A stretch of 64,000 nucleotides of DNA from Microcoleus sp. FACHB-68 (lineage in GTDB: Bacteria; Cyanobacteriota; Cyanobacteriia; Cyanobacteriales; Oscillatoriaceae): positions 1 through 64,000 of the forward strand of contig NZ_JACJOT010000008.1 in the NCBI RefSeq assembly GCF_014695715.1, in the 5' to 3' direction. Shown piece after piece: positions 1 through 64,000 of the stretch. Every line of letters begins with the position of its first letter. Position 1 is the first letter of the stretch. Position numbers and translations under genes: made by a program. A model generated the notes under the pieces. The model worked only from the letters and a program-made list of their open reading frames with translations, was not told the DNA's origin and searched no databases.

Positions 1-82
1 GCCGGTTTTCGGTTGATGTGACCCACTCGCAGAACCGTTCCCAAACGTTGGCGCTTTCGCGGCGTTGGAGAGTTGTGGTCAT
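1..82 (-). CDS. psbA: Photosystem II D1 protein, N-terminal fragment (runs off left edge)
   Basis: Reading the minus strand from the ATG at 82 gives 27 codons that match the start of D1: [10 protein letters not shown], then the WERFCEWV stretch and TSTENR. D1 carries cofactors of the photosystem II reaction centre in the thylakoid membrane. Only the stromal N-terminus before the first membrane helix is visible; the rest lies left of the window. The upstream spacer holds a TATAAT box and a small hairpin, as expected for a strongly expressed gene with a 5' leader. Cyanobacteria usually carry several psbA copies, and which one this is cannot be told from this fragment. Confidence 0.95.
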
Positions 83-149
83 TTGTTTATGATTGCTATT
101 GATTTTTCGAGGTTCTTATGATGTTGGGCAGGTGTTTGCCTGCTTGAAT

Positions 150-155
150 ATTATA
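150..155 (-). promoter_or_regulatory. psbA: Probable psbA -10 box (TATAAT)
   Basis: A perfect TATAAT lies on the minus strand about 70 bp before the psbA start codon. No convincing -35 hexamer sits 16-18 bp further upstream; TTGCTA is present but about 21 bp away. Between box and gene, 129-144 can form a GCAGG/CCTGC hairpin with a 6-nt loop in the predicted leader. The promoter assignment is inference from position and motif. Confidence 0.4.
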
Positions 156-344
156 TTACTCAGTTTTCTTTACATTTAGCAACATTTTAAACATTATTTT
201 TACTTGTACCTGTGTTTTGATTAACTTATCTAAGATTCAATAGATCGAAAGAATAGAAGCTTGCTGTGAGCTGTGCCCCGTTGCGTTCCTGTAGCGTGTT
301 GCCTTAACTCAGTCAGGCCGGCAACTCCCGTAGAGGAAAACCCC

Positions 345-1793
345 ATGAACTTCTTCGACAAATTGCTTTATGCGATTGAACGCAATCAGAGCTTACTCTA
401 CGCGGGACTTGACCCCGATCCAGAGAGTTTACCTGAGCGATATCACACCGGCACCGGCACTAACAGTCTCCTGACAGGTTTGCGGGATTGGTTGCAAGAC
501 TCTATTACCCAAACCGCAGATTTCGTTTGCGCTTACAAACTCACCCTCGGCTTTTACCAGGCGCTTGGTGTTCCGGGACTAGAATTGCTCCAGCAAACCT
601 TAGCTTCCATTCCGGCGCTGATTCCAGTCATTTTAGATGCCAAGCACAGCGACCTCAACACCAGCACAGTTTTTGCTCGAACAGTGTTTCAAGAGTGGGG
701 CGTGGATGCTTGTACCTTAAGCCCTTATGCCGGCCTTGATCAGGTTGCCCCCTTTTTGGTTTATCCCGGCAAAGCAGTGTTTGTTCTTTGTGCCACTGCC
801 AATTCTTCGGCGGCAGAATTGCAGGAATATCCAGGTCAAGAATTGCCCTTTTATTTACACTTGGTGCAGGCAGCGAAAACCTGGGGGACTCCCGAACAAC
901 TGGGTTTAGAAGTGGGTGCAGCGACACCGGAAATTTTGGCCCGCATCCGTGGGGAAGTACCGGAACGCCCCATTTTACTAGAGGGAGGCTGGCGAGATGA
1001 TCGGGATCTGGCGAAGATCCTGGGTGCCGGCTTGAACGCTTATGGGGACGGGTTGTTGCTGCCGGCACCTTCACATTTGTTGGCAAGCGAACAGCCGGCT
1101 GAGGAACTGAGGGCATTACGCGACACAATTAATCATCAGCGATTTCAAGTTATGCAGGGAAGCCCCACCTGTGACTTATGGCTGCCAGATGTTTGTTTTT
1201 TACAGCATTCCGCCCACCGGGATTTAATATTGCAACTTTTTGACATTGGCTGCATTACGTTTGGCGAGCACGTCCAAGCCTCTGGAGCGATATTTCCCTA
1301 TTATATAGACCTGCGTAAAATTATCTCCCAGCCGCAAATTTTCCATCAAATTTTAAGCGCTTACGCAGGAATTCTTCAACATCTTGAATTCGACAGAATC
1401 GCCGGCATTCCTTATGGTTCCTTACCCACTGCAACCGGCTTAGCACTGCGCTTGAAGCGTCCCATGATTTTTCCTCGCAAAGAAGCGAAAGCTTATGGAA
1501 GTGGACGGGTGATTGAGGGGAATTTCCATCCAGGGGAAAAAATTGTTGTGGTGGATGACATTCTGATTAGTGGAAAAAGTGCAATGGAAGGTGCGGAAAA
1601 ACTTCAGTCTGCCGGTTTGAAGGTGGAAGATATTGTGGTGTTTATCGATCATGAAAAGGGCGTAAAAGATCGGTTGCAGGAGAAAGGATATCGCGCCCAT
1701 TCGGTTTTAGGCATTTCTGAAATCGCTGAAACTTTACACCAAGCAGGCCGAATTGATAGTGAGCAATTTAAGATGTTTGCAGACGCACACTGA
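345..1793 (+). CDS. pyrF: Bifunctional OMP decarboxylase / orotate phosphoribosyltransferase
   Basis: This 482-residue protein joins the last two steps of UMP synthesis: orotate phosphoribosyl transfer and OMP decarboxylation. The N-terminal half is the decarboxylase: GLDPDP at 21-26 and the catalytic D-x-K-x-x-D motif at 98-103 (D98, K100, D103). The C-terminal half is the phosphoribosyltransferase, with the PRPP-binding VVVDDILISGKS motif near 401-412. The order is decarboxylase first, the reverse of animal and plant UMP synthase. The open frame extends upstream to 273, but I chose the ATG at 345 because a GAGGAAAA ribosome-binding site ends 4 bases before it and family homology starts there. 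It stands alone, divergent from psbA. Confidence 0.93.
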   Translation: MNFFDKLLYAIERNQSLLYAGLDPDPESLPERYHTGTGTNSLLTGLRDWLQDSITQTADFVCAYKLTLGFYQALGVPGLELLQQTLASIPALIPVILDAKHSDLNTSTVFARTVFQEWGVDACTLSPYAGLDQVAPFLVYPGKAVFVLCATANSSAAELQEYPGQELPFYLHLVQAAKTWGTPEQLGLEVGAATPEILARIRGEVPERPILLEGGWRDDRDLAKILGAGLNAYGDGLLLPAPSHLLASEQPAEELRALRDTINHQRFQVMQGSPTCDLWLPDVCFLQHSAHRDLILQLFDIGCITFGEHVQASGAIFPYYIDLRKIISQPQIFHQILSAYAGILQHLEFDRIAGIPYGSLPTATGLALRLKRPMIFPRKEAKAYGSGRVIEGNFHPGEKIVVVDDILISGKSAMEGAEKLQSAGLKVEDIVVFIDHEKGVKDRLQEKGYRAHSVLGISEIAETLHQAGRIDSEQFKMFADAH

Positions 1794-1899
1794 TTGCCGC
1801 TCATTGACTTAAATTTACTTTGCTTTTTCAATGCAAAGGAGTCACGTAAAAGACTGGCAAGAAGTGTTAGGTTTTGCCGGCAAAGTTTTTGCTATCGGC

Positions 1900-2772
1900 T
1901 TACTTGGAACCTTCTGGGCTGGGAAGTGGAAGTAAGGTAATTTGAACGCCTTGGGTTCCTTGCGGAATTAATTTAAAATAAATTTCAGGAATGTAGGAAA
2001 GATTGTCATTTTTGATGACGCCGGCAGCAACCAGAGAATCAAGACAACTGCCAACAATATTGTCTCCATCTGCGTTCATTCGATGTTTTCCAATTAAACG
2101 AACTTTGACGGCTGCCCGTTGCAGGGGAAGCACCGGCAGCGAACTTTTTTCGCCCAATTGCTTAAAAATTTCAACTTCTGCATGATTTCGCCACGCGCGA
2201 TAACGGGGGGGTAAAAATGTACCGTTAGCCGTGACTCTAGGGCGGGCTTTGGGAACTACACCACCTGGAATAAAAAAGGTGAGGGTATCGGTTGCCGGCA
2301 CCAACGTTTCTTTGGGGGAAATTGGGGGTGCCGGCTCTAAAGTGGCAGCAATTTGAATCGGTTCCTCAACATTAGAATACAGCTCAGCTCGCTCACAATC
2401 TCTCAGCGCCAAGGCACTCGTTTCGCTGGCCGGCAGAATGGCGGGGGATGGCACTAATTTTGGCCAGCCTCTAGCTATTTGCATATAGGTTTGTGCAGTT
2501 CGTTCCGAGACGGTGCAACATTCCTTCAGCCAGGAAAGCCACCCTTCAGGAGTCAGTTGCTCCTGAGCTTGTAAAAGCCATTCTCCGGCGTTGCGGGCGT
2601 GTAGCAGCGCCGTTGTGGGAAATGCCACGCACTGCTGATGGGCGCTGTTAATGCGTGCTGCCAGTTCCGCTTGTGGGGGAATGGCCTGGGATTCCTGCAC
2701 GAGCCGTTCTAGGAAGGGGGGTAGCAATTGGGTTGTTTGTGTCAAGGATTTTTTTAAACTCGCCGCTCTCAA
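1900..2772 (-). CDS. DUF3102-like / RusA-family Holliday-junction resolvase-like protein
   Basis: About 290 residues, apparently in two parts. Residues 60-101 (AGEWLLQAQ ... WLKE ... RTAQTYMQIA) resemble the DUF3102 module common in phage and plasmid proteins. Residues 165-285 resemble RusA resolvases, dimeric enzymes that cut four-way DNA junctions: the PKARPRV segment at 174-180, YRAW at 191-194, and the acidic block D235-G-D237-N followed by D256. In E. coli RusA the corresponding catalytic residues are D70, D72, D91 and K76; the lysine position is glycine (G241) here, so activity is uncertain. The start is a TTG at 2772 and is not secure. No other phage-like gene is nearby. A domesticated mobile-element gene is a reasonable reading. 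Confidence 0.72.
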   Translation of the reverse strand: MRAASLKKSLTQTTQLLPPFLERLVQESQAIPPQAELAARINSAHQQCVAFPTTALLHARNAGEWLLQAQEQLTPEGWLSWLKECCTVSERTAQTYMQIARGWPKLVPSPAILPASETSALALRDCERAELYSNVEEPIQIAATLEPAPPISPKETLVPATDTLTFFIPGGVVPKARPRVTANGTFLPPRYRAWRNHAEVEIFKQLGEKSSLPVLPLQRAAVKVRLIGKHRMNADGDNIVGSCLDSLVAAGVIKNDNLSYIPEIYFKLIPQGTQGVQITLLPLPSPEGSK

Positions 2773-2926
2773 GCTACCACAGCCAACCTACTGGGCAAAT
2801 AAAATTAGCCGGTTGCCCAATGAATGTAGGGTTAAACCCCACCGGCTCCCTTACGGGTTCACGCCCCTACATCCACACTTTTAGGCAAAAGTCAACCCAA
2901 AAATTAAGATCCGATTAAACGCCCAC

Positions 2927-4633
2927 TTATTTTTTGGCCCCATCCTTTTTCGCCTTCTGCTTTTCTCGCTTTGCCGCATCCTTTGCTGCTTTTTCTGCGG
3001 CTATCTTTTCTTGACGAACTTTCTCCTTTTCCTCTTCAATCTTGTTCAAATAATACTGATAATCTCCCAGGTACTCGCGCAACTCACCTTCGCGAATCTC
3101 GACAATTTTGTTAGCGACCTTAGAGATAAAATATCGGTCGTGGGAAACGAGAATCACCGTTCCCTCATAATTTTGCAGCGCTTCCTCCAGCATTTCTTTG
3201 GCCGGAATATCTAAGTGATTTGTCGGCTCATCCAAAATCAGTAAATTAGCCGGTCGCAGCAGCATTTTTGCTAAAGCTAGCCGAGCTTTTTCTCCACCAC
3301 TAAGCGCCGCTACTTTTTTGAAAACCGTATCGCCGGTGAAGAGAAAGCGCCCCAAAAGGGTACGAACTTCTTCATTTTTCCATTCTGGAACTTCATCATG
3401 AATCGTTTCCATCACGGTTCGATTCAAATCTAAAGCTTCCGCTTGATTTTGCTCAAAGTAACTGGGAATAACATTATGCTCACCGAGTGTCACCATGCCT
3501 TCGCTGGGTTTTTCCATCTCCATAATTAGATGCAGCAAGGTGGATTTGCCTGACCCATTTGGCCCCAAGAAAGCCACGCGATCTCCGCGCTCAATCAGCA
3601 AATCTGCGCCTAAAAACAAGATTTTTTCGCCATAAGTATGAACTAAATCTTTGATGATGACGACTTCACGACCACTGCGCGGGGGGTTAGGAAATTGGAA
3701 GCGCAAGCTGCGGACATCTGCAACAGGTGCGTCAATGCGCTCAATTTTATCCAGTTGTTTCTCGCGGCTTTTGGCTTGTGTGCTGCGAGTGGCGCTGGCA
3801 CGGAACCGATCCACGAAAGCTTGCTGCTGTTCAAGTTCTTTTTGCTGGCGTTCGTAGGCGCTGAGTTGGGCTTCTTTTAGCTCGGCTTTTTGGTTTAAAT
3901 AAGCCGTATAATTACCCAAGTAGGTGGTAGAAACGCCGCGCTCGGTTTCGACGATTTGGGTGCAGAGCCGATCTAAAAATGCTCGGTCATGAGCGACGAT
4001 CACCATTGGAATCGTTAAACCTTTGAGATAGGTTTCTAACCATTCAATGGTTTCTAAATCTAGGTGGTTAGTCGGTTCATCTAGCAACAGAAGATCGGGA
4101 TTTTGCAGCAGGATTTTTCCTAAACTCATCCGCATCTGCCAGCCACCACTGAAGGCGCTAACTAAACGCTCGCCATCTTCAGGTTCAAATCCCATTTCTG
4201 GCAAAATTTTCTCAATTCGAGCGTCGAGTCCATATCCATCTAAGCCTTCAAATTGACGTTGCAGGCGATCCATTTGATTAATCAGTTTATCCAGTCTTTC
4301 TGGATTGGCTGTTTGCATTTCATGGTGTACCTGCGCTAGCGCGTGCTGCACGTCATTTGCTTCCTTAAACACCGTCCAAAACTCTTCGCGCACGGTGCGT
4401 GTGGGTTCAACCTCAAATTCTTGAGTTAAATAGGCGATGTGCAAACTCGCAGGACGAATGACTTCACCGGCACTCGGTTCAATTTCACCGGCAATGATTT
4501 TCAACTGAGTGGACTTGCCGGCACCGTTGACCCCAACCAACCCGATCCGATCGCCTGGTTTAACCTCCCAGCTCACGTCTTTCAGAACTTCGCCCGTGGG
4601 ATAGATTTTACTAATATGTTCTAATCGCAGCAT
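2927..4633 (-). CDS. ABC-F family ATP-binding protein (two ABC domains)
   Basis: A 568-residue soluble protein with two ATPase domains and no membrane segment, typical of ABC-F proteins, which act on the ribosome (translation factors or antibiotic-resistance proteins). Domain 1 has Walker A GVNGAGKST at 34-42, an SGGWQMR signature and LLLLDEPTNHLD. Domain 2 has GPNGSGKST, LSGGEKARLALA and LLILDEPTNHLD. A charged linker separates them, and the C-terminus is a lysine/alanine/glutamate-rich coiled coil. I chose the ATG at 4633 over an upstream TTG at 4651 because GGAG lies 6 bases before it and family homology starts at MLRLEHISK. The precise subgroup (EttA, Uup or YheS-like) was not resolved. 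Confidence 0.93.
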   Translation of the reverse strand: MLRLEHISKIYPTGEVLKDVSWEVKPGDRIGLVGVNGAGKSTQLKIIAGEIEPSAGEVIRPASLHIAYLTQEFEVEPTRTVREEFWTVFKEANDVQHALAQVHHEMQTANPERLDKLINQMDRLQRQFEGLDGYGLDARIEKILPEMGFEPEDGERLVSAFSGGWQMRMSLGKILLQNPDLLLLDEPTNHLDLETIEWLETYLKGLTIPMVIVAHDRAFLDRLCTQIVETERGVSTTYLGNYTAYLNQKAELKEAQLSAYERQQKELEQQQAFVDRFRASATRSTQAKSREKQLDKIERIDAPVADVRSLRFQFPNPPRSGREVVIIKDLVHTYGEKILFLGADLLIERGDRVAFLGPNGSGKSTLLHLIMEMEKPSEGMVTLGEHNVIPSYFEQNQAEALDLNRTVMETIHDEVPEWKNEEVRTLLGRFLFTGDTVFKKVAALSGGEKARLALAKMLLRPANLLILDEPTNHLDIPAKEMLEEALQNYEGTVILVSHDRYFISKVANKIVEIREGELREYLGDYQYYLNKIEEEKEKVRQEKIAAEKAAKDAAKREKQKAKKDGAKK

Positions 4634-4866
4634 CAGAGTCTCCAGAATCAATGAGGTAACGGGAAATCAAATTTCTGAGTGAGCGCTTGGCTATCTCTTA
4701 AAAGTTATCAGCTACCCACTTAATCTTGCCAGAAAGTTTCCTCTGCTGCCGAACTTAAAACTTTCTCATTTTTCTGCCTTGGCTGCACCTCCTCAAATGC
4801 CGGCTCATCCTGACACCGGCTGCAATTTTTGCAAAAATTTCAAATAAGTGATATGCTTGTCGATTG

Positions 4867-4886
4867 TGTCTAAACAAATCTAGACA
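4867..4886 (+). promoter_or_regulatory. Hairpin abutting the rpmI start codon
   Basis: TGTCTA, an 8-nt spacer and TAGACA form a perfect 6-bp inverted repeat whose last base is immediately followed by the rpmI ATG at 4887. No Shine-Dalgarno sequence is present. In mRNA this would place a small stem-loop directly against the start codon. A role in translational control of the ribosomal-protein operon is inference. Confidence 0.5.
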
Positions 4887-5084
4887 ATGCCTAAACTAAA
4901 AACTCGCAAAGCAGCCGCCAAGCGTTTTAGAGCGACCGGCAGCGGCAAAATTATGCGCCGCAAAGCTTTCAAAAGTCACTTGCTACAGCACAAGAGTTCA
5001 ACGCGCAGGCGCACTCTTTCTATGATGGCTGTGGTAGATGAACGTGACGCAGACAATGTGCGCTTGATGCTCCCCTATTTATAA
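4887..5084 (+). CDS. rpmI: 50S ribosomal protein L35
   Basis: A 65-residue basic protein starting [14 protein letters not shown], the hallmark of bacterial L35, and of normal family length. It is a late-assembling component of the large ribosomal subunit. It is followed 112 bp later by rplT in the usual L35-L20 order, probably as one transcript. The infC gene that precedes this pair in many bacteria is absent here; an ABC-F gene on the other strand occupies the upstream side. The start has no Shine-Dalgarno sequence but directly follows a perfect 6-bp hairpin (4867-4886). Confidence 0.98.
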
Positions 5085-5151
5085 GTCAGTCAGCGCTCAG
5101 TTGTCAGCCGGCTTTCAGGCTTGAAAAATGCAACTGACAACGGAGAGCTGC

Positions 5152-5187
5152 CAACTGAACCCTGAACCCTAGCAACTAACACGTAAC
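5152..5187 (+). repeat. Degenerate heptamer array between rpmI and rplT
   Basis: Read in 7-base steps from 5152 the spacer gives CAACTGA, ACCCTGA, ACCCTAG, CAACTAA, CACGTAA. Two units are almost identical and the others share the pattern. Upstream, GTTGTCAG (around 5100) and CTGACAAC (around 5133) form an 8-bp inverted repeat. The array ends just before the rplT start and resembles a decayed STRR-type repeat. Confidence 0.45.
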
Positions 5188-5196
5188 CAACTAGCC

Positions 5197-5550
5197 ATGA
5201 CACGAGTTAAACGCGGTAATGTAGCCCGCAAACGCCGCAAAAAAATTCTCAAACTAGCCAAAGGATTTCGGGGTTCTCACTCGAAACTCTTCCGCACAGC
5301 TAATCAGCAGGTAATGAAGGCGTTGCGGAGCGCCTACCGTGATCGCAAAAAGCGCAAGCGGGATTTCCGACGTCTGTGGATCGCCCGCATCAACGCAGCA
5401 ACGCGTCAACATGGCATGAGCTACAGCCAGTTTATGGGGAATTTGAAGAAAGCAAATATTCAAATCAACCGCAAAATGTTGGCTCAATTGGCAGTTCTTG
5501 ATGCTGAAAGTTTCACCAAAGTGGTGGAAATGGCCAGCCAAGTCAAGTAA
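5197..5550 (+). CDS. rplT: 50S ribosomal protein L20
   Basis: A 117-residue, strongly basic protein starting [20 protein letters not shown], with the long helical [14 protein letters not shown] region and the C-terminal globular part characteristic of L20. It binds 23S rRNA early in large-subunit assembly and in other bacteria represses translation of its own operon. It lies downstream of rpmI and is followed by a 13-bp inverted repeat (5569-5611). There is no clear Shine-Dalgarno sequence. Length and sequence are normal. Confidence 0.98.
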
Positions 5551-5568
5551 AAATTTCTCCCTTACCCC

Positions 5569-5611
5569 GTTTCCAGTAGAGGTGCGTCAGCGAACTATCT
5601 CTACTGGGAAC
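5569..5611 (+). terminator. Long inverted repeat after rplT
   Basis: Arms 5569-5581 (GTTTCCAGTAGAG) and 5599-5611 (CTCTACTGGGAAC) pair over 13 positions, with one G.U, around a 17-nt loop. It lies 18 bp past the rplT stop and just before the next gene. No T-run follows, so it may be a processing or attenuating hairpin rather than a classical intrinsic terminator. Confidence 0.5.
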
Positions 5612-5627
5612 GATTGAGAAATCAAAA

Positions 5628-6452
5628 ATGAAGAAAAAGTCTCTTCAATTTTTAAGTTTTAATTTTTTATTTTTAATCGCTTTAGCATTTTGCTTGAGTG
5701 TAATACCGGCAGCCTTCACACCACCGGCACCCGTAGCGGCAGCAGAAATGAAAGCCATCCAAAAACGGGGCCGGCTGATTGTTGCCGTCAAGGATAATTT
5801 GCCGCCTTTGGGCTTTAGAGACAGCGCCGGCAACTTACAAGGGCTGGAAATTGATATTGCTCGCCAGCTGGCGGCAGAGGTGTTAGGAAGCCCCGACGCC
5901 GTGGAATTGCAGCCGGTAGCCAATCAAGACCGGCTTTCTGTTGTGTTAAATGGCCAAGTCGATATTACCATTGCCGGCGTGACTGCAACCGAAACGCGAG
6001 GCCGGTTGGTTGATTTCAGCGTTCCCTACTACCTGGATGGCACCGGCTTTGTCACGAAAAATGCCTCGGTGCGCCGGTTAGAGGACGTGGGAAAACAGAC
6101 AATTGCCATGTTAGATAACTCTGACTCTATTGCCAATGTTCTGTATTTTTTCCCCAATGCCAATCTTGTTGGGGTAGATTCTTATGAAGCAGGACGAATG
6201 CTGATAGAACGCGGTGAAGCGGGTGTCTTTGCCGGCGATGGGAGCGTCCTTGCCGGCTGGGTGCAAGAGTATCGAGATTACCAGATTTTACCATTTCTCC
6301 TATCTGCTGAACCGCTATCGATCGTTATGCCAAAAGGATTGCAGTATTCCCCACTTCGTGTGCGAGTGCATAATGCAATTCGCCGGTGGACAGCAGAAGG
6401 TTGGTTGCGAGAACGGGCGATATACTGGGGCTTGCCGGTGCCTCAAGAATAG
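5628..6452 (+). CDS. Periplasmic amino-acid-type solute-binding protein (SBP_bac_3 family)
   Basis: A 274-residue protein with an N-terminal signal peptide (hydrophobic residues about 9-30, ending near PVAAAE). The mature part starts IQKRGRLIVAVKDNLPPLGF and contains LQGLEIDIARQLAAE and DITIAGVTATETRGRLVDFS, the standard pattern of family 3 extracellular binding proteins for polar amino acids. It should capture a small solute in the periplasm for an ABC importer, but no permease or ATPase gene is adjacent. The ligand cannot be read from the sequence. The start lies 17 bp past the rplT hairpin. Confidence 0.88.
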   Translation: MKKKSLQFLSFNFLFLIALAFCLSVIPAAFTPPAPVAAAEMKAIQKRGRLIVAVKDNLPPLGFRDSAGNLQGLEIDIARQLAAEVLGSPDAVELQPVANQDRLSVVLNGQVDITIAGVTATETRGRLVDFSVPYYLDGTGFVTKNASVRRLEDVGKQTIAMLDNSDSIANVLYFFPNANLVGVDSYEAGRMLIERGEAGVFAGDGSVLAGWVQEYRDYQILPFLLSAEPLSIVMPKGLQYSPLRVRVHNAIRRWTAEGWLRERAIYWGLPVPQE

Positions 6453-6632
6453 GCCGGCAAAAACTTTAAAAACCCCTATTTCCTCCCCTCAAAGATTTAG
6501 CACTATCTGCCTATACCTAACGGCACGGTGCGCTATCATCTGCGATTAAAAAATAAATTTTTAAAAAATATAGTTAAAAAGCTGCGACACGAATTTAATG
6601 GAATATCTAACTTATTAGATCTCATCAAAATT

Positions 6633-7928
6633 TTATTTTTTGATAAGATACACAGGAATTTCTACCACAAACTCCGCACCCTTTTCTGGGGATGAATAAC
6701 ACGTTAATTGTCCTTTGTGCTTTTCTACCACAATTTGATAGCTTGTTGATAAGCCTAATCCACTTCCTTTTCCTACCGACTTTGTTGTAAAAAAGGGATC
6801 AAACAAACGCAATAGCACTTCTTCGCTAATACCGGCACCATTATCTTTAACTCTAATCGTTATATTCTCTAAGCCGGTTAACTCAGTGCTAATCCAAATT
6901 GTTGGAGAAGAAGATTCTGGAAAATCTTTTCCTGTGCCTAGCTCAAAAGCATCTATAGCATTTGTTAACAGATTGAGAAACACTTGATTCATCTGGCTAG
7001 CGTAACAGGTAATTAAAGGTAAATTCCCATAGTTTTTGATGACTTTAATTTCTGCTCGGCTCCCTTCCTGTCTGAGTCGTGGCTGCAACAAAACTAAAGC
7101 GCTATCAATTCCCTCATGAATATCTACAGCTTTAATATCCGATTCACCCAAACGGGAAAAAATGCGTAATGCCAAGATGATTGTGTGGACGCGATCAACT
7201 CCCGTTTGCATAGAAGTGATCAGTTTCTCAAGATCGACCACAAGGAAACTCAGATCAATTGTTTGAATAGCTTCTTGAATAGAAATAGAAGGATTGGGGT
7301 ATTCTTGCTGATAAAGATTGAGCAAGTTTACCAATTCATGGATGTATTGCCGGGCGGGACTAAGATTGCCGGCGATAAAGCTAATCGGGTTATTAATTTC
7401 ATGAGCAATCCCAGCCACTAACTGATTCAAGCTGAGCATTTTTTCTTTATGAATTAATTGGGCTTGAGTTCTTTTGAGTTCGCTTAAAGCTTCTTGAAGC
7501 TGTGTGTTTTGAGTTTGAAGCTTATTTTGAAGATTTTGGATGGTTAGTTGATTTTGAATCCGAACTAAAATTTCTTCAAGATGAAAAGGCTTGGTGATAT
7601 AATCTACGCCCCCAACCTGAAATGCTTTAACTTTATCTAAAACATCATCCATTGCACTTAAAAAAATTACTGGAATCGTTCTCGTTTTCTCGTCTTTTTT
7701 TAAAAATTCACAAACTTCATAGCCGTTCATTTCCGGCATATTAATATCTAACAAAATTAGATCAGGAAGCACAGTTCTTGCTGCAGTTAATGCCATTTTT
7801 CCATTAATTGCTTTACGAACACTATAACCCTGTTCTAGCAAAACAGAAGATAAAAAGCGAATATTATCCGGAGTATCGTCAACAATCAAAATATCAGGTT
7901 TTTCGAGAGCGGGTGGATGGTGAATCAT
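6633..7928 (-). CDS. Response-regulator / histidine kinase hybrid (REC-HisKA-HATPase)
   Basis: A 431-residue soluble protein, counted from the ATG at 7928; a TTG three codons upstream is also possible. Residues 12-125 form a receiver domain with phospho-acceptor D61 (LILLDINMP) and K113. A coiled coil (about 125-165) leads to a dimerisation domain with AHEINNP and the phospho-accepting H176. The ATPase domain then shows NLLTNAIDA, VKDNGAGI and GKGSGLGLS boxes. A receiver in front of the kinase suggests that phosphorylation of the receiver by another kinase controls output. It is the last of four signalling genes on this strand, 185 bp after the neighbouring gene. Confidence 0.93.
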   Translation of the reverse strand: MIHHPPALEKPDILIVDDTPDNIRFLSSVLLEQGYSVRKAINGKMALTAARTVLPDLILLDINMPEMNGYEVCEFLKKDEKTRTIPVIFLSAMDDVLDKVKAFQVGGVDYITKPFHLEEILVRIQNQLTIQNLQNKLQTQNTQLQEALSELKRTQAQLIHKEKMLSLNQLVAGIAHEINNPISFIAGNLSPARQYIHELVNLLNLYQQEYPNPSISIQEAIQTIDLSFLVVDLEKLITSMQTGVDRVHTIILALRIFSRLGESDIKAVDIHEGIDSALVLLQPRLRQEGSRAEIKVIKNYGNLPLITCYASQMNQVFLNLLTNAIDAFELGTGKDFPESSSPTIWISTELTGLENITIRVKDNGAGISEEVLLRLFDPFFTTKSVGKGSGLGLSTSYQIVVEKHKGQLTCYSSPEKGAEFVVEIPVYLIKK

Positions 7929-8113
7929 TTGGCTCAACAGAGAAAAGTGATTTATGAAAATTTAGATGCTTCAAAAAACTGTTTTTAAAGTTTATAATCT
8001 GATATCTTTACCGAACAAAGTAATATAAATTAACAGCCTCAAAAATACTTTTTTGCTTATACCCTAACCAACTACTCTCCACCGGCACAAGCCACTCAAT
8101 CTTCACACATCTT

Positions 8114-9949
8114 TCACCACTGAGGGGCTGATATAATAAGGTCAGTTGCCTGTTTTTCTGCCAAAGGTTTAGAAAACAAGTAACCTTGACCAAAGCTACA
8201 GTTAAGATTCCTTAATTGAGCTAACTGTTCCCCTGTTTCAATGCCTTCTGCAATGACATTCATTTTAAATGCCTCGGCCATGCTCATAATGGCTGGGACA
8301 AGTCCTAAACTATCTGGGGTTCCGTCTATATGACGCACAAAAGCGCGGTCAATTTTGAGGTTATCAACGGGAAAGGAATGCAGGTAACTCAGAGAAGAGT
8401 AGCCCGTTCCGAAGTCGTCAATACTCAACTCAATGTGCCGTTCTCTAAGTTGTTGGAGAATTTCAGCAGCGGATTTAGCGTTATCCATAATTACACTTTC
8501 GGTAATTTCTAATTTGATGGTGTGTGGCTCAAGTTGCGTTTCCTTCAAAATTTGGTCGATTTGTTCAATTAAGTCTGGTTGGGCAAACTGACGCACCGAA
8601 AGATTGATACTCATCGTGAGGGGATAATTTGTGAGTCTTGCCTGATTCCACTGGTGAAGCTGATGGCAAGCTTCGCGTAAAACCCAGGTGCCAATCGGGT
8701 TAATTAAACCTGTTTCTTCGGCGATAGGAATAAACGCTGCGGGAGGAATCAGCCCCCGTTCCCGGTGTTGCCAGCGTACTAGAGCTTCAAATCCAACAAT
8801 GGTGCCGGTGTTAAGTGCAACAATTGGCTGATAGTGGAGGATAAATTCTTGTTGATTAACAGCCCTGCGAAGATCCGTTTCGAGATGCAAACTTTCGAGG
8901 GCTGCATCGTGCATTGCCGGCTCAAAAATGCGATACTGACCTTTCCCGGAAGTTTTCGCGCGGTACATTGCTGTGTCTGCATCCCGCAACAAATGTTCAG
9001 GCTGCTCGTAACTAAAATTTCCTAAAGCGATGCCTATACTGGCATTAATAAACACTTCTTGTCGTTTCAGTTGAAACGGTAATGAGATTGTTTTAAGTAT
9101 TTGATCAGCGGCTTGGGTGGCATCGTTAATCGTTTCAATTTCTGTCAGCAAGAAGGCAAATTCATCACCACCAAAGCGAGCAATCGTATCGTTTTTGCTT
9201 AGTATTTTTTCTAAGCGACGAGCGAGGGCTATAAGCAATTCATCACCGGCTAAATGACCCAGAGAATCATTGACGACTTTAAAACGGTCACAATCGAGAA
9301 ATAAGACTGCAAATTGATAGTCTGATTGTTCTTTGGCATAATTGAGCGTCTCTTCCAGACGATCCATAAATAAAACGCGGTTAGGCAAACTCGTGAGATC
9401 GTCATAGAGTGCCATCTTCAGCAGCTTATGTTCGAGGATCTTGCGTTCATTAATCTCCCGTTGCAATTCTTGATTCGCAACTTCTAGCTGATGGGTGCGC
9501 TCTTTAACTCGTTCTTCAAGTAAGATATTAAGTTGTTGGTTTTGGATTTCTGCTGCTCTTACCGCTAGTTGATTTTGAACTCTGACTAACACTTCTTCTA
9601 TTTGAAAGGGCTTGGTAATATAGTCTGTCCCTCCAACTGCAAAAGCTTGAACTTTATTAAAAGCCTCATTGGAAGCACTCAAGAAAATCACCGGAATCTT
9701 GGCGGTTTTCAAATCTGCTTTTAGCTTTTCACAAACTTCATAGCCATCCATCATCGGCATCTTAATATCAAGCAAAATCAAATCGGGCACAAGCGTTTGT
9801 ACAGCCGTCAAGGCCATCTGCCCACTCAACGCTTTGCGAACGTTATACCCCTGACCGCTGAGCATGGTAGAGAGAAGACGCAAGTTTTCAGGGGTGTCGT
9901 CAACAATGAGGATGTCTTTTTGGGTAAGGTTAACCTGATAAGAATTCAT
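8114..9949 (-). CDS. Response regulator with GGDEF and EAL domains (cyclic-di-GMP turnover)
   Basis: 611 residues in the order receiver (12-125, acceptor D61), coiled coil (130-175), GGDEF domain (about 180-345) and EAL domain (about 355-605). The GGDEF motif is intact at 260-264 (GGDEF), so cyclic-di-GMP synthesis is possible. The usual inhibitory I-site RxxD is SKND here, so product inhibition is probably lost. The EAL domain retains EAL (388-390) and DDFGTGYSSL, consistent with active phosphodiesterase. Its receiver is very similar to that of the REC-kinase immediately downstream, so both may answer to the same upstream hybrid kinases. Which activity dominates cannot be told from sequence. 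Confidence 0.95.
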   Translation of the reverse strand: MNSYQVNLTQKDILIVDDTPENLRLLSTMLSGQGYNVRKALSGQMALTAVQTLVPDLILLDIKMPMMDGYEVCEKLKADLKTAKIPVIFLSASNEAFNKVQAFAVGGTDYITKPFQIEEVLVRVQNQLAVRAAEIQNQQLNILLEERVKERTHQLEVANQELQREINERKILEHKLLKMALYDDLTSLPNRVLFMDRLEETLNYAKEQSDYQFAVLFLDCDRFKVVNDSLGHLAGDELLIALARRLEKILSKNDTIARFGGDEFAFLLTEIETINDATQAADQILKTISLPFQLKRQEVFINASIGIALGNFSYEQPEHLLRDADTAMYRAKTSGKGQYRIFEPAMHDAALESLHLETDLRRAVNQQEFILHYQPIVALNTGTIVGFEALVRWQHRERGLIPPAAFIPIAEETGLINPIGTWVLREACHQLHQWNQARLTNYPLTMSINLSVRQFAQPDLIEQIDQILKETQLEPHTIKLEITESVIMDNAKSAAEILQQLRERHIELSIDDFGTGYSSLSYLHSFPVDNLKIDRAFVRHIDGTPDSLGLVPAIMSMAEAFKMNVIAEGIETGEQLAQLRNLNCSFGQGYLFSKPLAEKQATDLIISAPQW

Positions 9950-10037
9950 CTCAAGTTTGTTTAAATTATTGATTTAAAGCTGCTCATTGATGTGGTACAT
10001 GGTAAAAAATTCCAAAGTTCCTCTCAATCTCCCGATT

Positions 10038-12130
10038 TTAGCCCAAAGCCGGTTGAGATAATTCCCTAACCTTATCAAAGCGAAAATTTTCCACTAAATC
10101 AGTCAAAGCGATAGCCAAAGAGGAATATTCTGGTGGAATCTGCTCAATTAGTTGCAACATCAACAAATCGCTACCTTGAGAGGCGGCATGATAGAGCTGT
10201 TGCACCCAATGAGCCGGCATCACTTGCAAAGCAGACGGCTCCAGCCGTGGCGAAATGGGGCACTCTTCAGGGGCAAAACCGGCTCTAAATTGGTCGTTGG
10301 CTGGAGTTTGATAGAGATAGCGCACCCCTAAATGTTGGCTGATTTTTAGCAGCATTTCCTGTTCTCGGAACGGTTTGCGAACGAAGTCATCACAACCGGC
10401 ATCCAAAATCACTTGGCGATCTTCTTCAAAGGCACTAGCAGTCAGAGCAATAATCACCGTCGATTGACCCAATGCAGTGGCTTTAATGCGTTTAGTAGCT
10501 TCATAACCATCCATCACCGGCATCTGTATATCCATCCAAATTAGGTGCGGCTGCCAGCTTTGCCACAGCGTTATACCTTGTTCACCGTTCTCAGCTTCTT
10601 TCACCTCAAAACCGAGTGAAGTTAACATTTTGAATAGAAACAGTCGATTTGTTGGTTTATCCTCAACGATCAATAGTCGGTAGGTTGGTTGATCGGGAGC
10701 TAATCCCACGATCTTCTCATTGGCCGGCCCGATAGAATTGAGTTCACAACTCAAAACCGGCACCACCTGAATATCAAACTCAAATACACTGCCTTCCCCA
10801 ACCGTACTGCTCAGGCTAAGGTTTCCCCCCATTAGTTGCACAAACTTTTGCGAAATTGGTAAACCCAAACCTGTGCCGGCACCTGACTTCAAGCCAGAAG
10901 TGGTTTGTCCAAAGGCTTCAAATAACTTATCAAATTCCATCGGGTCAATGCCCACGCCGGTATCACTGACCTCAAATCGCAATTGCATCCCCTTGCCGGC
11001 CGTGAATTCTCCCACCTCTACCCTCAGAGTTACACGGCCTTTTTGCGTGAACTTAATTGCATTTCCCAGCAGATTAATTAAAACTTGACGCAATTTACTT
11101 TCGTCTGTTTTAATAAATTGTGGCACGGATTGAGCGTGTTCAAAGCTTAGTTTTAATCCTTTATCTTTGGCTTTGATTTGCAGCAATTCAAACAGATTAT
11201 TTAGCAGGCGATAGAGGTCAAATTCATTTTCATGCAGTGTTGTTCGCCCTGCCTCAATTTTTGACATCTCCAAAACATCGTTAATCAATTCCAGCAGATG
11301 TTCCCCACTGCGTGAGATGATCCCCACTGACTGCCGGTGTTCTGTATTTAAGCTGGAGTCTCGGTTCATCAGTTGAGTAAAGCCGAGAATCGCGTTGAGT
11401 GGAGTTCTTAATTCGTGGCTCATATTAGCCAGGAATTCACTTTTAGCGCGGTTCGCGCTATCGGCGGCGACTTTAGCTTTCATCAGTTCCACCGATTGTT
11501 GTTGAGTTTGGGCCAGCAGGTGCGCTTGTTGGATGGCCACTCCCAATTGTGCGCCAATCTGAACGACCATTTTAATTTCCGCCGATTGCCAGTGGCGAGG
11601 GCCGCTATTTTGATAGGTGGCAAGTAATCCCCATAACTGGTTACTGCAGAAGATGGGCACGATGATGTAGGCTCGTGCTTGAAATCGTTCTAACAGTTCC
11701 AGGTAACATTGATCGAAACCGGCCTCATAGACATTTGGCACGCACGTGTAACTGCGTCCTTGTTTGTAGATTCCGCCGGCAGTTTCTTGTAGGTAGGTAT
11801 CGTGTACGGTGCTGTCCTCTGTCCCCAAAGTTGGGACGATGCAATCAACTTGATTAACCGCAACTTTGTTGAGTTCAAATTCCTGCTTTTGTTCTTCTAC
11901 GAGCGCTTTCCAGCCGGCTGCCAGTGATTCTGATACGAATTCCCCACTCCAGTCTGGGTTGAAGCGATAGACTGCTACGCGTTCGCAGTTTAATGCTTGG
12001 CGCAACTCTTGGGTGGTGGCGCTAAAGATTGTCTCAATTTCTAAGGTTTGCCGCATTCGCTGGATCACGAAGGCGATGGCTTTTTCTCGTTCTGCGCTTT
12101 CTTGCAAGGCTAACTCTGCCTGCTTGTGCT
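10038..12130 (-). repeat. Duplicated kinase module, copy A
   Basis: This segment (GAF, HisKA, HATPase, REC and tail) matches 15327-17425 at a constant offset of 5295 bp over most of its length, with stretches above 100 bp that are almost base-for-base identical (for example 10800-10920 against 16095-16215). The offset falls to 5289 at the 3' ends because of a two-codon difference in the tail region. Boundaries are approximate. Confidence 0.85.
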
Positions 12131-15086
12131 CTGTGATGTCAGTCACCAAGCCATCCCAGATGATACTGCCATCTGGTTGCGGATCAGGCCGAGAGTTGCC
12201 TCGTAGCCACTTGAGTTCGCCGGCAACGAAAACTCGCCAGATGCAATCCCAAGGTTTAAGCGTTTTTGCTGAAGTTGCAATTGATTGATTGACAATGGCA
12301 ATATCATCAGGATGCGTCAGCTTCCAAGACATATTAGCATCCTCTACCACCGCCTCTGGTTCTATCCCAAAGAGTTCTCGGCAACCGGCACTGGCATATA
12401 GAAAAGCCCTTGAACCATCGGGGTAGAGAATAAATTGATAAATCATCCCCGGTACGTTCTGTGCCAAATTCTGATACCGACTATTGCTCTGTTGCAGTGC
12501 CGCTTGTGCTTCTTGACGAGCCTGACTGATGGCGATAAATTCATTGACTAATCTCAGCCAATTAATCTCTTCTTGGCTCCAGAGCTTTGAGGAGTGAACC
12601 GCATCCAGCCCCATAAAGCCTACAACCTTGGCAGAGTAGAGCGTGGGAACGGCAAGCCGGGATTGAAAGGATATAAGTTCCTGATCGGCTACTTCGGTAT
12701 CTGTGAGTGAGAACTCGGCGGGGATTTGAACAGTTTTGCCCATCAATAGCTGGCTGTGACCCCACACATCTATCTCGACTGGCCATAGTTGGAACTTATC
12801 GATCAATGGCTCAATTCCCTTGTCGCACCACTCGTGGGTCATCATTAAGTAGTGCTGGTTGTCGCAGTAACGGAAAAGATAGGTGTGATCGCTCCCCAGG
12901 AACTCACCAACGGCTTGCAGGGTGAAAGTGATAGCAGTGTCTAGGTTTTCGTCAATGAAAATCCGGGAAATACGGCTGAGCAAACTGTCCATTTCAGCTC
13001 GTTTTTTCAGCAAGTCTTCTGCTAATTTACGCTCTAGTTCTGCTCCCGCTCTAGCGACAAAAATTTGTAAAATCATCTCTTTGCCCGGATTTTGAACTAT
13101 TGGCTCTACATCCAGCACAACTAAACTGCCGATTGTCTTGCCGGCAGAATCTAAAAGCGGAATTCCCCAGTAGCTTTGTGCCCCTAATTGAGCCAAATCT
13201 CGGTCGTTCGGAAAAAGTTCTTGCACTCCGGATGGGTAAAAATGGACGATTCCTTCCACAACATTTTTGCAAGGGGTGCCGGCTAATTCGTACTCAAAGT
13301 TTTCGCCAAAGTCTTCGCCCTTCCAGAATGCTAAGGTTCGTACTTTGGTTTTGCTATCATTTGCCACTTGGGTAACTAAGGCATAACGAACTTCCAAGAC
13401 TTGGGCGAGATAATGGACACAGGCACGAAAGAACTCATGGCCGGTTGCAGAAGCTGTCCCCTCAGCAATTAATTGCAGTGCGGCTTCTCTCTGTTTGCGT
13501 TCGGTAATATCGGTATGGGAACCGGCCACGCGGTAGCTTACGCCCGAACTATCCCACAATGCCACTCCACGGGTGAGAATCCAACGATAGCTTCCATCCT
13601 TATGTAATGCTCGGAATTCTACCTCGTAATTAGGAATTTTTTTGGCTAAATAGGCAATCAGCACCGCCAACACCCGCTCTGAGTCTTCTGGGTGTATAAC
13701 TTTTTTGAAGGAATCTATGTGGTTGGGAATTTCTGAGTCTTCATAGCCCAACATACTTTTCCACCGGGGGGACAGATAGGCATAGTCGGAGGGAATATTC
13801 CAGTCCCAAATCCCGTCGTTGACTCCTTCTACAGCCAAGGCGAACCGCTCTTCACTTTGGCGAAGTGCCGCTTCAGCTTGCTTGTGATTTGTGATATCGC
13901 TGAGGGTGCAAACAATTCGCTCTACACTCCCATCCTCTGCAATCTGCGGATCTGCATTTACTAGCAGCCATTTTTGAAGAAACGGGGATGAAGGATAAAC
14001 GATGAAGGTAGAACTTTTTTGATCGTTTATCCGTCCTGTTTCAACCTTTTTTTGGATTCCCATGACTGTGTTGTGAATGGGTTGGCGCAGGGCGATGGCC
14101 TGTTGCACAGGTAGCTCTAGAGTTCGGAAAGGTGTACCATCTTCATGCAGAAAAAGCCAGTCCTCACCAAACACCTGATGCGGTAAATCCTGTGGTGGCT
14201 TGAGATTGAGAAGATTAGTCGCAACTTGATTGCAGATGAGAATTTCGGCATTAACATTGAGCAGCAACACACCCACTGGCATTTCGCGGATCAGCATCCG
14301 AAAGCGTTTTTCACTTTCCAGTAAGGCTTTTTGTCGTATTAAATGAGCTGTCAAACGCCGGTCGAACAGAGAGGTGATCAGGGCTAAGCTTAAAATGAAC
14401 AGAGTGGCAATCCCAATGGCAATAGCCAGCCAGGACTGATTCATTGCTGGGGACTGCTGTACCGGCAAGAGGCTGTAAGGAATAAAGTGAGTCGCCATCA
14501 TGCCGGTGTAGTGCATCCCGCTGATGGCCAATCCCATGACGAAGGCACTGCCGCATTTCTGCCAGATCAGCCCTTCTATTGATTGATGCTGTAGCCGGAA
14601 AGCCAGCCAAAGTGCGGCAAAAGAGGCTGTGATGGCGATGACGACTGATAGGCTGACTAACCTCCAGTCATACTCTATTCTGGCCGACAGTTGCATCGCT
14701 GCCATGCCGGTGTAGTGCATCCAAGCAATGGCAATTCCCATGCAAACGCCACCGCCGGTTAACAGATGGATTGAAACAGAGCGACTCAGCAGCCACAAAG
14801 CAATGCTAGATGCAAGAACCGCGCACATCAGCGAGAATAGGGTGATCCACATATCGTAGCTAACGGATTGAGGCAATTGGAAAGCAAGCATGGCAATGAA
14901 GTGCATTGACCAAATGCCGGTTCCCATTGCCGCTGCTCCTCCCAGAAGCCAAAGTAGGCGTCCCCGTTTCACCGCAGATTGCACTCGCCCTGCTAAGTCT
15001 AGGGCGGTGTAGGAGGCAATGACCGAGATCGCAAAGGAAAGGGTCGCTAAGCCTAGGTTGTAAGTGCCGGCCATTTCGATATGCAT
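10038..15086 (-). CDS. Giant hybrid histidine kinase with MHYT membrane sensor
   Basis: 1682 residues. Residues 1-245 are a seven-helix MHYT domain with three repeats of the motif (WSMHFIAM, AWMHYTGM, SGMHYTGM); this domain is proposed to bind metal and sense a gas. There follow PAS (about 265-400), PAS (410-535), GAF (545-690), GAF (700-880), PAS (890-1010) and GAF (1030-1200) modules. A HisKA domain with H1224 in SHELRTP, a HATPase domain, and a receiver with D1519 in WMDIQMP complete the core. The last 90 residues are a tail without an obvious phosphotransfer histidine. The GAF modules lack a clear chromophore cysteine. From the last GAF onward it is nearly identical to the next gene upstream. 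Confidence 0.95.
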   Translation of the reverse strand: MHIEMAGTYNLGLATLSFAISVIASYTALDLAGRVQSAVKRGRLLWLLGGAAAMGTGIWSMHFIAMLAFQLPQSVSYDMWITLFSLMCAVLASSIALWLLSRSVSIHLLTGGGVCMGIAIAWMHYTGMAAMQLSARIEYDWRLVSLSVVIAITASFAALWLAFRLQHQSIEGLIWQKCGSAFVMGLAISGMHYTGMMATHFIPYSLLPVQQSPAMNQSWLAIAIGIATLFILSLALITSLFDRRLTAHLIRQKALLESEKRFRMLIREMPVGVLLLNVNAEILICNQVATNLLNLKPPQDLPHQVFGEDWLFLHEDGTPFRTLELPVQQAIALRQPIHNTVMGIQKKVETGRINDQKSSTFIVYPSSPFLQKWLLVNADPQIAEDGSVERIVCTLSDITNHKQAEAALRQSEERFALAVEGVNDGIWDWNIPSDYAYLSPRWKSMLGYEDSEIPNHIDSFKKVIHPEDSERVLAVLIAYLAKKIPNYEVEFRALHKDGSYRWILTRGVALWDSSGVSYRVAGSHTDITERKQREAALQLIAEGTASATGHEFFRACVHYLAQVLEVRYALVTQVANDSKTKVRTLAFWKGEDFGENFEYELAGTPCKNVVEGIVHFYPSGVQELFPNDRDLAQLGAQSYWGIPLLDSAGKTIGSLVVLDVEPIVQNPGKEMILQIFVARAGAELERKLAEDLLKKRAEMDSLLSRISRIFIDENLDTAITFTLQAVGEFLGSDHTYLFRYCDNQHYLMMTHEWCDKGIEPLIDKFQLWPVEIDVWGHSQLLMGKTVQIPAEFSLTDTEVADQELISFQSRLAVPTLYSAKVVGFMGLDAVHSSKLWSQEEINWLRLVNEFIAISQARQEAQAALQQSNSRYQNLAQNVPGMIYQFILYPDGSRAFLYASAGCRELFGIEPEAVVEDANMSWKLTHPDDIAIVNQSIATSAKTLKPWDCIWRVFVAGELKWLRGNSRPDPQPDGSIIWDGLVTDITEHKQAELALQESAEREKAIAFVIQRMRQTLEIETIFSATTQELRQALNCERVAVYRFNPDWSGEFVSESLAAGWKALVEEQKQEFELNKVAVNQVDCIVPTLGTEDSTVHDTYLQETAGGIYKQGRSYTCVPNVYEAGFDQCYLELLERFQARAYIIVPIFCSNQLWGLLATYQNSGPRHWQSAEIKMVVQIGAQLGVAIQQAHLLAQTQQQSVELMKAKVAADSANRAKSEFLANMSHELRTPLNAILGFTQLMNRDSSLNTEHRQSVGIISRSGEHLLELINDVLEMSKIEAGRTTLHENEFDLYRLLNNLFELLQIKAKDKGLKLSFEHAQSVPQFIKTDESKLRQVLINLLGNAIKFTQKGRVTLRVEVGEFTAGKGMQLRFEVSDTGVGIDPMEFDKLFEAFGQTTSGLKSGAGTGLGLPISQKFVQLMGGNLSLSSTVGEGSVFEFDIQVVPVLSCELNSIGPANEKIVGLAPDQPTYRLLIVEDKPTNRLFLFKMLTSLGFEVKEAENGEQGITLWQSWQPHLIWMDIQMPVMDGYEATKRIKATALGQSTVIIALTASAFEEDRQVILDAGCDDFVRKPFREQEMLLKISQHLGVRYLYQTPANDQFRAGFAPEECPISPRLEPSALQVMPAHWVQQLYHAASQGSDLLMLQLIEQIPPEYSSLAIALTDLVENFRFDKVRELSQPALG

Positions 15087-15326
15087 ATATCTTTTTAAAG
15101 TTACAGATTGCTAAAAACTGATTAGTATGAAGTTCCAGAAGAAACTTACTTGATGATAGCTTTCCTTTCCTCAGATTTATTTATTATTGATTTAATGCAG
15201 AACTAATCTTTTTTTTATTAAATCGTTTAAAAAATAGTCATCAAAAATTTTTCGACAAAAAAAGTAAATTTGTTATTGCAAATTAATCGGATTTCTTTGA
15301 ATCTATCTTTTTAATTTTCGAGCTTT

Positions 15327-17425
15327 CTAACCTACAGGAGATTGAGATAATTCCATAATTTTATCAAAGCGAAAATTCTCCACTAAATCAGTTAAAGCGA
15401 TAGCCAGAGCGGAATGTTGTGGTGGAATCTGCTCAATGAGTTGCAACATCAACAAATCGCTGCCTTGAGAGCCGGCATGATAGAGCTGTTCCGCCCAATG
15501 AGCCGGCATCACTTGTAACGATGAAGCAGAAAGCTTAAACGCACAATCAAGCAATTCATCCTGGATGGCTTCGGCTTGTTCCCTCTGTAGGGCGTTGTTG
15601 GCTTCGTAAATATATTGCACCCCTAAATGTTCGCTGATTTTCATCAACAGTTCTTGTTCTCGGAACGGTTTACGAACGAAGTCATCGCAACCGGCATCCA
15701 AGATGCCTTGTCGCTCCTCTTCAAAGGCGCTAGCAGTTAGGGCGATAATCACAGTAGACTCACTGCCGGCACTGGCTTTGATGCGCTTGGTGGCTTCATA
15801 GCCATCCATCACCGGCATCTGCATATCCATCCAGATCAGGTGCGGTTGCCAGCTTTGCCACAGGGTTAAAGCTTGTTCACCGTTCTCAGCCTCTTTCACC
15901 TCAAATCCCAATGAAGTTAAGATTTTGAATAAGAAAAGTCGGTTCGTCGGCTGATCTTCAACAATCAACAGCCGATAGATTGGTTGGTTGGGGGCTAACC
16001 CCAGGATCTTCCCACTAGCTGGTTTAGTGGGGGCAATATTAGAACCCAAAACCGGCACCACCTGAATATTAAACTCAAATACACTGCCCTCCCCAACCGT
16101 ACTGCTCAGGCTAAGGTTTCCCCCCATTAGTTGCACAAACTTTTGCGAAATTGGTAAACCCAAACCTGTGCCGGCACCTGACTTCAAGCCAGAAGTGGTT
16201 TGTCCAAAGGCTTCAAATAACTTATCAAACTCCATTGGAGCAATACCTGATCCTGTATCACTCACTTCAAATCGCAATTGCATCCCCTTGCTAGCAGTGG
16301 ATTCTCCCACCTCTACGCTCAGAGTTACACGGCCTTTTTGCGTGAATTTAATCGCATTTCCCAGCAGATTAATTAAAACTTGACGCAATTTACTTTCGTC
16401 TGTTTTAATAAATTGTGGCACGGATTGAGTGCGTTCAAAGTTCAGTTTTAATCCTTTATCTTTGGCTTTGATTTGCAGCAATTCAAACAGATTATCTAAC
16501 AGGCGATAGAGGTCAAATTCATTTTCATGCAGTGTGGTTCGCCCTGCCTCAATTTTTGACATCTCCAAAACATCGTTAATCAATTCCAGCAGATGTTCCC
16601 CACTGCGCGAGATGATCCCCACTGACTGCCGGTGTTCTGTATTTAAGCTGGAGTCTCGGTTCATCAGTTGAGTAAAGCCGAGAATCGCGTTGAGTGGAGT
16701 CCTTAATTCGTGGCTCATATTAGCCAGAAATTCGCTTTTGGCACGGTTAGCGCTATCGGCGGCAACTTTAGCTTTCATCAGTTCCAGCGATTGTTGTTTG
16801 GTTTGGGCTAGTAGTTGCGCTTGTTGGATGGCCACTCCTAATTGTGCGCCGATCTGAACGACCATTTTAATTTCCGCCGATTGCCAGTGGCGAGGGCCGC
16901 TATTTTGGTAGGTGGCAAGTAATCCCCATAACTGGTTACTACAGAAGATGGGCACGATGATGTAGGCTCGTGCTTGGAATCGCTCTAACAGTTTTAGGTA
17001 ACATTGATTGAAACCGGCTTTGTAGATGTCTGGGATGCTTTTGTAACTGTTTCCTTGTTTGTAGATTCCGCCGGCAGTTTCTTGCAGGTAGGTGTCTTGA
17101 ATTAATTTAGGACTGCTTTGTAGAGTTTTGGCTGTGCAATTGCCGGTGTTGACTGCGATTTGTTTCAGCTCACTTTGTTGGGTTTGTTCCTGTACTAGCA
17201 CTTTCCAGCCGGCTGCCACTGATTCTGATACGAATTCCCCACTCCAGTCTGGGTTGAAGCGATAGACTGCTACGCGTTCGCAGTTTAATGCTTGGCGCAA
17301 TTCTTGGGTGGTGGCGCTAAAGATTGAATCGATCTCTAAGGTTTGCCGCATTCGCTGGATCACGAAGGCGATGGCTTTTTCGCGTTCTGCGCTCTCTTGC
17401 AAGGCTAACTCCGCCTGCTTGCGCT
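15327..17425 (-). repeat. Duplicated kinase module, copy B
   Basis: Partner of the 10038-12130 copy. The two differ mainly in the variable part of the GAF domain (around 17030-17200) and in the linker before the tail (around 15520-15610); the HisKA and HATPase coding regions are nearly invariant. The upstream sensor halves of the two genes are unrelated. Confidence 0.85.
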
Positions 17426-19358
17426 CTGTGATGTCGCGCACGATGGAGATCACTTCAGAGCTGCCGCAGGCTACAATCCGAGCCTCATAATCGTGAAGTT
17501 GGTCATCAATGGGTAATTCATACTCTAAGCGTTGAATCTCGCCTGTTTCAAGCACTTGATCGCAGGCGGAGCGTAGATACTGAGCAAGATTTGGTGGGAA
17601 GATTTCTTGTAACGTTTTCCCCAAAAATTGGTCGGCAGGGAGAAAAGTTTTAATGTCTTTGGCCGGCTTGAAATCAATAAAAGTGCCATCAGCGCGGCTG
17701 CGGAAAATCATATCTGGTATCGCATTCAACAGAGCGCGATTCGTTGCTTCGCTTTGACGCAGTACCTCTTCTGCTTGCTTGCGATCCCGTGATTCCATCG
17801 CTAAGGCAGCCATATAGGCCAAATAACTGGCAAAATTTTGCTCCTCAATCGGCCAGTGTCGCGCGGTTCCCCTATGTTCTAAACAAATGACTCCCACCGT
17901 TTGCCCTTTGAAGTGAATCGGGACATCCAACATGGAGGCAATTGACAAAGGAGTTAGATAGGCAGTGCTAAACTCGCGCGTTCTCGGATCGGTATGAGCA
18001 TTTCTTGCTGCAATGACTCGGTCTGTCTGTAAGGCTTGGAAATAATGGGGATAGTCAGTTATAGCAAGCGTCATCCCCTTGGTATGCCGGTTAGGCGTCA
18101 ATTCATATAAATCAGCACAATACAAAGAAGATTTATCTGGCTCATAAAGCCACACACTGCCTCGTTCAACGTTGAGAATTTGGGTTGCCAGTTGGGTAAT
18201 GGCTTCTAAAGCGGCACTAAGATTGCCGGCATACAAGCTCTTACTTTTTGCGAGTTCAAGCAATCCAGCTTGTTGCTTTCGCAGGCGAATTCCGCTTTCT
18301 CGCAAAGCAGATTCTGCGGCAATTCTTACGTTAATTTGTGTTTCCAAGACAGCGTTTGCTTGTACTAACTCAGCGGTGCGTTGGCGCAGTCCTTGAGTCG
18401 CCTCATTGACCCGAATTTCTAATTCCTCATAAGCATGACGCAGCGCCTGTTCTGCTCTCTCGCGCTGGAGTTCGGCTGCGGCTCTGGCAGCGAACACCTT
18501 CATAATCATCTTGGCGCTTTCTTCATTTGCTAAGGGCCGGTCATTGTTAATACATAGCGTCCCGATTACCTGCTGCTTTCCATCTAACAGGGGCGTTCCG
18601 AGGTAACATACTGCTCCCATTGCTTTCAACCCCTCAGCATTGGGGAATAGTTCCCCTACTTTGTCTCGGTAGTAGCATAAAGTGCCTTGCTCGACAACCG
18701 GCTCGCAGGGAGTGCCAGCTAGGTTATATTCAAAGTTCGTCTCTGCGTTGCTACCGGCCCAAAAAGCAAGGGTTTTTAAACTTTGAGGCTGTTCGCTCCC
18801 CAGTTCTGCAACAAAGGCGGAGCGAACGTTTAAAGCCGTTGCTAGATTCTGCACTAAGGCTGGGAAAAATTCTTCTCCTGTTACAGAAGCGGTTCCTGCC
18901 AGAATACTTTGTAAGGTTTGCTCGGTCTGCTGGCGTTCTACAATTTCTTGCTGTAGTTGCCGATTGATTGCTTCCAGTCTTTCTGGAGTTTGAAGCCCTA
19001 AAAATTGAGGCAGCAGCTTTACCAGTTGTAAGGCTGTGCAACAGGAAACTAAGGCGGTTAAAGCTTGCTCGATTCCTGTTAACCAGTAAGCTGGATGCCA
19101 CAGCGTCCAAATGTCTAGCAAGTGTCCTGTTCCACACAGAATAATAAACGCTCCGAATAAGGCAAATCTCCCTAGAAAGGGCACATCCTTTCGCTTATAC
19201 ACGGAATAGATGAGCATTGCCGGTATTGAAAAATAGGCGAGGGCAATTATTAAGTCACTGACAATATGTAGCCCTACCAGCGGGGTTTTCCACAGGTAGC
19301 AGTGACCATGAGGCATGAATTGGCTCGGTGAAACGAAGTTTTTAAATATTTCCCACAT
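15327..19358 (-). CDS. Hybrid histidine kinase with ethylene-receptor-like N-terminus
   Basis: 1343 residues. Residues 20-100 form three membrane helices closely like the copper-dependent ethylene-binding domain of plant ETR1 and cyanobacterial relatives. D35, Y42, C75 and H79 all align with ETR1 D25, Y32, C65 and H69 at a constant offset of 10; C65 and H69 are the copper ligands. GAF (about 155-305), coiled coil, GAF (370-530), PAS (540-660) and GAF (690-860) modules follow. Then come HisKA with H883, HATPase, and a receiver with D1178, ending in the same tail as the neighbouring kinase. It should sense ethylene or another small ligand and pass phosphate to its receiver and perhaps to the neighbouring receiver proteins. 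It is the first gene of the four-gene signalling run. Confidence 0.95.
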   Translation of the reverse strand: MWEIFKNFVSPSQFMPHGHCYLWKTPLVGLHIVSDLIIALAYFSIPAMLIYSVYKRKDVPFLGRFALFGAFIILCGTGHLLDIWTLWHPAYWLTGIEQALTALVSCCTALQLVKLLPQFLGLQTPERLEAINRQLQQEIVERQQTEQTLQSILAGTASVTGEEFFPALVQNLATALNVRSAFVAELGSEQPQSLKTLAFWAGSNAETNFEYNLAGTPCEPVVEQGTLCYYRDKVGELFPNAEGLKAMGAVCYLGTPLLDGKQQVIGTLCINNDRPLANEESAKMIMKVFAARAAAELQRERAEQALRHAYEELEIRVNEATQGLRQRTAELVQANAVLETQINVRIAAESALRESGIRLRKQQAGLLELAKSKSLYAGNLSAALEAITQLATQILNVERGSVWLYEPDKSSLYCADLYELTPNRHTKGMTLAITDYPHYFQALQTDRVIAARNAHTDPRTREFSTAYLTPLSIASMLDVPIHFKGQTVGVICLEHRGTARHWPIEEQNFASYLAYMAALAMESRDRKQAEEVLRQSEATNRALLNAIPDMIFRSRADGTFIDFKPAKDIKTFLPADQFLGKTLQEIFPPNLAQYLRSACDQVLETGEIQRLEYELPIDDQLHDYEARIVACGSSEVISIVRDITERKQAELALQESAEREKAIAFVIQRMRQTLEIDSIFSATTQELRQALNCERVAVYRFNPDWSGEFVSESVAAGWKVLVQEQTQQSELKQIAVNTGNCTAKTLQSSPKLIQDTYLQETAGGIYKQGNSYKSIPDIYKAGFNQCYLKLLERFQARAYIIVPIFCSNQLWGLLATYQNSGPRHWQSAEIKMVVQIGAQLGVAIQQAQLLAQTKQQSLELMKAKVAADSANRAKSEFLANMSHELRTPLNAILGFTQLMNRDSSLNTEHRQSVGIISRSGEHLLELINDVLEMSKIEAGRTTLHENEFDLYRLLDNLFELLQIKAKDKGLKLNFERTQSVPQFIKTDESKLRQVLINLLGNAIKFTQKGRVTLSVEVGESTASKGMQLRFEVSDTGSGIAPMEFDKLFEAFGQTTSGLKSGAGTGLGLPISQKFVQLMGGNLSLSSTVGEGSVFEFNIQVVPVLGSNIAPTKPASGKILGLAPNQPIYRLLIVEDQPTNRLFLFKILTSLGFEVKEAENGEQALTLWQSWQPHLIWMDMQMPVMDGYEATKRIKASAGSESTVIIALTASAFEEERQGILDAGCDDFVRKPFREQELLMKISEHLGVQYIYEANNALQREQAEAIQDELLDCAFKLSASSLQVMPAHWAEQLYHAGSQGSDLLMLQLIEQIPPQHSALAIALTDLVENFRFDKIMELSQSPVG

Positions 19359-20316
19359 TGGCCAACGCTCTAAAATCTCTCTAAGGTTAATTGTGCTTTA
19401 TTTGAAATTTTGAAGCAGCCAAAATAAATTATTTTTTGATATAAATGCATTCATTAAAACTAATCAAAAGCAACGCGCTCAATGAACGCCCACCTTTTTT
19501 GCAAATCTTCATATATTTATGATATTTTCTTTTTACCGGCTTGTCCACTCTGAGCAACTACAGCAGAACTCGGTCAAGGGAAAGAGGTAGCTTAACTGCT
19601 TAACACAAAAATATCTTTTTTTTAAATAGATTATTTTTCATAATTCATTATTTATCTACTCTACAAAAATAGTATCTTGTGTTATATAGAGTCGATAATT
19701 TCATCATTAATGGTTACTAGGAGTCTCTTATTTAGAAATCTCTACATATTTTATAATTTATGTCAATTAGAAAATGTACTGTTTTTTTTAGACAGTTTAT
19801 ATTAGCCTGGACGGTTAAACGTTCGCTGTGGCGGGTTGGGAAAACAGCTTCAACATCTGTTGGCTAGAGGGCACCTTGCGTATAACTTTGTTAGCACAGA
19901 GTGTGATCATCCGGCAGATAGATTTTAGCCCTGATGGTTAGATGAAATAAAAGGGGAAATCGGGTGAAGGGGAGATGGGGTGAGGAATGCGCGGAGTTTA
20001 GCCGGCTCGTTTACAAGCCAAATGAGACGCGCCTTCGCTTAGTGGGTTGCCGGCTAGTGCAAATTAGATGTACGTTTCTGTAGTGGCGCGCCGGCAAAGT
20101 AAGGAGTCGTTCGCAGAACTGCCAAGCCAGATACAATAGTTAACAGATATTGAACTGTAGGCCAGATGACGCCTTCCCCAAAACTGGAGACTTCAAAATC
20201 AGTGAGCCAAAAATCGGCACTGCTATAGTGCGCTTGAGGTTGAAACGGCTGACTGCGCTTAAGAAAAATTTTCTCGATCACTTTGAAATCTTACTAAATT
20301 GGAGTGGAGAAAGGGA
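19359..20316. other. Divergent intergenic region, about 960 bp
   Basis: This spacer lies between the kinase cluster (leftward) and the tatC-like gene (rightward). The kinase-proximal half (19370-19800) is very AT-rich with many T and A runs; the other half has normal composition. I see no gene, tRNA or clear repeat. It must hold promoters for both directions, but I could not place them. Short open frames here look accidental. Confidence 0.6.
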
Positions 20317-22197
20317 ATGGCTGATGAGACAGCGCCACAGGAAAAGCGCGTCATTCAAGTAGCGCACGCAATACCGGGACGTGTGCGCCTGCGAATTACG
20401 GACAAAACCTTTGAACCGGCACTCGATGCCTTAGCGGATGAGTTACGGTTGCAAGATGGCATTTATGAAGTTTGTAAAAATCACGAAACCGGCAGTGTAC
20501 TGATTTCCTTTAATTCAACGATGCTGCCGTTGCCGGTGTTGTTAGAAGAACTTGAAGAGTATGGGGTTGCCGGTTTAAACTCTCAAATATCGGCAGCAAA
20601 TCAAATTGATCCGCTGGCTGCCTGGAAAAAACAAAGCCAGTCATTACTGCCGGTGATTGCCGGCTTACTACTAACCAGAAGTTTAGGATTGTTCGGCTGG
20701 CGGGCGATCTTTGCCTATATAATTACTGCCGGCACAACTCGCGAAATTATAAATATATTAGATTCGGAAAAGCCGATTATGCAATCTTTTAACAGTCCAG
20801 AAAGCAATATTAAAAATGGCAGCAAGGAAGTGAACGAAGCACAGCATTCAGTTGAAAATTCCACCTCTAGAATTGAATATCGCCTTCTCCATGCAATTCG
20901 CGGACGGGTGCGGTTTGGGGTGCCTCGCCTCACCACCGATCCAGAATATGCCGCACACTTAGAGCAGTTGAGCGCAGCAGCAGCCGGTGTTACAGATGTT
21001 CGGGTGAACCCTACAGCCGCATCTATTGTTATTAGTTATACTGCCGGTGCGATTTCTGATGCTCAGATGCGTTCTCATCTTGCCGAGTTAATTCAAGCTG
21101 CCGGCAATTCTCAAATTTTGACTGAACCTGTGCCAACTTCAGAAATTGAATCTGAAGAACTTACTGATTTACCGCCTAAATTTCCAACCCTTAATTCAGA
21201 GGTTGAGCCTCAGATATATCCGCCAAATGATCAAGCCTTGCTCTCAAAAGTTGAGTCTGAAATATCTCAGGTAAGCTTGGATGAGGTCGGAGAATCTCAA
21301 CGACTTGATCGATTAACACCCAGTGAGCTATTACCGGCAAGCCTTGAGGTGCCGGTTGAGAGTCAATCGTTTGATAATCAGCTTGAAATCGAAACTCTAG
21401 AAAAACGTTCAACTGATCTAGCTTTGCTGCCGGCACCAACTGATAGTAGTATCATGCCGGCATCCGTCGATCAAGATGACGAGCTTGATGAATTCCCCGA
21501 TGATGTTGAGATGTCTTTGTTCGATCATTTGGAAGAATTGCGACAGCGGATTTTTTATTCGCTGATCGCTGTATTCCTAGGTATTGTTGGCTGTTTTGTC
21601 TTCGTCAAGCCAATTGTACAGATATTAGAAGTGCCGGCTCAAAGCGTCAAATTTATTCAAATTGCTCCCGGAGAATATTTCTTTGTTTCCATGAAAACTG
21701 CCGGTTACAGCGGTTTGCTAGTAGCCACACCCTTTATTCTCTACCAAATTATTCAATTTGTATTACCTGGACTGACAAAGCGCGAACGCCGGTTCTTGGG
21801 TCCCATTGTGCTAGGTTCTAGCTTTCTATTTGTAGGCGGTTTAGCGTTTGCTTATTTTGCGTTAATCCCGGCAGCCTTGCAATTCTTAATCAGCTACGGT
21901 GCCGATGTCGTTGAGCAATTGCTGTCAATTGATCGCTATTTTGAATTTATTTTGCTGCTGTTGTTTAGCACCGGCATCGCCTTTCAAATTCCCGTCATCC
22001 AAATGCTACTCGGTTTGCTGGGTATTGTTTCCTCAAAGCAAATGCTGTCTGGCTGGCGTTACGTGTTCCTGGGTGCTGCCATTTTAGGCGCGGTTCTCAC
22101 GCCTTCCACCGATCCTTTAACCCAATGCCTGCTGGGTGGTGCTGTCGTTACGCTCTACTTTGGCGGCACGGGTTTAGTGATGCTTTTGGGGCGCTGA
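20317..22197 (+). CDS. tatC: TatC protein translocase subunit with two N-terminal HMA-like domains
   Basis: 626 residues in one uninterrupted frame. Residues 399-626 are a complete TatC, the substrate-binding subunit of the twin-arginine translocase: [13 protein letters not shown], the [15 protein letters not shown] loop followed by the KRERRF segment, and about six membrane helices. Before it are two ferredoxin-like HMA-type domains (11-82 and 187-262), each with the AI-x-GRVR motif but no CxxC metal site. A hydrophobic segment lies between them (110-135), and an acidic, proline-rich linker follows (265-395). Cyanobacterial TatC is usually about 250 residues, so the extension is unusual. Start: ATG 20317 with GGAGAAAGGG just upstream, preferred to a TTG at 20299. 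An internal ATG at 21511 could make a normal-sized TatC. The petC gene downstream encodes a likely Tat client. Confidence 0.9.
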
Positions 22198-22806
22198 CAT
22201 CGGGCCGGTTAGAAGCTTTGATGCAGTTATTTTATCTAGTTATGCTTCCTGAACAATCGCCAAAGACCTAGTAAAAAGAAGTATGTAATCAGTTTAAGGG
22301 TTGCTAGCACAAGAAAATTAGATGTAAGTTTGCTTGCCAGCGACCAGGCCGGTTTTGCTGAGGGTTAACCATGCCCTGTCCTGCAGTGTGTCATAATTCT
22401 AGGTATAAGGCACTACCGCGTTTAGGGCTAGGGAGAATGTAGAATATCCCAAAATAGCATTCCATAAATGTAATCAATACATTTTATAAAATATTTTGTA
22501 ATGACAGATACCCATTCACCCACTAAATTTTCGTAACCTAGTATATAGCAAGCTTTTTATAGTTAGGAATGGAAACCCAAAAACCCGGATCTATACCACT
22601 GATGAAAAGCATCACCCTGAACCTCTAAAATTCCTTACCTCTGCTATAAGGACTGGATGACATCTACCGCTCAGTAGCGTTTAACCCTAATTGTTTGCGG
22701 TCTTAATTGAATTGCCACCCCCTGATGGCTGCATACGTTAGGTTAGAAGAGAAGATCCGTTGACTGGAACCATACAGCGTTTGTGACTTATCGAGCGTGC
22801 TAAACA
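22198..22806. other. Intergenic region, about 610 bp
   Basis: The spacer between the tatC-like gene and the PAS histidine kinase is AT-rich in the middle (22440-22560) and shows no recognisable gene or RNA. The kinase start has no clear Shine-Dalgarno sequence. The spacing suggests that the kinase has its own promoter. Confidence 0.5.
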
Positions 22807-23994
22807 ATGTCTTTGAAAGTCGAACTTCTAGAGCCTCACGTAACAGAGTTTGAATCTAGACTCCTCTCCAGCAGAGAGCTAGCTGAGCAAATGCCAACGC
22901 CAACTGAAGTCATGTACCGCAGCTTTGTGGAAAACGCGGTTGTGGGGATGTTTCAAGCAACAACGAGCGGGCGTTTTTTAATGGCAAATTTGGCATTAAC
23001 TCGCATCTGCGGTTATGAGATGCCGGCAGAAATGACAGCTTGTGCTATTAATCTGAAAGCTTTATTGTATGTCGCTTCAGGCCGGCATACAGAGTTGATC
23101 CATTTGTTGCAGCACCAGGCAAACGTCTACAAATTTGAATCTCAGATTTATCGCCTAGATGGCAGTAAAATTTGGATTTGTGAAAACCTCCGCGCTATTT
23201 TTGATGCTAACGGCAAAATGCTCGGTTATGAAGGGACAGTCGAAGATATTACCGAGCGAAAACAGGCAGAAGTCTCACTGCAAGACGCACTGCAAAAAGA
23301 AAAAGCACTCAAAAATCATTTCGTTTCAATGGTGTCTCATGAGTTCCGAGCATCTTTAACACTGATCGCAGCGGCTAGCAGCCTCCTCAAGCTTCACAGT
23401 CAAAAAATGACCTCGGATCTGAGGCAGAAATATTTCAATAAAATTTCTGAAGTTATCAACAACACAGTCGAGCTAATTGAAGGATTTATCACCATTAGCA
23501 AGGCTGAAGTTGGAACTTTAAAAATCAACAAATCGCCTCTTCTTTTACCCAAACTTTGCAAAGAGGTTTGGCAAGATGTTCAAATTATCACTGAAACAAA
23601 CCATCGGCTGATTTTTTCTAATAATTGCCCGTGGGATACAGTCATTGCTGACAAAACCCTGCTTCGCCAAATCCTGCTTAATTTGTTCTTGAACGCGGTA
23701 AAATATTCACCTGAAGCTAGTTCAATCAGCTTAGAACTTGCCGGCATCAAGGGTAAGATCATGATTCGCATCAAAGATCAGGGCGTAGGGATTCCCTTGG
23801 AGGATCGGGAACACCTGTTTGAGCTTTTTCATCGCGCTCAAAATGCTTCTGCCTGCGCCGGCACAGGATTAGGACTAGCAATTGTTAAACAAGCAGTGGA
23901 ACTGCATGGCGGCAACATCTCGGTTGAAAGTGAAGTGGGAGTTGGCACAACGTTTACCGTAACGCTGCCGGTGTTACCCGATTCAAATTGTTAG
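22807..23994 (+). CDS. PAS-domain sensor histidine kinase
   Basis: 395 residues, soluble. A PAS domain (about 35-150, ending GTVEDITERKQAE) is followed by a HisKA domain with H178 and a HATPase domain carrying NLFLNAVKYS, IKDQGVGIP and AGTGLGLAI boxes. The H-box reads SHEFRASL instead of the usual SHELRTPL, so the proline is missing; the phospho-accepting histidine and the following glutamate are kept. There is no receiver and no response-regulator gene next door. It sits between the tatC-like gene and the petCA region on the same strand; any regulatory link with them is speculation. Confidence 0.92.
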   Translation: MSLKVELLEPHVTEFESRLLSSRELAEQMPTPTEVMYRSFVENAVVGMFQATTSGRFLMANLALTRICGYEMPAEMTACAINLKALLYVASGRHTELIHLLQHQANVYKFESQIYRLDGSKIWICENLRAIFDANGKMLGYEGTVEDITERKQAEVSLQDALQKEKALKNHFVSMVSHEFRASLTLIAAASSLLKLHSQKMTSDLRQKYFNKISEVINNTVELIEGFITISKAEVGTLKINKSPLLLPKLCKEVWQDVQIITETNHRLIFSNNCPWDTVIADKTLLRQILLNLFLNAVKYSPEASSISLELAGIKGKIMIRIKDQGVGIPLEDREHLFELFHRAQNASACAGTGLGLAIVKQAVELHGGNISVESEVGVGTTFTVTLPVLPDSNC

Positions 23995-24074
23995 TTTAAT
24001 GAATCTTGTTTCCAGCACAAAAAAACAGCTTAATCGGCAAAGCTTCTCGATTAACGAAACCCAATGCCTCAACC

Positions 24075-24392
24075 TTAAAACTGTTCCAGCAGCCATTCAG
24101 ACGCTCGTTCACCCAAGTCTAAAGGAATGCTGACCGCTTTGCCAAGGCGGGGGTTTTCGCGTGTGTGCTGAATATACTTTTCCACTTGTGCCACGCTATC
24201 CCAAGCATGAAGATAACTCGCAATCGCATCGAGATGGGCTATATAATCTCCCTCATCCATAGGAAAAGAGGCTTGTTCCAGGTACTTCCACATGACCTGA
24301 ACAAAAATTTTCCCTCGAGTCCGCCGCAGTTGAATATCGTATGAGCGTCCCCATTTATTCAGCAACAGTTGGCGCAGATCGTTGCCGGTCAT
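24075..24392 (-). CDS. DUF3067 family protein
   Basis: A 105-residue soluble protein starting MTGNDLRQLLLNKWGRSYD, with IFVQVMWKYLEQ and the C-terminal LGERASEWLLEQF. It matches my memory of the DUF3067 family, small proteins of cyanobacteria and plastid-bearing plants whose genes are often found next to petC. The function is unknown. It runs opposite to petC and shares the 350-bp divergent spacer with it, which fits co-regulation with the cytochrome b6f genes, but this is inference. Confidence 0.8.
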   Translation of the reverse strand: MTGNDLRQLLLNKWGRSYDIQLRRTRGKIFVQVMWKYLEQASFPMDEGDYIAHLDAIASYLHAWDSVAQVEKYIQHTRENPRLGKAVSIPLDLGERASEWLLEQF

Positions 24393-24742
24393 TGATTACA
24401 ATACCGATTTTTGATTTTGGCTGTAAAGCTAACGAAGCAAACGCTTTAACAAAAGCGAGTGCCAGATGTCTGGCTGCTGAGAAACGTAACTTGATAATAA
24501 GCCTTTAACGCTAGCATATTTTTGAAGACTAGGCTAGCGCCTTTACATTTATTAAGAATTCGATACTAACTTCAAAAAATGCAATAATACTCTCACAAAG
24601 CCTGTAACGTGCATTCTGAAAGGAATTGTAGTATCCTGGCCGGTTGGTGCAGACTGACTAAAATCACAAAAGTAGTCTGCCTAAACCAATTGTCTTATGG
24701 TTGGATTAGACAAATAACTTAACACATACATCAGCATAGGTC
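24393..24742. promoter_or_regulatory. petC upstream region with two inverted repeats
   Basis: This 350-bp divergent spacer lies between the DUF3067 gene and petC. Close to petC are GCAGACT/AGTCTGC (24649-24655 and 24674-24680) and TTGTCT/AGACAA (24690-24695 and 24708-24713), both perfect. They could be leader hairpins or binding sites. I could not fix a promoter with confidence. Confidence 0.45.
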
Positions 24743-25282
24743 ATGGCTCAAGCTTCTGGATCTGCAGACGTGCCCAGCATGGGGCGTCGTCAATTTATGA
24801 ATTTTCTAACCTTTGGTGCAGTCACCGGCACAGCGCTGGGTGCCCTGTATCCAGTGATCAAGTATTTTATCCCGCCCTCAACCGGCGCTGCCGGTGGTGG
24901 TGTGACTGCCAAAGATGCGCTGGGTAACGATATCAGCGTCACTAAATTTTTGGCCAGCCATAATGCCGGTGAGCGTGCCTTAGCGCAAGGTCTCAAAGGC
25001 GACCCCACCTACGTTGTGGTAGACACGAACCAAGCGATCTCCAATTACGGTATCAACGCCGTATGTACCCACCTGGGTTGCGTTGTCCCTTGGAACGCCA
25101 GCGAGAACAAATTTATTTGTCCTTGCCACGGTTCTCAGTATGACAACACCGGCAAAGTCGTTCGCGGGCCGGCACCCTTGTCTTTGGCACTCGCTCACGC
25201 CACAGTAGCCGATGATAAAATCACCTTCACGCCCTGGACGGAAACAGACTTCCGCACCGGCGACGATCCGTGGTGGGCCTAA
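24743..25282 (+). CDS. petC: Cytochrome b6f complex Rieske iron-sulfur protein
   Basis: 179 residues, the normal length. It carries the 2Fe-2S cluster that takes electrons from plastoquinol in the b6f complex. The cluster motifs are intact: CTHLGC at 108-113 and CPCHG at 126-130. The N-terminus has a twin-arginine signal anchor ([10 protein letters not shown]15-R16, then a hydrophobic helix to about 40), so export depends on the Tat pathway, whose TatC subunit is encoded 2.5 kb upstream. petA follows 131 bp later on the same strand, the standard cyanobacterial petCA operon. Confidence 0.97.
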
Positions 25283-25306
25283 TCGCGTTTAACTTTTAGA
25301 TTGTTC

Positions 25307-25377
25307 TTTGTCTTTTGTCTTTTGTCTGCAAGCTTTTGAGAAATGACGATGACAAATGACCAACGACCAATGACAAT
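25307..25377. repeat. Heptamer repeats between petC and petA
   Basis: Three perfect tandem copies of TTTGTCT occupy 25307-25327. After a short gap, 25344-25377 contains a second degenerate set: TGACGAT, TGACCAA, CGACCAA, TGACAAT, of which TGACCAA is the reverse complement of the STRR2-type heptamer TTGGTCA described in filamentous cyanobacteria. They lie inside the petCA transcript leader, 37 bp before the petA start. Confidence 0.7.
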
Positions 25378-25413
25378 TGATTGACCTTTGTTGCTGAAAT
25401 CTTCCAATTCCAG

Positions 25414-26403
25414 ATGAAGAAATTTGACTTGTCGGTGATGTTGCTTGGCAGCTACCGGGTTGTTGCCAAAAGTGTGCTGATTGCAATCGCAACGATGGCC
25501 ATTTTTTTGGCCGGCGATCTAGCCTTGCCCCAGTCTGCTGCCGCCTATCCCTTCTGGGCGCAGCAAACTGCCCCTGAAACTCCCCGTGAAGCCACGGGTC
25601 GAATTGTTTGTGCCAACTGTCACTTGGCTGCAAAACCTACGCTCGTAGAAATCCCTCAATCCGTTCTGCCAGACAGCGTGTTTGAGGCAGTGGTAAAAAT
25701 TCCCTACGACACTAGCGTGCAGCAAGTCTTGGGTGATGGCAGCAAAGGCGGACTGAATGTAGGTGCCGTCGTGATGTTGCCAGAAGGCTTCAAAATCGCT
25801 CCTGAAGACAGAATTCCCGAAGAAATGAAGGAAAAAGTCGAGGGCGTCTATTTCCAAACTTATAAAGAGGGTCAAGACAACGTTGTGATCGTTGGCCCAT
25901 TACCGGGTGAGCAATATCAAGAGATTATCTTCCCCGTACTTTCTCCCAATCCGGAAACAGATAAAAATGTCCACTTTGGGAAATACTCCGTTCATGTCGG
26001 CGCAAATCGTGGTCGCGGCCAGATTTACCCCACCGGCGACAAGAGCAATAATGCCGTTTTTAACGCTTCCGCTGCCGGCACCGTTGCCAAAATTAATAAG
26101 CCCGAAGATGGTGGTTATGAAGTAACGATCCAAACCGCAGATGGCAAAACAGTGGTTGACACCGTGCCAGCCGGCCCGGAATTGATCGTTTCTGAAGGAC
26201 AAGAAGTTGCAGCCGGTGAACTCTTAACTTCTAACCCCAATGTTGGCGGTTTCGGTCAGAGAGACGTTGAAATCGTCTTACAAAGTGCTACCCGAATCAA
26301 AGGATTAATGGCCTTCTTTGGGATTGCCACCTTGTCTCAAATTCTGCTCGTCCTGAAGAAAAAACAGGTCGAGAAAGTTCAAGCCGCCGAGATGAATTTC
26401 TAG
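25414..26403 (+). CDS. petA: Cytochrome f (apocytochrome, petA)
   Basis: 329 residues counted from the ATG at 25414; a TTG at 25381 in frame is less likely. A long signal peptide ends AAA before Y45, which becomes the mature N-terminus and the axial haem ligand. The haem-binding CANCH is at 66-70. The lumenal domain is full length and a single C-terminal membrane helix ([20 protein letters not shown]) ends in KKKQVEKVQ. Cytochrome f passes electrons from the Rieske protein to plastocyanin or cytochrome c6. It is second in the petCA operon, and a strong intrinsic terminator follows at 26502. Confidence 0.97.
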
Positions 26404-26501
26404 AGATTGCTTAGCTCAGCATTTCAGCCATCAAAAAACATCTCAAACATTACAACACCGGCTTGCTCTGAAAAACCGGCAAGCTAGTAAACTAAATTTC
26501 A

Positions 26502-26534
26502 AAAGCGTTTCTTCAAAAAGGAACGCTTTTTTTT
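26502..26534 (+). terminator. Rho-independent terminator of petCA
   Basis: AAGCGTT and AACGCTT arms, extendable at the base by A-T pairs, enclose a loop of about 12 nt and are followed by a run of T residues. It lies 100 bp beyond petA and is the clearest intrinsic terminator in the window. Confidence 0.85.
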
Positions 26535-26718
26535 AATTAAAAATCAGTCAAGCAAAAAAGCCGGTTTTCAATAAACCTCTCGTAGAATTCAAAAATCCTG
26601 AATCTGTGATTTGGATTAAAAACTCCGACTTTTGCAACAAGTCTAACAGGTTTCTTTCAGTGAAAAAATCTCCTGATCCCCGCGCTGCCGGCTCAACTTC
26701 TCACTTGAATAAAAACAT

Positions 26719-27903
26719 TTAATCCAACACCTTCTGCAACACCTCAGCCAAATATTCATACTGCTCTAGGGAATTATAAATCTGTGCTGAAATGCGAATC
26801 AGCCGGTGAGGAGCAGCCGGCCAAGGAATCACCGGCACCTCTAACCCAAACTGGTCAAACAACGTATCGTGCAACGCTAGATAGTTGCCGTCAGACACCG
26901 GCAGCGCCGCCATCGACCCGATCATTTCATCCGGACAGGGTGCCGGTATCCCCAAGCGTTCTAGGAGTATCTGCCGCGCCGCTAGCACCAGGGTTTTATT
27001 TTTTGCCATTAATTCCGGCCAACCGCCGTCTAGCAGCGAACCCATGAACGCAATCGCCACCGGCACGCATAGGGACGCCGTTGGATCATCGGTTCCCATC
27101 CAATCAAATTCGAGCTGGAAGCGGGAACGATCCTGGCGCGGTGAGTTGGCACCGTGGCTGATAGTCAGTGGGCGAATTCCTTGCTGCCGGTCGGATCGCA
27201 CATACAGAAATGCCGCCCCTTTAGGCGCACACAGCCATTTATGACAGTTGCCGGTGTAATAAGCCGCCCCAATTTCGCGTAAATTGAGCGGCAGCATCCC
27301 CGGCGCATGAGAACCATCGACCAGCGTATCCACGCCGACTTCTGCCAGCCGGCGGACTATTTCCTGAATTGGGAAAATCAAAGCAGTTTGACTGCTGACA
27401 TGATCCAGCAGCGCCAGCCGGGTTTTGGGTGAAACGCGCTCTAACACCGCTTCAACCACCTGTGCCGGTGATTCGATGGGAAACGGCACTGGCGCGACCA
27501 CAATGCGCGCACCAGCACGCTCTGCGATAAAATTCAGGGCGTTACGGCAAGCGTTGTATTCATGATCTGTCGTGAGCAGCTCATCCCCAGGCTCAAAATG
27601 CAACGAACGCAGCACCGCATTGACGCCGGTTGTCGCATTGGGGATAAACGCCAACTCATCAGTGCCGGCACCCACAAAGTTTGCCAGCCGGTTGCGGGCT
27701 TCATCCAACAACGGTTCCAACTCCCGGACAAAAAACCGTACCGGCTCTCGTTCCAGTTGCTCCCGCAGCTGTTGTTGAGCAGCCAGCACGCTTTTGGGAC
27801 AAGCTCCGAATGAACCGTGATTGAGATAAGTCACCGCCGCGTCAAGCGACCATAACTTAGCCCAACTAGATGGCTCACATGGCAAATTTGCAGATTGGGA
27901 CAT
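26719..27903 (-). CDS. PLP-dependent aminotransferase class V, isopenicillin-N-epimerase-like
   Basis: 394 residues counted from the ATG at 27903; a TTG at 27921 is possible. The fold is that of NifS-like class V PLP enzymes: YLNHGSFGACP near the N-terminus, PNATTGVNAVLRS, DHEYNACRNA, VDGSHAPGML (PLP aspartate) and TGNCHKWLCAPKG (Schiff-base lysine). This subgroup is annotated as isopenicillin N epimerase-like or cysteine-desulfurase-like. No beta-lactam genes are nearby, so the true reaction is unknown; it may be a cysteine lyase or desulfurase. It is separated from tRNA-Asn by a short AT-rich spacer with ATCTAAAAT-type repeats. Confidence 0.88.
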   Translation of the reverse strand: MSQSANLPCEPSSWAKLWSLDAAVTYLNHGSFGACPKSVLAAQQQLREQLEREPVRFFVRELEPLLDEARNRLANFVGAGTDELAFIPNATTGVNAVLRSLHFEPGDELLTTDHEYNACRNALNFIAERAGARIVVAPVPFPIESPAQVVEAVLERVSPKTRLALLDHVSSQTALIFPIQEIVRRLAEVGVDTLVDGSHAPGMLPLNLREIGAAYYTGNCHKWLCAPKGAAFLYVRSDRQQGIRPLTISHGANSPRQDRSRFQLEFDWMGTDDPTASLCVPVAIAFMGSLLDGGWPELMAKNKTLVLAARQILLERLGIPAPCPDEMIGSMAALPVSDGNYLALHDTLFDQFGLEVPVIPWPAAPHRLIRISAQIYNSLEQYEYLAEVLQKVLD

Positions 27904-27992
27904 GAATTGATCAAATTTCAAATCTTAGGCTCCAGATTTTAGATTAAGTGTTAAATCTAAAATTCTCGCATCTAAAATCCAAAATTTTTTAA

Positions 27993-28064
27993 CTCCCCGG
28001 GCCGGATTCGAACCAGCGACCAATCGGTTAACAGCCGACCGCTCTACCACTGAGCTACCGAGGA
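27993..28064 (-). tRNA. trnN: tRNA-Asn (anticodon GTT)
   Basis: The 72-nt minus-strand sequence begins TCCTCGGTAGCTCAG and ends CCCGGGGAG. It folds into a full cloverleaf with acceptor pairs TCCTCGG/CCGGGGA (one G.T), discriminator G, anticodon loop CTGTTAA with anticodon GTT, and T-loop GTTCGAATC. The 3' CCA is not encoded. It lies between two minus-strand genes. Confidence 0.97.
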
Positions 28065-28153
28065 ACGCGTTTTTTATAATAACGATACTTTAGGGGATTT
28101 GGCAAGTACCTTTATCAACTTTTTTTTGGGGGAGGTCGTGAGCAGTGTTTGGA

Positions 28154-28705
28154 TCACGGTCGCCGGCCCATCCGCAGCTGCGCTAAACGCTGCTGAGCTA
28201 TAGGGTCTAAAGAACTTGCTAACAGACGACGAGCCGAAGGCTTCGAGGATTGCTGTTTGCGTCGCACTTGATTGCCTATCGCTTCAATATCATACGCTAG
28301 TTGTTGCGCTGACATCCATTCTGCCCCATAACCGACAACGGTGAGTTGCTGTGCCCGGTCTGATGTGGCCACAATCACCCGCTGTTTTAACTTAGTAAAT
28401 TCGTGGCGACAGTTGGCACAGATTTTTTCAATGTAGGTATCTGCAGTTTGCCCAAAGCCGGTGTAGTGGACTGATACGTGGCGCGTAATTTCTTCACGAG
28501 TGCTGCCCGTGTCTTGATATTGCGCGTCGAACACAAGGCGCGTCTCAAATCCCTGGAAGGCGCTGTAATTGACTAAAGCTTCAATTAATTCCCTCCGTGC
28601 TGACTCCATGCCATCATGATCGCGTGTCTTTGTCAGGTCGGGCCAAATACCAATGATGTTGTAGCCGTCCACGAGCAGGACTGTCGGCAGTGATGGGGGT
28701 GCCAT
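28154..28705 (-). CDS. NYN-domain ribonuclease, YacP/Rae1-like
   Basis: 183 residues. The sequence starts TVLLVDGYNIIGIWPDL, the signature of the YacP group of NYN (PIN-like) nucleases, and continues with RLVFDAQYQ, ADTYIEKIC and IVATSDRAQQ, which place the acidic active-site residues. Its Bacillus relative Rae1 is a ribosome-associated mRNA endonuclease. A basic C-terminal tail (QVRRKQQSSKPSARR) may bind RNA. It stands alone, downstream of the heptamer array, and its stop lies 89 bp from the tRNA-Asn gene on the same strand. Confidence 0.9.
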   Translation of the reverse strand: MAPPSLPTVLLVDGYNIIGIWPDLTKTRDHDGMESARRELIEALVNYSAFQGFETRLVFDAQYQDTGSTREEITRHVSVHYTGFGQTADTYIEKICANCRHEFTKLKQRVIVATSDRAQQLTVVGYGAEWMSAQQLAYDIEAIGNQVRRKQQSSKPSARRLLASSLDPIAQQRLAQLRMGRRP

Positions 28706-28782
28706 TTTTTTAAAGGTGCAATTTTTTAGGTGGGCATATTTACCTTTTTTTTATATCCTAATCTTGAATTTTTTGCTAAGAG

Positions 28783-28873
28783 GGGCATTGGGCATGGGGC
28801 ATGGGGCATTGGGCATTGGGCATGGGGCATTGGGCATTGGGCATGGGGCATTGGGCATGGGGCATTGGGCATG
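28783..28873. repeat. Heptamer tandem array, 13 copies of GGGCAT(T/G)
   Basis: Thirteen uninterrupted 7-bp units, differing only at the last base in the order T G G T T G T T G T G T G. There is no slippage or interior change across 91 bp. It lies between the starts of the NYN gene and the end of the WD40 gene. Open frames across it are products of the repeat and are not genes. It resembles STRR repeats of filamentous cyanobacteria. Confidence 0.97.
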
Positions 28874-28906
28874 GGGGTATTCTCCTACTTGGCTTTTAGC
28901 AATCCT

Positions 28907-30403
28907 TTAATCCCTCCAGCCGGGATTTTGGTGACGTAGTAAACTCAGCTCTAGACTTTGGCCGTTCGGGTTGGGGGCGACGTTAATAATTGGGTCTGAA
29001 TGACCTGTGAGGGTGGATTTCAATTCCCCAGTTTGCACGTCCCACAGTTTTATCGTTTTTTCTGTACTGCCGGTGGCAAGGGTTTGACCATCGGGACTGA
29101 TGGCAATGGCTCTGACTGTGCCTGAATGCCCTGGAAGAGTGCTTTTTAGTTCGCCGGTGTCTAGATGCCAGATGTCAATTGTTCCGTCTTGGGAGCCACT
29201 GACAAGGGTTTGATCGTCGGGACTAATTGCGATGGAAACGACTGGATCTGTCCGCACCGGCAATATTCGCAGCACTTCGCCGGTGTCTAATGACCATACT
29301 TTCAGTGTTTTGTCAATACTGCCGGTGGCGAGGATCTTGCGATCATAACTAATGGCTATCGGTCTGACTGTGCCGGCGTGTGCTGCTATCCGGCGCTGTA
29401 GTTTGCCGGTTTCTAAATCCCAAATTTTTAGTGATCCGTCGTAACCGCCACTAATTAGGATTTGTCGGTCTGCACTGATAGTAATGGAACTCACGCCGCT
29501 ACTATGGCCGGCAAGGGAATGACGCAGTGATCCGGTTCCTGCATGACATTGATAAAGCTTTTTGTCTGTGCTGCCACTGGCGAGGATTTGCCCGCCTCCG
29601 CCGGTAGCGATGGGATAAAATGACCAAGACTGCCCTGATAGCGCTGCTTGCAATTCTTTGTTATTCAACTGCCACAGCTTAACGCTGCCGTCATAATTGC
29701 TACTGGCAAGGATTTCTCCATCTGCGCTAATTGCAAAGGGATAGACATAGTTGGAACTGCCGGTGAGAATATGTAACCCGTCACTGAAGCTTGATTCTGT
29801 TTTGAAAGATTCTAGATAGCTGCGTAAGCCTCCTGCATAAAGCAGGTCTGCGATTCCCAGGTTGACTTGCCCCTGACGAATTGCAATGGTATTGGTGGGG
29901 GCAAAACCGGCCACAATGGCGTGATAGATTTGCCGGTCTGCACTGACTTCTTCTTGAAGCAAAATGCAGACTATGGCAACATTTTGCTTAACTTCTTCAA
30001 CAGAGATAGACCACCGAACAGAATCCATGTTGCCGTATTCTGTTTTGACCTGAATGCCAAGGTTTGAGTCAAAAAGTAAAGTAAAATCGACAGAATCTTG
30101 CGTTTTTCGGCGTCTTAGCGGATCTATTTCCACTGCCAAACTTTCTAAATAGGTGGCGATCACTGCTTGACCCAACTTTTGTTTTAAAAAGCTAGGTATT
30201 ATATCACTAGCTGGAGAGTGTTGCTCGATATTTACGGCTGTCTGCCGGCAAAAGTCTCGAATTTTTGTCAACTTCTCACCTGAGAGAACCATCAATTCAC
30301 TGTGGCAACCTCTGGTTTGAGAGTGCAGCAGATTTGCCGCATCTGACTTCAGCCTTTTAATAAAATCAGCTTGTTGAAATTTCAGGGGAGTTGTCCAGTC
30401 CAT
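28907..30403 (-). CDS. WD40 repeat protein with possible nuclease-fold N-terminal domain
   Basis: 498 residues. Residues 205-485 hold about seven WD40 repeats (GHSGTVRAIAISPDGQTLATGS and WD-type ends such as IKLWDVQTGEL), which would form a beta-propeller for protein binding. Residues 1-200 are different: E87, D106 in SVDFTLL, and Q118-V-K120 in GIQVKTEY look like the E...D...(E/Q)xK core of restriction-endonuclease-fold proteins. That resemblance is by eye only. The ATG at 30403 is clear. A relic of another WD40 gene lies just upstream (30678-30788). Confidence 0.82.
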   Translation of the reverse strand: MDWTTPLKFQQADFIKRLKSDAANLLHSQTRGCHSELMVLSGEKLTKIRDFCRQTAVNIEQHSPASDIIPSFLKQKLGQAVIATYLESLAVEIDPLRRRKTQDSVDFTLLFDSNLGIQVKTEYGNMDSVRWSISVEEVKQNVAIVCILLQEEVSADRQIYHAIVAGFAPTNTIAIRQGQVNLGIADLLYAGGLRSYLESFKTESSFSDGLHILTGSSNYVYPFAISADGEILASSNYDGSVKLWQLNNKELQAALSGQSWSFYPIATGGGGQILASGSTDKKLYQCHAGTGSLRHSLAGHSSGVSSITISADRQILISGGYDGSLKIWDLETGKLQRRIAAHAGTVRPIAISYDRKILATGSIDKTLKVWSLDTGEVLRILPVRTDPVVSIAISPDDQTLVSGSQDGTIDIWHLDTGELKSTLPGHSGTVRAIAISPDGQTLATGSTEKTIKLWDVQTGELKSTLTGHSDPIINVAPNPNGQSLELSLLRHQNPGWRD

Positions 30404-31601
30404 GTCCAGCTTCTATGAATCTCCCATGATTCTACCTAGCTAGAAGCGAATCAGCGCAGCTCGTTTCCAGCGAAAGTGCTGAATTCTGGGCTTTCCCACT
30501 GCTCTGATATCTTACAACTTTCTCAATTATAGGCAGCTTCCCACCTTCTTCAGCCAAGATGGGTTTAGGAACCGATCGCTACAAAAAATTATCAATTTAC
30601 GAGATCCAGTGGTGACATTTTGCCGGCACCATAGTCCCATCAAAATTGCCGGCTAGAACCCAAGAGAACACGTTCCGTCACATTTCCCAAATGTTAATTG
30701 TTGTGTCACGGCTGCCGGTGGCTAAAGTTTCTCCATTTCGACTAAAAGCGACCGACAACACCTCTTGAGAATGACCGGCGATTATTTGTCAGTATTTGGT
30801 TGCAATTTCTGCGACTGAGACAACTTGAAAATATTCTGAGTCTTCTTTTTATTTTTTAGACATGAATTTCTGTTGCTTTAATCGCTCTCATATTTATTTT
30901 GCCGGCTCGATACTAACGATGCCCTCATGCTAACGGGTTCACCCAACCCGGTGAGGTATTCTTGCGCCTGCTGCGAAATTTAGCCGGCTATTTTAGGTGT
31001 CTGCGATCACGATCACAAAATAAATAAGAAAATTTAAACCCTTGTATGAGAAGGTTTCCAGCTTATGTAAAGAAATGTAACAGAGTTTTTATTAAAATAT
31101 ATTGCACTCTCTTGATTTACTTGTTAGGGTGTGCATAAGGCTGATTCTGGTAGATACTTGTATCGAGGAGATGTGCCATTTATGCTCTACATCAATCCTG
31201 TCCATTTAGTAAGGAATTGATTCCTGGTATGACTGAAAGATGTTTCTCCAAATGCTCTGCTTCAACGTTCTTCAAGAACGTCAGAGAAATATCTTGATAG
31301 CTTAAAAAACGCTGGAGGATACTCTATGCCGTTACTACATCAAATCCTTTGCGTTTTGCCGGCTCAACCCAGGCTTTCCTAAAGTATTCCTGATCACAAT
31401 TTCTCAGATTCGTCTAGATAAATCCGGTTCTACTGTGAGTTTCTGGGAAATATCAGGTTTTGAAAGGTTTAGTTTCACGAATCATGCAATGAGTTGTCAG
31501 TGTTTGTGTCTTTGATTGCTCAGGGTTGTGGATACAAAATTTTGACCCAAAGCAAATGTGAAAAGTACAGCAGTGACTGCTCAACTCTGGAGGTTTTAAT
31601 T
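30404..31601. other. Intergenic region, about 1.2 kb, with WD40 relic
   Basis: Apart from the WD40 relic at 30678-30788, no gene or RNA is apparent. The stretch 30830-31480 is non-coding in all frames by my reading. A ribosome-binding site for the next gene is at 31589-31593 (GGAGG). Confidence 0.5.
30678..30788 (-). pseudogene. Relic of a WD40 repeat protein C-terminus
   Basis: On the minus strand, 36 codons between two stops read IIAGHSQEVLSVAFSRNG and then ETLATGSRDTTINIWEM before a TGA stop, which is a perfect single WD40 repeat of the kind that ends such proteins. No start codon or further repeats are found upstream in any frame. It is the remnant of a mostly deleted WD40 gene next to the intact one at 28907-30403. 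Confidence 0.8.
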
Positions 31602-32426
31602 ATGAACGTTCAAGGAAAAACAGCTCTAATTACAGGCGCTTCCCGTGGAATTGGGCGAGAGATCGCTCTAGAAATGGCACAACAAGGAGCGAAGCGGTTG
31701 TTATTAGTAGCGCGGGATCACGAACGATTGGCTGAAGTTGCCGCTGAAATTGAAGCACTAGGCGCAGAAGCGATTATTTTGGCTTTGGATTTAGCGCAGC
31801 CGGTGGAGGTGAATATTGCCATTGCCCAGGCTTGGCGAAATCACGGCCCTATTCAACTTTTAGTGAATTGTGCCGGTGTCGCCCATCAAGCGCCTTTCTT
31901 GAAAACTAAATTGCCAAATGTGCAGCAAGAAATTGCCATTAATTTAATGGGAATGTATACGATGACGCGCTTGGTTGCGCGGCGGATGGCAACCCAACGG
32001 GAAGGCACCATTGTCAATGTTTCGAGTTTGATGGGTAAGGTGGCAGCACCGACGATGACGACTTATTCTGCGACAAAGTTTGCAATTTTAGGGTTTACGC
32101 AAGCGTTGCGTGGCGAGTTAGCGCAATACAATATCCGGGTAATCGCTTTGTTACCTTCTTTAACGGATACGGATATGGCGCGAGATTTGCATTGGTTTCG
32201 CTGGGTAGTGCCAACAACACCCAAAAAGGTAGCGCAAGCATTGATCACCGGCTTGCGAAAGAATTCCCCCGAAATTTTAGTTGGTTGGCAAAGTCATTTA
32301 GCTGTCTTGGGCAATCGCATCGCGCCTTGGTTTTTGGAAAGGGTTTTATTGATGGCTGCACCGCTGTCTAGAGATAGCCGAAAGCGCTATCACAAACTTC
32401 GAGAGGCTGACGCGATTTCACGTTAG
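31602..32426 (+). CDS. Short-chain dehydrogenase/reductase
   Basis: 274 residues, a classical SDR. It has the NAD(P)-binding TGASRGIG motif close to the N-terminus, LVNCAG, NVSSLMGK with the catalytic serine and YSATK with the catalytic tyrosine and lysine. NADPH preference is plausible from the arginine after the glycine motif. The frame extends upstream to 31494, but GGAGG at 31589-31593 and family homology favour the ATG at 31602. The substrate is unknown. C-terminal residues (about 235-255) are hydrophobic and might contact membrane lipids. Confidence 0.92.
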   Translation: MNVQGKTALITGASRGIGREIALEMAQQGAKRLLLVARDHERLAEVAAEIEALGAEAIILALDLAQPVEVNIAIAQAWRNHGPIQLLVNCAGVAHQAPFLKTKLPNVQQEIAINLMGMYTMTRLVARRMATQREGTIVNVSSLMGKVAAPTMTTYSATKFAILGFTQALRGELAQYNIRVIALLPSLTDTDMARDLHWFRWVVPTTPKKVAQALITGLRKNSPEILVGWQSHLAVLGNRIAPWFLERVLLMAAPLSRDSRKRYHKLREADAISR

Positions 32427-32653
32427 AATCGTTTAATAAATAGGGAGCGTGGAGGCGGTTGAGCGTTGCTTATTGCTTTTCCACCTCCCTATTATTAGAT
32501 GTTGGATGAATTTTTAGAGCCGGCACTGCCGGTCGTTACAAAAACTGTTAATCGAGCCGAGCGAACTTGAATGAGTTTAATCAATCTAGGATAAGGAGAC
32601 TTTCCTCTTCAGATTTGAAGTTAAGATAAATTGCGGATAAGGAGATTTTAACA

Positions 32654-33100
32654 GTGAGTCAGAATCGTCAAATCTTGGATGATATTGCTAAATTCGCTCA
32701 GGAAATTGTCAATGCTGAAACAGCCGTCGTAGCGCTGGCGGAGTCTGGGGGAGAAGTTGTTTATTATGCGGCGGCGGCAGGTAAACACGCTGAGGCGATT
32801 GTAGATAAAAAAAATACTTCGGCAAATTCTGGTTTGTGCGGCGTTGCGTTTCAGGGACGGGTGCCGGTTTTAGTTTGCCAAACTGAAGGGGATAGCCGAG
32901 TTCGTCAGGATCATGCTAAAGCGATGGGGATTAAAACTGCTTTGGCCGTGCCGGTTATTTATGAAGATAAACTTTTGGGTGCGCTGATGGCTTTAAACCG
33001 CACAGATGGCAGTGCATTTGATGAGGAAGCCGAGAAGGTTTTAGCCGGCTACGCTGCTGAAGTGGCTCCTGTTATTTTGCAATTTTGCATTATTAGTTGA
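32654..33100 (+). CDS. Small GAF-domain protein
   Basis: 148 residues forming a single GAF domain: ILDDIAKFAQEIVNAETAVVAL, SGLCGVAFQGRVPVLV, VRQDHAKAMGIKTALAVPVIYEDKLLGAL. It starts with GTG at 32654, supported by AAGGAG at 32638-32643. Stand-alone GAF proteins of this kind may bind a small ligand or act as free methionine-sulfoxide reductase relatives; a single cysteine in SGLCG and another near QTEG do not settle this. It ends in an intrinsic terminator. Confidence 0.85.
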   Translation: MSQNRQILDDIAKFAQEIVNAETAVVALAESGGEVVYYAAAAGKHAEAIVDKKNTSANSGLCGVAFQGRVPVLVCQTEGDSRVRQDHAKAMGIKTALAVPVIYEDKLLGALMALNRTDGSAFDEEAEKVLAGYAAEVAPVILQFCIIS

Positions 33101-33164
33101 AAATAGGATGCCGACGGCTATTTTACTGGATAAAAAGTCTTTGCAGGAGAAGCCGGCATAAACC

Positions 33165-33205
33165 AGAGCGACCGTAATTGCTCGCACATTTACAGTCGCT
33201 CTTTT
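33165..33205 (+). terminator. Rho-independent terminator after the GAF gene
   Basis: AGAGCGAC (33165-33172) and GTCGCTCT (33195-33202) are perfect 8-bp arms with a 22-nt loop, followed by TTT. It lies between the convergent GAF and UbiD genes; the T-run favours rightward transcription. Confidence 0.7.
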
Positions 33206-33225
33206 ACCGCTTTCTTAACGTTTCC

Positions 33226-34734
33226 TTATCTCACGTCATAACCAAACAAATTCGGATTAACTTCATCTAACTTTAAATCCGCTAAACCATACTCAGCCCA
33301 ACGACGCTCAACCATCGCCGCTACATCCGGATCAGACTCTAAAGGTTCGCCCCATTCATGCTGGGTTTCCGGCGGAATCTTTGTTGTTGCATCAATTCCC
33401 ATCCGTCCTCCCAATCCAATCTTTTCACTCGCAAAATCCAATGTGTCAAATGGTGTCTCTGGCAGAATAAAAACATCTCGCACCGGGTCAACTTTTGAAC
33501 TAATTGCCCACACCACTTGACGCGGATCACGAATGTTGATATCTTTATCGACAACAATCACAAACTTCGTGTAAGTAAATTGCGGTAGAGCACTCCAAAA
33601 CGCCAAAGCTGCCCGCCGCGCTTGACCCGGATACGCCTTATCAATGGAAATAATTGCGGCTTTATAACTGAGCGCTTCCATTGGTAGGAAAAAGTCAACA
33701 ATTTCTGACACTTGCTGCCGCAAAATAGGCGTGTAAATTCGATTTAGCGCAATTGCCATCATCGCCTCTTCTTTCGGTGGACGCCCGCTAAATGTCGTTA
33801 GATAAATCGGATCTTTGCGATGCGTCATGCAGTGGAAGTGAATCACCGGCGAATCTTCTACGCCGCCGTAATATCCCATGTGATCGCCAAAAGGCCCATC
33901 CGGCAGCACCTCCCCAGGCGTAATCGTTCCTTCTAAGACAAATTCTGAGTCCGCCGGCACCTCCAAATCCACCGTCTTACACTTCGCCAGATTCACCCCA
34001 GAACCGCCGTAAAGCCCCGCAAACAGCCATTCTGAGAGGTCTACCGGAATCGGAGTTGCAGCCGCCATGATAATCATCGGGTCAACACCGAGGGCAATCG
34101 CCACCTCCAACTTCTTCCCCTGTTCCGCCGCTTTCCGTAAATGTCGCGCCCCACCCCGAACCGACAGCCAGTGTACCGTCATCGTATTGCGAGATTGCAA
34201 CTGTAGCCGGTAAACCCCGACATTCGGCGTTCCTGTCTCGCAATCTTTAGTAATCACGAGTCCTAAAGTGACAATTTTGCCGGCATCCCCCATATAAGGG
34301 CGAATCATCGGGATTTTCGTCAAATCTACAGCTTCCCCTTCAAGCACCACCTGATGACACGGCGGGAAAAAATCGCGTCCCGGTTTCGCCTTGAGTACAT
34401 CAAATAACACCTTGCCAAACTCTACCGCCTGGGAAATTTTCTTCGGCGGTTTCGGCTGCTGTAGCATCGCCAGCTTCTTGCCCAATTCCTCCAATTCTGC
34501 CGGTTTTTCCATATTCATCGCCCAGCAAACCCGTTCCTCGGTTCCCAGCAGGTTGATCGCCACCGGATACGCTGCGCCTTTGACATTCTCAAACAGCAGC
34601 GCCGGCCCGCCTGCTTGCAACATCCGGTTAGAAATCTCTGCAATTTCCAAATTAGGGTCAACTAAGGCATTAATCCGCCGTAGTTGTCCCCGTTCTTCTA
34701 AAATTTTGATAAACCCGCGCAAATCTCTCGCCAT
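33226..34734 (-). CDS. UbiD family decarboxylase
   Basis: 502 residues from the ATG at 34734 (MARDLRGFIKILEERGQL); the open frame reaches 34782. UbiD enzymes use prenylated FMN to decarboxylate aromatic or unsaturated acids. Family landmarks include LLFENVKGA, the metal/cofactor region NVGVYRLQLQSRNTMTVHW, the E-rich PDGPFGDHMGYYGG and VDKDINIRDPRQVVWA. Cyanobacterial members are linked to plastoquinone ring synthesis. The UbiX flavin prenyltransferase that makes the cofactor is not in this window. Its start lies 65 bp from the divergent NYN-LOTUS gene. Confidence 0.93.
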   Translation of the reverse strand: MARDLRGFIKILEERGQLRRINALVDPNLEIAEISNRMLQAGGPALLFENVKGAAYPVAINLLGTEERVCWAMNMEKPAELEELGKKLAMLQQPKPPKKISQAVEFGKVLFDVLKAKPGRDFFPPCHQVVLEGEAVDLTKIPMIRPYMGDAGKIVTLGLVITKDCETGTPNVGVYRLQLQSRNTMTVHWLSVRGGARHLRKAAEQGKKLEVAIALGVDPMIIMAAATPIPVDLSEWLFAGLYGGSGVNLAKCKTVDLEVPADSEFVLEGTITPGEVLPDGPFGDHMGYYGGVEDSPVIHFHCMTHRKDPIYLTTFSGRPPKEEAMMAIALNRIYTPILRQQVSEIVDFFLPMEALSYKAAIISIDKAYPGQARRAALAFWSALPQFTYTKFVIVVDKDINIRDPRQVVWAISSKVDPVRDVFILPETPFDTLDFASEKIGLGGRMGIDATTKIPPETQHEWGEPLESDPDVAAMVERRWAEYGLADLKLDEVNPNLFGYDVR

Positions 34735-34799
34735 GATTAAGATGTGTAAATCTCCGTCTCTTATTATGGGGTGAGACTCCACTCCATGTTGTAATAGCT

Positions 34800-36209
34800 A
34801 TGCTAGAAGACTCCCGTTTAAAGCCGATGAACCATTCATCTGTTATCCAATCAATTAGTCGCTATGTCTGCCAAGCCATTTTTTCCATCTATCTAAGCCA
34901 TCCTGAATGGCTGAATGAAAAATTTAAAAATCAGCCGTGGGAGAGTCAAAAATTTCAAGATAAATTTTTCGTTAAAGTTGTTGAAGAATTCAGCAAAACG
35001 GAAGATAAAAATGAATTAATTGTCAAAACCATTAAAGTTTTTGATAATTTTTTGTTACCTAGCTTTTTTGTGTCTTCAACTTTCAGTGAAGTCATGGAAA
35101 ATCTTCGTCAAATCACCCAGACAGAAACCGTTATTTCCTCGAATCAAGTAGAGGAGTCAAAGCCGGCAGACAATTTCGCCAGGGTAAGGGCGGAATCAAC
35201 GGACTCTGCAACGGCGGTTCTGCTTCTTGATGCCGAAAATTTACCGCTAAATGTTGAAACAGAAAACTTCCTAGCCGGCTGCTGCACCTATCCAATTCGG
35301 ATTAAGATTGCCTTTGCAAATTGGCGCAGTATGGGTAAGCAAGATATTGAATATCACGGACGCAGTTATGAACTTATTCATGTCCCAGCTTCTAAAGATA
35401 GCGCTGATATAAAAATGGCAACTGTGGGGGCATCAATTTTCTTGCACTACCCAACTGCAAAAGAAGTATTAATTTGTTCGTCAGATAAGGCATTGCTACA
35501 TCTTCGCAATACATTACAAGCCCAAGGATTAACGGTTTATCTCGTTCGCAAACAGGGAGAAACTATCATAGTTGTCAATAGTATCACCGGCAACACGCAA
35601 ACCTATGCAATCAAACCGATCCCGACGATTGATCAATTTATTCACCAAGTTAAAAATTTAATATTAGAAGAACAAAAAAATACTTCTAATCAGTGGGTGA
35701 AACTTTCGCGGATCTCACAACTTTATCAAGTTAAATATAAAACTCAAATTAACCAAGTGGTGACGGGCCACTTACCGGGAAAAAAAGCCCAAGATATTTT
35801 TGTGAATTATCCTGCCGATTTTGTGGTGCATCAGCCGGCAGAAAAATCGGAATTCTATGTTACTTTATTTCAGCCGGCTCGTTCGTCTGCTGCGCTTGAA
35901 ACTCAAACACCTGACCAGATAACTACAGCGAAAGTTCTGTCTCAAACTCCATTAAATATTACTTCTAAAGATGAGATGGAACAAGCACTCGTGAAAATTG
36001 TTATGGCTTTAACTGCTAACTCTCCGGAAAGCTTCGTTTCACTCTCAAATGTGGGCGCTGAATTTTACAAGCACTATGGTCAACCGATTACTAAGGTGAT
36101 GACAGCCTTAAAGTTAGGCAGTAAACTCTCTAAATTTTTGTTATCTTGTAGCGGTTTTAAAGTCAAAAATATTGAAAATCAGTATTTAGTTTCTCTTTCG
36201 CAAGTTTAA
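34800..36209 (+). CDS. NYN-domain protein with LOTUS-like C-terminal modules
   Basis: 469 residues. Residues 138-262 form a PIN-like NYN nuclease domain: AVLLLDAENLP (D144), KIAFANW, SKDSADIKMAT (D200, D203) and EVLICSSDKALLHL (D229). Two C-terminal segments, about 280-358 (WVKLSRISQLYQ ... DFVVH ... FYVTLF) and 392-467 (FVSLSNVGAEFYKHYG ... GFKVKNIENQYLVSL), have the winged-helix pattern of OST-HTH/LOTUS domains. Residues 10-110 are a helical region of no family I know. NYN plus LOTUS is the layout of eukaryotic RNA regulators such as MARF1, so RNA cleavage or binding is expected. Start choice: ATG 34800; an ATG at 34827 is also possible. Confidence 0.85.
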   Translation: MLEDSRLKPMNHSSVIQSISRYVCQAIFSIYLSHPEWLNEKFKNQPWESQKFQDKFFVKVVEEFSKTEDKNELIVKTIKVFDNFLLPSFFVSSTFSEVMENLRQITQTETVISSNQVEESKPADNFARVRAESTDSATAVLLLDAENLPLNVETENFLAGCCTYPIRIKIAFANWRSMGKQDIEYHGRSYELIHVPASKDSADIKMATVGASIFLHYPTAKEVLICSSDKALLHLRNTLQAQGLTVYLVRKQGETIIVVNSITGNTQTYAIKPIPTIDQFIHQVKNLILEEQKNTSNQWVKLSRISQLYQVKYKTQINQVVTGHLPGKKAQDIFVNYPADFVVHQPAEKSEFYVTLFQPARSSAALETQTPDQITTAKVLSQTPLNITSKDEMEQALVKIVMALTANSPESFVSLSNVGAEFYKHYGQPITKVMTALKLGSKLSKFLLSCSGFKVKNIENQYLVSLSQV

Positions 36210-36803
36210 GTTAATTTAAATTTTATTATTGTAATTAAAATTAAATGAATTTAACGAAAATCCTATTTTTAAATTATTTTTATAAGCCACGCATGATAGC
36301 GTAGTATGCCGATTAGCATATACAGATGTTTGTCAAAATTGTTGGTTTATGTCAAAGGTTTAATCTATTAAAAATAAGTATAATTTAAAAATCTTATTTC
36401 ATTAAAAATCCTATAAGCTCTTTAATTAATGATTTGTACGATTTGATAAACGATGACGTAGCTCACCTTCATTTGAGGGCATTTATGCTTTGCGATAAGT
36501 AAGAAGATTTGAATCGAATTTAAAATTGCTATATTTGATCGATTACTGGCACTCCTCATGTTGTTGGCGTTGAAAGCCTCAAATAAGTTTTTACATATTT
36601 ATGAACAACAAAAAAAAGGTATAAAATAAATCAAATCAGAGCAACCCTGATTTCTACTTTACCGGCTGGTTCTTATGCTTGCATCTATCAACAGAATGAT
36701 TTATAGTCGGCTTACAGTTTATCATTTTAAATCACCTTCAAGAGCCACAAAAAAGTATTTTTGTGTGTATTATAGCTAAAGTCATAAAGAAACATAAAAA
36801 GCT
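36210..36803. other. AT-rich intergenic region, about 590 bp
   Basis: Very AT-rich with long A/T runs, no open frame of interest, no tRNA and no tandem repeat that I can see. It separates the NYN-LOTUS gene from the SDR gene on the same strand and probably contains the SDR promoter. Confidence 0.55.
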
Positions 36804-37514
36804 ATGCAAGACAAAGTCGTTGTCGTTGTTGGAGCCACCGGCGGCATCGGTTCAGCAGTTACACGCCAGCTAGCCAAAGCCGGCGCACAGCTTGTACTCG
36901 CCGCCAGAAATAGTTCGCGCTTAGATGCGTTGGCAGCGGAATTACTCTCGCCGATGCAACTGATGCCGGTGCCTTGCGACATTACCGATCCGCTGCAAGT
37001 TGATAGACTGATGAAAAAAGCAGTGGGCCAATTTGGTCAGATAGACGCTTTGGTAAATGCAGCCGGTGCCGGCATCTTAAAACCGGGCCACCAAATCGAG
37101 CCGGCTGAACTCAACGCAATGATAGATGTTAACCTCAAAGGCAGTTTCTACACCACTCAAGCAGCCGCACAGCACATGAAAGAACAGCAGTCGGGTCATA
37201 TTTGCAACGTGGTGGGAATTTTAGGCAAGCATTCGATGGCAATGGCATCGGCTTACTGCGCTTCCAAATTTGGGGTTGTTGGGTTCAGCAAGTGCATGGC
37301 AGATGAACTTAAGCGCTTTGGCATCAAATTCACACTGCTGTACTTTGGCGGCGTCGATACTCCTTTCTGGGATGACATTACCTTAAAAGTAGACCGGAAA
37401 AAAATGCTGAGTGCTGAAACGGCTGCCGGTGCGATTGTTTATGCCTTGTCTGCTGAACCGCAGGCGGTGCCAATGGAGATTAATATTCAGCCAGAAAGTC
37501 ACTTATTCTTTTAA
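36804..37514 (+). CDS. Short-chain dehydrogenase/reductase lacking the catalytic serine
   Basis: 236 residues. The nucleotide-binding GATGGIGSA motif, LVNAAGAG and the catalytic YCASK are present. The residue 13 places before the tyrosine, normally serine, is glycine (ICNVVGILGK), so the usual Ser-Tyr-Lys triad is incomplete. It could be a reductase with an altered mechanism or a binding protein. It precedes hppD by 163 bp on the same strand and might be co-transcribed, which would tie it to tyrosine or tocopherol/plastoquinone metabolism; this is inference. Confidence 0.88.
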   Translation: MQDKVVVVVGATGGIGSAVTRQLAKAGAQLVLAARNSSRLDALAAELLSPMQLMPVPCDITDPLQVDRLMKKAVGQFGQIDALVNAAGAGILKPGHQIEPAELNAMIDVNLKGSFYTTQAAAQHMKEQQSGHICNVVGILGKHSMAMASAYCASKFGVVGFSKCMADELKRFGIKFTLLYFGGVDTPFWDDITLKVDRKKMLSAETAAGAIVYALSAEPQAVPMEINIQPESHLFF

Positions 37515-37677
37515 ACAGTATTGACTGATATCAGCCTTGGCTAACGATGAGTGCCCTAAACTTCAAGAAAGCCACATAGCTGATGGCTAAATGTTGACTT
37601 TTAAGTGCAGCTTAAATTAGCAAATAGCAAAGTTCAACAAATTTATTTGACCGTTCCAGCGAATTCAGTTTATCTTC

Positions 37678-38826
37678 ATGCAGATTGACCACGTTCACTT
37701 CTACGTTGAAGATGCAACAGCGTCACAAGACTGGTTTGTGAACCAGCTGGGTTTTCAAGCCGTCGCCAGTTTCACCGGCAACCACACCCGCACTGAAATT
37801 GTTAAAAATGGGCCAGTTTACTTTTTTCTATCTTCACCCCTAACAGCGTCCAGCCCAGCCGGCCAATTTCTTCAACAACATCCAGACGGTATCGCCGATG
37901 TCGCGTTTCGTGTGCAAAATATTGACGCGGTGATGGCTAAAGCCATCGCTGCCGGCGCTCAAGTATTACAGCCGGTGCGGCAGCAGCCACTCAATCGAGG
38001 GCATCTGAAGTGGAGTCAAATTGCCGGTTGGGGCGACCTAAAACATACTTTAATCGAAGCGATAGATACACAGGAAGACGACGTTTGTAACTTTTTGGGG
38101 CGAAAGAGTGCGGCGGCTATGGGGGGTGTCGAATTCACCCTTCACCCCCACTCAAAAGTCAAAACTCAAGACTTAGCACTTCAACTCACCGGCATCGATC
38201 ATGTGGTGCTTAACGTGGCTGCCGGTGACTTAAAGCGTGCAGTTGCCTGGTATGAGAAAACTTTGGGATTTCAGCCGCAGCAGGCGTTTGCAATTCAAAC
38301 AGAACGTTCGGGATTGCACTCTCAGGTAATGGTTCATGCCGATGGCGTCGTGCAGTTGCCGATTAATGAGCCTACCTCTGTCAATTCCCAAATTCAAGAG
38401 TTTCTGGACATTAATCGAGGTTCAGGAATCCAGCACATCGCCTTACGCACCGGCAATATTGTCCCTTTAGTCGAGCAGTTGCGCCACAAGGGTTTGCCAT
38501 TTATCCAAGTTCCGCCAACTTACTACACCCAACTGCGATGCCGGCATAAAGTTCATCTGGCGGAAGCGGAATGGGAGGAAATTGAGCGCAGCCGAGTTCT
38601 AGTGGACTGGCATGAAGAGACACCCGACGCCTTGCTGTTACAGATATTCACCCAGCCCATTTTTGGCCAACCCACGTTCTTTTTTGAGCTAATTGAGCGC
38701 CGGTTACACGCGAGAGGGTTTGGAGAAGGCAACTTTCGGGCTTTATTTGAAGCGATCGAACAAGAACAGCTCAAACGAAGCAGCCGAAACGACACATTCC
38801 TTCACCAAACCCAACGGCAAAAGTGA
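37678..38826 (+). CDS. hppD: 4-hydroxyphenylpyruvate dioxygenase
   Basis: 382 residues in two glyoxalase-fold halves. The C-terminal half carries the iron ligands H175 (IDHVVLN), H253 (IQHIALRT) and E337 (FFELIERR), and the closing helix motif GFGEGNFRALFEAIE at 347-361. The enzyme converts 4-hydroxyphenylpyruvate to homogentisate, which cyanobacteria use for tocopherol. Length matches the family. The preceding SDR gene is on the same strand; a UbiD gene of possible quinone function is 3 kb upstream on the other strand. Confidence 0.95.
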   Translation: MQIDHVHFYVEDATASQDWFVNQLGFQAVASFTGNHTRTEIVKNGPVYFFLSSPLTASSPAGQFLQQHPDGIADVAFRVQNIDAVMAKAIAAGAQVLQPVRQQPLNRGHLKWSQIAGWGDLKHTLIEAIDTQEDDVCNFLGRKSAAAMGGVEFTLHPHSKVKTQDLALQLTGIDHVVLNVAAGDLKRAVAWYEKTLGFQPQQAFAIQTERSGLHSQVMVHADGVVQLPINEPTSVNSQIQEFLDINRGSGIQHIALRTGNIVPLVEQLRHKGLPFIQVPPTYYTQLRCRHKVHLAEAEWEEIERSRVLVDWHEETPDALLLQIFTQPIFGQPTFFFELIERRLHARGFGEGNFRALFEAIEQEQLKRSSRNDTFLHQTQRQK

Positions 38827-39077
38827 GCTGGGATTTATAGCCGATTTCCACTCGCTGAGGTGAAAGTAGGGTGCTTAATAGCCATGCACCCCATGTTTCT
38901 TGTTGGTTTCTGCCGATTGAAAGCACAGCTAGACAAATAAACCCTCGGCTGTAGACTTCGCTTGTCTAGCCGCCTTAGGGTCGCATTGCCAAGCAATATT
39001 TTATTCGCCCAAATGCTTAACTTGACACGAATGTATGGGAACCGCCCCCATATAAAGGAAGTGAGCGGTGTTCAAAG

Positions 39078-39686
39078 CTAGCGCAAAAAGCTGCTGACTA
39101 ACCAGAGGACGACAAACGTCACCAAGGTGATGAACTTCTCCTCTGTCAAACCAGTTGCACCAAATTGCGAAAGCAGCCCCCCTAAGACCAAACCAAAAAC
39201 CAAGCCGGTGATCGTCAGTAATACAGCGCGACCGAATCGGTTTTCCTTACGATTAAGAAAATAGAGCGTTGCCCCCACACCCAAAGCCAGAGCAAGTTGC
39301 AGTAAAGATGCACCGGCTGCTGAGGTGATGCTGAGGACACTCAACGTGGCAAACAAGCCAGCCGGCCATAAAATATCTGTCCGGCTGGGGGTATCAATGA
39401 ACTTTTGCAACCAAGCAGGACCTTGCTTCGGTGGTGCCGGCGCGGGTTTAGGTGGCGCTTGGGCTAATTTTTCTGGAAAACGAATGCCTTCCGGAACCTT
39501 GATTTTGCCTTCTTGACGCTGCCGCAACCGATCCATCAGGATGGCATCATAAGCCGCTTCAATCATTTCCACACGCTTACGATCCCCGCCGCACTGCTGC
39601 ACCAGTTGATTGCGTGCTTCTTGGATTTCATCAAACGTCGCGTTTTCTGTAACCCCTAGCGTTTCGTAGTTACTTTGCTCACTCAT
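39078..39686 (-). CDS. CPP1-like (DUF3353) J-like membrane protein
   Basis: 202 residues. Residues 1-60 (SNYETLGVTENATFDEIQEARNQL) form a J-like domain without the HPD motif needed to stimulate Hsp70. A proline-rich linker (about 85-100) precedes three or four membrane helices (about 110-200). This matches the CPP1 family; the plant member is a chaperone-like protein that stabilises protochlorophyllide oxidoreductase at the chloroplast envelope. The start is ATG 39686, with GGAGG 11 bases upstream; a TTG at 39713 lies before that site and is less likely. Confidence 0.92.
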   Translation of the reverse strand: MSEQSNYETLGVTENATFDEIQEARNQLVQQCGGDRKRVEMIEAAYDAILMDRLRQRQEGKIKVPEGIRFPEKLAQAPPKPAPAPPKQGPAWLQKFIDTPSRTDILWPAGLFATLSVLSITSAAGASLLQLALALGVGATLYFLNRKENRFGRAVLLTITGLVFGLVLGGLLSQFGATGLTEEKFITLVTFVVLWLVSSFLR

Positions 39687-40042
39687 TATCCAATAGACCT
39701 CCCTCCCCTTCAACTTAGCTTAGCCTGATATCTGCCTACAAGTTTTGCATTCAGCAAAGACTCTTTGAATGACGTTATTGTTACAAGACGCTGTAATTTT
39801 TTAATTTAAATTAATAGAATTCTTTCTCCCTTACTATCGCGATTGGAAGCCGCTGCTAGGAATTAGCCACTCCCCCATTTGACAGCCCTGTATTATACCG
39901 CTTGCTTAAATATAACGGTTCTCACTGCCATTCATCCGCCACAGGAGGGGATCAATAGATGATTGCGTCCCTACAGTGTTTCAAACGCTGTGGCGCACCG
40001 AATTGAGAATCCTGATAGAAGCCGGAAGGAGTCTGAGAAGGA
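39687..40042. other. Intergenic region, about 355 bp
   Basis: Spacer upstream of the CPP1-like gene, containing its GGAGG ribosome-binding site near 39700. I see no further gene, RNA or repeat. Confidence 0.45.
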
Positions 40043-40303
40043 ATGAACCGGCATCGACAACGCGCAATCGGGTGGCCGGCAGCAATGAAAAACCGGCAGG
40101 CCAATCAGGAAGTTGTCCTAATTGAGAAGAAACCTGCCGGCTCAGTAAAAGTCACATCCCGATTTGAGTTACACACCACACTCCGCACAGCTTTCTGGTT
40201 ACCGCTGTTAATCTTGATGCCACTTGTATTGTTTGAATACAACAGGTTTAAGCGAGGTTCAGGATCGCTGAGATTGAACCGGCCTATTTGTTTGCCGGCT
40301 TGA
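40043..40303 (+). CDS. Small hypothetical membrane protein (doubtful)
   Basis: An 86-codon frame with a basic N-terminus and one likely membrane helix (TAFWLPLLILMPLVLF, about 50-65). A GAAGGA sequence lies immediately before the ATG, closer than is usual for a ribosome-binding site. It overlaps the end of the convergent pgeF gene by 20 bp. No family is recognised. A shorter start at 40085 is possible, and it may not be a gene at all. Confidence 0.35.
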   Translation: MNRHRQRAIGWPAAMKNRQANQEVVLIEKKPAGSVKVTSRFELHTTLRTAFWLPLLILMPLVLFEYNRFKRGSGSLRLNRPICLPA

Positions 40304-41120
40304 TGCTGACAATCCCTGACCACTGCACCTTTTTCAAGTTGTCCCGCCGGTAGGAAAAAAAGTATTCGGGGGATTGGTACGTGCAATAAGGTGCGATCGC
40401 CACTTGCTCAGCAGTAATTCCCAACTGTTCCAGTTGCAGTGAAATCGTCCGCCGCACATCCAAGCGCACCCGTCCTGGCTCAGGATCTTCTAAAACCGGC
40501 GGATTCGGCAGCCGGTGTAGGGTAGACAGCACAGAATCTACGTCCTCAGTTGGGGCAACTGTAGCTCCCACCTGAGCCGCCACCTCCTCAGAAACTTGGT
40601 AAACTTCACCCGCGATCGCAGGACCCATCGCCACACGCAACTGATGCAGTTGGCTGCCTTCCTCCTGAAGTCTGGCAATCGCTTGCGGCACAATTTTAGC
40701 CGCTGTACCGCGCCAGCCGGCATGAACAGCCGCCACTTGACCTGTGTGCGAGTCAGCAATCAGCACCGGCGTGCAATCCGCGCTGCAAACCCACACCGCC
40801 TGCTGGGAGTTTTGTGTCGCTAAGCCATCCGCCTCGAAAAAATTCTGGGGTTCATCTGCCGCTTGCGTGGCAGCATTTTCCTCCTCAAAAGATTCTCCTC
40901 TGACAACAGACACCGGCATCACTTCACCTGTTTTGAAAACAGTGTTGCCGTGTACCTGTTTCACTCGGTAAACCTCAGCAGATGGCTGCAGCGCTGCCAC
41001 CAGTTCATCGGGGGATTGTGGCCAAAACTGGTGTGTAAAAAAACCGTGTGGCCATTGCTCCAAAAGGCTACAGGTGAGATAAGACCGTCCGTTCCAAGTG
41101 CGCCAGTTCCAACTATACAT
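40284..41120 (-). CDS. pgeF: Peptidoglycan editing factor PgeF (laccase-domain protein)
   Basis: 278 residues of the former DUF152 family. Metal-site motifs are VKQVHGNTVF, CSADCTPVLIAD and AAVHAGWRGT, containing the conserved His and Cys ligands. In E. coli PgeF removes L-serine wrongly built into peptidoglycan precursors; some relatives act on nucleosides. The ATG at 41120 begins MYSWNWRTW. The upstream spacer carries an ATTTTAG heptamer repeat. An insert of about 30 residues (EEENAATQAADEPQNFFEAD) precedes the core metal motif. Confidence 0.92.
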   Translation of the reverse strand: MYSWNWRTWNGRSYLTCSLLEQWPHGFFTHQFWPQSPDELVAALQPSAEVYRVKQVHGNTVFKTGEVMPVSVVRGESFEEENAATQAADEPQNFFEADGLATQNSQQAVWVCSADCTPVLIADSHTGQVAAVHAGWRGTAAKIVPQAIARLQEEGSQLHQLRVAMGPAIAGEVYQVSEEVAAQVGATVAPTEDVDSVLSTLHRLPNPPVLEDPEPGRVRLDVRRTISLQLEQLGITAEQVAIAPYCTYQSPEYFFSYRRDNLKKVQWSGIVSIKPANK

Positions 41121-41134
41121 AGGAATTTTTAGGG

Positions 41135-41161
41135 ATTTAGATTTTAGATTTTAGATTTTAG
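41135..41161. repeat. ATTTTAG heptamer array
   Basis: Three perfect tandem ATTTTAG units (41141-41161) preceded by a shortened unit ATTTAG. It lies in the divergent spacer between pgeF and birA, 15-41 bp upstream of the pgeF start. Related ATTTTAGAT/ATCTAAAAT words occur near 27935-27980. Confidence 0.8.
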
Positions 41162-41233
41162 ACTCATCCAAAATCCAAAATTCATCCGCCAGCTAATCGG
41201 TTTTTGTGTTAACTTAGCCCTCAGTCTATCAAC

Positions 41234-42043
41234 TTGACAGCTACTGTGGGATTTAGTCAAGAGCGGTTGGAGACAGCCCTCCAGTCAACCTTAAGACTTG
41301 GATGCGACCAGACACCGTTTACCGTCCATATTTTTAACCGGCTCGTCTCGACAAACCAGACGCTCTGGGAGTTAATTGATCAGGGTGCCGGTGCGGGAAC
41401 GGTTGCAATTGCCAGCCAGCAAACGGCTGGACGCGGTCAGTGGGGCCGGCAGTGGCAGTCTCAACCGGGGGGATTGTATCTATCTCTGGCGATTGAGCCA
41501 AGGTTGCCGGCTTCCCAGAGTGCTCAGTTAACCCTTTGCAGTGCTTGGGGTATTGCAGCCGCCTTAAGAGAATGGGGCATTCCCGTCTCGCTCAAATGGC
41601 CCAATGACTTAATCCTAGCGGAACGCAAATTAGGAGGCATCCTAACCGAAACTCGCGTGCATCAAGGGAAAATTGCGAAAGCGGTCGTGGGTGTGGGCAT
41701 CAACTGGGCCAACGAAGTTCCTGAAACCGGCATTAATCTACAATCTTTCTGTACTGAGGAAGTGTGCCCTTCGATTGCATCGCTGGAAATGCTGGCCGCT
41801 GTTACCCTGCGAGGGTTGGCGTCCGGATACCAGTTTTTGGCCGAGAAGGGAATAGCAGAGTTGCTGCCGGCTTACTGTGCATTTTTGACAAGCTTGGGCA
41901 AGCCGATTGTCGTAGAGGGGCGTCAGGGAGTTGTCGTGGGGGTCTCTTCTCAGGGTGAGCTACAAGTCCGCTTCCATGCCGATCCAGCCGGCTCAGAAAT
42001 TTGTCTCCAGCCTGGAACAATTGCTTTGGGTTACAAATATTAA
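41234..42043 (+). CDS. birA: Biotin--[acetyl-CoA carboxylase] ligase
   Basis: 269 residues, a catalytic-only BirA without the N-terminal DNA-binding domain found in E. coli. It activates biotin with ATP and attaches it to the carboxyl carrier protein of acetyl-CoA carboxylase. Motifs: STNQTLWELI, the biotin/ATP loop TAGRGQWGRQWQSQPGG, SLKWPNDLIL, KLGGILTE and VGVGINW, followed by a small C-terminal SH3-like domain. The start is uncertain: TTG at 41234 or GTG at 41246. Confidence 0.93.
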   Translation: MTATVGFSQERLETALQSTLRLGCDQTPFTVHIFNRLVSTNQTLWELIDQGAGAGTVAIASQQTAGRGQWGRQWQSQPGGLYLSLAIEPRLPASQSAQLTLCSAWGIAAALREWGIPVSLKWPNDLILAERKLGGILTETRVHQGKIAKAVVGVGINWANEVPETGINLQSFCTEEVCPSIASLEMLAAVTLRGLASGYQFLAEKGIAELLPAYCAFLTSLGKPIVVEGRQGVVVGVSSQGELQVRFHADPAGSEICLQPGTIALGYKY

Positions 42044-42159
42044 GTGTATAACTCCCTTATCAGGATAAAATTATCGGTGCCCCTCTTCCTGCTTCCGACA
42101 GATATTCTTTTACAAGGAAGGAAGAAGTATCAGGGTGTGCCGCATTAAGGGTGTCATGG

Positions 42160-42193
42160 CCAATCACTAAGGCACCAAGAACACCAAAAAGCG
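42160..42193. repeat. Possible dispersed intergenic repeat
   Basis: The words AATCACTAAGGCACCAAG and AACACCAAAAAG resemble a sequence I recall as dispersed in filamentous cyanobacterial spacers. Only one copy is visible here, so this cannot be confirmed from the window. Confidence 0.25.
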
Positions 42194-42328
42194 CTCTACT
42201 CACACCAGTTATCAGTCAATTATCTATCTATCAGCGATTTGTCCGCTTGTCTAAGTGATAGATGAGATAGGGCAAATGAAATTAGTTCATTACACAAGCA
42301 GTGTTTCTCAGATTCGTGTGGGGATGTT

Positions 42329-44017
42329 ATGCAGCAACGTTCAGCAAAGCCGGGTTCTAATCATACCCCGCTAGTACGGGTAATGAGTTGGATTAGCAGT
42401 ATTGGAATGCTAAGCAGCGGCATGGTGTGGGCGCAAAGCCAGACAACACCGGATGCAGCAATTGATAAAACTGCTTATGAAACGCCCGTAAGTTTGGAAA
42501 TCGCGCCGGTGGAGCCGGCACCTGTGGCGCTTGAATCCGCTCCCTCTATAGAAATTCCTGAAAAAATTCCTCAGTGGGTGCAACCGGCTCCAGCCGCCCC
42601 AGAACCCGTCCCTGTAGAGGCGATGGCACCCGCACCGGCTCCAGTAGAACCGGCACCCCTTGCTGCCGATCCGGTGCCACCGCCTGCTGCCCCGGAACCA
42701 GCACCCCTGGCGGTGGAACTAGAACCCTCTCCAGTGCCGGTGGAGGCGCAAACGCCAACGGCTGCAGAGCGGTTAGTGCCAAAAGAACAGCCGCAGGTGG
42801 CAACAGAACCCATCCCTTTGCCAAATTCAATCGCCCTGCCAGAAACTTCGCCCGCTTCTGCGCCTACAAAAGCTCAAGCTCCTATTGATTACAGTAATGT
42901 TTATATTGACCCCACAAGCTACAGCCTTGGGGCAACAAAAACTTACGAAGAACCCAATTCAGTGGTTTTGTCTGAACGCTCTACCGGCTGTGAAGCGGTT
43001 GTAGGGAAAGGGCAAGGGGTGTCGGGCAACTTGTGTGACAGTGCCACTCAACCCCAGTCTCCACCGGCAAGTAATTCTTTGATTCTTCCACCGCCACCGC
43101 CTCCCGTTGCCGATCTGCCGACTGCCATAAATGGCGGGACTTTACCGAGTCTGGAGGCGCAGCCTTACGTTCCCCCGCAGCCGGTGCAGCCTTACGCGCA
43201 GACTCTGCCGGTGCCACAGTCTATCCAACCTGTGGCGACGCAGCCTTATGTTCCCTCACAGCCGGCGCAACCCTATGCTCAACCTGTGCCGGCGCAACCC
43301 TATGCTCAACCTGTGCCGGCACAACGCTATGCAGAAATTGAAGAAGCGCCGGTGGCAGAGCTTCAGCCGGTTTCAGTTGGAGTCTTTGAGGTTGCGTCCG
43401 GTGGAGTTAGTGTTGGCAATGTCGCGCCTCCCAGCACGGGTGGGTACTACTACAACCCCTCATCGCCTCGCCTTCTCGGCTTACCGGGTAATGGCAATAC
43501 CAGCCTGCTCTTTCCGCTGAGTATGCCGGCTCCGATTACTTCAGCGTTTGGATGGCGAATTCATCCGATTTCTGGCGGGAGTAGTTTCCACGCCGGCACG
43601 GATATCGGAGCACCAATGGGAGCGCCGGTTTTAGCTGCCCTTACAGGTAAGGTAGAAATCGCAGACTATCTAGGCGGCTACGGTTTAGCGGTTATCTTAA
43701 AACACAATCAGGGCACAGAAGAAACCCTCTATGGCCACCTCTCACAAATTTTAGTCAAACCAGGCGATGTGGTGGAGCAGGGATCGGTGCTTGGCCAAGT
43801 CGGCAGCACCGGCAACTCTACCGGCCCGCACCTCCACTTTGAATTCCGTCAGCTAACGGCAAAGGGTTGGGAAACCCTCGACCCCGGTGCTCAGCTAGAG
43901 TACGCCTTGGCTCGGCTTGTTAAAGCCGTAGAAACGGCTCAATCCGCTCCCAAACCAACGGCTCAATCAGCTCCTAAGCCAGCGACTCAATCCGCTCCTC
44001 AACCCGGTGCTAGCTAA
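42329..44017 (+). CDS. M23 (LytM-type) peptidoglycan endopeptidase with proline-rich stalk
   Basis: 562 residues. An N-terminal signal-like segment (about 18-35) is followed by a long proline/alanine/glutamate-rich region (about 50-370) that should span the periplasm or cell wall. The catalytic M23 domain follows (about 395-520): FGWRIHPISGG, zinc ligands H421 and D425 (FHAGTD) and H503 (HLHFE), with YGHLSQILVKPGD between. These enzymes cut peptide cross-links. Low-complexity repeats include an exact 27-bp tandem (43264-43317) and a threefold TAQSAPKP-type repeat at the C-terminus. The ATG at 42329 has GGGGATG nearby but no clean ribosome-binding site. Confidence 0.9.
   Translation: MQQRSAKPGSNHTPLVRVMSWISSIGMLSSGMVWAQSQTTPDAAIDKTAYETPVSLEIAPVEPAPVALESAPSIEIPEKIPQWVQPAPAAPEPVPVEAMAPAPAPVEPAPLAADPVPPPAAPEPAPLAVELEPSPVPVEAQTPTAAERLVPKEQPQVATEPIPLPNSIALPETSPASAPTKAQAPIDYSNVYIDPTSYSLGATKTYEEPNSVVLSERSTGCEAVVGKGQGVSGNLCDSATQPQSPPASNSLILPPPPPPVADLPTAINGGTLPSLEAQPYVPPQPVQPYAQTLPVPQSIQPVATQPYVPSQPAQPYAQPVPAQPYAQPVPAQRYAEIEEAPVAELQPVSVGVFEVASGGVSVGNVAPPSTGGYYYNPSSPRLLGLPGNGNTSLLFPLSMPAPITSAFGWRIHPISGGSSFHAGTDIGAPMGAPVLAALTGKVEIADYLGGYGLAVILKHNQGTEETLYGHLSQILVKPGDVVEQGSVLGQVGSTGNSTGPHLHFEFRQLTAKGWETLDPGAQLEYALARLVKAVETAQSAPKPTAQSAPKPATQSAPQPGAS
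43264..43317 (+). repeat. Exact 27-bp tandem repeat inside the M23 gene
   Basis: Two identical 27-bp copies (43264-43290 and 43291-43317) code for the repeated QPYAQPVPA unit. A diverged unit lies on each side. Being in frame, copy-number change would lengthen or shorten the stalk by nine residues without breaking the gene. Confidence 0.95.
43936..44010 (+). repeat. 24-bp repeats at the C-terminus of the M23 gene
   Basis: Three imperfect 24-bp units encode TAQSAPKP, TAQSAPKP and ATQSAPQP just before the stop codon. They differ by a few silent and missense changes, so they are older than the 27-bp tandem. Confidence 0.85.
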
Positions 44018-44054
44018 CGGTTAAGAGAGAATTAAGGCAAAGGAGCAGGGTCAA

Positions 44055-44762
44055 TCAAAGAAATCCATGCTCAGCTAAAAATGCCGGTGAGATGTCATCC
44101 CAGCCATTATCAGTAGCGGGTGACTCTAGCGCCGGCATTTCGGCTGAAGATTGATTTGAGCCAAAACCAAGAAACTTTTCCACGTATTTGCCTAAAATAT
44201 CCCCCTCCAAATTCACCAAGCTACCGGGTTTGAGGTATTGCAGGTTGGTTTCGGCAAAACTGTGGGGAATGACGGCAACTTTAAACCAACTGCCGGCGCG
44301 ATCGCAATCAGCCACCGTTAAGCTGACACCATTAACGGCGATACTGCCTTTCGGGACAATGTAACGAGCAATTTGTCCTGCCGGCACCGTAAAACTCATT
44401 TCCCAAGAAGTCGCAGTTTGCACCGACTCTTGCAGACAGCCGGTGCCATCCACATGGCCGGTGACGAAATGGCCCCCCAGCTTGCTGCCTACTCGCAGCG
44501 ACGTTTCTAAATTAACAAAAGCGTTACTCAGCTCTTGGTGTCCCAATGTGGTGCGGCGCAAGGTTTCTGGGGACGCCGTCGCCACAAAACCGCGCTGTAA
44601 AATTTCCACCACTGTTAAACAAACGCCATCAACAGCAACGCTGTCTCCAATGGCCAAATCTTGCAAAATTACGCTGGAACCAGCAGAGGCGCATAAAACT
44701 TGCAATTGCTGCGAACCCAGGTAATTAATCGTGCCTAATGCTTGAATGAGTCCTGTAAACAC
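44055..44762 (-). CDS. ribE: Riboflavin synthase, alpha chain
   Basis: 235 residues made of two homologous lumazine-binding domains: MFTGLIQALGTI with AIGDSVAVDGVCLTVVE (1-95) and HFVTGHVDGTG with KGSIAVNGVSLTVAD (100-200). The enzyme dismutates two 6,7-dimethyl-8-ribityllumazine molecules to riboflavin. The N-terminal MFTGLI is the family start; here the codon is GTG at 44762. A C-terminal extension of about 25 acidic residues is longer than usual. It stands alone; no other rib gene is nearby. Confidence 0.95.
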   Translation of the reverse strand: MFTGLIQALGTINYLGSQQLQVLCASAGSSVILQDLAIGDSVAVDGVCLTVVEILQRGFVATASPETLRRTTLGHQELSNAFVNLETSLRVGSKLGGHFVTGHVDGTGCLQESVQTATSWEMSFTVPAGQIARYIVPKGSIAVNGVSLTVADCDRAGSWFKVAVIPHSFAETNLQYLKPGSLVNLEGDILGKYVEKFLGFGSNQSSAEMPALESPATDNGWDDISPAFLAEHGFL

Positions 44763-45130
44763 GGTTTTTTAAGAAAATTTGAGTTTAACGTGCGTTTTTA
44801 ACCGAATGATAAAATGCCGGCAACGATCCCGCCTTCTTCCAGTGTCAACTTTTTTGGCAAATTCTGGGAGCAGTCATTGTCAATCGGGGTAAAGATCAGG
44901 GCATACTGGAATGCAGGGAGTCTATCGAGCGGCTAAGCGGCTGAATGCCGGTGCCCATCTTTTTGATGGAGTTGCCACTTTATTCTTGTTTAACTATATC
45001 GACTTTAAATCAGTTACTTTTTATTATTAACTGGATGTTCAAGCGGTTGATTTTGTGGCATTAAAAGCCCGTTGATTTACGCCTAGCTCGTTCCTATCCT
45101 TTGCCGACAGTGTTCTAAGAGGCTGAGCAG
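44763..45130. other. Divergent intergenic region, about 370 bp
   Basis: Spacer between ribE (leftward) and the BFN gene (rightward). No FMN riboswitch pattern, tRNA or repeat is recognisable. The last 100 bp before the BFN gene are AT-rich and probably hold its promoter. Confidence 0.4.
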
Positions 45131-45637
45131 ATGATTGAGATGAAAGTCGCTGGAATTGCACTGGATGCAGCAACCCGCAGCCCAATAGTGCTGCTGAGAG
45201 ATGCTGCGGAGCGACGTGCGCTTCCGATTTATATTGGTCAAGACCAGGCAAAGGCAATTATTAGTGCGCTGGAAAACCAAACGCCTCCCCGGCCCCTAAC
45301 CCATGACCTGATGGCCAATATTCTAGAAGAATGGAATTTGACATTAGAGCGGGTGATCATTCATTCGCTACAAGACAATACATTCTATGCGGTGCTGACG
45401 GTTCGCCACGGGGAGGTCAAAAAAGAAATTGATGCGCGTCCTAGTGATGCGATCGCTCTGGCTTTGCGTACGAATACCCCCATCTGGGTGATGGAAGAAG
45501 TAATTGCCGATGCTTCTATTCCCGTTGATCGAGACGCAGACGAAGCAGAACGGCAAGCTTTCCGAGCGTTTATTTCTAACTTAAGTCCTGAAGATTTTAT
45601 CCAACGCGGGCCTTTTAGCAGTGGCGAAACCTCGTAG
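45131..45637 (+). CDS. BFN-domain (bifunctional nuclease, DUF151) protein
   Basis: 168 residues. It begins MIEMKVAGIALDAATRSPIV and contains LPIYIGQDQAKAI, RPLTHDLM and DARPSDAIALALR, all core motifs of the BFN/DUF151 family. Plant members show DNase and RNase activity and affect defence; bacterial roles are unclear. The final 45 residues include an acidic stretch (DRDADEAERQ) and a UvrB/C-like NLSPEDF segment. The spacer to the next gene is 115 bp with a heptamer array. Confidence 0.9.
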   Translation: MIEMKVAGIALDAATRSPIVLLRDAAERRALPIYIGQDQAKAIISALENQTPPRPLTHDLMANILEEWNLTLERVIIHSLQDNTFYAVLTVRHGEVKKEIDARPSDAIALALRTNTPIWVMEEVIADASIPVDRDADEAERQAFRAFISNLSPEDFIQRGPFSSGETS

Positions 45638-45717
45638 GGGCATAGCATAAGCGCACAAAGTCTCTGGGCTGAAGCAAATACTGATCCGCTCATGCTTCGC
45701 CCTCCGGGCTGCGTTTA

Positions 45718-45752
45718 ACTCAGCACTCAGCACTCAAGACTCAGCACTGACG
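45718..45752. repeat. ACTCAGC heptamer array ending at a start codon
   Basis: Five 7-bp units: ACTCAGC, ACTCAGC, ACTCAAG, ACTCAGC, ACTGACG. The last base of the fifth unit is immediately followed by the ATG of the aldo/keto reductase gene at 45753, so the array occupies the place of the ribosome-binding site. Confidence 0.85.
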
Positions 45753-46880
45753 ATGCACTACCACCGGCTTGGTAAAACCAATCTGTACCTGTCGGTGTTT
45801 TCTTTAGGAACCATGCGCTATTTGGCTTCCCCAGAAAACGCTGTAGCGACAGTGCGACAAGCGGTTGCCTTGGGAATTAATCACTTAGAAACCGCCAGGG
45901 GATATGGCAAAAGTGAGGAGTATCTGGGGGCGGCATTAAGGGAAATGCCGGCAAGACGCGAGCATTTGTATATCACCACTAAAATCCCTCCCACCCAAGA
46001 TGCCGGCGAGATGAGCCGGTGTATTGATGAATCCTTAGACCGGCTGGGTGTAGAGTGGGTGGACTGTTTGGCGATTCACGGGATAAATACGCCCCAGCAT
46101 TTGGAGTGGGTGCTAGCTGCCGACGGCTGTATGCAAGCAGTGCAGCAGGCAGTTGCAGATGGCAAAGTGCGGCACGTTGGCTTTTCGACACATGGCCCGC
46201 TTGAAGTGATTTTAGCCGCAATTAATTCAGATTTATTTGAATTTGTCAATCTGCATTATTATTATTTTTTCCAACGCAACGCACCGGCAGTGGAATTGGC
46301 CCACCAAAAAGATATGGGTGTGTTAATTATTTCGCCGGCAGATAAGGGTGGTCAACTTTACACGCCACCGGCAACCTTAGAGCAGTTGTGCCATCCTTTT
46401 TCGCCGTTAGCGTTGAATTATCGATTTTTATTGAGCGATCCCCGCGTCACCACCCTCAGTCTAGGTGCTGCCAATCCAGAGGAATTGGAATGGCCACTGA
46501 GCGTTGCTGACCAAGATGAACCCTTGATGCCGGCGGAAATAGAAGTATTTAAGCGTCTGGAAACTCACGCGCTAACTGCCTTGGGTACAGACAAGTGTAG
46601 TCAGTGCTACGCCTGCTTACCTTGTCCGGAAAACATTAATATTCCGGAAGTGTTGAGGCTGCGGAATTTGGCGGTTGCCTACGAGATGAGCGAGTATGGG
46701 AAATACCGTTACGCAATGTTTGAAAATGCCGGCCACTGGTTTCCCGGTATGAAGGGCAGCCGGTGTACTGAGTGTGGCGACTGTTTGCCGCGCTGTCCGG
46801 AACAATTAAACATTCCTGCTTTGCTGCAAGACGCGCATCAGCGCCTCAAAGGGCCGGAGGGTCGCCGGCTTTGGGGTTAG
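45753..46880 (+). CDS. Aldo/keto reductase with two 4Fe-4S clusters
   Basis: 375 residues. Residues 1-275 form an aldo/keto reductase barrel (HYHRLGKTNLYLSVFSLGTM, NHLETARGYGKSEEYLG, ITTKIPP, VDCLAIHGI). The C-terminus adds a ferredoxin-like part with CSQCYACLPCP and CTECGDCLPRCPE, enough cysteines for two 4Fe-4S clusters. In place of the usual catalytic tyrosine (DTA-xx-Y) the protein has ETARGYG, so a tyrosine is kept. The substrate is unknown; electron flow through the clusters to a ferredoxin is plausible. The start codon directly follows a heptamer array and has no Shine-Dalgarno sequence. Confidence 0.92.
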   Translation: MHYHRLGKTNLYLSVFSLGTMRYLASPENAVATVRQAVALGINHLETARGYGKSEEYLGAALREMPARREHLYITTKIPPTQDAGEMSRCIDESLDRLGVEWVDCLAIHGINTPQHLEWVLAADGCMQAVQQAVADGKVRHVGFSTHGPLEVILAAINSDLFEFVNLHYYYFFQRNAPAVELAHQKDMGVLIISPADKGGQLYTPPATLEQLCHPFSPLALNYRFLLSDPRVTTLSLGAANPEELEWPLSVADQDEPLMPAEIEVFKRLETHALTALGTDKCSQCYACLPCPENINIPEVLRLRNLAVAYEMSEYGKYRYAMFENAGHWFPGMKGSRCTECGDCLPRCPEQLNIPALLQDAHQRLKGPEGRRLWG

Positions 46881-46904
46881 GGAGAAGAGATGAAAATTGG
46901 ATGT

Positions 46905-46973
46905 TTTTAACCACAGATCCACACAGATGATAGCGGAGCGTGCCGGCAGGCATATACAGATAAACACAGATGG
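46905..46973. repeat. ACACAGAT-type intergenic repeat
   Basis: The words AACCACAGATCCACACAGATGA and later ATACAGATAAACACAGATGG recur within 70 bp. Runs of this type are widespread in filamentous cyanobacterial spacers in my recollection. Only this copy is in the window. Confidence 0.5.
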
Positions 46974-47078
46974 GTTCAAGGCTGGGGGTTATAAATATTG
47001 GCAATTGGGGATTTTTCCCAGAAATTTATTCGTCATAGTCTGTGGAGATTCTTGGGAAACTACGGATTTTTGATTGCT

Positions 47079-47654
47079 ATGAAAATTGTTAAGCCAAAAT
47101 CGCAAACTGCAAACTGGTTATTGTCATTACTGATATTGAGTGTGGGTGCAAGCGTTGCGCCGGCAGCACTCACTCAAACACCCGCCACTGAGTTTGAAGA
47201 GATTCCTCTGGCACAAATTATTCAAAGACAATGTGCTGCACCGCTACCGGCTACTGAACCGCTGGATTTAAATCTTTTAGATGCGGCATCCGTCCCACCA
47301 GCGCCCATCATTACCCGCAATACGATTTCTCAACAAGGCATCACCAACCCTAGCTTGTGGTGGGCGGCAGAACAATTTGGGGGCAAGCTGCTGGATAATT
47401 GGCTGGCTTATCCCGCTGCCGATGGAGGCCGAGTGGATCTCGTTGTTAACCGGCAATTCTGGAGTTTGCTCAACTATTTAGAACGCTACCAATTTCTCAA
47501 CGAGTTTGGCCTTGTTGCTCAGGATTATCGCTACAATATCCGCGTCTTCAACCCGCAAGGTGCATTTTTAGCGGCTTACACCTGTACCGGCGAGTCGGCT
47601 TCATCAGTTTGCCGCATCTGTCTTGATTCTACCGTCAGGGCGGGGGGAAATTAA
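47079..47654 (+). CDS. Secreted hypothetical protein
   Basis: 191 residues from the ATG at 47079 (MKIVKPKSQTANWLLSLLIL). The N-terminus is a signal peptide ending near PAALTQ. The mature part contains TNPSLWWAAEQFGGKLLDNWLAYP and RVDLVVNRQFWSLLNYLERYQFLNEFG, then three cysteines near the C-terminus (YTCTG, SVCRIC). I recognise no family. It is likely periplasmic or exported. The upstream frame to 46998 is open but lacks signal features. Confidence 0.7.
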   Translation: MKIVKPKSQTANWLLSLLILSVGASVAPAALTQTPATEFEEIPLAQIIQRQCAAPLPATEPLDLNLLDAASVPPAPIITRNTISQQGITNPSLWWAAEQFGGKLLDNWLAYPAADGGRVDLVVNRQFWSLLNYLERYQFLNEFGLVAQDYRYNIRVFNPQGAFLAAYTCTGESASSVCRICLDSTVRAGGN

Positions 47655-47712
47655 ATCAGAGAAGAGGTGAGGAGAGGCAGAATCCTTTCCTCGAAACTGT
47701 GAGAACCGGGCA

Positions 47713-48906
47713 TCAAGCGCCTGTTGCCGCCGGCCCTAATCGCGTCTCCAACCACAAGGATTTATACTGCTCAAGGGCAGTAGTCGGCAAAGGTTTAAGA
47801 AATTCACTCTTGCTGATAATTTCAGGATCAGGCAGTAGTAACGTTGCTTTCTGTAATTCCTTAGACAACTCGGTTCGCTTCGTCTCTACAAGCACCGGCG
47901 AGGCACCTTTGCTCTGGCTAGAGAGTAAACGGGCAATCTGGGGCTGCCAGCAAAAGTCCATCCACTTGTAGGCGAGTTCGCTGCTGCTATTGTTACTGAC
48001 TTGTGCCGGCTTCACCCATAAATCCGCCCACAGAGAAGTCCCAGACTTGGGTACAACTGCCGCAATTTCTTTGTTTTGGGCCATTGCCGACAATATATCA
48101 CCCGACCAACCTACGGCAACCCAAGTATCTCCTAAAATCAGGGGTTGCAAATAAGCATTAGAACTGTAAAGTTTGGCTTGCCGATGCAGCCGGCTCAATT
48201 CCTCTTTTAGGTTTGGAACTTTATTGAGTTCTTGGGTATTGTAAGACTTGCCAAGTTTTTTTAAAGTTAAGCCGATGACTTCGCGGGGCTGATCGAGCAG
48301 AGAAATCCGTTCTCGCAGATCCTCTCGCCACAGATCACTCCAATCTTGGGGAGGTTTTAAGCCCAAGGATTTAAATTTTTCGCGGTTATAGGCAATTAAA
48401 ACTGTACCCCACCGATAGGGTGCTGCCCAAACTTTGCCGGCTGGATCGATTTGTCCCTCTGCATTCCGCCGTACCAGTGTTTGCCACGGCTGGGGCAGAT
48501 TCTTCCAGTTTTGTAGCTGTGCTGGATCGAGGGGTTGAATTAATTTCTGCTGGATCGCCTTTGCCAACCAATAATCCCCCAAAGTCACCAGATCGGGAAT
48601 TTGGGGGGCTTTGGAAGCCATAAAAGGAATTGGCAGCGGGAAGCTTGAGGGCTTTTTCTCATTGGCTGCCGGCTGCCGGTGCAGGGCTTGCAGTTGCTCA
48701 AATAAGACTTTCACCTGGGACTCTGGCTTAAAGTCCAAAGCAAAAGCTTGCCCGATTTCCTTGCGAAATAAGCTCAACACAAGGGCCGGCAGAGAATTTT
48801 TCAGCAATTGCACTCTCAAGGTTGGCCGGCTCTGATCACCACATCCCGCTAGCAGATTGGTGAGCGTTAAGGTGCCGGCACCCGCGATAAAAAACCGTCG
48901 ATTCAC
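47713..48906 (-). CDS. PotD-like periplasmic solute-binding lipoprotein
   Basis: 397 residues. The N-terminus MNRRFFIAGAGTLTLTNLLAGC has a twin-arginine motif and a lipobox (LLAGC), so the protein is probably exported folded and lipid-anchored. The rest is a type 2 periplasmic binding fold like the spermidine/putrescine protein PotD (DLVTLGDYWLAKAIQQ, VWAAPYRWGTVLIAYN, WADLWVKP, AYKWMDFCWQPQIA). No permease genes follow, so the ligand and importer are unknown. It starts with GTG one base after the stop of the phycobiliprotein lyase gene, so the two are an operon. As a possible Tat substrate it may depend on the TatC encoded at 20.3 kb. Confidence 0.88.
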   Translation of the reverse strand: MNRRFFIAGAGTLTLTNLLAGCGDQSRPTLRVQLLKNSLPALVLSLFRKEIGQAFALDFKPESQVKVLFEQLQALHRQPAANEKKPSSFPLPIPFMASKAPQIPDLVTLGDYWLAKAIQQKLIQPLDPAQLQNWKNLPQPWQTLVRRNAEGQIDPAGKVWAAPYRWGTVLIAYNREKFKSLGLKPPQDWSDLWREDLRERISLLDQPREVIGLTLKKLGKSYNTQELNKVPNLKEELSRLHRQAKLYSSNAYLQPLILGDTWVAVGWSGDILSAMAQNKEIAAVVPKSGTSLWADLWVKPAQVSNNSSSELAYKWMDFCWQPQIARLLSSQSKGASPVLVETKRTELSKELQKATLLLPDPEIISKSEFLKPLPTTALEQYKSLWLETRLGPAATGA

Positions 48907-48907
48907 T

Positions 48908-49447
48908 CTATTTAATGCGCTTTTCTAAATACTGCCCGATCATCACCTGTTCGCCGGCATTTGAAATAATAGTTTGTCTTGTGCGATAGCTGTGACCGAT
49001 TTGTTTTAATTCTTCTTCAAACACAGAGCCATTGTACTCTGTCCGCAAGCACAAGGTTTGAGGATTGGGCATATAAAACTGGGCTGTCACCGGCTTGGGA
49101 GTCGCAAAACCGCGATCTCGATACAAAATCTCACCCAATACTCCAAACAAGGTGGAACCGGCAGATTTTTTGCGATTAGAGACGGATTCTCTGCTTTCCC
49201 AGCTAACCTGTGTACCACAAGTTAGGGCAGTTTCGTCACTAAGCTCGTGCATTTGTGCCAATTTCAGCAGTTCTGGACTTCCTGCTGCCAGAAACCTAAC
49301 TTTGATGAAACTGACTAGCTCTTGGATTTCTCCCTCCGGGAGTGTGTAGTAACGTCGCTCTGATCGCCATTCTCCCTCTGATTCGCGGAAAAAGTCTGCA
49401 ATCAGCGATTCGGCGGTTGATTGAGATAGTTGTGCTATAGATGTCAT
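48908..49447 (-). CDS. CpcS/CpeS-type phycobiliprotein lyase
   Basis: 179 residues. The segment FFRESEGEWRSERRYYTLPEGE near the N-terminus, together with FLAAGSPELLKLAQMHEL and LRTEYNGSVFEEE, marks the CpcS/CpeS family, ten-stranded barrels that attach phycobilins to cysteine-82 of phycobiliprotein beta chains. Which subfamily (CpcS, CpcU or CpeS) is not certain. A PotD-like lipoprotein gene follows with one base between, an odd partner. No phycobiliprotein structural gene is in the window. Confidence 0.88.
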   Translation of the reverse strand: MTSIAQLSQSTAESLIADFFRESEGEWRSERRYYTLPEGEIQELVSFIKVRFLAAGSPELLKLAQMHELSDETALTCGTQVSWESRESVSNRKKSAGSTLFGVLGEILYRDRGFATPKPVTAQFYMPNPQTLCLRTEYNGSVFEEELKQIGHSYRTRQTIISNAGEQVMIGQYLEKRIK

Positions 49448-50003
49448 GTGGCCCCTTTTTTGTTTGAACTACGTTTGACAGGGTATCAAGCTATCGCCCA
49501 AGCGTGGCGTCAAGTTTGTTACTTTTCTTCATAATATCTACATTATCTAGAATTTACCTGAGTGGCCACTGTCTAAAGAATGATGCGCGGACGGTGATCG
49601 GTGGATTTCAGGAGTGATAATCAATTGCAAAATTAGTGGAAAAGTAGAGAATGTTCCTCTGATATCTTGCAGCCTCTTCTAGAAAAAGACTTCTGCTTTC
49701 AAACGTGCGTTCCCAGTTGACAAGGGCTGTGACGAAAAAACACCCACAGAAACTGGAAGTGGATCTCGCAGTGGTGCAGCCAGCCGGCTTTTAAACCATC
49801 CCGAATCAGTTATAAATGGGGGGCAATGAAAGCACGCATTCTTACTCAATAAATTTCCCTGATTCAATCGGTGGCCACTCACATCAAGTTCTACTTTTTT
49901 GAACATTTGTTCTCAAAAGTTAAATAATCTAGAAATTAATCCAATTTTTACCAAGTGTTACCTAAGATTAAAAAGTAATAATTTAAGGGCAAGAGGGCGT
50001 CAA
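49448..50003. other. Divergent intergenic region, about 555 bp
   Basis: Spacer between the lyase gene (leftward) and the small coiled-coil gene (rightward). No repeat, tRNA or hairpin stood out. Open frames in it look accidental. Confidence 0.45.
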
Positions 50004-50372
50004 ATGGAGTCACTGCAAATCCAAGTGAGTGCGTTGAACCAAAAAGTCGATGGGCTGCACCAAGTGATTGAGCAGCTCAGTAGCAAGATAGCCCAAGTGC
50101 TGTCAGAGCCAGAGTTAACTGCCGGCAAACCTGTGGCACCTGTAGCATTAAGTGTCGGGAGATACCATTATTCAAGCTATAGCAGTTTGGATATCTGTAT
50201 GGAACATAAAGATGTCCTGGTTGATGCCAACCGCTTAGAAAGGAACGCTCACAGCTCAGAGCAAGAATTAACACCAGAAATTCAAATCCAACGACTGACC
50301 GCACAACTGACTGCTGCTTATAATCGGATCGCGGCTTTGGAAGAACAATTACTCGCCCAGAGAATTCACTAA
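50004..50372 (+). CDS. Small coiled-coil hypothetical protein
   Basis: 122 residues from the ATG at 50004, chosen because GAGGG lies 7-11 bases upstream and the coiled coil begins there. Residues 1-32 (LQIQVSALNQKVDGLHQVIEQL) and 90-118 (IQRLTAQLTAAYNRIAALEEQL) have heptad patterns; a less regular middle (50-85) holds a YHYSSYSSL segment. No family is recognised. It may be a scaffold or oligomerising protein. Confidence 0.6.
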   Translation: MESLQIQVSALNQKVDGLHQVIEQLSSKIAQVLSEPELTAGKPVAPVALSVGRYHYSSYSSLDICMEHKDVLVDANRLERNAHSSEQELTPEIQIQRLTAQLTAAYNRIAALEEQLLAQRIH

Positions 50373-50500
50373 AAAAGCGAAAAGCTGTCAATTTTAAGAG
50401 TAGTGAACCCTAATTGCTGAGTTTGCAGTTAAAACTCTGTAAGGGTGCATTTAGGAAGTCCATCTGTAAAAAACTAAAAACTTTTTATAAGCTGAAAGCT

Positions 50501-51607
50501 TCAACAACGCCCGACTAACGCTTCAATAGCATTGAGAAGTTGGGTTTGATTCCAGCCCTGGTAAAGGTGAGCCGCAATCGCACAGCCACCGGCACCCATG
50601 CCTTCCTTGACGTAGCCCTGTTCATAAACTTGCAGCACCCCATAGCGAGAGGCGGCAAACGTTAACCCAGTCGCTAGCAGAGGCACCGATCCAATCGCTT
50701 TGGCGAGTCCCACAGTGTCGCCACTGGGGTCTTCTGCCACCCATCGGGTCGTTCCCACGACAATTTCCTCTGAACGCCACTCTAGGGCGTATTGGCGGGC
50801 GATGGCCTTGATCAGGGCATAGACGGCGAGCATTTGCGTGCCGCCGGCTAGTAAGACGCCAGCAGTGCGACTGGCTGCAATCGCCATTCCAGCAACCGCG
50901 ATTTGCATAGGATCTCCCACAGCTGCGATGAGTTGTAGGGGATCAGGTGAGGAATGTCTAGAAGTCAGGCAATCTCCGGGCCAAAAACCGGCTCGTTGCA
51001 AACCGGCTTGTACCACAGCCCCTTTTTGCCCATGATTGCAGTTGGGATGGCTGCTATTGACTTTACCGGCAGCCTGAACGCCCAAGCCGGTTAAAACAGC
51101 TAAGGCGGTTGTCGTTCCCCCAACCACGCACTCGCCAATGATTAAATAGTCAAAGTCTTTGGCTAATCGCTGCCCCCACTCTAGCCCCTGCTCTAGTAAC
51201 AGTTTTACGGTAGAAAGTTCTAAGGCGCTGCCGGTGGTGAGACAACGTGCCGGTGTGCCGCCTAAATCAATTGCCGGCACAGTAAGCTTCACCGGCAAGC
51301 CGGCATTCAACAAATAAACAGGAATGCCTAACGCTTCCACAACCGCGCGGGAAATGAACACCGGCGAGGCACCGGCAGTCAGAGGCGGTAAAGGATAATC
51401 AGGTTGCGCTACAGGGCCGTTATATAAAAATTCAGCATCCGCCACTGCTGTGTAGCGCCGATCATCTGGTGTTGCACCGGCAGCGGAAATACCCGGAATC
51501 AGGCCGGTTTCGGTAAAGCCTAACACGCAAGCAAAAGCCGGTGATCGTCCCCGATACCGTTCCAGCCATCGCCGGCCCTGTTGTATTTGGGTGTAAGTGT
51601 AAATCAT
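50501..51607 (-). CDS. CobT-like nicotinate mononucleotide-dependent phosphoribosyltransferase
   Basis: 368 residues from the ATG at 51607. The sequence matches the CobT-related family common in cyanobacteria and archaea, which would activate the lower ligand base for cobamides. Landmarks are NGPVAQPDYPLPPLTAGASPVF, IGECVVGGTTTALAVL, SSHPNCNHGQKGAVV, VGDPMQIAVAG and LAGGTQMLAVYAL. No other cobalamin gene is near. The substrate could be a base other than dimethylbenzimidazole, as cyanobacteria make pseudocobalamin. Confidence 0.88.
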   Translation of the reverse strand: MIYTYTQIQQGRRWLERYRGRSPAFACVLGFTETGLIPGISAAGATPDDRRYTAVADAEFLYNGPVAQPDYPLPPLTAGASPVFISRAVVEALGIPVYLLNAGLPVKLTVPAIDLGGTPARCLTTGSALELSTVKLLLEQGLEWGQRLAKDFDYLIIGECVVGGTTTALAVLTGLGVQAAGKVNSSHPNCNHGQKGAVVQAGLQRAGFWPGDCLTSRHSSPDPLQLIAAVGDPMQIAVAGMAIAASRTAGVLLAGGTQMLAVYALIKAIARQYALEWRSEEIVVGTTRWVAEDPSGDTVGLAKAIGSVPLLATGLTFAASRYGVLQVYEQGYVKEGMGAGGCAIAAHLYQGWNQTQLLNAIEALVGRC

Positions 51608-51746
51608 CAAAATTGAGTGATGTCTAGCTGTAAATTTTTCGAGGAATTGCCGGGATTAGGGGATTTGAAGTGTAGCCGGCCCTTCACAGAAAAATTTACA
51701 GTCGGGGCGATTAAGAATTTTGAACGAAGGGGAAATTTAACCTTTT

Positions 51747-52544
51747 TTATTCTTCATCCAGCAACACTTGTACCCAAGGTGGAGGCGGGGGAATCGGGTT
51801 GCCCAAGCGTTCTAGCAGTAGACACGCTGCTAGATGCACCGCAAACAAGTAAACAATGTTATTGAGCATCACCATTAACAGGGCAACTAATTGAACCACC
51901 GGCAAACTTGGCTCCTGCAGCAATCCCAGCCTTTCAAATCCCCATTGAGTGAACTCTGTAATTTGGATGGTTAGGTAAGCCCAGAGGTCTTCACCCAGCA
52001 GAATTGAGACCAACCAAAGCCGGAAGAAGAAGCCAAACGAGCCTATCAGCATTCCAATGAAAATTGAAACACTCCAGCCGGCACCACGCCGCCACAACAA
52101 CCCCAGCACAACCCCTAATACACCAAAGGGGATCACATATTGAATGCTACGCATCGGACCCATTAGTACGGATAGCAGCAACCCAGACACTAACGCAGCC
52201 ATCCACGCCGCCCGGTTGCCCCAGCGCAGATAGACTAAAGCGATCGGCACGGGAAAGAAGATTCGCAACACCGGCCCTAAGGGAAAATAGTAATTGATTA
52301 GCCAAATCAGGCTAGCGGTACTGGCCAAAAAAGCCGTTTCCACCATGATTAAGGGGGCTGGATTTCCCAGTTTTGGTTGGGAAAGAGAGTTTCCAGTTTC
52401 AGCATGGGGATGGGACTCTGGCGTGTCGCTTATCGGCTCAACCCCAGATTCAGGGTGAAGGAATTTTTCCAGATCATTCTCGTTTTCAGTTTCACCGGAG
52501 TTGTTGGGATGGGAAGAGTTGCTATCGCTAAAAGGATTGCTCAT
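51747..52544 (-). CDS. DUF2232 multi-pass membrane protein
   Basis: 265 residues from the ATG at 52544; a GTG three codons earlier is possible. Residues 1-75 are acidic and disordered-looking (HPNNSGETENENDLEKF). Then come six to eight membrane helices, including FFPVPIALVYLRWGNRAAWMAAL and PLPSVVQLVALLM-like segments, the pattern of DUF2232 (YybS-like) proteins, which resemble S-components of ECF transporters. The function is unknown. It precedes the UspA gene's downstream end by about 190 bp. Confidence 0.82.
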   Translation of the reverse strand: MSNPFSDSNSSHPNNSGETENENDLEKFLHPESGVEPISDTPESHPHAETGNSLSQPKLGNPAPLIMVETAFLASTASLIWLINYYFPLGPVLRIFFPVPIALVYLRWGNRAAWMAALVSGLLLSVLMGPMRSIQYVIPFGVLGVVLGLLWRRGAGWSVSIFIGMLIGSFGFFFRLWLVSILLGEDLWAYLTIQITEFTQWGFERLGLLQEPSLPVVQLVALLMVMLNNIVYLFAVHLAACLLLERLGNPIPPPPPWVQVLLDEE

Positions 52545-52737
52545 GCAAGTCACAAAAAAATGGTCAGCCGTCAGCCCAAACTGTCCTTAGAAAAGCCGGT
52601 TGCTGCTAGAAAGCCTGAGAGGGAGATTATACCCAGAACTGTGGACAAAAATATTGGTGGCTGTTCAGCCACCTCATTTACTTTAAACTTTATTTCTGAC
52701 TGCCGGCTCGATCACGGTGCCGGCGCTGATGGGCGAA

Positions 52738-53244
52738 TTACAAAACCATCGATTCTGGCATCTCCACTTGCTGAATCACTAGCACAGAACACGGAGCACG
52801 GTGTACGACATAATTGCTGACACTTCCCAGCAAAGCTTCTGCCCATCCTGTTCGCCCCCGACGTCCTAGGACAATCACATCCGACCCCCAATTCTTTGCG
52901 ACTTGGCAAAGACACTCTCCCGCATCACCGATCTTGTAATCAAATTCCGTAGGGACTTCTAAAGCGGTTGCACTCTTGCAATACTCACTAAGCATTCCCT
53001 GCACTTGCTCGATGCGCTGTCCAACGCGCAGATGTTCAGCTTGGTAGTCATTATCCATTAGTTCTGGATACAAACCCAGCTCGACGGGCAGCACGGCTAA
53101 AGACTCACCGATCATTTCTTGGCTGAGGCAGTGACACAGCATCATCCGAGCATGATTCGCCTGAGCCATCTCTAGGGCACGGTTAAAGACAACCTTGCTT
53201 AATTGAGAGTCATCTAAGGCAACGAGAATCTTTTGAAAACTCAT
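52738..53244 (-). CDS. Universal stress protein (UspA family)
   Basis: 168 residues from the ATG at 53244, which has AGGAGA upstream; the frame extends to 53283. It starts MSFQKILVALDDSQLS and ends with the ATP-binding pattern G-2x-G-9x-G-S (GRRGRTGWAEALLGSVS) and APCSVLVI, so it is the nucleotide-binding type of UspA. It is a small cytoplasmic stress protein of unknown specific role. An insert of about 25 residues (GESLAVLPVELGLYPELMDND) is longer than in the smallest members. Confidence 0.94.
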   Translation of the reverse strand: MSFQKILVALDDSQLSKVVFNRALEMAQANHARMMLCHCLSQEMIGESLAVLPVELGLYPELMDNDYQAEHLRVGQRIEQVQGMLSEYCKSATALEVPTEFDYKIGDAGECLCQVAKNWGSDVIVLGRRGRTGWAEALLGSVSNYVVHRAPCSVLVIQQVEMPESMVL

Positions 53245-53581
53245 GGCTTTCTCTCCTGGACATGAAGGGTGTTTCAGGGTCAAACGCCGGATGATTAAGC
53301 AGTTGTGACTTCAATGGCATTCAGCCGAGCAGCCATTCCAGTTGAGCCTTGAGTAAAAGTTCAGTTAAGGCTGCGCCGGTGTGTTTTCTAACTGAAGGCC
53401 ACATTCGCAAGATGATAGAACCGCTCTAGGCTGAGCGCTTGCAGTAATCGTTAGGGCGCTCGATTTCCCACCCTCAACTTAGCGCAATTGAGGGCTTTTC
53501 CTACGTTTTTGCAGTATTCCTTGACAATTCAACACCGGCTGTTTGCTTCAAGGCTAAACTTGCCTATCTTTGCCGGTATTG

Positions 53582-54289
53582 TTACACCAAAAGACGCTCT
53601 AGAGCGTGCATATCTGGAATGCAAAGAACATCACGTTCGCGCAAGATTAGCCCTTTTTTTTCTAACTTGCTCAGCACCCGTGTCACCGTTTCCCGCGCCA
53701 GTCCACTGAGACTGCTTAATTCTCGATGGGGTAAATTTGGGATCTCGGTTCCTTCAGCGGATAGTTTGCCCTGTCCCTCCGCCAAAAACAGTAAAATATC
53801 TGCCACGCGCGAGGTACTGTCCGACTCGCGCAACCGCAGGCGGCGGTTAACTTGTCGCAGCCGCCGCGCCATCAGTTGGGCTAGCCGAATGCCAGCCAGG
53901 GGTTCTGTGTTGAGCAGCTTGACAAAATCTTGAGCCGGTAAATTCCCAATCGTTGTAGGCGCAAGTGTAATCACATCTGTTGAGCGCGGCACTTCATCAA
54001 GCGCTGCCATCTCGCCAAAAAGTTCTCCCTTACCCAGAATATTTAAGGTCACTTCCTTACCATCAAGATTGTAGGTACGAATTTTGACCCAACCATCCAA
54101 AATAAAGTACACAGAACTGCCCCAGTCATTCTCCAGCAAAATCACTTGGTTCGGTGGATGGCTGCGGCTAACAATATGAGCGGTGGCTCTGTCAACGATC
54201 TCTTCTGGGAGACCTCCAAAAAAAGGAGTAGAGCGAATCAATTGCTCCACATTATGGTTGGACTCGCGTTGGCTGTATCGGTCTTCCAT
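53582..54289 (-). CDS. Crp/Fnr family transcription regulator
   Basis: 235 residues. Residues 15-135 are a cyclic-nucleotide-binding barrel (FFGGLPEEIVDRATAHI, VYFILDGWVKIR, LFGEMAALDEVPRSTDV). The GEM...PRS loop keeps the glutamate, arginine and serine typical of a phosphate-binding cassette, so cAMP binding is possible. A dimerisation helix follows, then a winged helix with the recognition segment LSGLARETVTRVLSKLEKKGL. It is not NtcA. No partner gene is adjacent; it may bind its own 470-bp upstream region. Confidence 0.94.
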   Translation of the reverse strand: MEDRYSQRESNHNVEQLIRSTPFFGGLPEEIVDRATAHIVSRSHPPNQVILLENDWGSSVYFILDGWVKIRTYNLDGKEVTLNILGKGELFGEMAALDEVPRSTDVITLAPTTIGNLPAQDFVKLLNTEPLAGIRLAQLMARRLRQVNRRLRLRESDSTSRVADILLFLAEGQGKLSAEGTEIPNLPHRELSSLSGLARETVTRVLSKLEKKGLILRERDVLCIPDMHALERLLV

Positions 54290-54760
54290 GTGGCCGTTGT
54301 GTCATAAAGGCTCTTGAGGATGTATTCAGTTATAGAGGGCGGCTGGCGGGATGGGAAAAGCTGATTGCGTTTCAAACCTGCACGACATCTGGGTTTTGAA
54401 GTTTTCTCTAATACCCGTATTATCCAACAAACCTATCTATAATAGTTGCTAACAATACACACACTTCTGTTTTTTAAGTTCGCCAGGAGCAACACTGACG
54501 CTCGTCAACTACAATACCCTATCCTATGGTCAAAGGTATTGGAATTGATTGATGAGTTCACTGGCTCAACCCCTAGATGCTGGGGTGAAGGTAACTCTTT
54601 TCCTGCTGCTGAAATTTAACAGCATGGGTGGAAACTGCATCAGCTAACTTGCCTGGGCCGGCAATACAGCGATTGACGAGTGCCTGTTTCCTCTCTAAGC
54701 GAGCTTTGCAGTGGCTCTCGCTTTAGCACTTATATCATTAAAATATATCACTTATAAGCT
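54290..54760. other. Intergenic region, about 470 bp
   Basis: Spacer upstream of the Crp/Fnr gene and downstream of the small hypothetical gene. It is AT-rich near 54735-54775 with an overlapping TTATAAGC/TTATAAGC repeat. No further gene is seen. Confidence 0.45.
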
Positions 54761-55027
54761 TTATAAGCTCACACGAGTGCCCGGTTGAGAGGCTGAGCTT
54801 GGCAATGACTCGCAGCTCAACTCCACAATCATCAGGCCGTCTAAATAAAAACCTTGGTAAGTCACGCCCTCTGAAGGGTGCCACTCATAGATTGGGAAGC
54901 TTTGCTCTTCATAATTTTCTGGAGTCATCACTAGATATCTCACCCTATCTTTTTGGGAAAGTAGCATCACTGGGATTTGTTCGCCGGCTGGGGCTACAAG
55001 TTTGTGAGTTGCTTCAAAAACACGCAT
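54761..55027 (-). CDS. Small hypothetical protein
   Basis: 88 residues. AAAGG lies 7 bases before the ATG at 55027. The N-terminus (MRVFEATHKLVAPAGEQIPVMLL) and the middle (YLVMTPENYEEQSFPIYEWHPSEGVTYQGFYLDGLMIVEL) have normal composition and beta-strand alternation. I do not recognise a family and no neighbour suggests a role. Confidence 0.6.
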   Translation of the reverse strand: MRVFEATHKLVAPAGEQIPVMLLSQKDRVRYLVMTPENYEEQSFPIYEWHPSEGVTYQGFYLDGLMIVELSCESLPSSASQPGTRVSL

Positions 55028-55277
55028 TCTAGAAACCTTTTATGAATTCTCAGCTTGGAAATGTGGGATTTGAAACCTTGCCTTTTGATTCCTATAAGCA
55101 TGAATGACTGAGCCACCGAACATGGTGATGCAATATCTTTATCAAAGGTGACAGTACACTCCTCAGGGTGTGATCCATATCATTGATAGCGCAAACGCGG
55201 ATAAAATGCGAACTGTGGGCTAAATTGCCAGCCAGAGCTTAATAATCGGCATCCAATTGAGTTATCTGCGAGGCGGC

Positions 55278-56333
55278 TCACACCTGGCTCTGCTGCTGAA
55301 ACCATTCTAAAACTCGATTCCACGCCCACCAGGGATCAGGATCGCCGGCTAGACGTTGACTCGTTTTGCTACTGATATAGCCCACATGACCGCCGTACTG
55401 GGTCAAAATTAAATCAATCGCCGGATTGCCGGCACAGGCTGCTTGTAAGTCAGGAATGATTGCCGGCTCAAACATCGGATCATCAGCGGCGTAGAGAATC
55501 AACGTCGATTTGTTGAGGTGAGGCAACAGCGGCAGGGCGCTACTGGCATCATAATATGCTTCTACTGAAGGGAAACCCAATCGTTCGATCACCAGTTCGT
55601 GGTCAAATCCCCAAATGCTATTCGCCCGCTCGATAGCGGCTGGATCGATTGCTTGGGGATGAACTTTATGCAATTGCCAAGCCAACTTTTTTAGTTCTCG
55701 CGCGATTGCCCGTTCTAAATACTTCCCCCAAGGATGTTGAATTAAATACGATAGAGAACGGTTGGAATCGAGACTCGGACAAATCACCGCACCGCCTCCA
55801 ATGTCATTTGAGCTTAAGCCAAGCTCTTGACACAGCGTTAGATCCTGTGAAGCTTTGACAGCCCATAACGCTAATTGTCCTCCCAGAGAGAAGCCGGTGA
55901 ACCAGAAGGGGGCGGGGCAACCCATTGCTTTCGCTTGTGCGGCAATACGGACAAAATCTTCTCCCTCGTACAAACCATCAGACGTCAAGGTGGGGGAGAG
56001 CAAGCCGGTTTTGCCGTGTGCTCGCCAGTCAAATAAAACTACTGCAAAGCCTTGGGCAAATGCTTTACGTCTTAACAGTTTCAGAAACCATTGATTCTCC
56101 AAATCGCCGGTGATTCCATAAGTGCCAACAATTGTGCTGTGGGGGTTGTCAGGGATGGCAACAAGTCCAAAAATCGGAACGTTGCCGGCACCAGAAAAAA
56201 CCGTTTCTTGATAAGGCGGTTCTGGGTGTGGTGTGGTTTTTTCCCACTCAAGGCTAGCCCTGCGAGCCGCGTAGAGGGTCATTGCTAAGCCATTTCTCAG
56301 CAGAAAAGGTGGGATGTAGGCAGGATAAGTCAT
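55278..56333 (-). CDS. YheT-family alpha/beta hydrolase
   Basis: 351 residues. The nucleophile elbow GFSLGGQLAL holds the catalytic serine, YAADDPMF the acid and QYGGHVGY the histidine. The cap and N-terminal region (YPAYIPPFLLRNGLAMTLYAA) fit the YheT group of hydrolases with esterase-like folds. The substrate is unknown. The ATG at 56333 begins MTYPAYIPPF. It is monocistronic by spacing. Confidence 0.9.
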   Translation of the reverse strand: MTYPAYIPPFLLRNGLAMTLYAARRASLEWEKTTPHPEPPYQETVFSGAGNVPIFGLVAIPDNPHSTIVGTYGITGDLENQWFLKLLRRKAFAQGFAVVLFDWRAHGKTGLLSPTLTSDGLYEGEDFVRIAAQAKAMGCPAPFWFTGFSLGGQLALWAVKASQDLTLCQELGLSSNDIGGGAVICPSLDSNRSLSYLIQHPWGKYLERAIARELKKLAWQLHKVHPQAIDPAAIERANSIWGFDHELVIERLGFPSVEAYYDASSALPLLPHLNKSTLILYAADDPMFEPAIIPDLQAACAGNPAIDLILTQYGGHVGYISSKTSQRLAGDPDPWWAWNRVLEWFQQQSQV

Positions 56334-56651
56334 AAATCAGCAATTTCATCAAAAAAATTAAAAGCACGCATTAAGCAGCCAAACAGTGCCGACACCGGCT
56401 CAATTTTTTCTTTTGGGAGTGCCGGTTGGGCTTAGCCGTTAAAACGTCCTGTAGTGGTTACTCTAGCTACTTTTTGGCATTGAGCGAGCGTCCGCTTCCT
56501 CTCCTTATTTTGCCTGTTTTTCCCAGCTCATCTCCTCAAATAATGTATTTTTACTTATGCCAGAGCTTATGCAGTTCTTATGTAATTTGTGCGATCCCTA
56601 GGCATCAATCCAAGATAGGATAAACGTTAATTTTGATTGCAAATTTTTCTA
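56334..56651. other. Divergent intergenic region, about 320 bp
   Basis: Spacer between the YheT gene and psb27. No RNA, repeat or clear promoter was recognised. Confidence 0.4.
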
Positions 56652-57059
56652 ATGAAGCTCATGAAGCACTATTTGTCACGTTTGCTGGCTCTGGTTTTAG
56701 CCGTCACAATCGGCTTGATGGGTTGTTCTGGGGGCGATGTGTCTGGTTTTACAGGTGACTACAGCCAAGACACTTTATCCCTTGTGAACAGCCTCAGAAG
56801 CGCCATTGAGTTGCCAGACGATGCTCCTGAAAAAGCAGCAGCGCAAGCACAAGCCCGTCAGCAAATTAATGATTTTGCCGCTCGCTATCGCCGGGATCAG
56901 TATACGAAGCTGGCATCCTTCACTACCATGCGGACGGCGCTCAACTCGTTAGCCGGTCATTACAATTCCTACCCCAACCGGCCTCTGCCTCAAAAATTGA
57001 AGGAACGAGTTGAGCAGGAATTAAATCAAGTAGAAGTAGCGCTCAAGCGAGGCGCTTAA
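56652..57059 (+). CDS. psb27: Photosystem II assembly lipoprotein Psb27
   Basis: 135 residues from the ATG at 56652 (MKLMKHYLSRLL); ATG 56661 is an alternative. A lipoprotein signal ends at C25 (IGLMGC). The mature part matches Psb27: YSQDTLSLVNSLRSAIELPDDAPEKAAAQAQARQQINDFAARYRR and FTTMRTALNSLAGHYNSYPNRPLP. Psb27 binds the CP43 lumenal side and stabilises photosystem II before the manganese cluster forms. It belongs to the photosynthetic set in this window with psbA and petCA. Confidence 0.95.
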   Translation: MKLMKHYLSRLLALVLAVTIGLMGCSGGDVSGFTGDYSQDTLSLVNSLRSAIELPDDAPEKAAAQAQARQQINDFAARYRRDQYTKLASFTTMRTALNSLAGHYNSYPNRPLPQKLKERVEQELNQVEVALKRGA

Positions 57060-57475
57060 CTGATCCATTGAGGCGAGGGGCAGAGTACCTATTGAAACCG
57101 CTAGTGCCCAGCTGTTAGAGTCATGGCGCTTGGCACAAAGTTTGCTTTCACAAATTCCTGAAGGCTTCTGAGTTTTCCGCGATTTGTGTTTGGTAGGCTT
57201 TGCCCATGCAGCCATGACGTTAGCATGACTGTAAACGAGGAATTTCGACGCGGCAGGGTGTTGCTGTCTTTGGATATTGATGCCCCAGTGGCTTTATTAG
57301 CTGCTCAGACAACCGCGATTAGATTTCCTGATGTCGGGGTGCATTTGTGGAGTATGAGGTACATCATCTGCAACCACAGGGATTTCCCCTGGCATTTTGT
57401 TGTGCGATCATGCTGAAGCAGTCCATTGGGACTGAATCATCGCAACGTAGCTTTCCTTTCGTTCTGCACGCCGGC
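57060..57475. other. Intergenic region, about 415 bp
   Basis: Spacer between psb27 and the glycosylhydrolase gene. A frame at 57186-57416 is open but matches nothing I know. The region may contain the true start of the next gene, since earlier in-frame ATGs exist at 57410 and 57347. Confidence 0.4.
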
Positions 57476-59026
57476 ATGAGTAACTGTCTTATAAAATTTT
57501 ACCGACCTCTGTTAGCTTTGCGACTCTGGCGGTCAGGGTATCGCGCTTTAGTGACCGCTATGGTGACTGGTGGACTTGTTTATCCCCAGATGCCAATCAA
57601 ACCCGCCCTAGCAGAAGCCACCGCCTATTGCCAGTTATCTGTAGAGGAAGTTAGTGAAACTGATAACCTGCGCCAAGCTGCTTTTAAAGGGGGCAAAGAT
57701 GCCCAAAAGCGCTACAAAGAGCGTCTAGCTGAATATGCAGAGCGCTTGCGGCAGTGCCGCAGCCGGACTTGGCCCCAAAATCAGGCGATTTGGCTGCGCT
57801 TATATCCCTGCGATATCCAAGAGGGGGTTTTAGAGGCTGTCCTTGATCGAATTGTGGCGCGGGGCTATAACCAAGTTTATGTTGAAGCGTTTTATGATGG
57901 CCAAGTGCTGCTGCCGGAGGCAGAAAACAAGAGTCCTTGGCCCTCGGCTGTACGAATGCCAGGCGCAGAAAAGGTCGATCTGCTAGCAGAGGCGATTAAA
58001 AAAGGCCATGAACGCGGCCTGAAGGTTTACGCCTGGATGTTTTCGATGAATTTTGGCTATGTCTACTCCCAACGTTCAGACCGGCAGCAAACGCTAGCGC
58101 GTCGGGCTAATGGCCAGACCAGTATCTCTGAACCTTCTAAAGATACTGAAACCGACATTAAGGCGGCTGAGGGTGATGTGAGTAAGGTTTTTATTGATCC
58201 TTACCACCCTCAAGTGCGACGAGATTATATGTCGGTGCTCAACGCCATCCTGCAGCGCAAACCGGATGGGGTGTTATTCGACTACATTCGCTATCCTCGC
58301 AGCACAGGGCCGGCTTCGGTGGTGAGCAAGGTTCAGGATTTGTGGATTTATGGGGAAGCTGCCCAGCAAACGCTCTATCAACGTGCCCTTAACCAGAAGG
58401 GTCGGGAATTGATCCGGCGATATGTTACGAAAGGGTTTATTTCTGCCGGTGATGTTGATGAGATTAACGCTCTTTACCCCAAAGAGTCAGAACCCATGTG
58501 GCAGGGTCGTAATCCTCAGTCTAGTAAGGCTTTGCAGTCGGTGGCGCAACTGCAATCGGAGCTTTGGTATCTCAGTGTCGCCCATGCTGTGCAAGGTGTT
58601 GTTGATTTTCTCACCCTTGCGGGGCAGCCGGTGCAACGCCAAGGAATTCCCGCAGGGGCGGTATTTTTTCCCGGCGCGAATAAAGCGGTGGGTCAAGGCG
58701 GGTTTGATTCTCGCTTGCAAGCTTGGGATCGTTTTCCCGGTTCGATGGAGTGGCACCCAATGGCCTATGCCAATTGTGGGGATAAGAATGCCGGCTGCAT
58801 TATTGAGGAAATTCAGCGGGTTTTGAATATGGCACCGAAAGGAACCCAGGTTATCCCCGCCTTGGCCGGCACTTGGGGCGCTTCGATTAAAAGTCGTCCT
58901 TCCCTAGAAGCTCAAATGCTGGCCATTCGCCGAGCGTTCCCCCAAATTAATGGGGTGAGTCATTTTGCTTATTCCTGGCAAGAACCAGAGGCTGATCGCG
59001 ACCGCAAATACTGCCAGCAACAGTAG
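57476..59026 (+). CDS. GH10-like glycosylhydrolase, secreted
   Basis: About 516 residues from ATG 57476; an earlier start at 57410 cannot be excluded. A signal segment (ALVTAMVTGGLVYPQMPIKPALAEA) is followed by a TIM-barrel-like domain with the landmarks of family 10-like glycosylhydrolases: WLRLYPCDIQEGVLEAVLDRIVARGYNQVYVE, GLKVYAWMFSMNFGY, GVLFDYIRYPRS, FPGSMEWHPMAYANC and HFAYSWQEPE. It probably acts on a polysaccharide in the cell envelope. Conserved acidic residues in FDYIRYPR and the WQEPE end may be catalytic. An 18-bp inverted repeat follows the gene. Confidence 0.85.
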   Translation: MSNCLIKFYRPLLALRLWRSGYRALVTAMVTGGLVYPQMPIKPALAEATAYCQLSVEEVSETDNLRQAAFKGGKDAQKRYKERLAEYAERLRQCRSRTWPQNQAIWLRLYPCDIQEGVLEAVLDRIVARGYNQVYVEAFYDGQVLLPEAENKSPWPSAVRMPGAEKVDLLAEAIKKGHERGLKVYAWMFSMNFGYVYSQRSDRQQTLARRANGQTSISEPSKDTETDIKAAEGDVSKVFIDPYHPQVRRDYMSVLNAILQRKPDGVLFDYIRYPRSTGPASVVSKVQDLWIYGEAAQQTLYQRALNQKGRELIRRYVTKGFISAGDVDEINALYPKESEPMWQGRNPQSSKALQSVAQLQSELWYLSVAHAVQGVVDFLTLAGQPVQRQGIPAGAVFFPGANKAVGQGGFDSRLQAWDRFPGSMEWHPMAYANCGDKNAGCIIEEIQRVLNMAPKGTQVIPALAGTWGASIKSRPSLEAQMLAIRRAFPQINGVSHFAYSWQEPEADRDRKYCQQQ

Positions 59027-59579
59027 TTTTCAGTAATTGTTCGTTGCGCGTTGCTGACTTTCGACCTTCGAGCAATGAACAATTACTGATTGGGACTTAA
59101 TAAAATGCTGCCGGCATTCATTTTTTATGAAAACCTAAATAACTAAACGATTAAATTACATTATTTAATCAATTCAGAATAATAGAAATAATTGCTAAAA
59201 ATTTTGGCATAATGCGCCAGGGATGTTGACATTATACAAACGTATCAGAGAAGGCAAGTGACTTTTAGCCATCATCCGGGGTAAACTGGAGTGATAGATT
59301 AAGTGGCGAACAGTTGACTTTGAAAAAAGGCTTGATAGAATTTAGGTAGTATTTTTACGGAGTCGGTTAAGTTTTATCGCCCTTAGCCAACCAACTTTTT
59401 TAGGGAAAAATCGTTTAAATTAGGATACAGCAACGTTTTAAGCCTGTTATCCTCCCTTCAGTGGCAAATTTATAAGTTCTGCTGAGGAGGTGGCTTTCCA
59501 ATTTCCACTGCAATTTTGGGCCAAACTGCTGCTAAGTGCAATAGAGTCTAACCCATGAAAATGGTCTAACCTAGCAAAT
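59027..59579. other. Intergenic region, about 550 bp, with long inverted repeat
   Basis: Apart from the inverted repeat at 59030-59089, the region is AT-rich (59110-59220) and shows no gene or RNA I recognise. Confidence 0.5.
59030..59089. repeat. 18-bp inverted repeat downstream of the glycosylhydrolase gene
   Basis: Arms 59030-59047 (TCAGTAATTGTTCGTTGC) and 59072-59089 (GCAATGAACAATTACTGA) pair over 18 positions with one G.U and a 24-nt loop. It starts 3 bp after the stop codon. No T-run follows, so it is either a stabilising mRNA hairpin or a small palindromic repeat element. Confidence 0.75.
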
Positions 59580-60305
59580 ATGACCTCATCTATCCTGCCT
59601 TCGCTCCAGCAACTTCAGCCCGCCGCTCTTGTTTCAGGGATGGCACAGGCAGTTGTTTGGGGTGGATGTAGCCTTAAGCAGCAGCGTTATATCCTTAAGT
59701 GCCGGCTTTGGGAAATCAAGGCGTTGCAAAACAAGATTGAACAGCACATATTCATCCCATCTTTTCAGCTCGCTCGAAACAGCGACTGTTTTTCTATTGA
59801 AAATCTTCAGTCGGCAGCATTCAAACACAAATGCCGGGTTGGTGTGACAGGAAATTTAAAAGCTTTAACAACTTCTGGGTTGGCTAAGAATGAGGAATTT
59901 TTAGCACAAATTTTTCAGTTCGTGTCGGCAATTTGCCAAGTTATAAATCGGCTCTTACGCAGCTTAATTAAGCCTGGCGGCACCCCAACCGCAATTGGCG
60001 CTCAACTCTTAATGGAAAACAGTTACGGGCAATTGTTAACGAGGCAAAGAGTCATCTGGAAATCCACCATTAGCCAGCAGGCTCAAACGCTTTTGGAATG
60101 CGGCATAATAGCTTTTTTTAATCAACCCGAAGTCAACCTTGATCCCAAGAATCATCCGAAAGACACTTTGCGTCTTTTGGTGAGATATCGCAAACTTAAT
60201 AGAGGAACCAGAAGGGACAGAGTAGTGTGCTGTGGGACGCGAATATTTAGCAAAAAGCGAGTCAGCGTGTTTGCTGGATGGATCAGCAGTGGATCAACTC
60301 TGTAA
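59580..60305 (+). CDS. Hypothetical protein upstream of the polysaccharide locus
   Basis: A 241-codon open frame from ATG 59580. The translated protein contains several cysteines, no clear signal peptide or membrane helix and no motif I recognise (for example NRLLRSLIKPGGTPTAIGAQLLMENSYGQ). Length argues for a gene; lack of any family resemblance and of a ribosome-binding site argues against. It precedes the Wzc-like kinase by 98 bp. Confidence 0.42.
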   Translation: MTSSILPSLQQLQPAALVSGMAQAVVWGGCSLKQQRYILKCRLWEIKALQNKIEQHIFIPSFQLARNSDCFSIENLQSAAFKHKCRVGVTGNLKALTTSGLAKNEEFLAQIFQFVSAICQVINRLLRSLIKPGGTPTAIGAQLLMENSYGQLLTRQRVIWKSTISQQAQTLLECGIIAFFNQPEVNLDPKNHPKDTLRLLVRYRKLNRGTRRDRVVCCGTRIFSKKRVSVFAGWISSGSTL

Positions 60306-60403
60306 TCCCCTACTCATTAATCAGCTGGAGCCGCTTCAGCAAACAACCGCCTTGTTGCTTTGAGCAATAGTGGGCTAACAACACAAAAACGATAAAAATT
60401 AAC

Positions 60404-62644
60404 ATGGAAACAGAACAAATTCCCCAATTATTATCAATTACCAAGCAGGCCAGACCATTGCAGCAACTACCACCCGTTGATAACGCTGAGTTTACCCCTC
60501 CACCTCAAAAAGGATTAAATCTGCGTCCGCTGCTGAGGACTTTGCAGCGGAAAGCTCTGATCGTTATAGGAATTACAGGTTTGGTAGCCGGGGCGGCTTG
60601 GTATTTAAACAAAAAATCTCTGCCGACTTATCAAGGGAGTTTTCAGCTTTTAGTCGAACCTGTTTCCTCTGAAGCAAAAATGAGTGAACCCTCTGCTCTT
60701 GCTCGGACTGAGGGAGACGCGCCCAATGAAAAATTATTTAGCCTAGATTACCCGACTCAGCTTGAGATATTAAAAGGGCCGGGAATGCTATCAAAGATTG
60801 CGGAAGACGTTAGCGCCAAGCACCCCGGCTTTAGCATCGGTAATCTTTACGCCAATTTAACGATTGAACGCATTGGTAAAACGCGACTTAATCAAACCAA
60901 AATTCTCCACGTTAGCTATCAAGGCTCAGATCCCAAACTTGTTCAACTTGTATTAGAAAAGACTGCTGAAAAGTATTTAAAATATAGCCTTGAAGAACGA
61001 AAAAGCCGCATTGGTGAAGGGGTGAAGTTTATTGACGCTCGACTGCCGGATTTGCAGACGCGAGTTAATACTGTTCAGTCGCAGATACAAAAGCTGCAAG
61101 AAAAATATGCCCTGACTGATCCGAAACAGAAAAGCGATGAATTATTTACACAAGTTCGAGAAATCTCAGCCCAGCAATTAGACACGCAAAGACAGATACA
61201 AGAGCTACGGGAGCTATACACAACCTTACAGCAACAATTAGACTTAACCCCTCAAGAAGCCCTCGCTGCATCAACTTTGAGCGAAAACCCTAACTATCAA
61301 GGGTTGCTGGCAAAGTTGAAAGAAACAGAAAGTCTGATTGCTGTAGAATCTGCCCGGTTTCAGCCTGGGAACCCTTATATTCAAGCTCTAGTGGCTCAAC
61401 GCCAACAGCTAGTAGATTTGTTGAATCAGGAAGCACAGCGAATTCTTGGCTCGAATCTATCAGATGCGGTCAACACTTCTGAAATAATGAACTTCCAAAA
61501 CTCTACTCGCTTAGAGTTGATCAAGCAACTGGTTGCGACAGCCAACCAACTTCAGGTGCTAGAGGTTCGCGATCAAGGAATCACACAAACTAAAGCGACC
61601 TTGCAAATGCAAGCCCAACAATTCCCAGCAATTGCAAGCCAGTACAGTGAATTGCAGCGGCAGTTAGATATTGCGACTCGGACACTTGATCAACTGTTGA
61701 GTCACCGGCAAAAACTGGAAGTCGAAGAGGCTCAAAATGAAGTACCTTGGGAGCTTATTTCTAAGCCAGAACTTCCTAAAGATGCTACCGGCAATATAGC
61801 CCCAATTCCCGGCGATTCTAGCAAAAAGCTGATCATCGGCGTGATAGCAGGCCTTGTCCTGGGTACGGGGACTGCTGTCTTCCTAGAGAAATTCCGCAAT
61901 ATTTTCTACAGCGCTAACGATATTAAAGATGCCATTCCTTTACCTGTCTTAGGTGAGATTCCCTTCAATCAAGGAGAGACAAAAGGCTCGAAATCAAGAG
62001 CAGGAAACGGCTTAAGAAAACCAATGAAGGACGCTCATAATAGTGCTTCTGAGTATTTGGAAGCTTTTGATTCTCTCTATGCCAGTATCCGTTTTCTGTT
62101 TGACAATCAACCAGTCCGTTCCTTGGCTGTTTGCTCGGCTGAAGCTGGGGATGGTAAGTCTATGATCGCTTTACAGCTAGCTCAGACGGCAGCAGCAATG
62201 GGACAGCGAGTTCTTTTGGTAGATGCTGATTTACGCCGGCCTCAGCTTCACGAGTGGTTGAATTTACCCAATAGCAAGGGACTTAGTGAACTGCTTGACA
62301 GCGAACTTGCTCCAAACAGCTGTGTCCAGCGCTCAACCCTAGCAGAAAATCTTTTTGTGCTGACTGCCGGCCAACCATTACCAGAATCTACCAGATTGCT
62401 GGCATCCGCTCAGATGCAATACTTAGTGAAGGAATTTCAAACAACTTTTGATTTAGTAGTCTACGATACTTCTCATCTTCTTAACCTGATGGACGCTAAT
62501 TTCCTGGCTGCCCATACAGATGGAATTTTAATGGTGGTGGCACTTCGCAAAACCAAGCAGTCTGCAGTTAAAGAAGTTTTAGACCAAATAAACGTTTTTG
62601 GATTACCCACCTTAGGTACTGTCGTGAATCACGTGCAGGCTTAG
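60404..62644 (+). CDS. Wzc-like polysaccharide co-polymerase / tyrosine autokinase
   Basis: 746 residues. A Wzz-type region (about 30-150 with the first membrane helix VIGITGLVAGAAWYL near 50-65) is followed by long coiled coils (200-440), a second membrane helix (KLIIGVIAGLVLGTGTAVF near 470-488) and a BY-kinase domain. Its Walker A is VCSAEAGDGKSMIA (K585), Walker A' VLLVDADLRRP, and the partner region VVYDTSHLLNLMDA. The domain usually ends in a tyrosine cluster that is absent here (ending TVVNHVQA), so autophosphorylation may differ. It should control exopolysaccharide chain length and export, and heads the locus that continues past the window. Confidence 0.93.
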   Translation: METEQIPQLLSITKQARPLQQLPPVDNAEFTPPPQKGLNLRPLLRTLQRKALIVIGITGLVAGAAWYLNKKSLPTYQGSFQLLVEPVSSEAKMSEPSALARTEGDAPNEKLFSLDYPTQLEILKGPGMLSKIAEDVSAKHPGFSIGNLYANLTIERIGKTRLNQTKILHVSYQGSDPKLVQLVLEKTAEKYLKYSLEERKSRIGEGVKFIDARLPDLQTRVNTVQSQIQKLQEKYALTDPKQKSDELFTQVREISAQQLDTQRQIQELRELYTTLQQQLDLTPQEALAASTLSENPNYQGLLAKLKETESLIAVESARFQPGNPYIQALVAQRQQLVDLLNQEAQRILGSNLSDAVNTSEIMNFQNSTRLELIKQLVATANQLQVLEVRDQGITQTKATLQMQAQQFPAIASQYSELQRQLDIATRTLDQLLSHRQKLEVEEAQNEVPWELISKPELPKDATGNIAPIPGDSSKKLIIGVIAGLVLGTGTAVFLEKFRNIFYSANDIKDAIPLPVLGEIPFNQGETKGSKSRAGNGLRKPMKDAHNSASEYLEAFDSLYASIRFLFDNQPVRSLAVCSAEAGDGKSMIALQLAQTAAAMGQRVLLVDADLRRPQLHEWLNLPNSKGLSELLDSELAPNSCVQRSTLAENLFVLTAGQPLPESTRLLASAQMQYLVKEFQTTFDLVVYDTSHLLNLMDANFLAAHTDGILMVVALRKTKQSAVKEVLDQINVFGLPTLGTVVNHVQA

Positions 62645-63441
62645 TAAAATCAGAGCTATTTTATTGACAATATTGGGTTTATTTCAGCCCTCACCAGCAT
62701 TTCAGCGTTTGAGAAGCTCGGGGCTTAGCTGATGCCGTTCTAGCAACCGTGATGCCGGCACAAGCCAAGGACAAGGTGCGAGGAACTGGCTGACGTGCTA
62801 GGCATTGAGGGGATATTACCCATGCATAGCCATGCAGCGCTCTTCATAACAGTTGCTTCATTCCTGCTGTTTTTACAGCAGTAGGTGCGTTCGGCAAAAT
62901 ATTCTGCCAATTTGGCAACATCCCATTGTCTCGTCAAGCCAGAATAGAGTGAGGACAGCGCCGATTCACCTGAAACAAACTTGTTCTAGGGGAACTGGCC
63001 TGATTAACTGACTGAAACAGAGGGCAAGGCTGCGCCAAACTAAAGTTCTCGGTGCTTGAGGAGGCAAAATTGTGAAAGCTTTAACCCTTAACAATAGCAC
63101 TCTTAGAGGTTCTAGTTAACTTAAGCTGAGTGTAAGCAAGGTTGTTAAAGTTTTCTCTACCAAAAAGCATATTTTCTTGAAATTTTCATGCAGTCTTCAC
63201 ATTTCTTTGCTAAATTCAGATTAAACTAGGGTTTATACACAGGATGTGGGTGTAGGAGGGTTAGATGATAAAAACTTATGACCATAACAATTAAAGTGGC
63301 TATGCACCCCAAAGATAACCTGTTTGGGGCGGTTCCGTTACAGCTCGCAATTTTTAGTCACTGAAAGCTAGAAATACTTGGTTGGATCGCTGTAATTGAT
63401 TTTTTAGAAGTTTCGTCAGTTAATTAAAGAGAGGTCACAAA
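62645..63441. other. Intergenic region, about 800 bp
   Basis: Long spacer inside the polysaccharide locus. CCCCAAA/TTTGGGG (63307-63313 and 63323-63329) is a perfect 7-bp hairpin in the leader of the next gene. GAGG at 63432-63435 is that gene's ribosome-binding site. No gene was found in the remaining 650 bp; a frame at 62740-62937 on the minus strand looks accidental. Confidence 0.5.
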
Positions 63442-64000
63442 TGAAAAAAGTAAATATTCTCAATGTTTTCATTGATAACCTATCGATGTCCGAGCTACTA
63501 AAAGCACTCGATGTATCTGGGGGTGTGGTATTTACGCCTAATGTCGATCACTTGATTAAGTTACAAAAAAATTATGACTTTAACAAGGCGTACAGTATCG
63601 CTAACTACAAAGTTTGCGATAGTAAGGTTTTAATGTATGCTTCAAAATTTTTAGGAAGTCCCCTTAAAGAAAAAATTTCCGGTTCAGATTTGTTCCCAGC
63701 TTTCTATGAATATCATAAGAACAATGAAAGCATTAAAATATTCTTGTTAGGGGCGGCTGAAGGTGTAGCCCGGAAAGCCCAAGAAAAAATTAATCGGAAA
63801 GTTGGGAGAGAAATTGTAGTTGGTTCGTACTCTCCACCTTTTGGGTTTGAAAACGACGAACGAGAAGCTCAGAATATAATTGAGCGGATTAATGAATCGG
63901 GAGCGACGGTACTGGCAATTGGAGTCGGTGCGCCAAAACAGGAAAAATGGCTTTTACAATACAAGGAAAAGCTAAAAAACATCAAAATATTCTTGGCGAT
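63442..64000 (+). CDS. WecG/TagA/CpsF family glycosyltransferase (5' part, runs off right edge)
   Basis: 186 codons are visible from the ATG at 63442, which is preceded by GAGG 6 bases away. The translation starts MKKVNILNVFIDNLSMSELL and contains VFTPNVDHLIKLQ, YKVCDSKVLMYASKFLG, ISGSDLFPAFYEYH and IGVGAPKQEKWL, the standard motifs of WecG/TagA enzymes. These transfer N-acetylmannosaminuronate or N-acetylmannosamine to lipid-linked sugars; the exact sugar cannot be told here. It sits after the Wzc-like kinase, consistent with an exopolysaccharide locus. The codon usage is more AT-rich than its neighbours. Confidence 0.93.

Follow-up and report, generated by a model that had tools for sequence, protein, structure and literature searches.

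How does a highly conserved TatC, very probably the only copy in its genome, come to carry about 366 extra residues on its cytoplasmic end, and do these residues have a role there? This question is raised by a tatC gene in the 64,000-nucleotide stretch of DNA analysed here (the window), which an earlier note, made from the letters alone, had read as a fusion to two HMA-like domains. The locus offers a natural test of what the end of TatC tolerates and of whether the Tat system can gain substrate-handling domains. Since the insertion step is partly retraceable in the DNA, it may also show how a core export machine gains a new part. Below, G000 is the genome of the window, G003 and G004 are its congeners, and G001 belongs to a related genus of the same family.

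Architecture, start site and occurrence of the fused gene

The composition described in the earlier note, i.e., one uninterrupted 626-codon frame carrying two HMA-type domains without CxxC, a hydrophobic segment, an acidic linker and a complete TatC, was borne out (Table 1). The frame runs from ATG to TGA and encodes a protein with an estimated mass of ~69 kDa. Pfam PF00902 (TatC) matches residues 403–606 (E 1.7e-66, 224.4 bits versus a cut-off of 25.1), and NCBIfam TIGR00945 is covered over its full profile (1–215 of 215) at 261.8 bits versus a cut-off of 132.7, which assigns the protein as a TatC equivalog. Submitted singly, both N-terminal domains exceed the 30-bit cut-off of PF19991 (HMA_2), as does the fused domain of G001 (47.9 bits); in the 154-position profile domain 1 spans 6–125 and domain 2 only 11–80. 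A recent duplication of one domain from the other was rejected, as at the DNA level the two share a single 18-nt match at 78%. No CxxC occurs in residues 1–398, where C53 is the sole cysteine, and residues 1–400 contain six histidines. The hydrophobic stretch at ~107–148 has a best 19-residue Kyte-Doolittle (KD) mean of 1.59, borderline for a membrane helix, and is possibly a short membrane-associated hairpin. Residues 266–398 hold 33 D/E, 6 K/R and 15 P. Promoter and terminator predictions were somewhat above shuffled sequence (12 versus 6.7 +/- 2.8 and 6 versus 3.7 +/- 1.8, respectively).

Table 1 Features of the fused tatC gene and related loci. Positions are those of the window unless a locus is named.
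Feature	Position	Strand	Basis and remarks
Candidate relic of the ancestral tatC start, 20-codon frame MTPSPKLETSKSVSQKSALL plus stop, out of frame with the fusion	20166..20228	+	PSSM
Leader and RBS of the fused gene, resembling the leader of the C6 two-HMA_2 gene	20293..20316	+	18/24 bases identical; anti-SD -6.7 kcal/mol
Fused gene, 626 aa: HMA_2 – hydrophobic segment – HMA_2 – acidic linker – TatC	20317..22197	+	ORF reading, Pfam, NCBIfam
HMA_2 domain 1, residues 11–92	20347..20592	+	PF19991 34.5 bits; dN/dS 0.22–0.31 among congeners
Hydrophobic segment, residues 93–150	20593..20766	+	KD 1.2–1.6; within HMA_2 match (profile 2–126); mostly gone, in frame, from G003
HMA_2 domain 2, residues 184–265, motif HAIRGRVRF	20866..21111	+	PF19991 37.3 bits; predicted fold
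Acidic, Pro-rich linker, residues 266–366	21112..21414	+	Composition; dN/dS
Probable rest of the ancestral TatC acidic N-tail, residues 367–398, DLALLPAP...DEFPDDVE	21415..21510	+	Local alignment with unfused tails
Complete TatC core, residues 399–626, only TatC found in the genome	21511..22194	+	Pfam, NCBIfam; dN/dS 0.01–0.02
petC, Rieske protein with twin-arginine N-terminus	24743..25282	+	Read by eye
HMA_2/P1B-ATPase/DUF5132 cluster	L044 6183–14777 (G000:C6)		Pfam, reading
Deletion in G004 covering most of the HMA_2/ATPase cluster	L112 7448–8565 (G004:C11)		Contig comparison

A frameshift or missed stop, which the earlier note had named as one way in which its reading would fall, was rejected as unlikely because G003 and G004 keep the same open frame and differ from it only by in-frame lengths. 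A TatC search of the whole genome returned one match, the fused gene, and two TatA/B-like genes sit on other contigs. With a rated assembly completeness of 99.92%, it is very probable that the organism has no other TatC. The fused protein very probably works as an ordinary TatC.

Predicted pairing with the anti-Shine-Dalgarno (anti-SD) sequence is -6.7 kcal/mol before the fused start, -2.4 before the candidate relic ATG and -1.5 before an internal ATG at 21511; the signal at the fused start is only moderate because 500 random positions gave -2.8 +/- 2.7 with a 5th percentile of -7.7. The earlier note had suggested that the internal ATG could give a short TatC as a second product; in a further-reaching reading this short product would be the working form. 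The ATG exists and encodes the Met of EMSLF[DE]HL, a motif that follows the acidic tail, and a protein begun there would contain the whole TatC match. The two forms, however, found no support: no SD-like sequence precedes the codon (though the relic ATG and some other genes fare little better), and in the relatives read the unfused TatC frames already open roughly 25–80 residues before this Met. From these signals a short TatC is not favoured, and as the working form it seems very improbable.

The earlier note had also proposed the nearby Rieske protein as a plausible client. The gene does lie 2.5 kb downstream and encodes a twin-arginine signal (GRRQFMNFL near the N-terminus), so that the protein is a possible Tat client by its sequence. 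As evidence for a special client of the fused form, the neighbourhood adds nothing: petC and petA also stand 3' of tatC in the unfused G002, G005 and G006, where petC likewise encodes GRRQF, and the arrangement is thus not tied to the fusion. Upstream of tatC these three genomes have a solute-binding protein gene, whose counterpart in the window (5628–6452) is split from tatC by minus-strand kinase genes. Two neighbouring minus-strand genes for hybrid histidine kinases, at 10038–15086 and 15327–19358, look almost the same by eye in their kinase and receiver parts, and the pair occupies the place where the relatives' solute-binding protein gene directly precedes tatC.

The fusion recurs, as the earlier note had proposed to check. 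Among the eight genomes of the family sample it is found in all three members of the genus (frames of 636, 588 and 641 aa from stop to stop), and a version with one HMA_2 domain occurs in G001 (490-aa frame). Ordinary TatC frames of 284–288 aa are found in G002, G005 and G006, and G007 has TatC as a contig-end fragment. Of the 388 genomes sampled from the order, 373 have a TatC match, and the analysis covered a row for each of these; in some (including G007, G074, G157, G223, G237 and G363) the row is a fragment at a contig end or a weak match, which does not allow the N-terminus to be judged. Over the order, a profile of the four fused proteins scored them at 1236, 1228, 1218 and 820 bits, and the next row, an unfused protein, at 500. 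No further HMA_2–TatC fusion appeared in the rest of the 388 genomes, apart from six frames that were outside the reading (G238, G244, G259, G272, G299 and G316; 351–387 aa, all of family f2), among which a one-domain fusion is unlikely. In a class-wide draw of 291 genomes (256 outside the order), the best match besides the window among those listed was an unfused 282-aa frame at 512 bits. Scanning named genomes with the domain-2 profile gave a single locus, that of G004, in a MAG that bears the name Microcoleus vaginatus WJT46-NPBG5, and missed G003 and G001. We found no description of an HMA–TatC fusion in the open-access literature searched (most subscription journals lay outside the search), nor in passages of PMC9374683, PMC13186574 and PMC5102672. 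Among the matches listed for HMA_2 and DUF5132, most concerned plant HMA2 or other unrelated uses of the name.

Origin of the HMA_2 arm and its junction with TatC

The likely source of the arm, judged from gene architecture and leader similarity, is a two-HMA_2 gene of a metal-ATPase cluster on contig C6 of the same genome. This cluster encodes a two-HMA_2 protein of 360 aa, a heavy-metal P-type ATPase of 762 aa carrying HMA_2 at its N-terminus, two DUF5132 proteins, an HMA_2 protein of 196 aa, a protein of 189 aa that matches no family, a second two-HMA_2 protein (about 609 aa from its ATG; at about 602.5–604.4 kb) and a third DUF5132 protein. The fusion and the ~609-aa paralog have comparable starts and the same kind of hydrophobic segment, and over the leader plus the first 18 coding bases 34 of 42 positions are identical. 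In a tree, the first domain of the fusion falls loosely together with its counterparts in the paralog and in G002 (83/76, open fork). An Arg for Pro in HAI[PR]GR, considered as a mark of the TatC fusion, was dropped, as the cluster paralogs of G005 and G006 also have HAIRGR.

HMA_2 and DUF5132 matches are co-located in other family members as well, with the ATPase identified only in G000. By eye, this ATPase has TGIR at the position of the CPx motif that P1B pumps usually carry.

Upstream of the fused gene, the DNA appears to retain the old start of tatC. A short frame opening 151 bases 5' of the fused start resembles the beginnings of unfused relatives (MTLPPDLETA, MMPPSELETA, MTVPSDLETS, MTAPSELETA), and its ATG scored 15.3 bits on a PSSM of unfused TatC N-tails, ranking first of the 1637 ATGs in the window, with the next at 2.8. 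The PSSM was built from 16 selected tails with mostly MT starts, excluding types such as MASTELETPP; in 40 mononucleotide shuffles of the window the highest score was 10.9 and the mean of the maxima 6.7. The first 12 residues of the frame are identical in G003 and G004, where the later part and the stop differ. Because all of the upstream DNA is conserved between these three species, this conservation alone shows no function.

On the other side of the insert, the residues just before the TatC core resemble unfused tails. Residues 353–394 aligned with the tail of G425 better than any of 500 shuffles, and for residues 367–394 as good a score was reached by 8 and 5 of 500 shuffles with the tails of G006 and G005, and by 22, 23 and 57 of 500 in weaker alignments with G438, G061 and G002. 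Against the G001 linker, residues 367–394 were not above chance (168 of 500). The simplest account of the junction would be an insertion inside tatC's own tail. The arm's likeness to the head of the C6 gene, leader included, together with the start relic upstream, points to the head of a duplicated two-HMA_2 gene, with its own leader and RBS, having been copied into the variable acidic N-terminal tail of tatC, which would have left the old start codon upstream as a relic frame.

Whether this happened once or twice is less clearly marked. The tree of the TatC core (19 rows) groups all four fusions together, with support of 96/93 and in 97% of bootstrap trees. Against one origin, the TatC core of the window is by identity closer to the unfused G438 and G425 (85.5% and 84.6%) than to the fused G001 (81.6%), and the G001 linker shows no likeness to the window's tail above chance. 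A separate fusion is also hinted at by one domain tree, where the fused domain of G001 pairs with the paralog of the same genome (91/87, long branches), although the HMA trees, with 78 columns, have little resolution; the domain-2 tree does not place G001 firmly, and one clade of four was not rejected (p-AU 0.315). A relic start is missing from G001, where 26 bases separate the fused ATG from the preceding gene, an arrangement in which one deletion could have taken both the relic and domain 1. We favour, without giving it much weight, a single fusion event, most likely in the common ancestor of the window's genus and that of G001.

Constraint on the arm and its possible roles

The full-length AF2 model, made from a single sequence, was of no use (pLDDT 44). 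From a four-row alignment, AF2 gave domain 2 a pLDDT of 85 and a beta-beta-alpha-beta-beta-alpha order (strands 6–11, 14–18, 42–48 and 53–58; helices 26–37 and 65–80), i.e., a predicted HMA-like fold without CxxC. Foldseek returned no match for this model at E <= 0.001. RNA polymerase subunit L came first among the top rows, which also contained HMA proteins, with MerP (1osd) in the third row (E 0.013, rmsd 1.6, TMt 0.76). The fold, a domain-2 profile that reaches the HMA pair of CopA (1p6t, E 8.2e-6) and the presence of the N-terminal extension of CzcP (4u9r) among the weak structural matches (E 0.091) would fit an arm that binds a metal or ligand and gates export. Such sensing is nevertheless improbable, as the arm has no CxxC and offers one Cys and six His, and the alignment with CopA starts at its residue 21, past the position of its CxxC loop.

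Apparent descent from the P1B-ATPase/DUF5132 cluster raises another idea, namely that the arm binds the HMA_2 domains of the cluster and so brings the Tat translocase to a metal-efflux platform. The small DUF5132 proteins next to a P1B-ATPase recall, by our own analogy, the PacL platforms of mycobacteria (PMC9374683); DUF5132 and DUF1490 are, however, different families. Moreover, G004 has lost most of the cluster: its only two HMA_2 matches are those of tatC, it has a single DUF5132 gene, and its contig C11 matches one cluster flank and, after a further 18 bases, the paralog's 3' end together with the last DUF5132 gene. Both HMA_2 domains nonetheless persist on its TatC, so that the arm is not confined to cluster-bearing genomes, which speaks against tethering and makes it, in our estimate, quite improbable.

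Substitution patterns separate the arm from the core. Among congeners dN/dS is 0.01–0.02 for TatC, 0.22–0.31 for domain 1, 0.36–0.68 for domain 2 and 0.42–0.54 for the linker (266–398); between the G000 and G003 paralogs it is 0.24, 0.27 and 0.44 for domain 1, domain 2 and linker. Tested against neutrality, nonsynonymous changes were fewer in domain 1 (P 0.033 and 0.012), in the linker (P 0.011 and 0.044) and in TatC (below 1e-16), with P 0.30 and 0.056 for domain 2; domain 1 and the linker did not differ significantly in constraint (P 0.12 and 0.54). By these counts the arm is under weak purifying selection. It has also lost parts: G003 lacks residues 97–149 through an in-frame deletion that removed most of the hydrophobic segment, whose paralog counterpart shows 0 nonsynonymous and 2 synonymous changes between G000 and G003. 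G001 lacks domain 1, leaving domain 2 as the HMA_2 part common to all four fusions. HAI[PR]GR[VI]R is retained in all seven fused domains, and none of the four fusions has a frameshift or stop.

TatC proteins enlarged in other ways are found across the order, where 29 of the 373 TatC-positive genomes have a TatC frame >340 aa. The 23 frames read divide into four with HMA_2, 13 with N-terminal acidic tails or repeats, five with a C-terminal extension and one with a coil-like N-terminus. All 13 long acidic tails belong to family f2 and 11 of them are built as repeats, with a unit of about 72 nt in G334 and about 24 aa in L067; in genus g5 of this family (L061–L071) the length of the array varies between species. 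The five C-terminal extensions, in family f32, are Uma2-like (PF05685), by Pfam in G126 and G094 and by eye in G139, G164 and G177; as these additions are C-terminal, the long f32 frames were rejected as instances of the same fusion. In these proteins (L017 and L074; also L018, L023 and L075), which come from two genera, a long acidic linker precedes the domain. The coil-like extension is that of G199 (L076, 387-aa frame), and G299, of the same genus, has a TatC frame of equal length. Acidic repeats, HMA_2 and Uma2-like additions thus mark the ends of TatC as sites that repeatedly take additions in this order.

Such a background would suit an arm that does nothing and is harmless on TatC's variable tail. 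The piecemeal losses in G003 and G001 and the weaker constraint on domain 2 than on that of the stand-alone paralog point the same way. This passive reading is possible, if rather less than an even prospect, since domain 1 is constrained like its paralog, and the shared motif and the open frames have persisted in every fusion.

We lean, by a modest measure, towards a sole and ordinary TatC with a cytoplasmic accessory arm, derived from the inserted head of an HMA_2 gene, that may act as a mild adaptor. The N-terminus of TatC faces the cytoplasm, and the arm is thus expected there; it would hang near the signal-peptide site on its long acidic linker. Least certain is what follows, that the arm, chiefly domain 2, may serve as a mild protein–protein adaptor or spacer without a classical CxxC metal site and may be dispensable for the function of the TatC core. 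This mild role is given slightly more weight because of the paralog-like constraint on domain 1 and the HMA_2 motif kept in seven fused domains, although the weak constraint on the arm, the segment loss in G003 and the absence of domain 1 in G001 might be those of a passenger. A stronger version, in which the CxxC-free HMA_2 domains choose, retain or proof-read Tat clients that are folded and perhaps loaded with a cofactor, beside the signal-peptide site, is unlikely; if true, this built-in adaptor would make the protein a Tat receptor that includes its own accessory domain.

Comparison with known systems

In its core, the window's protein resembles other cyanobacterial TatC (TIGR00945/PF00902), with a complete domain, the HLEELRQR motif and a score above the equivalog cut-off, and as in the unfused G002 and G006 its gene is followed by a PAS/kinase gene and petC-petA. 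It differs by its extra N-terminal residues, where most of the unfused relatives read have an acidic tail of about 25–60 aa. The C6 two-HMA_2 gene shares the order HMA_2 – hydrophobic segment – HMA_2 – acidic linker, the MAxxTA start and a similar leader; unlike the fusion, it has in place of TatC an acidic, repetitive C-terminus of its own and adjoins P1B-ATPase and DUF5132 genes. The classical HMA proteins MerP, CopZ, CopA and PacS have the type of alpha/beta fold predicted for domain 2, but the latter is without CxxC, and its model places two strands ahead of the first helix, while no strand follows the final one. TatC with a C-terminal Uma2-like domain is likewise a lineage-restricted addition in the same order, placed at the opposite end and with an unrelated domain.
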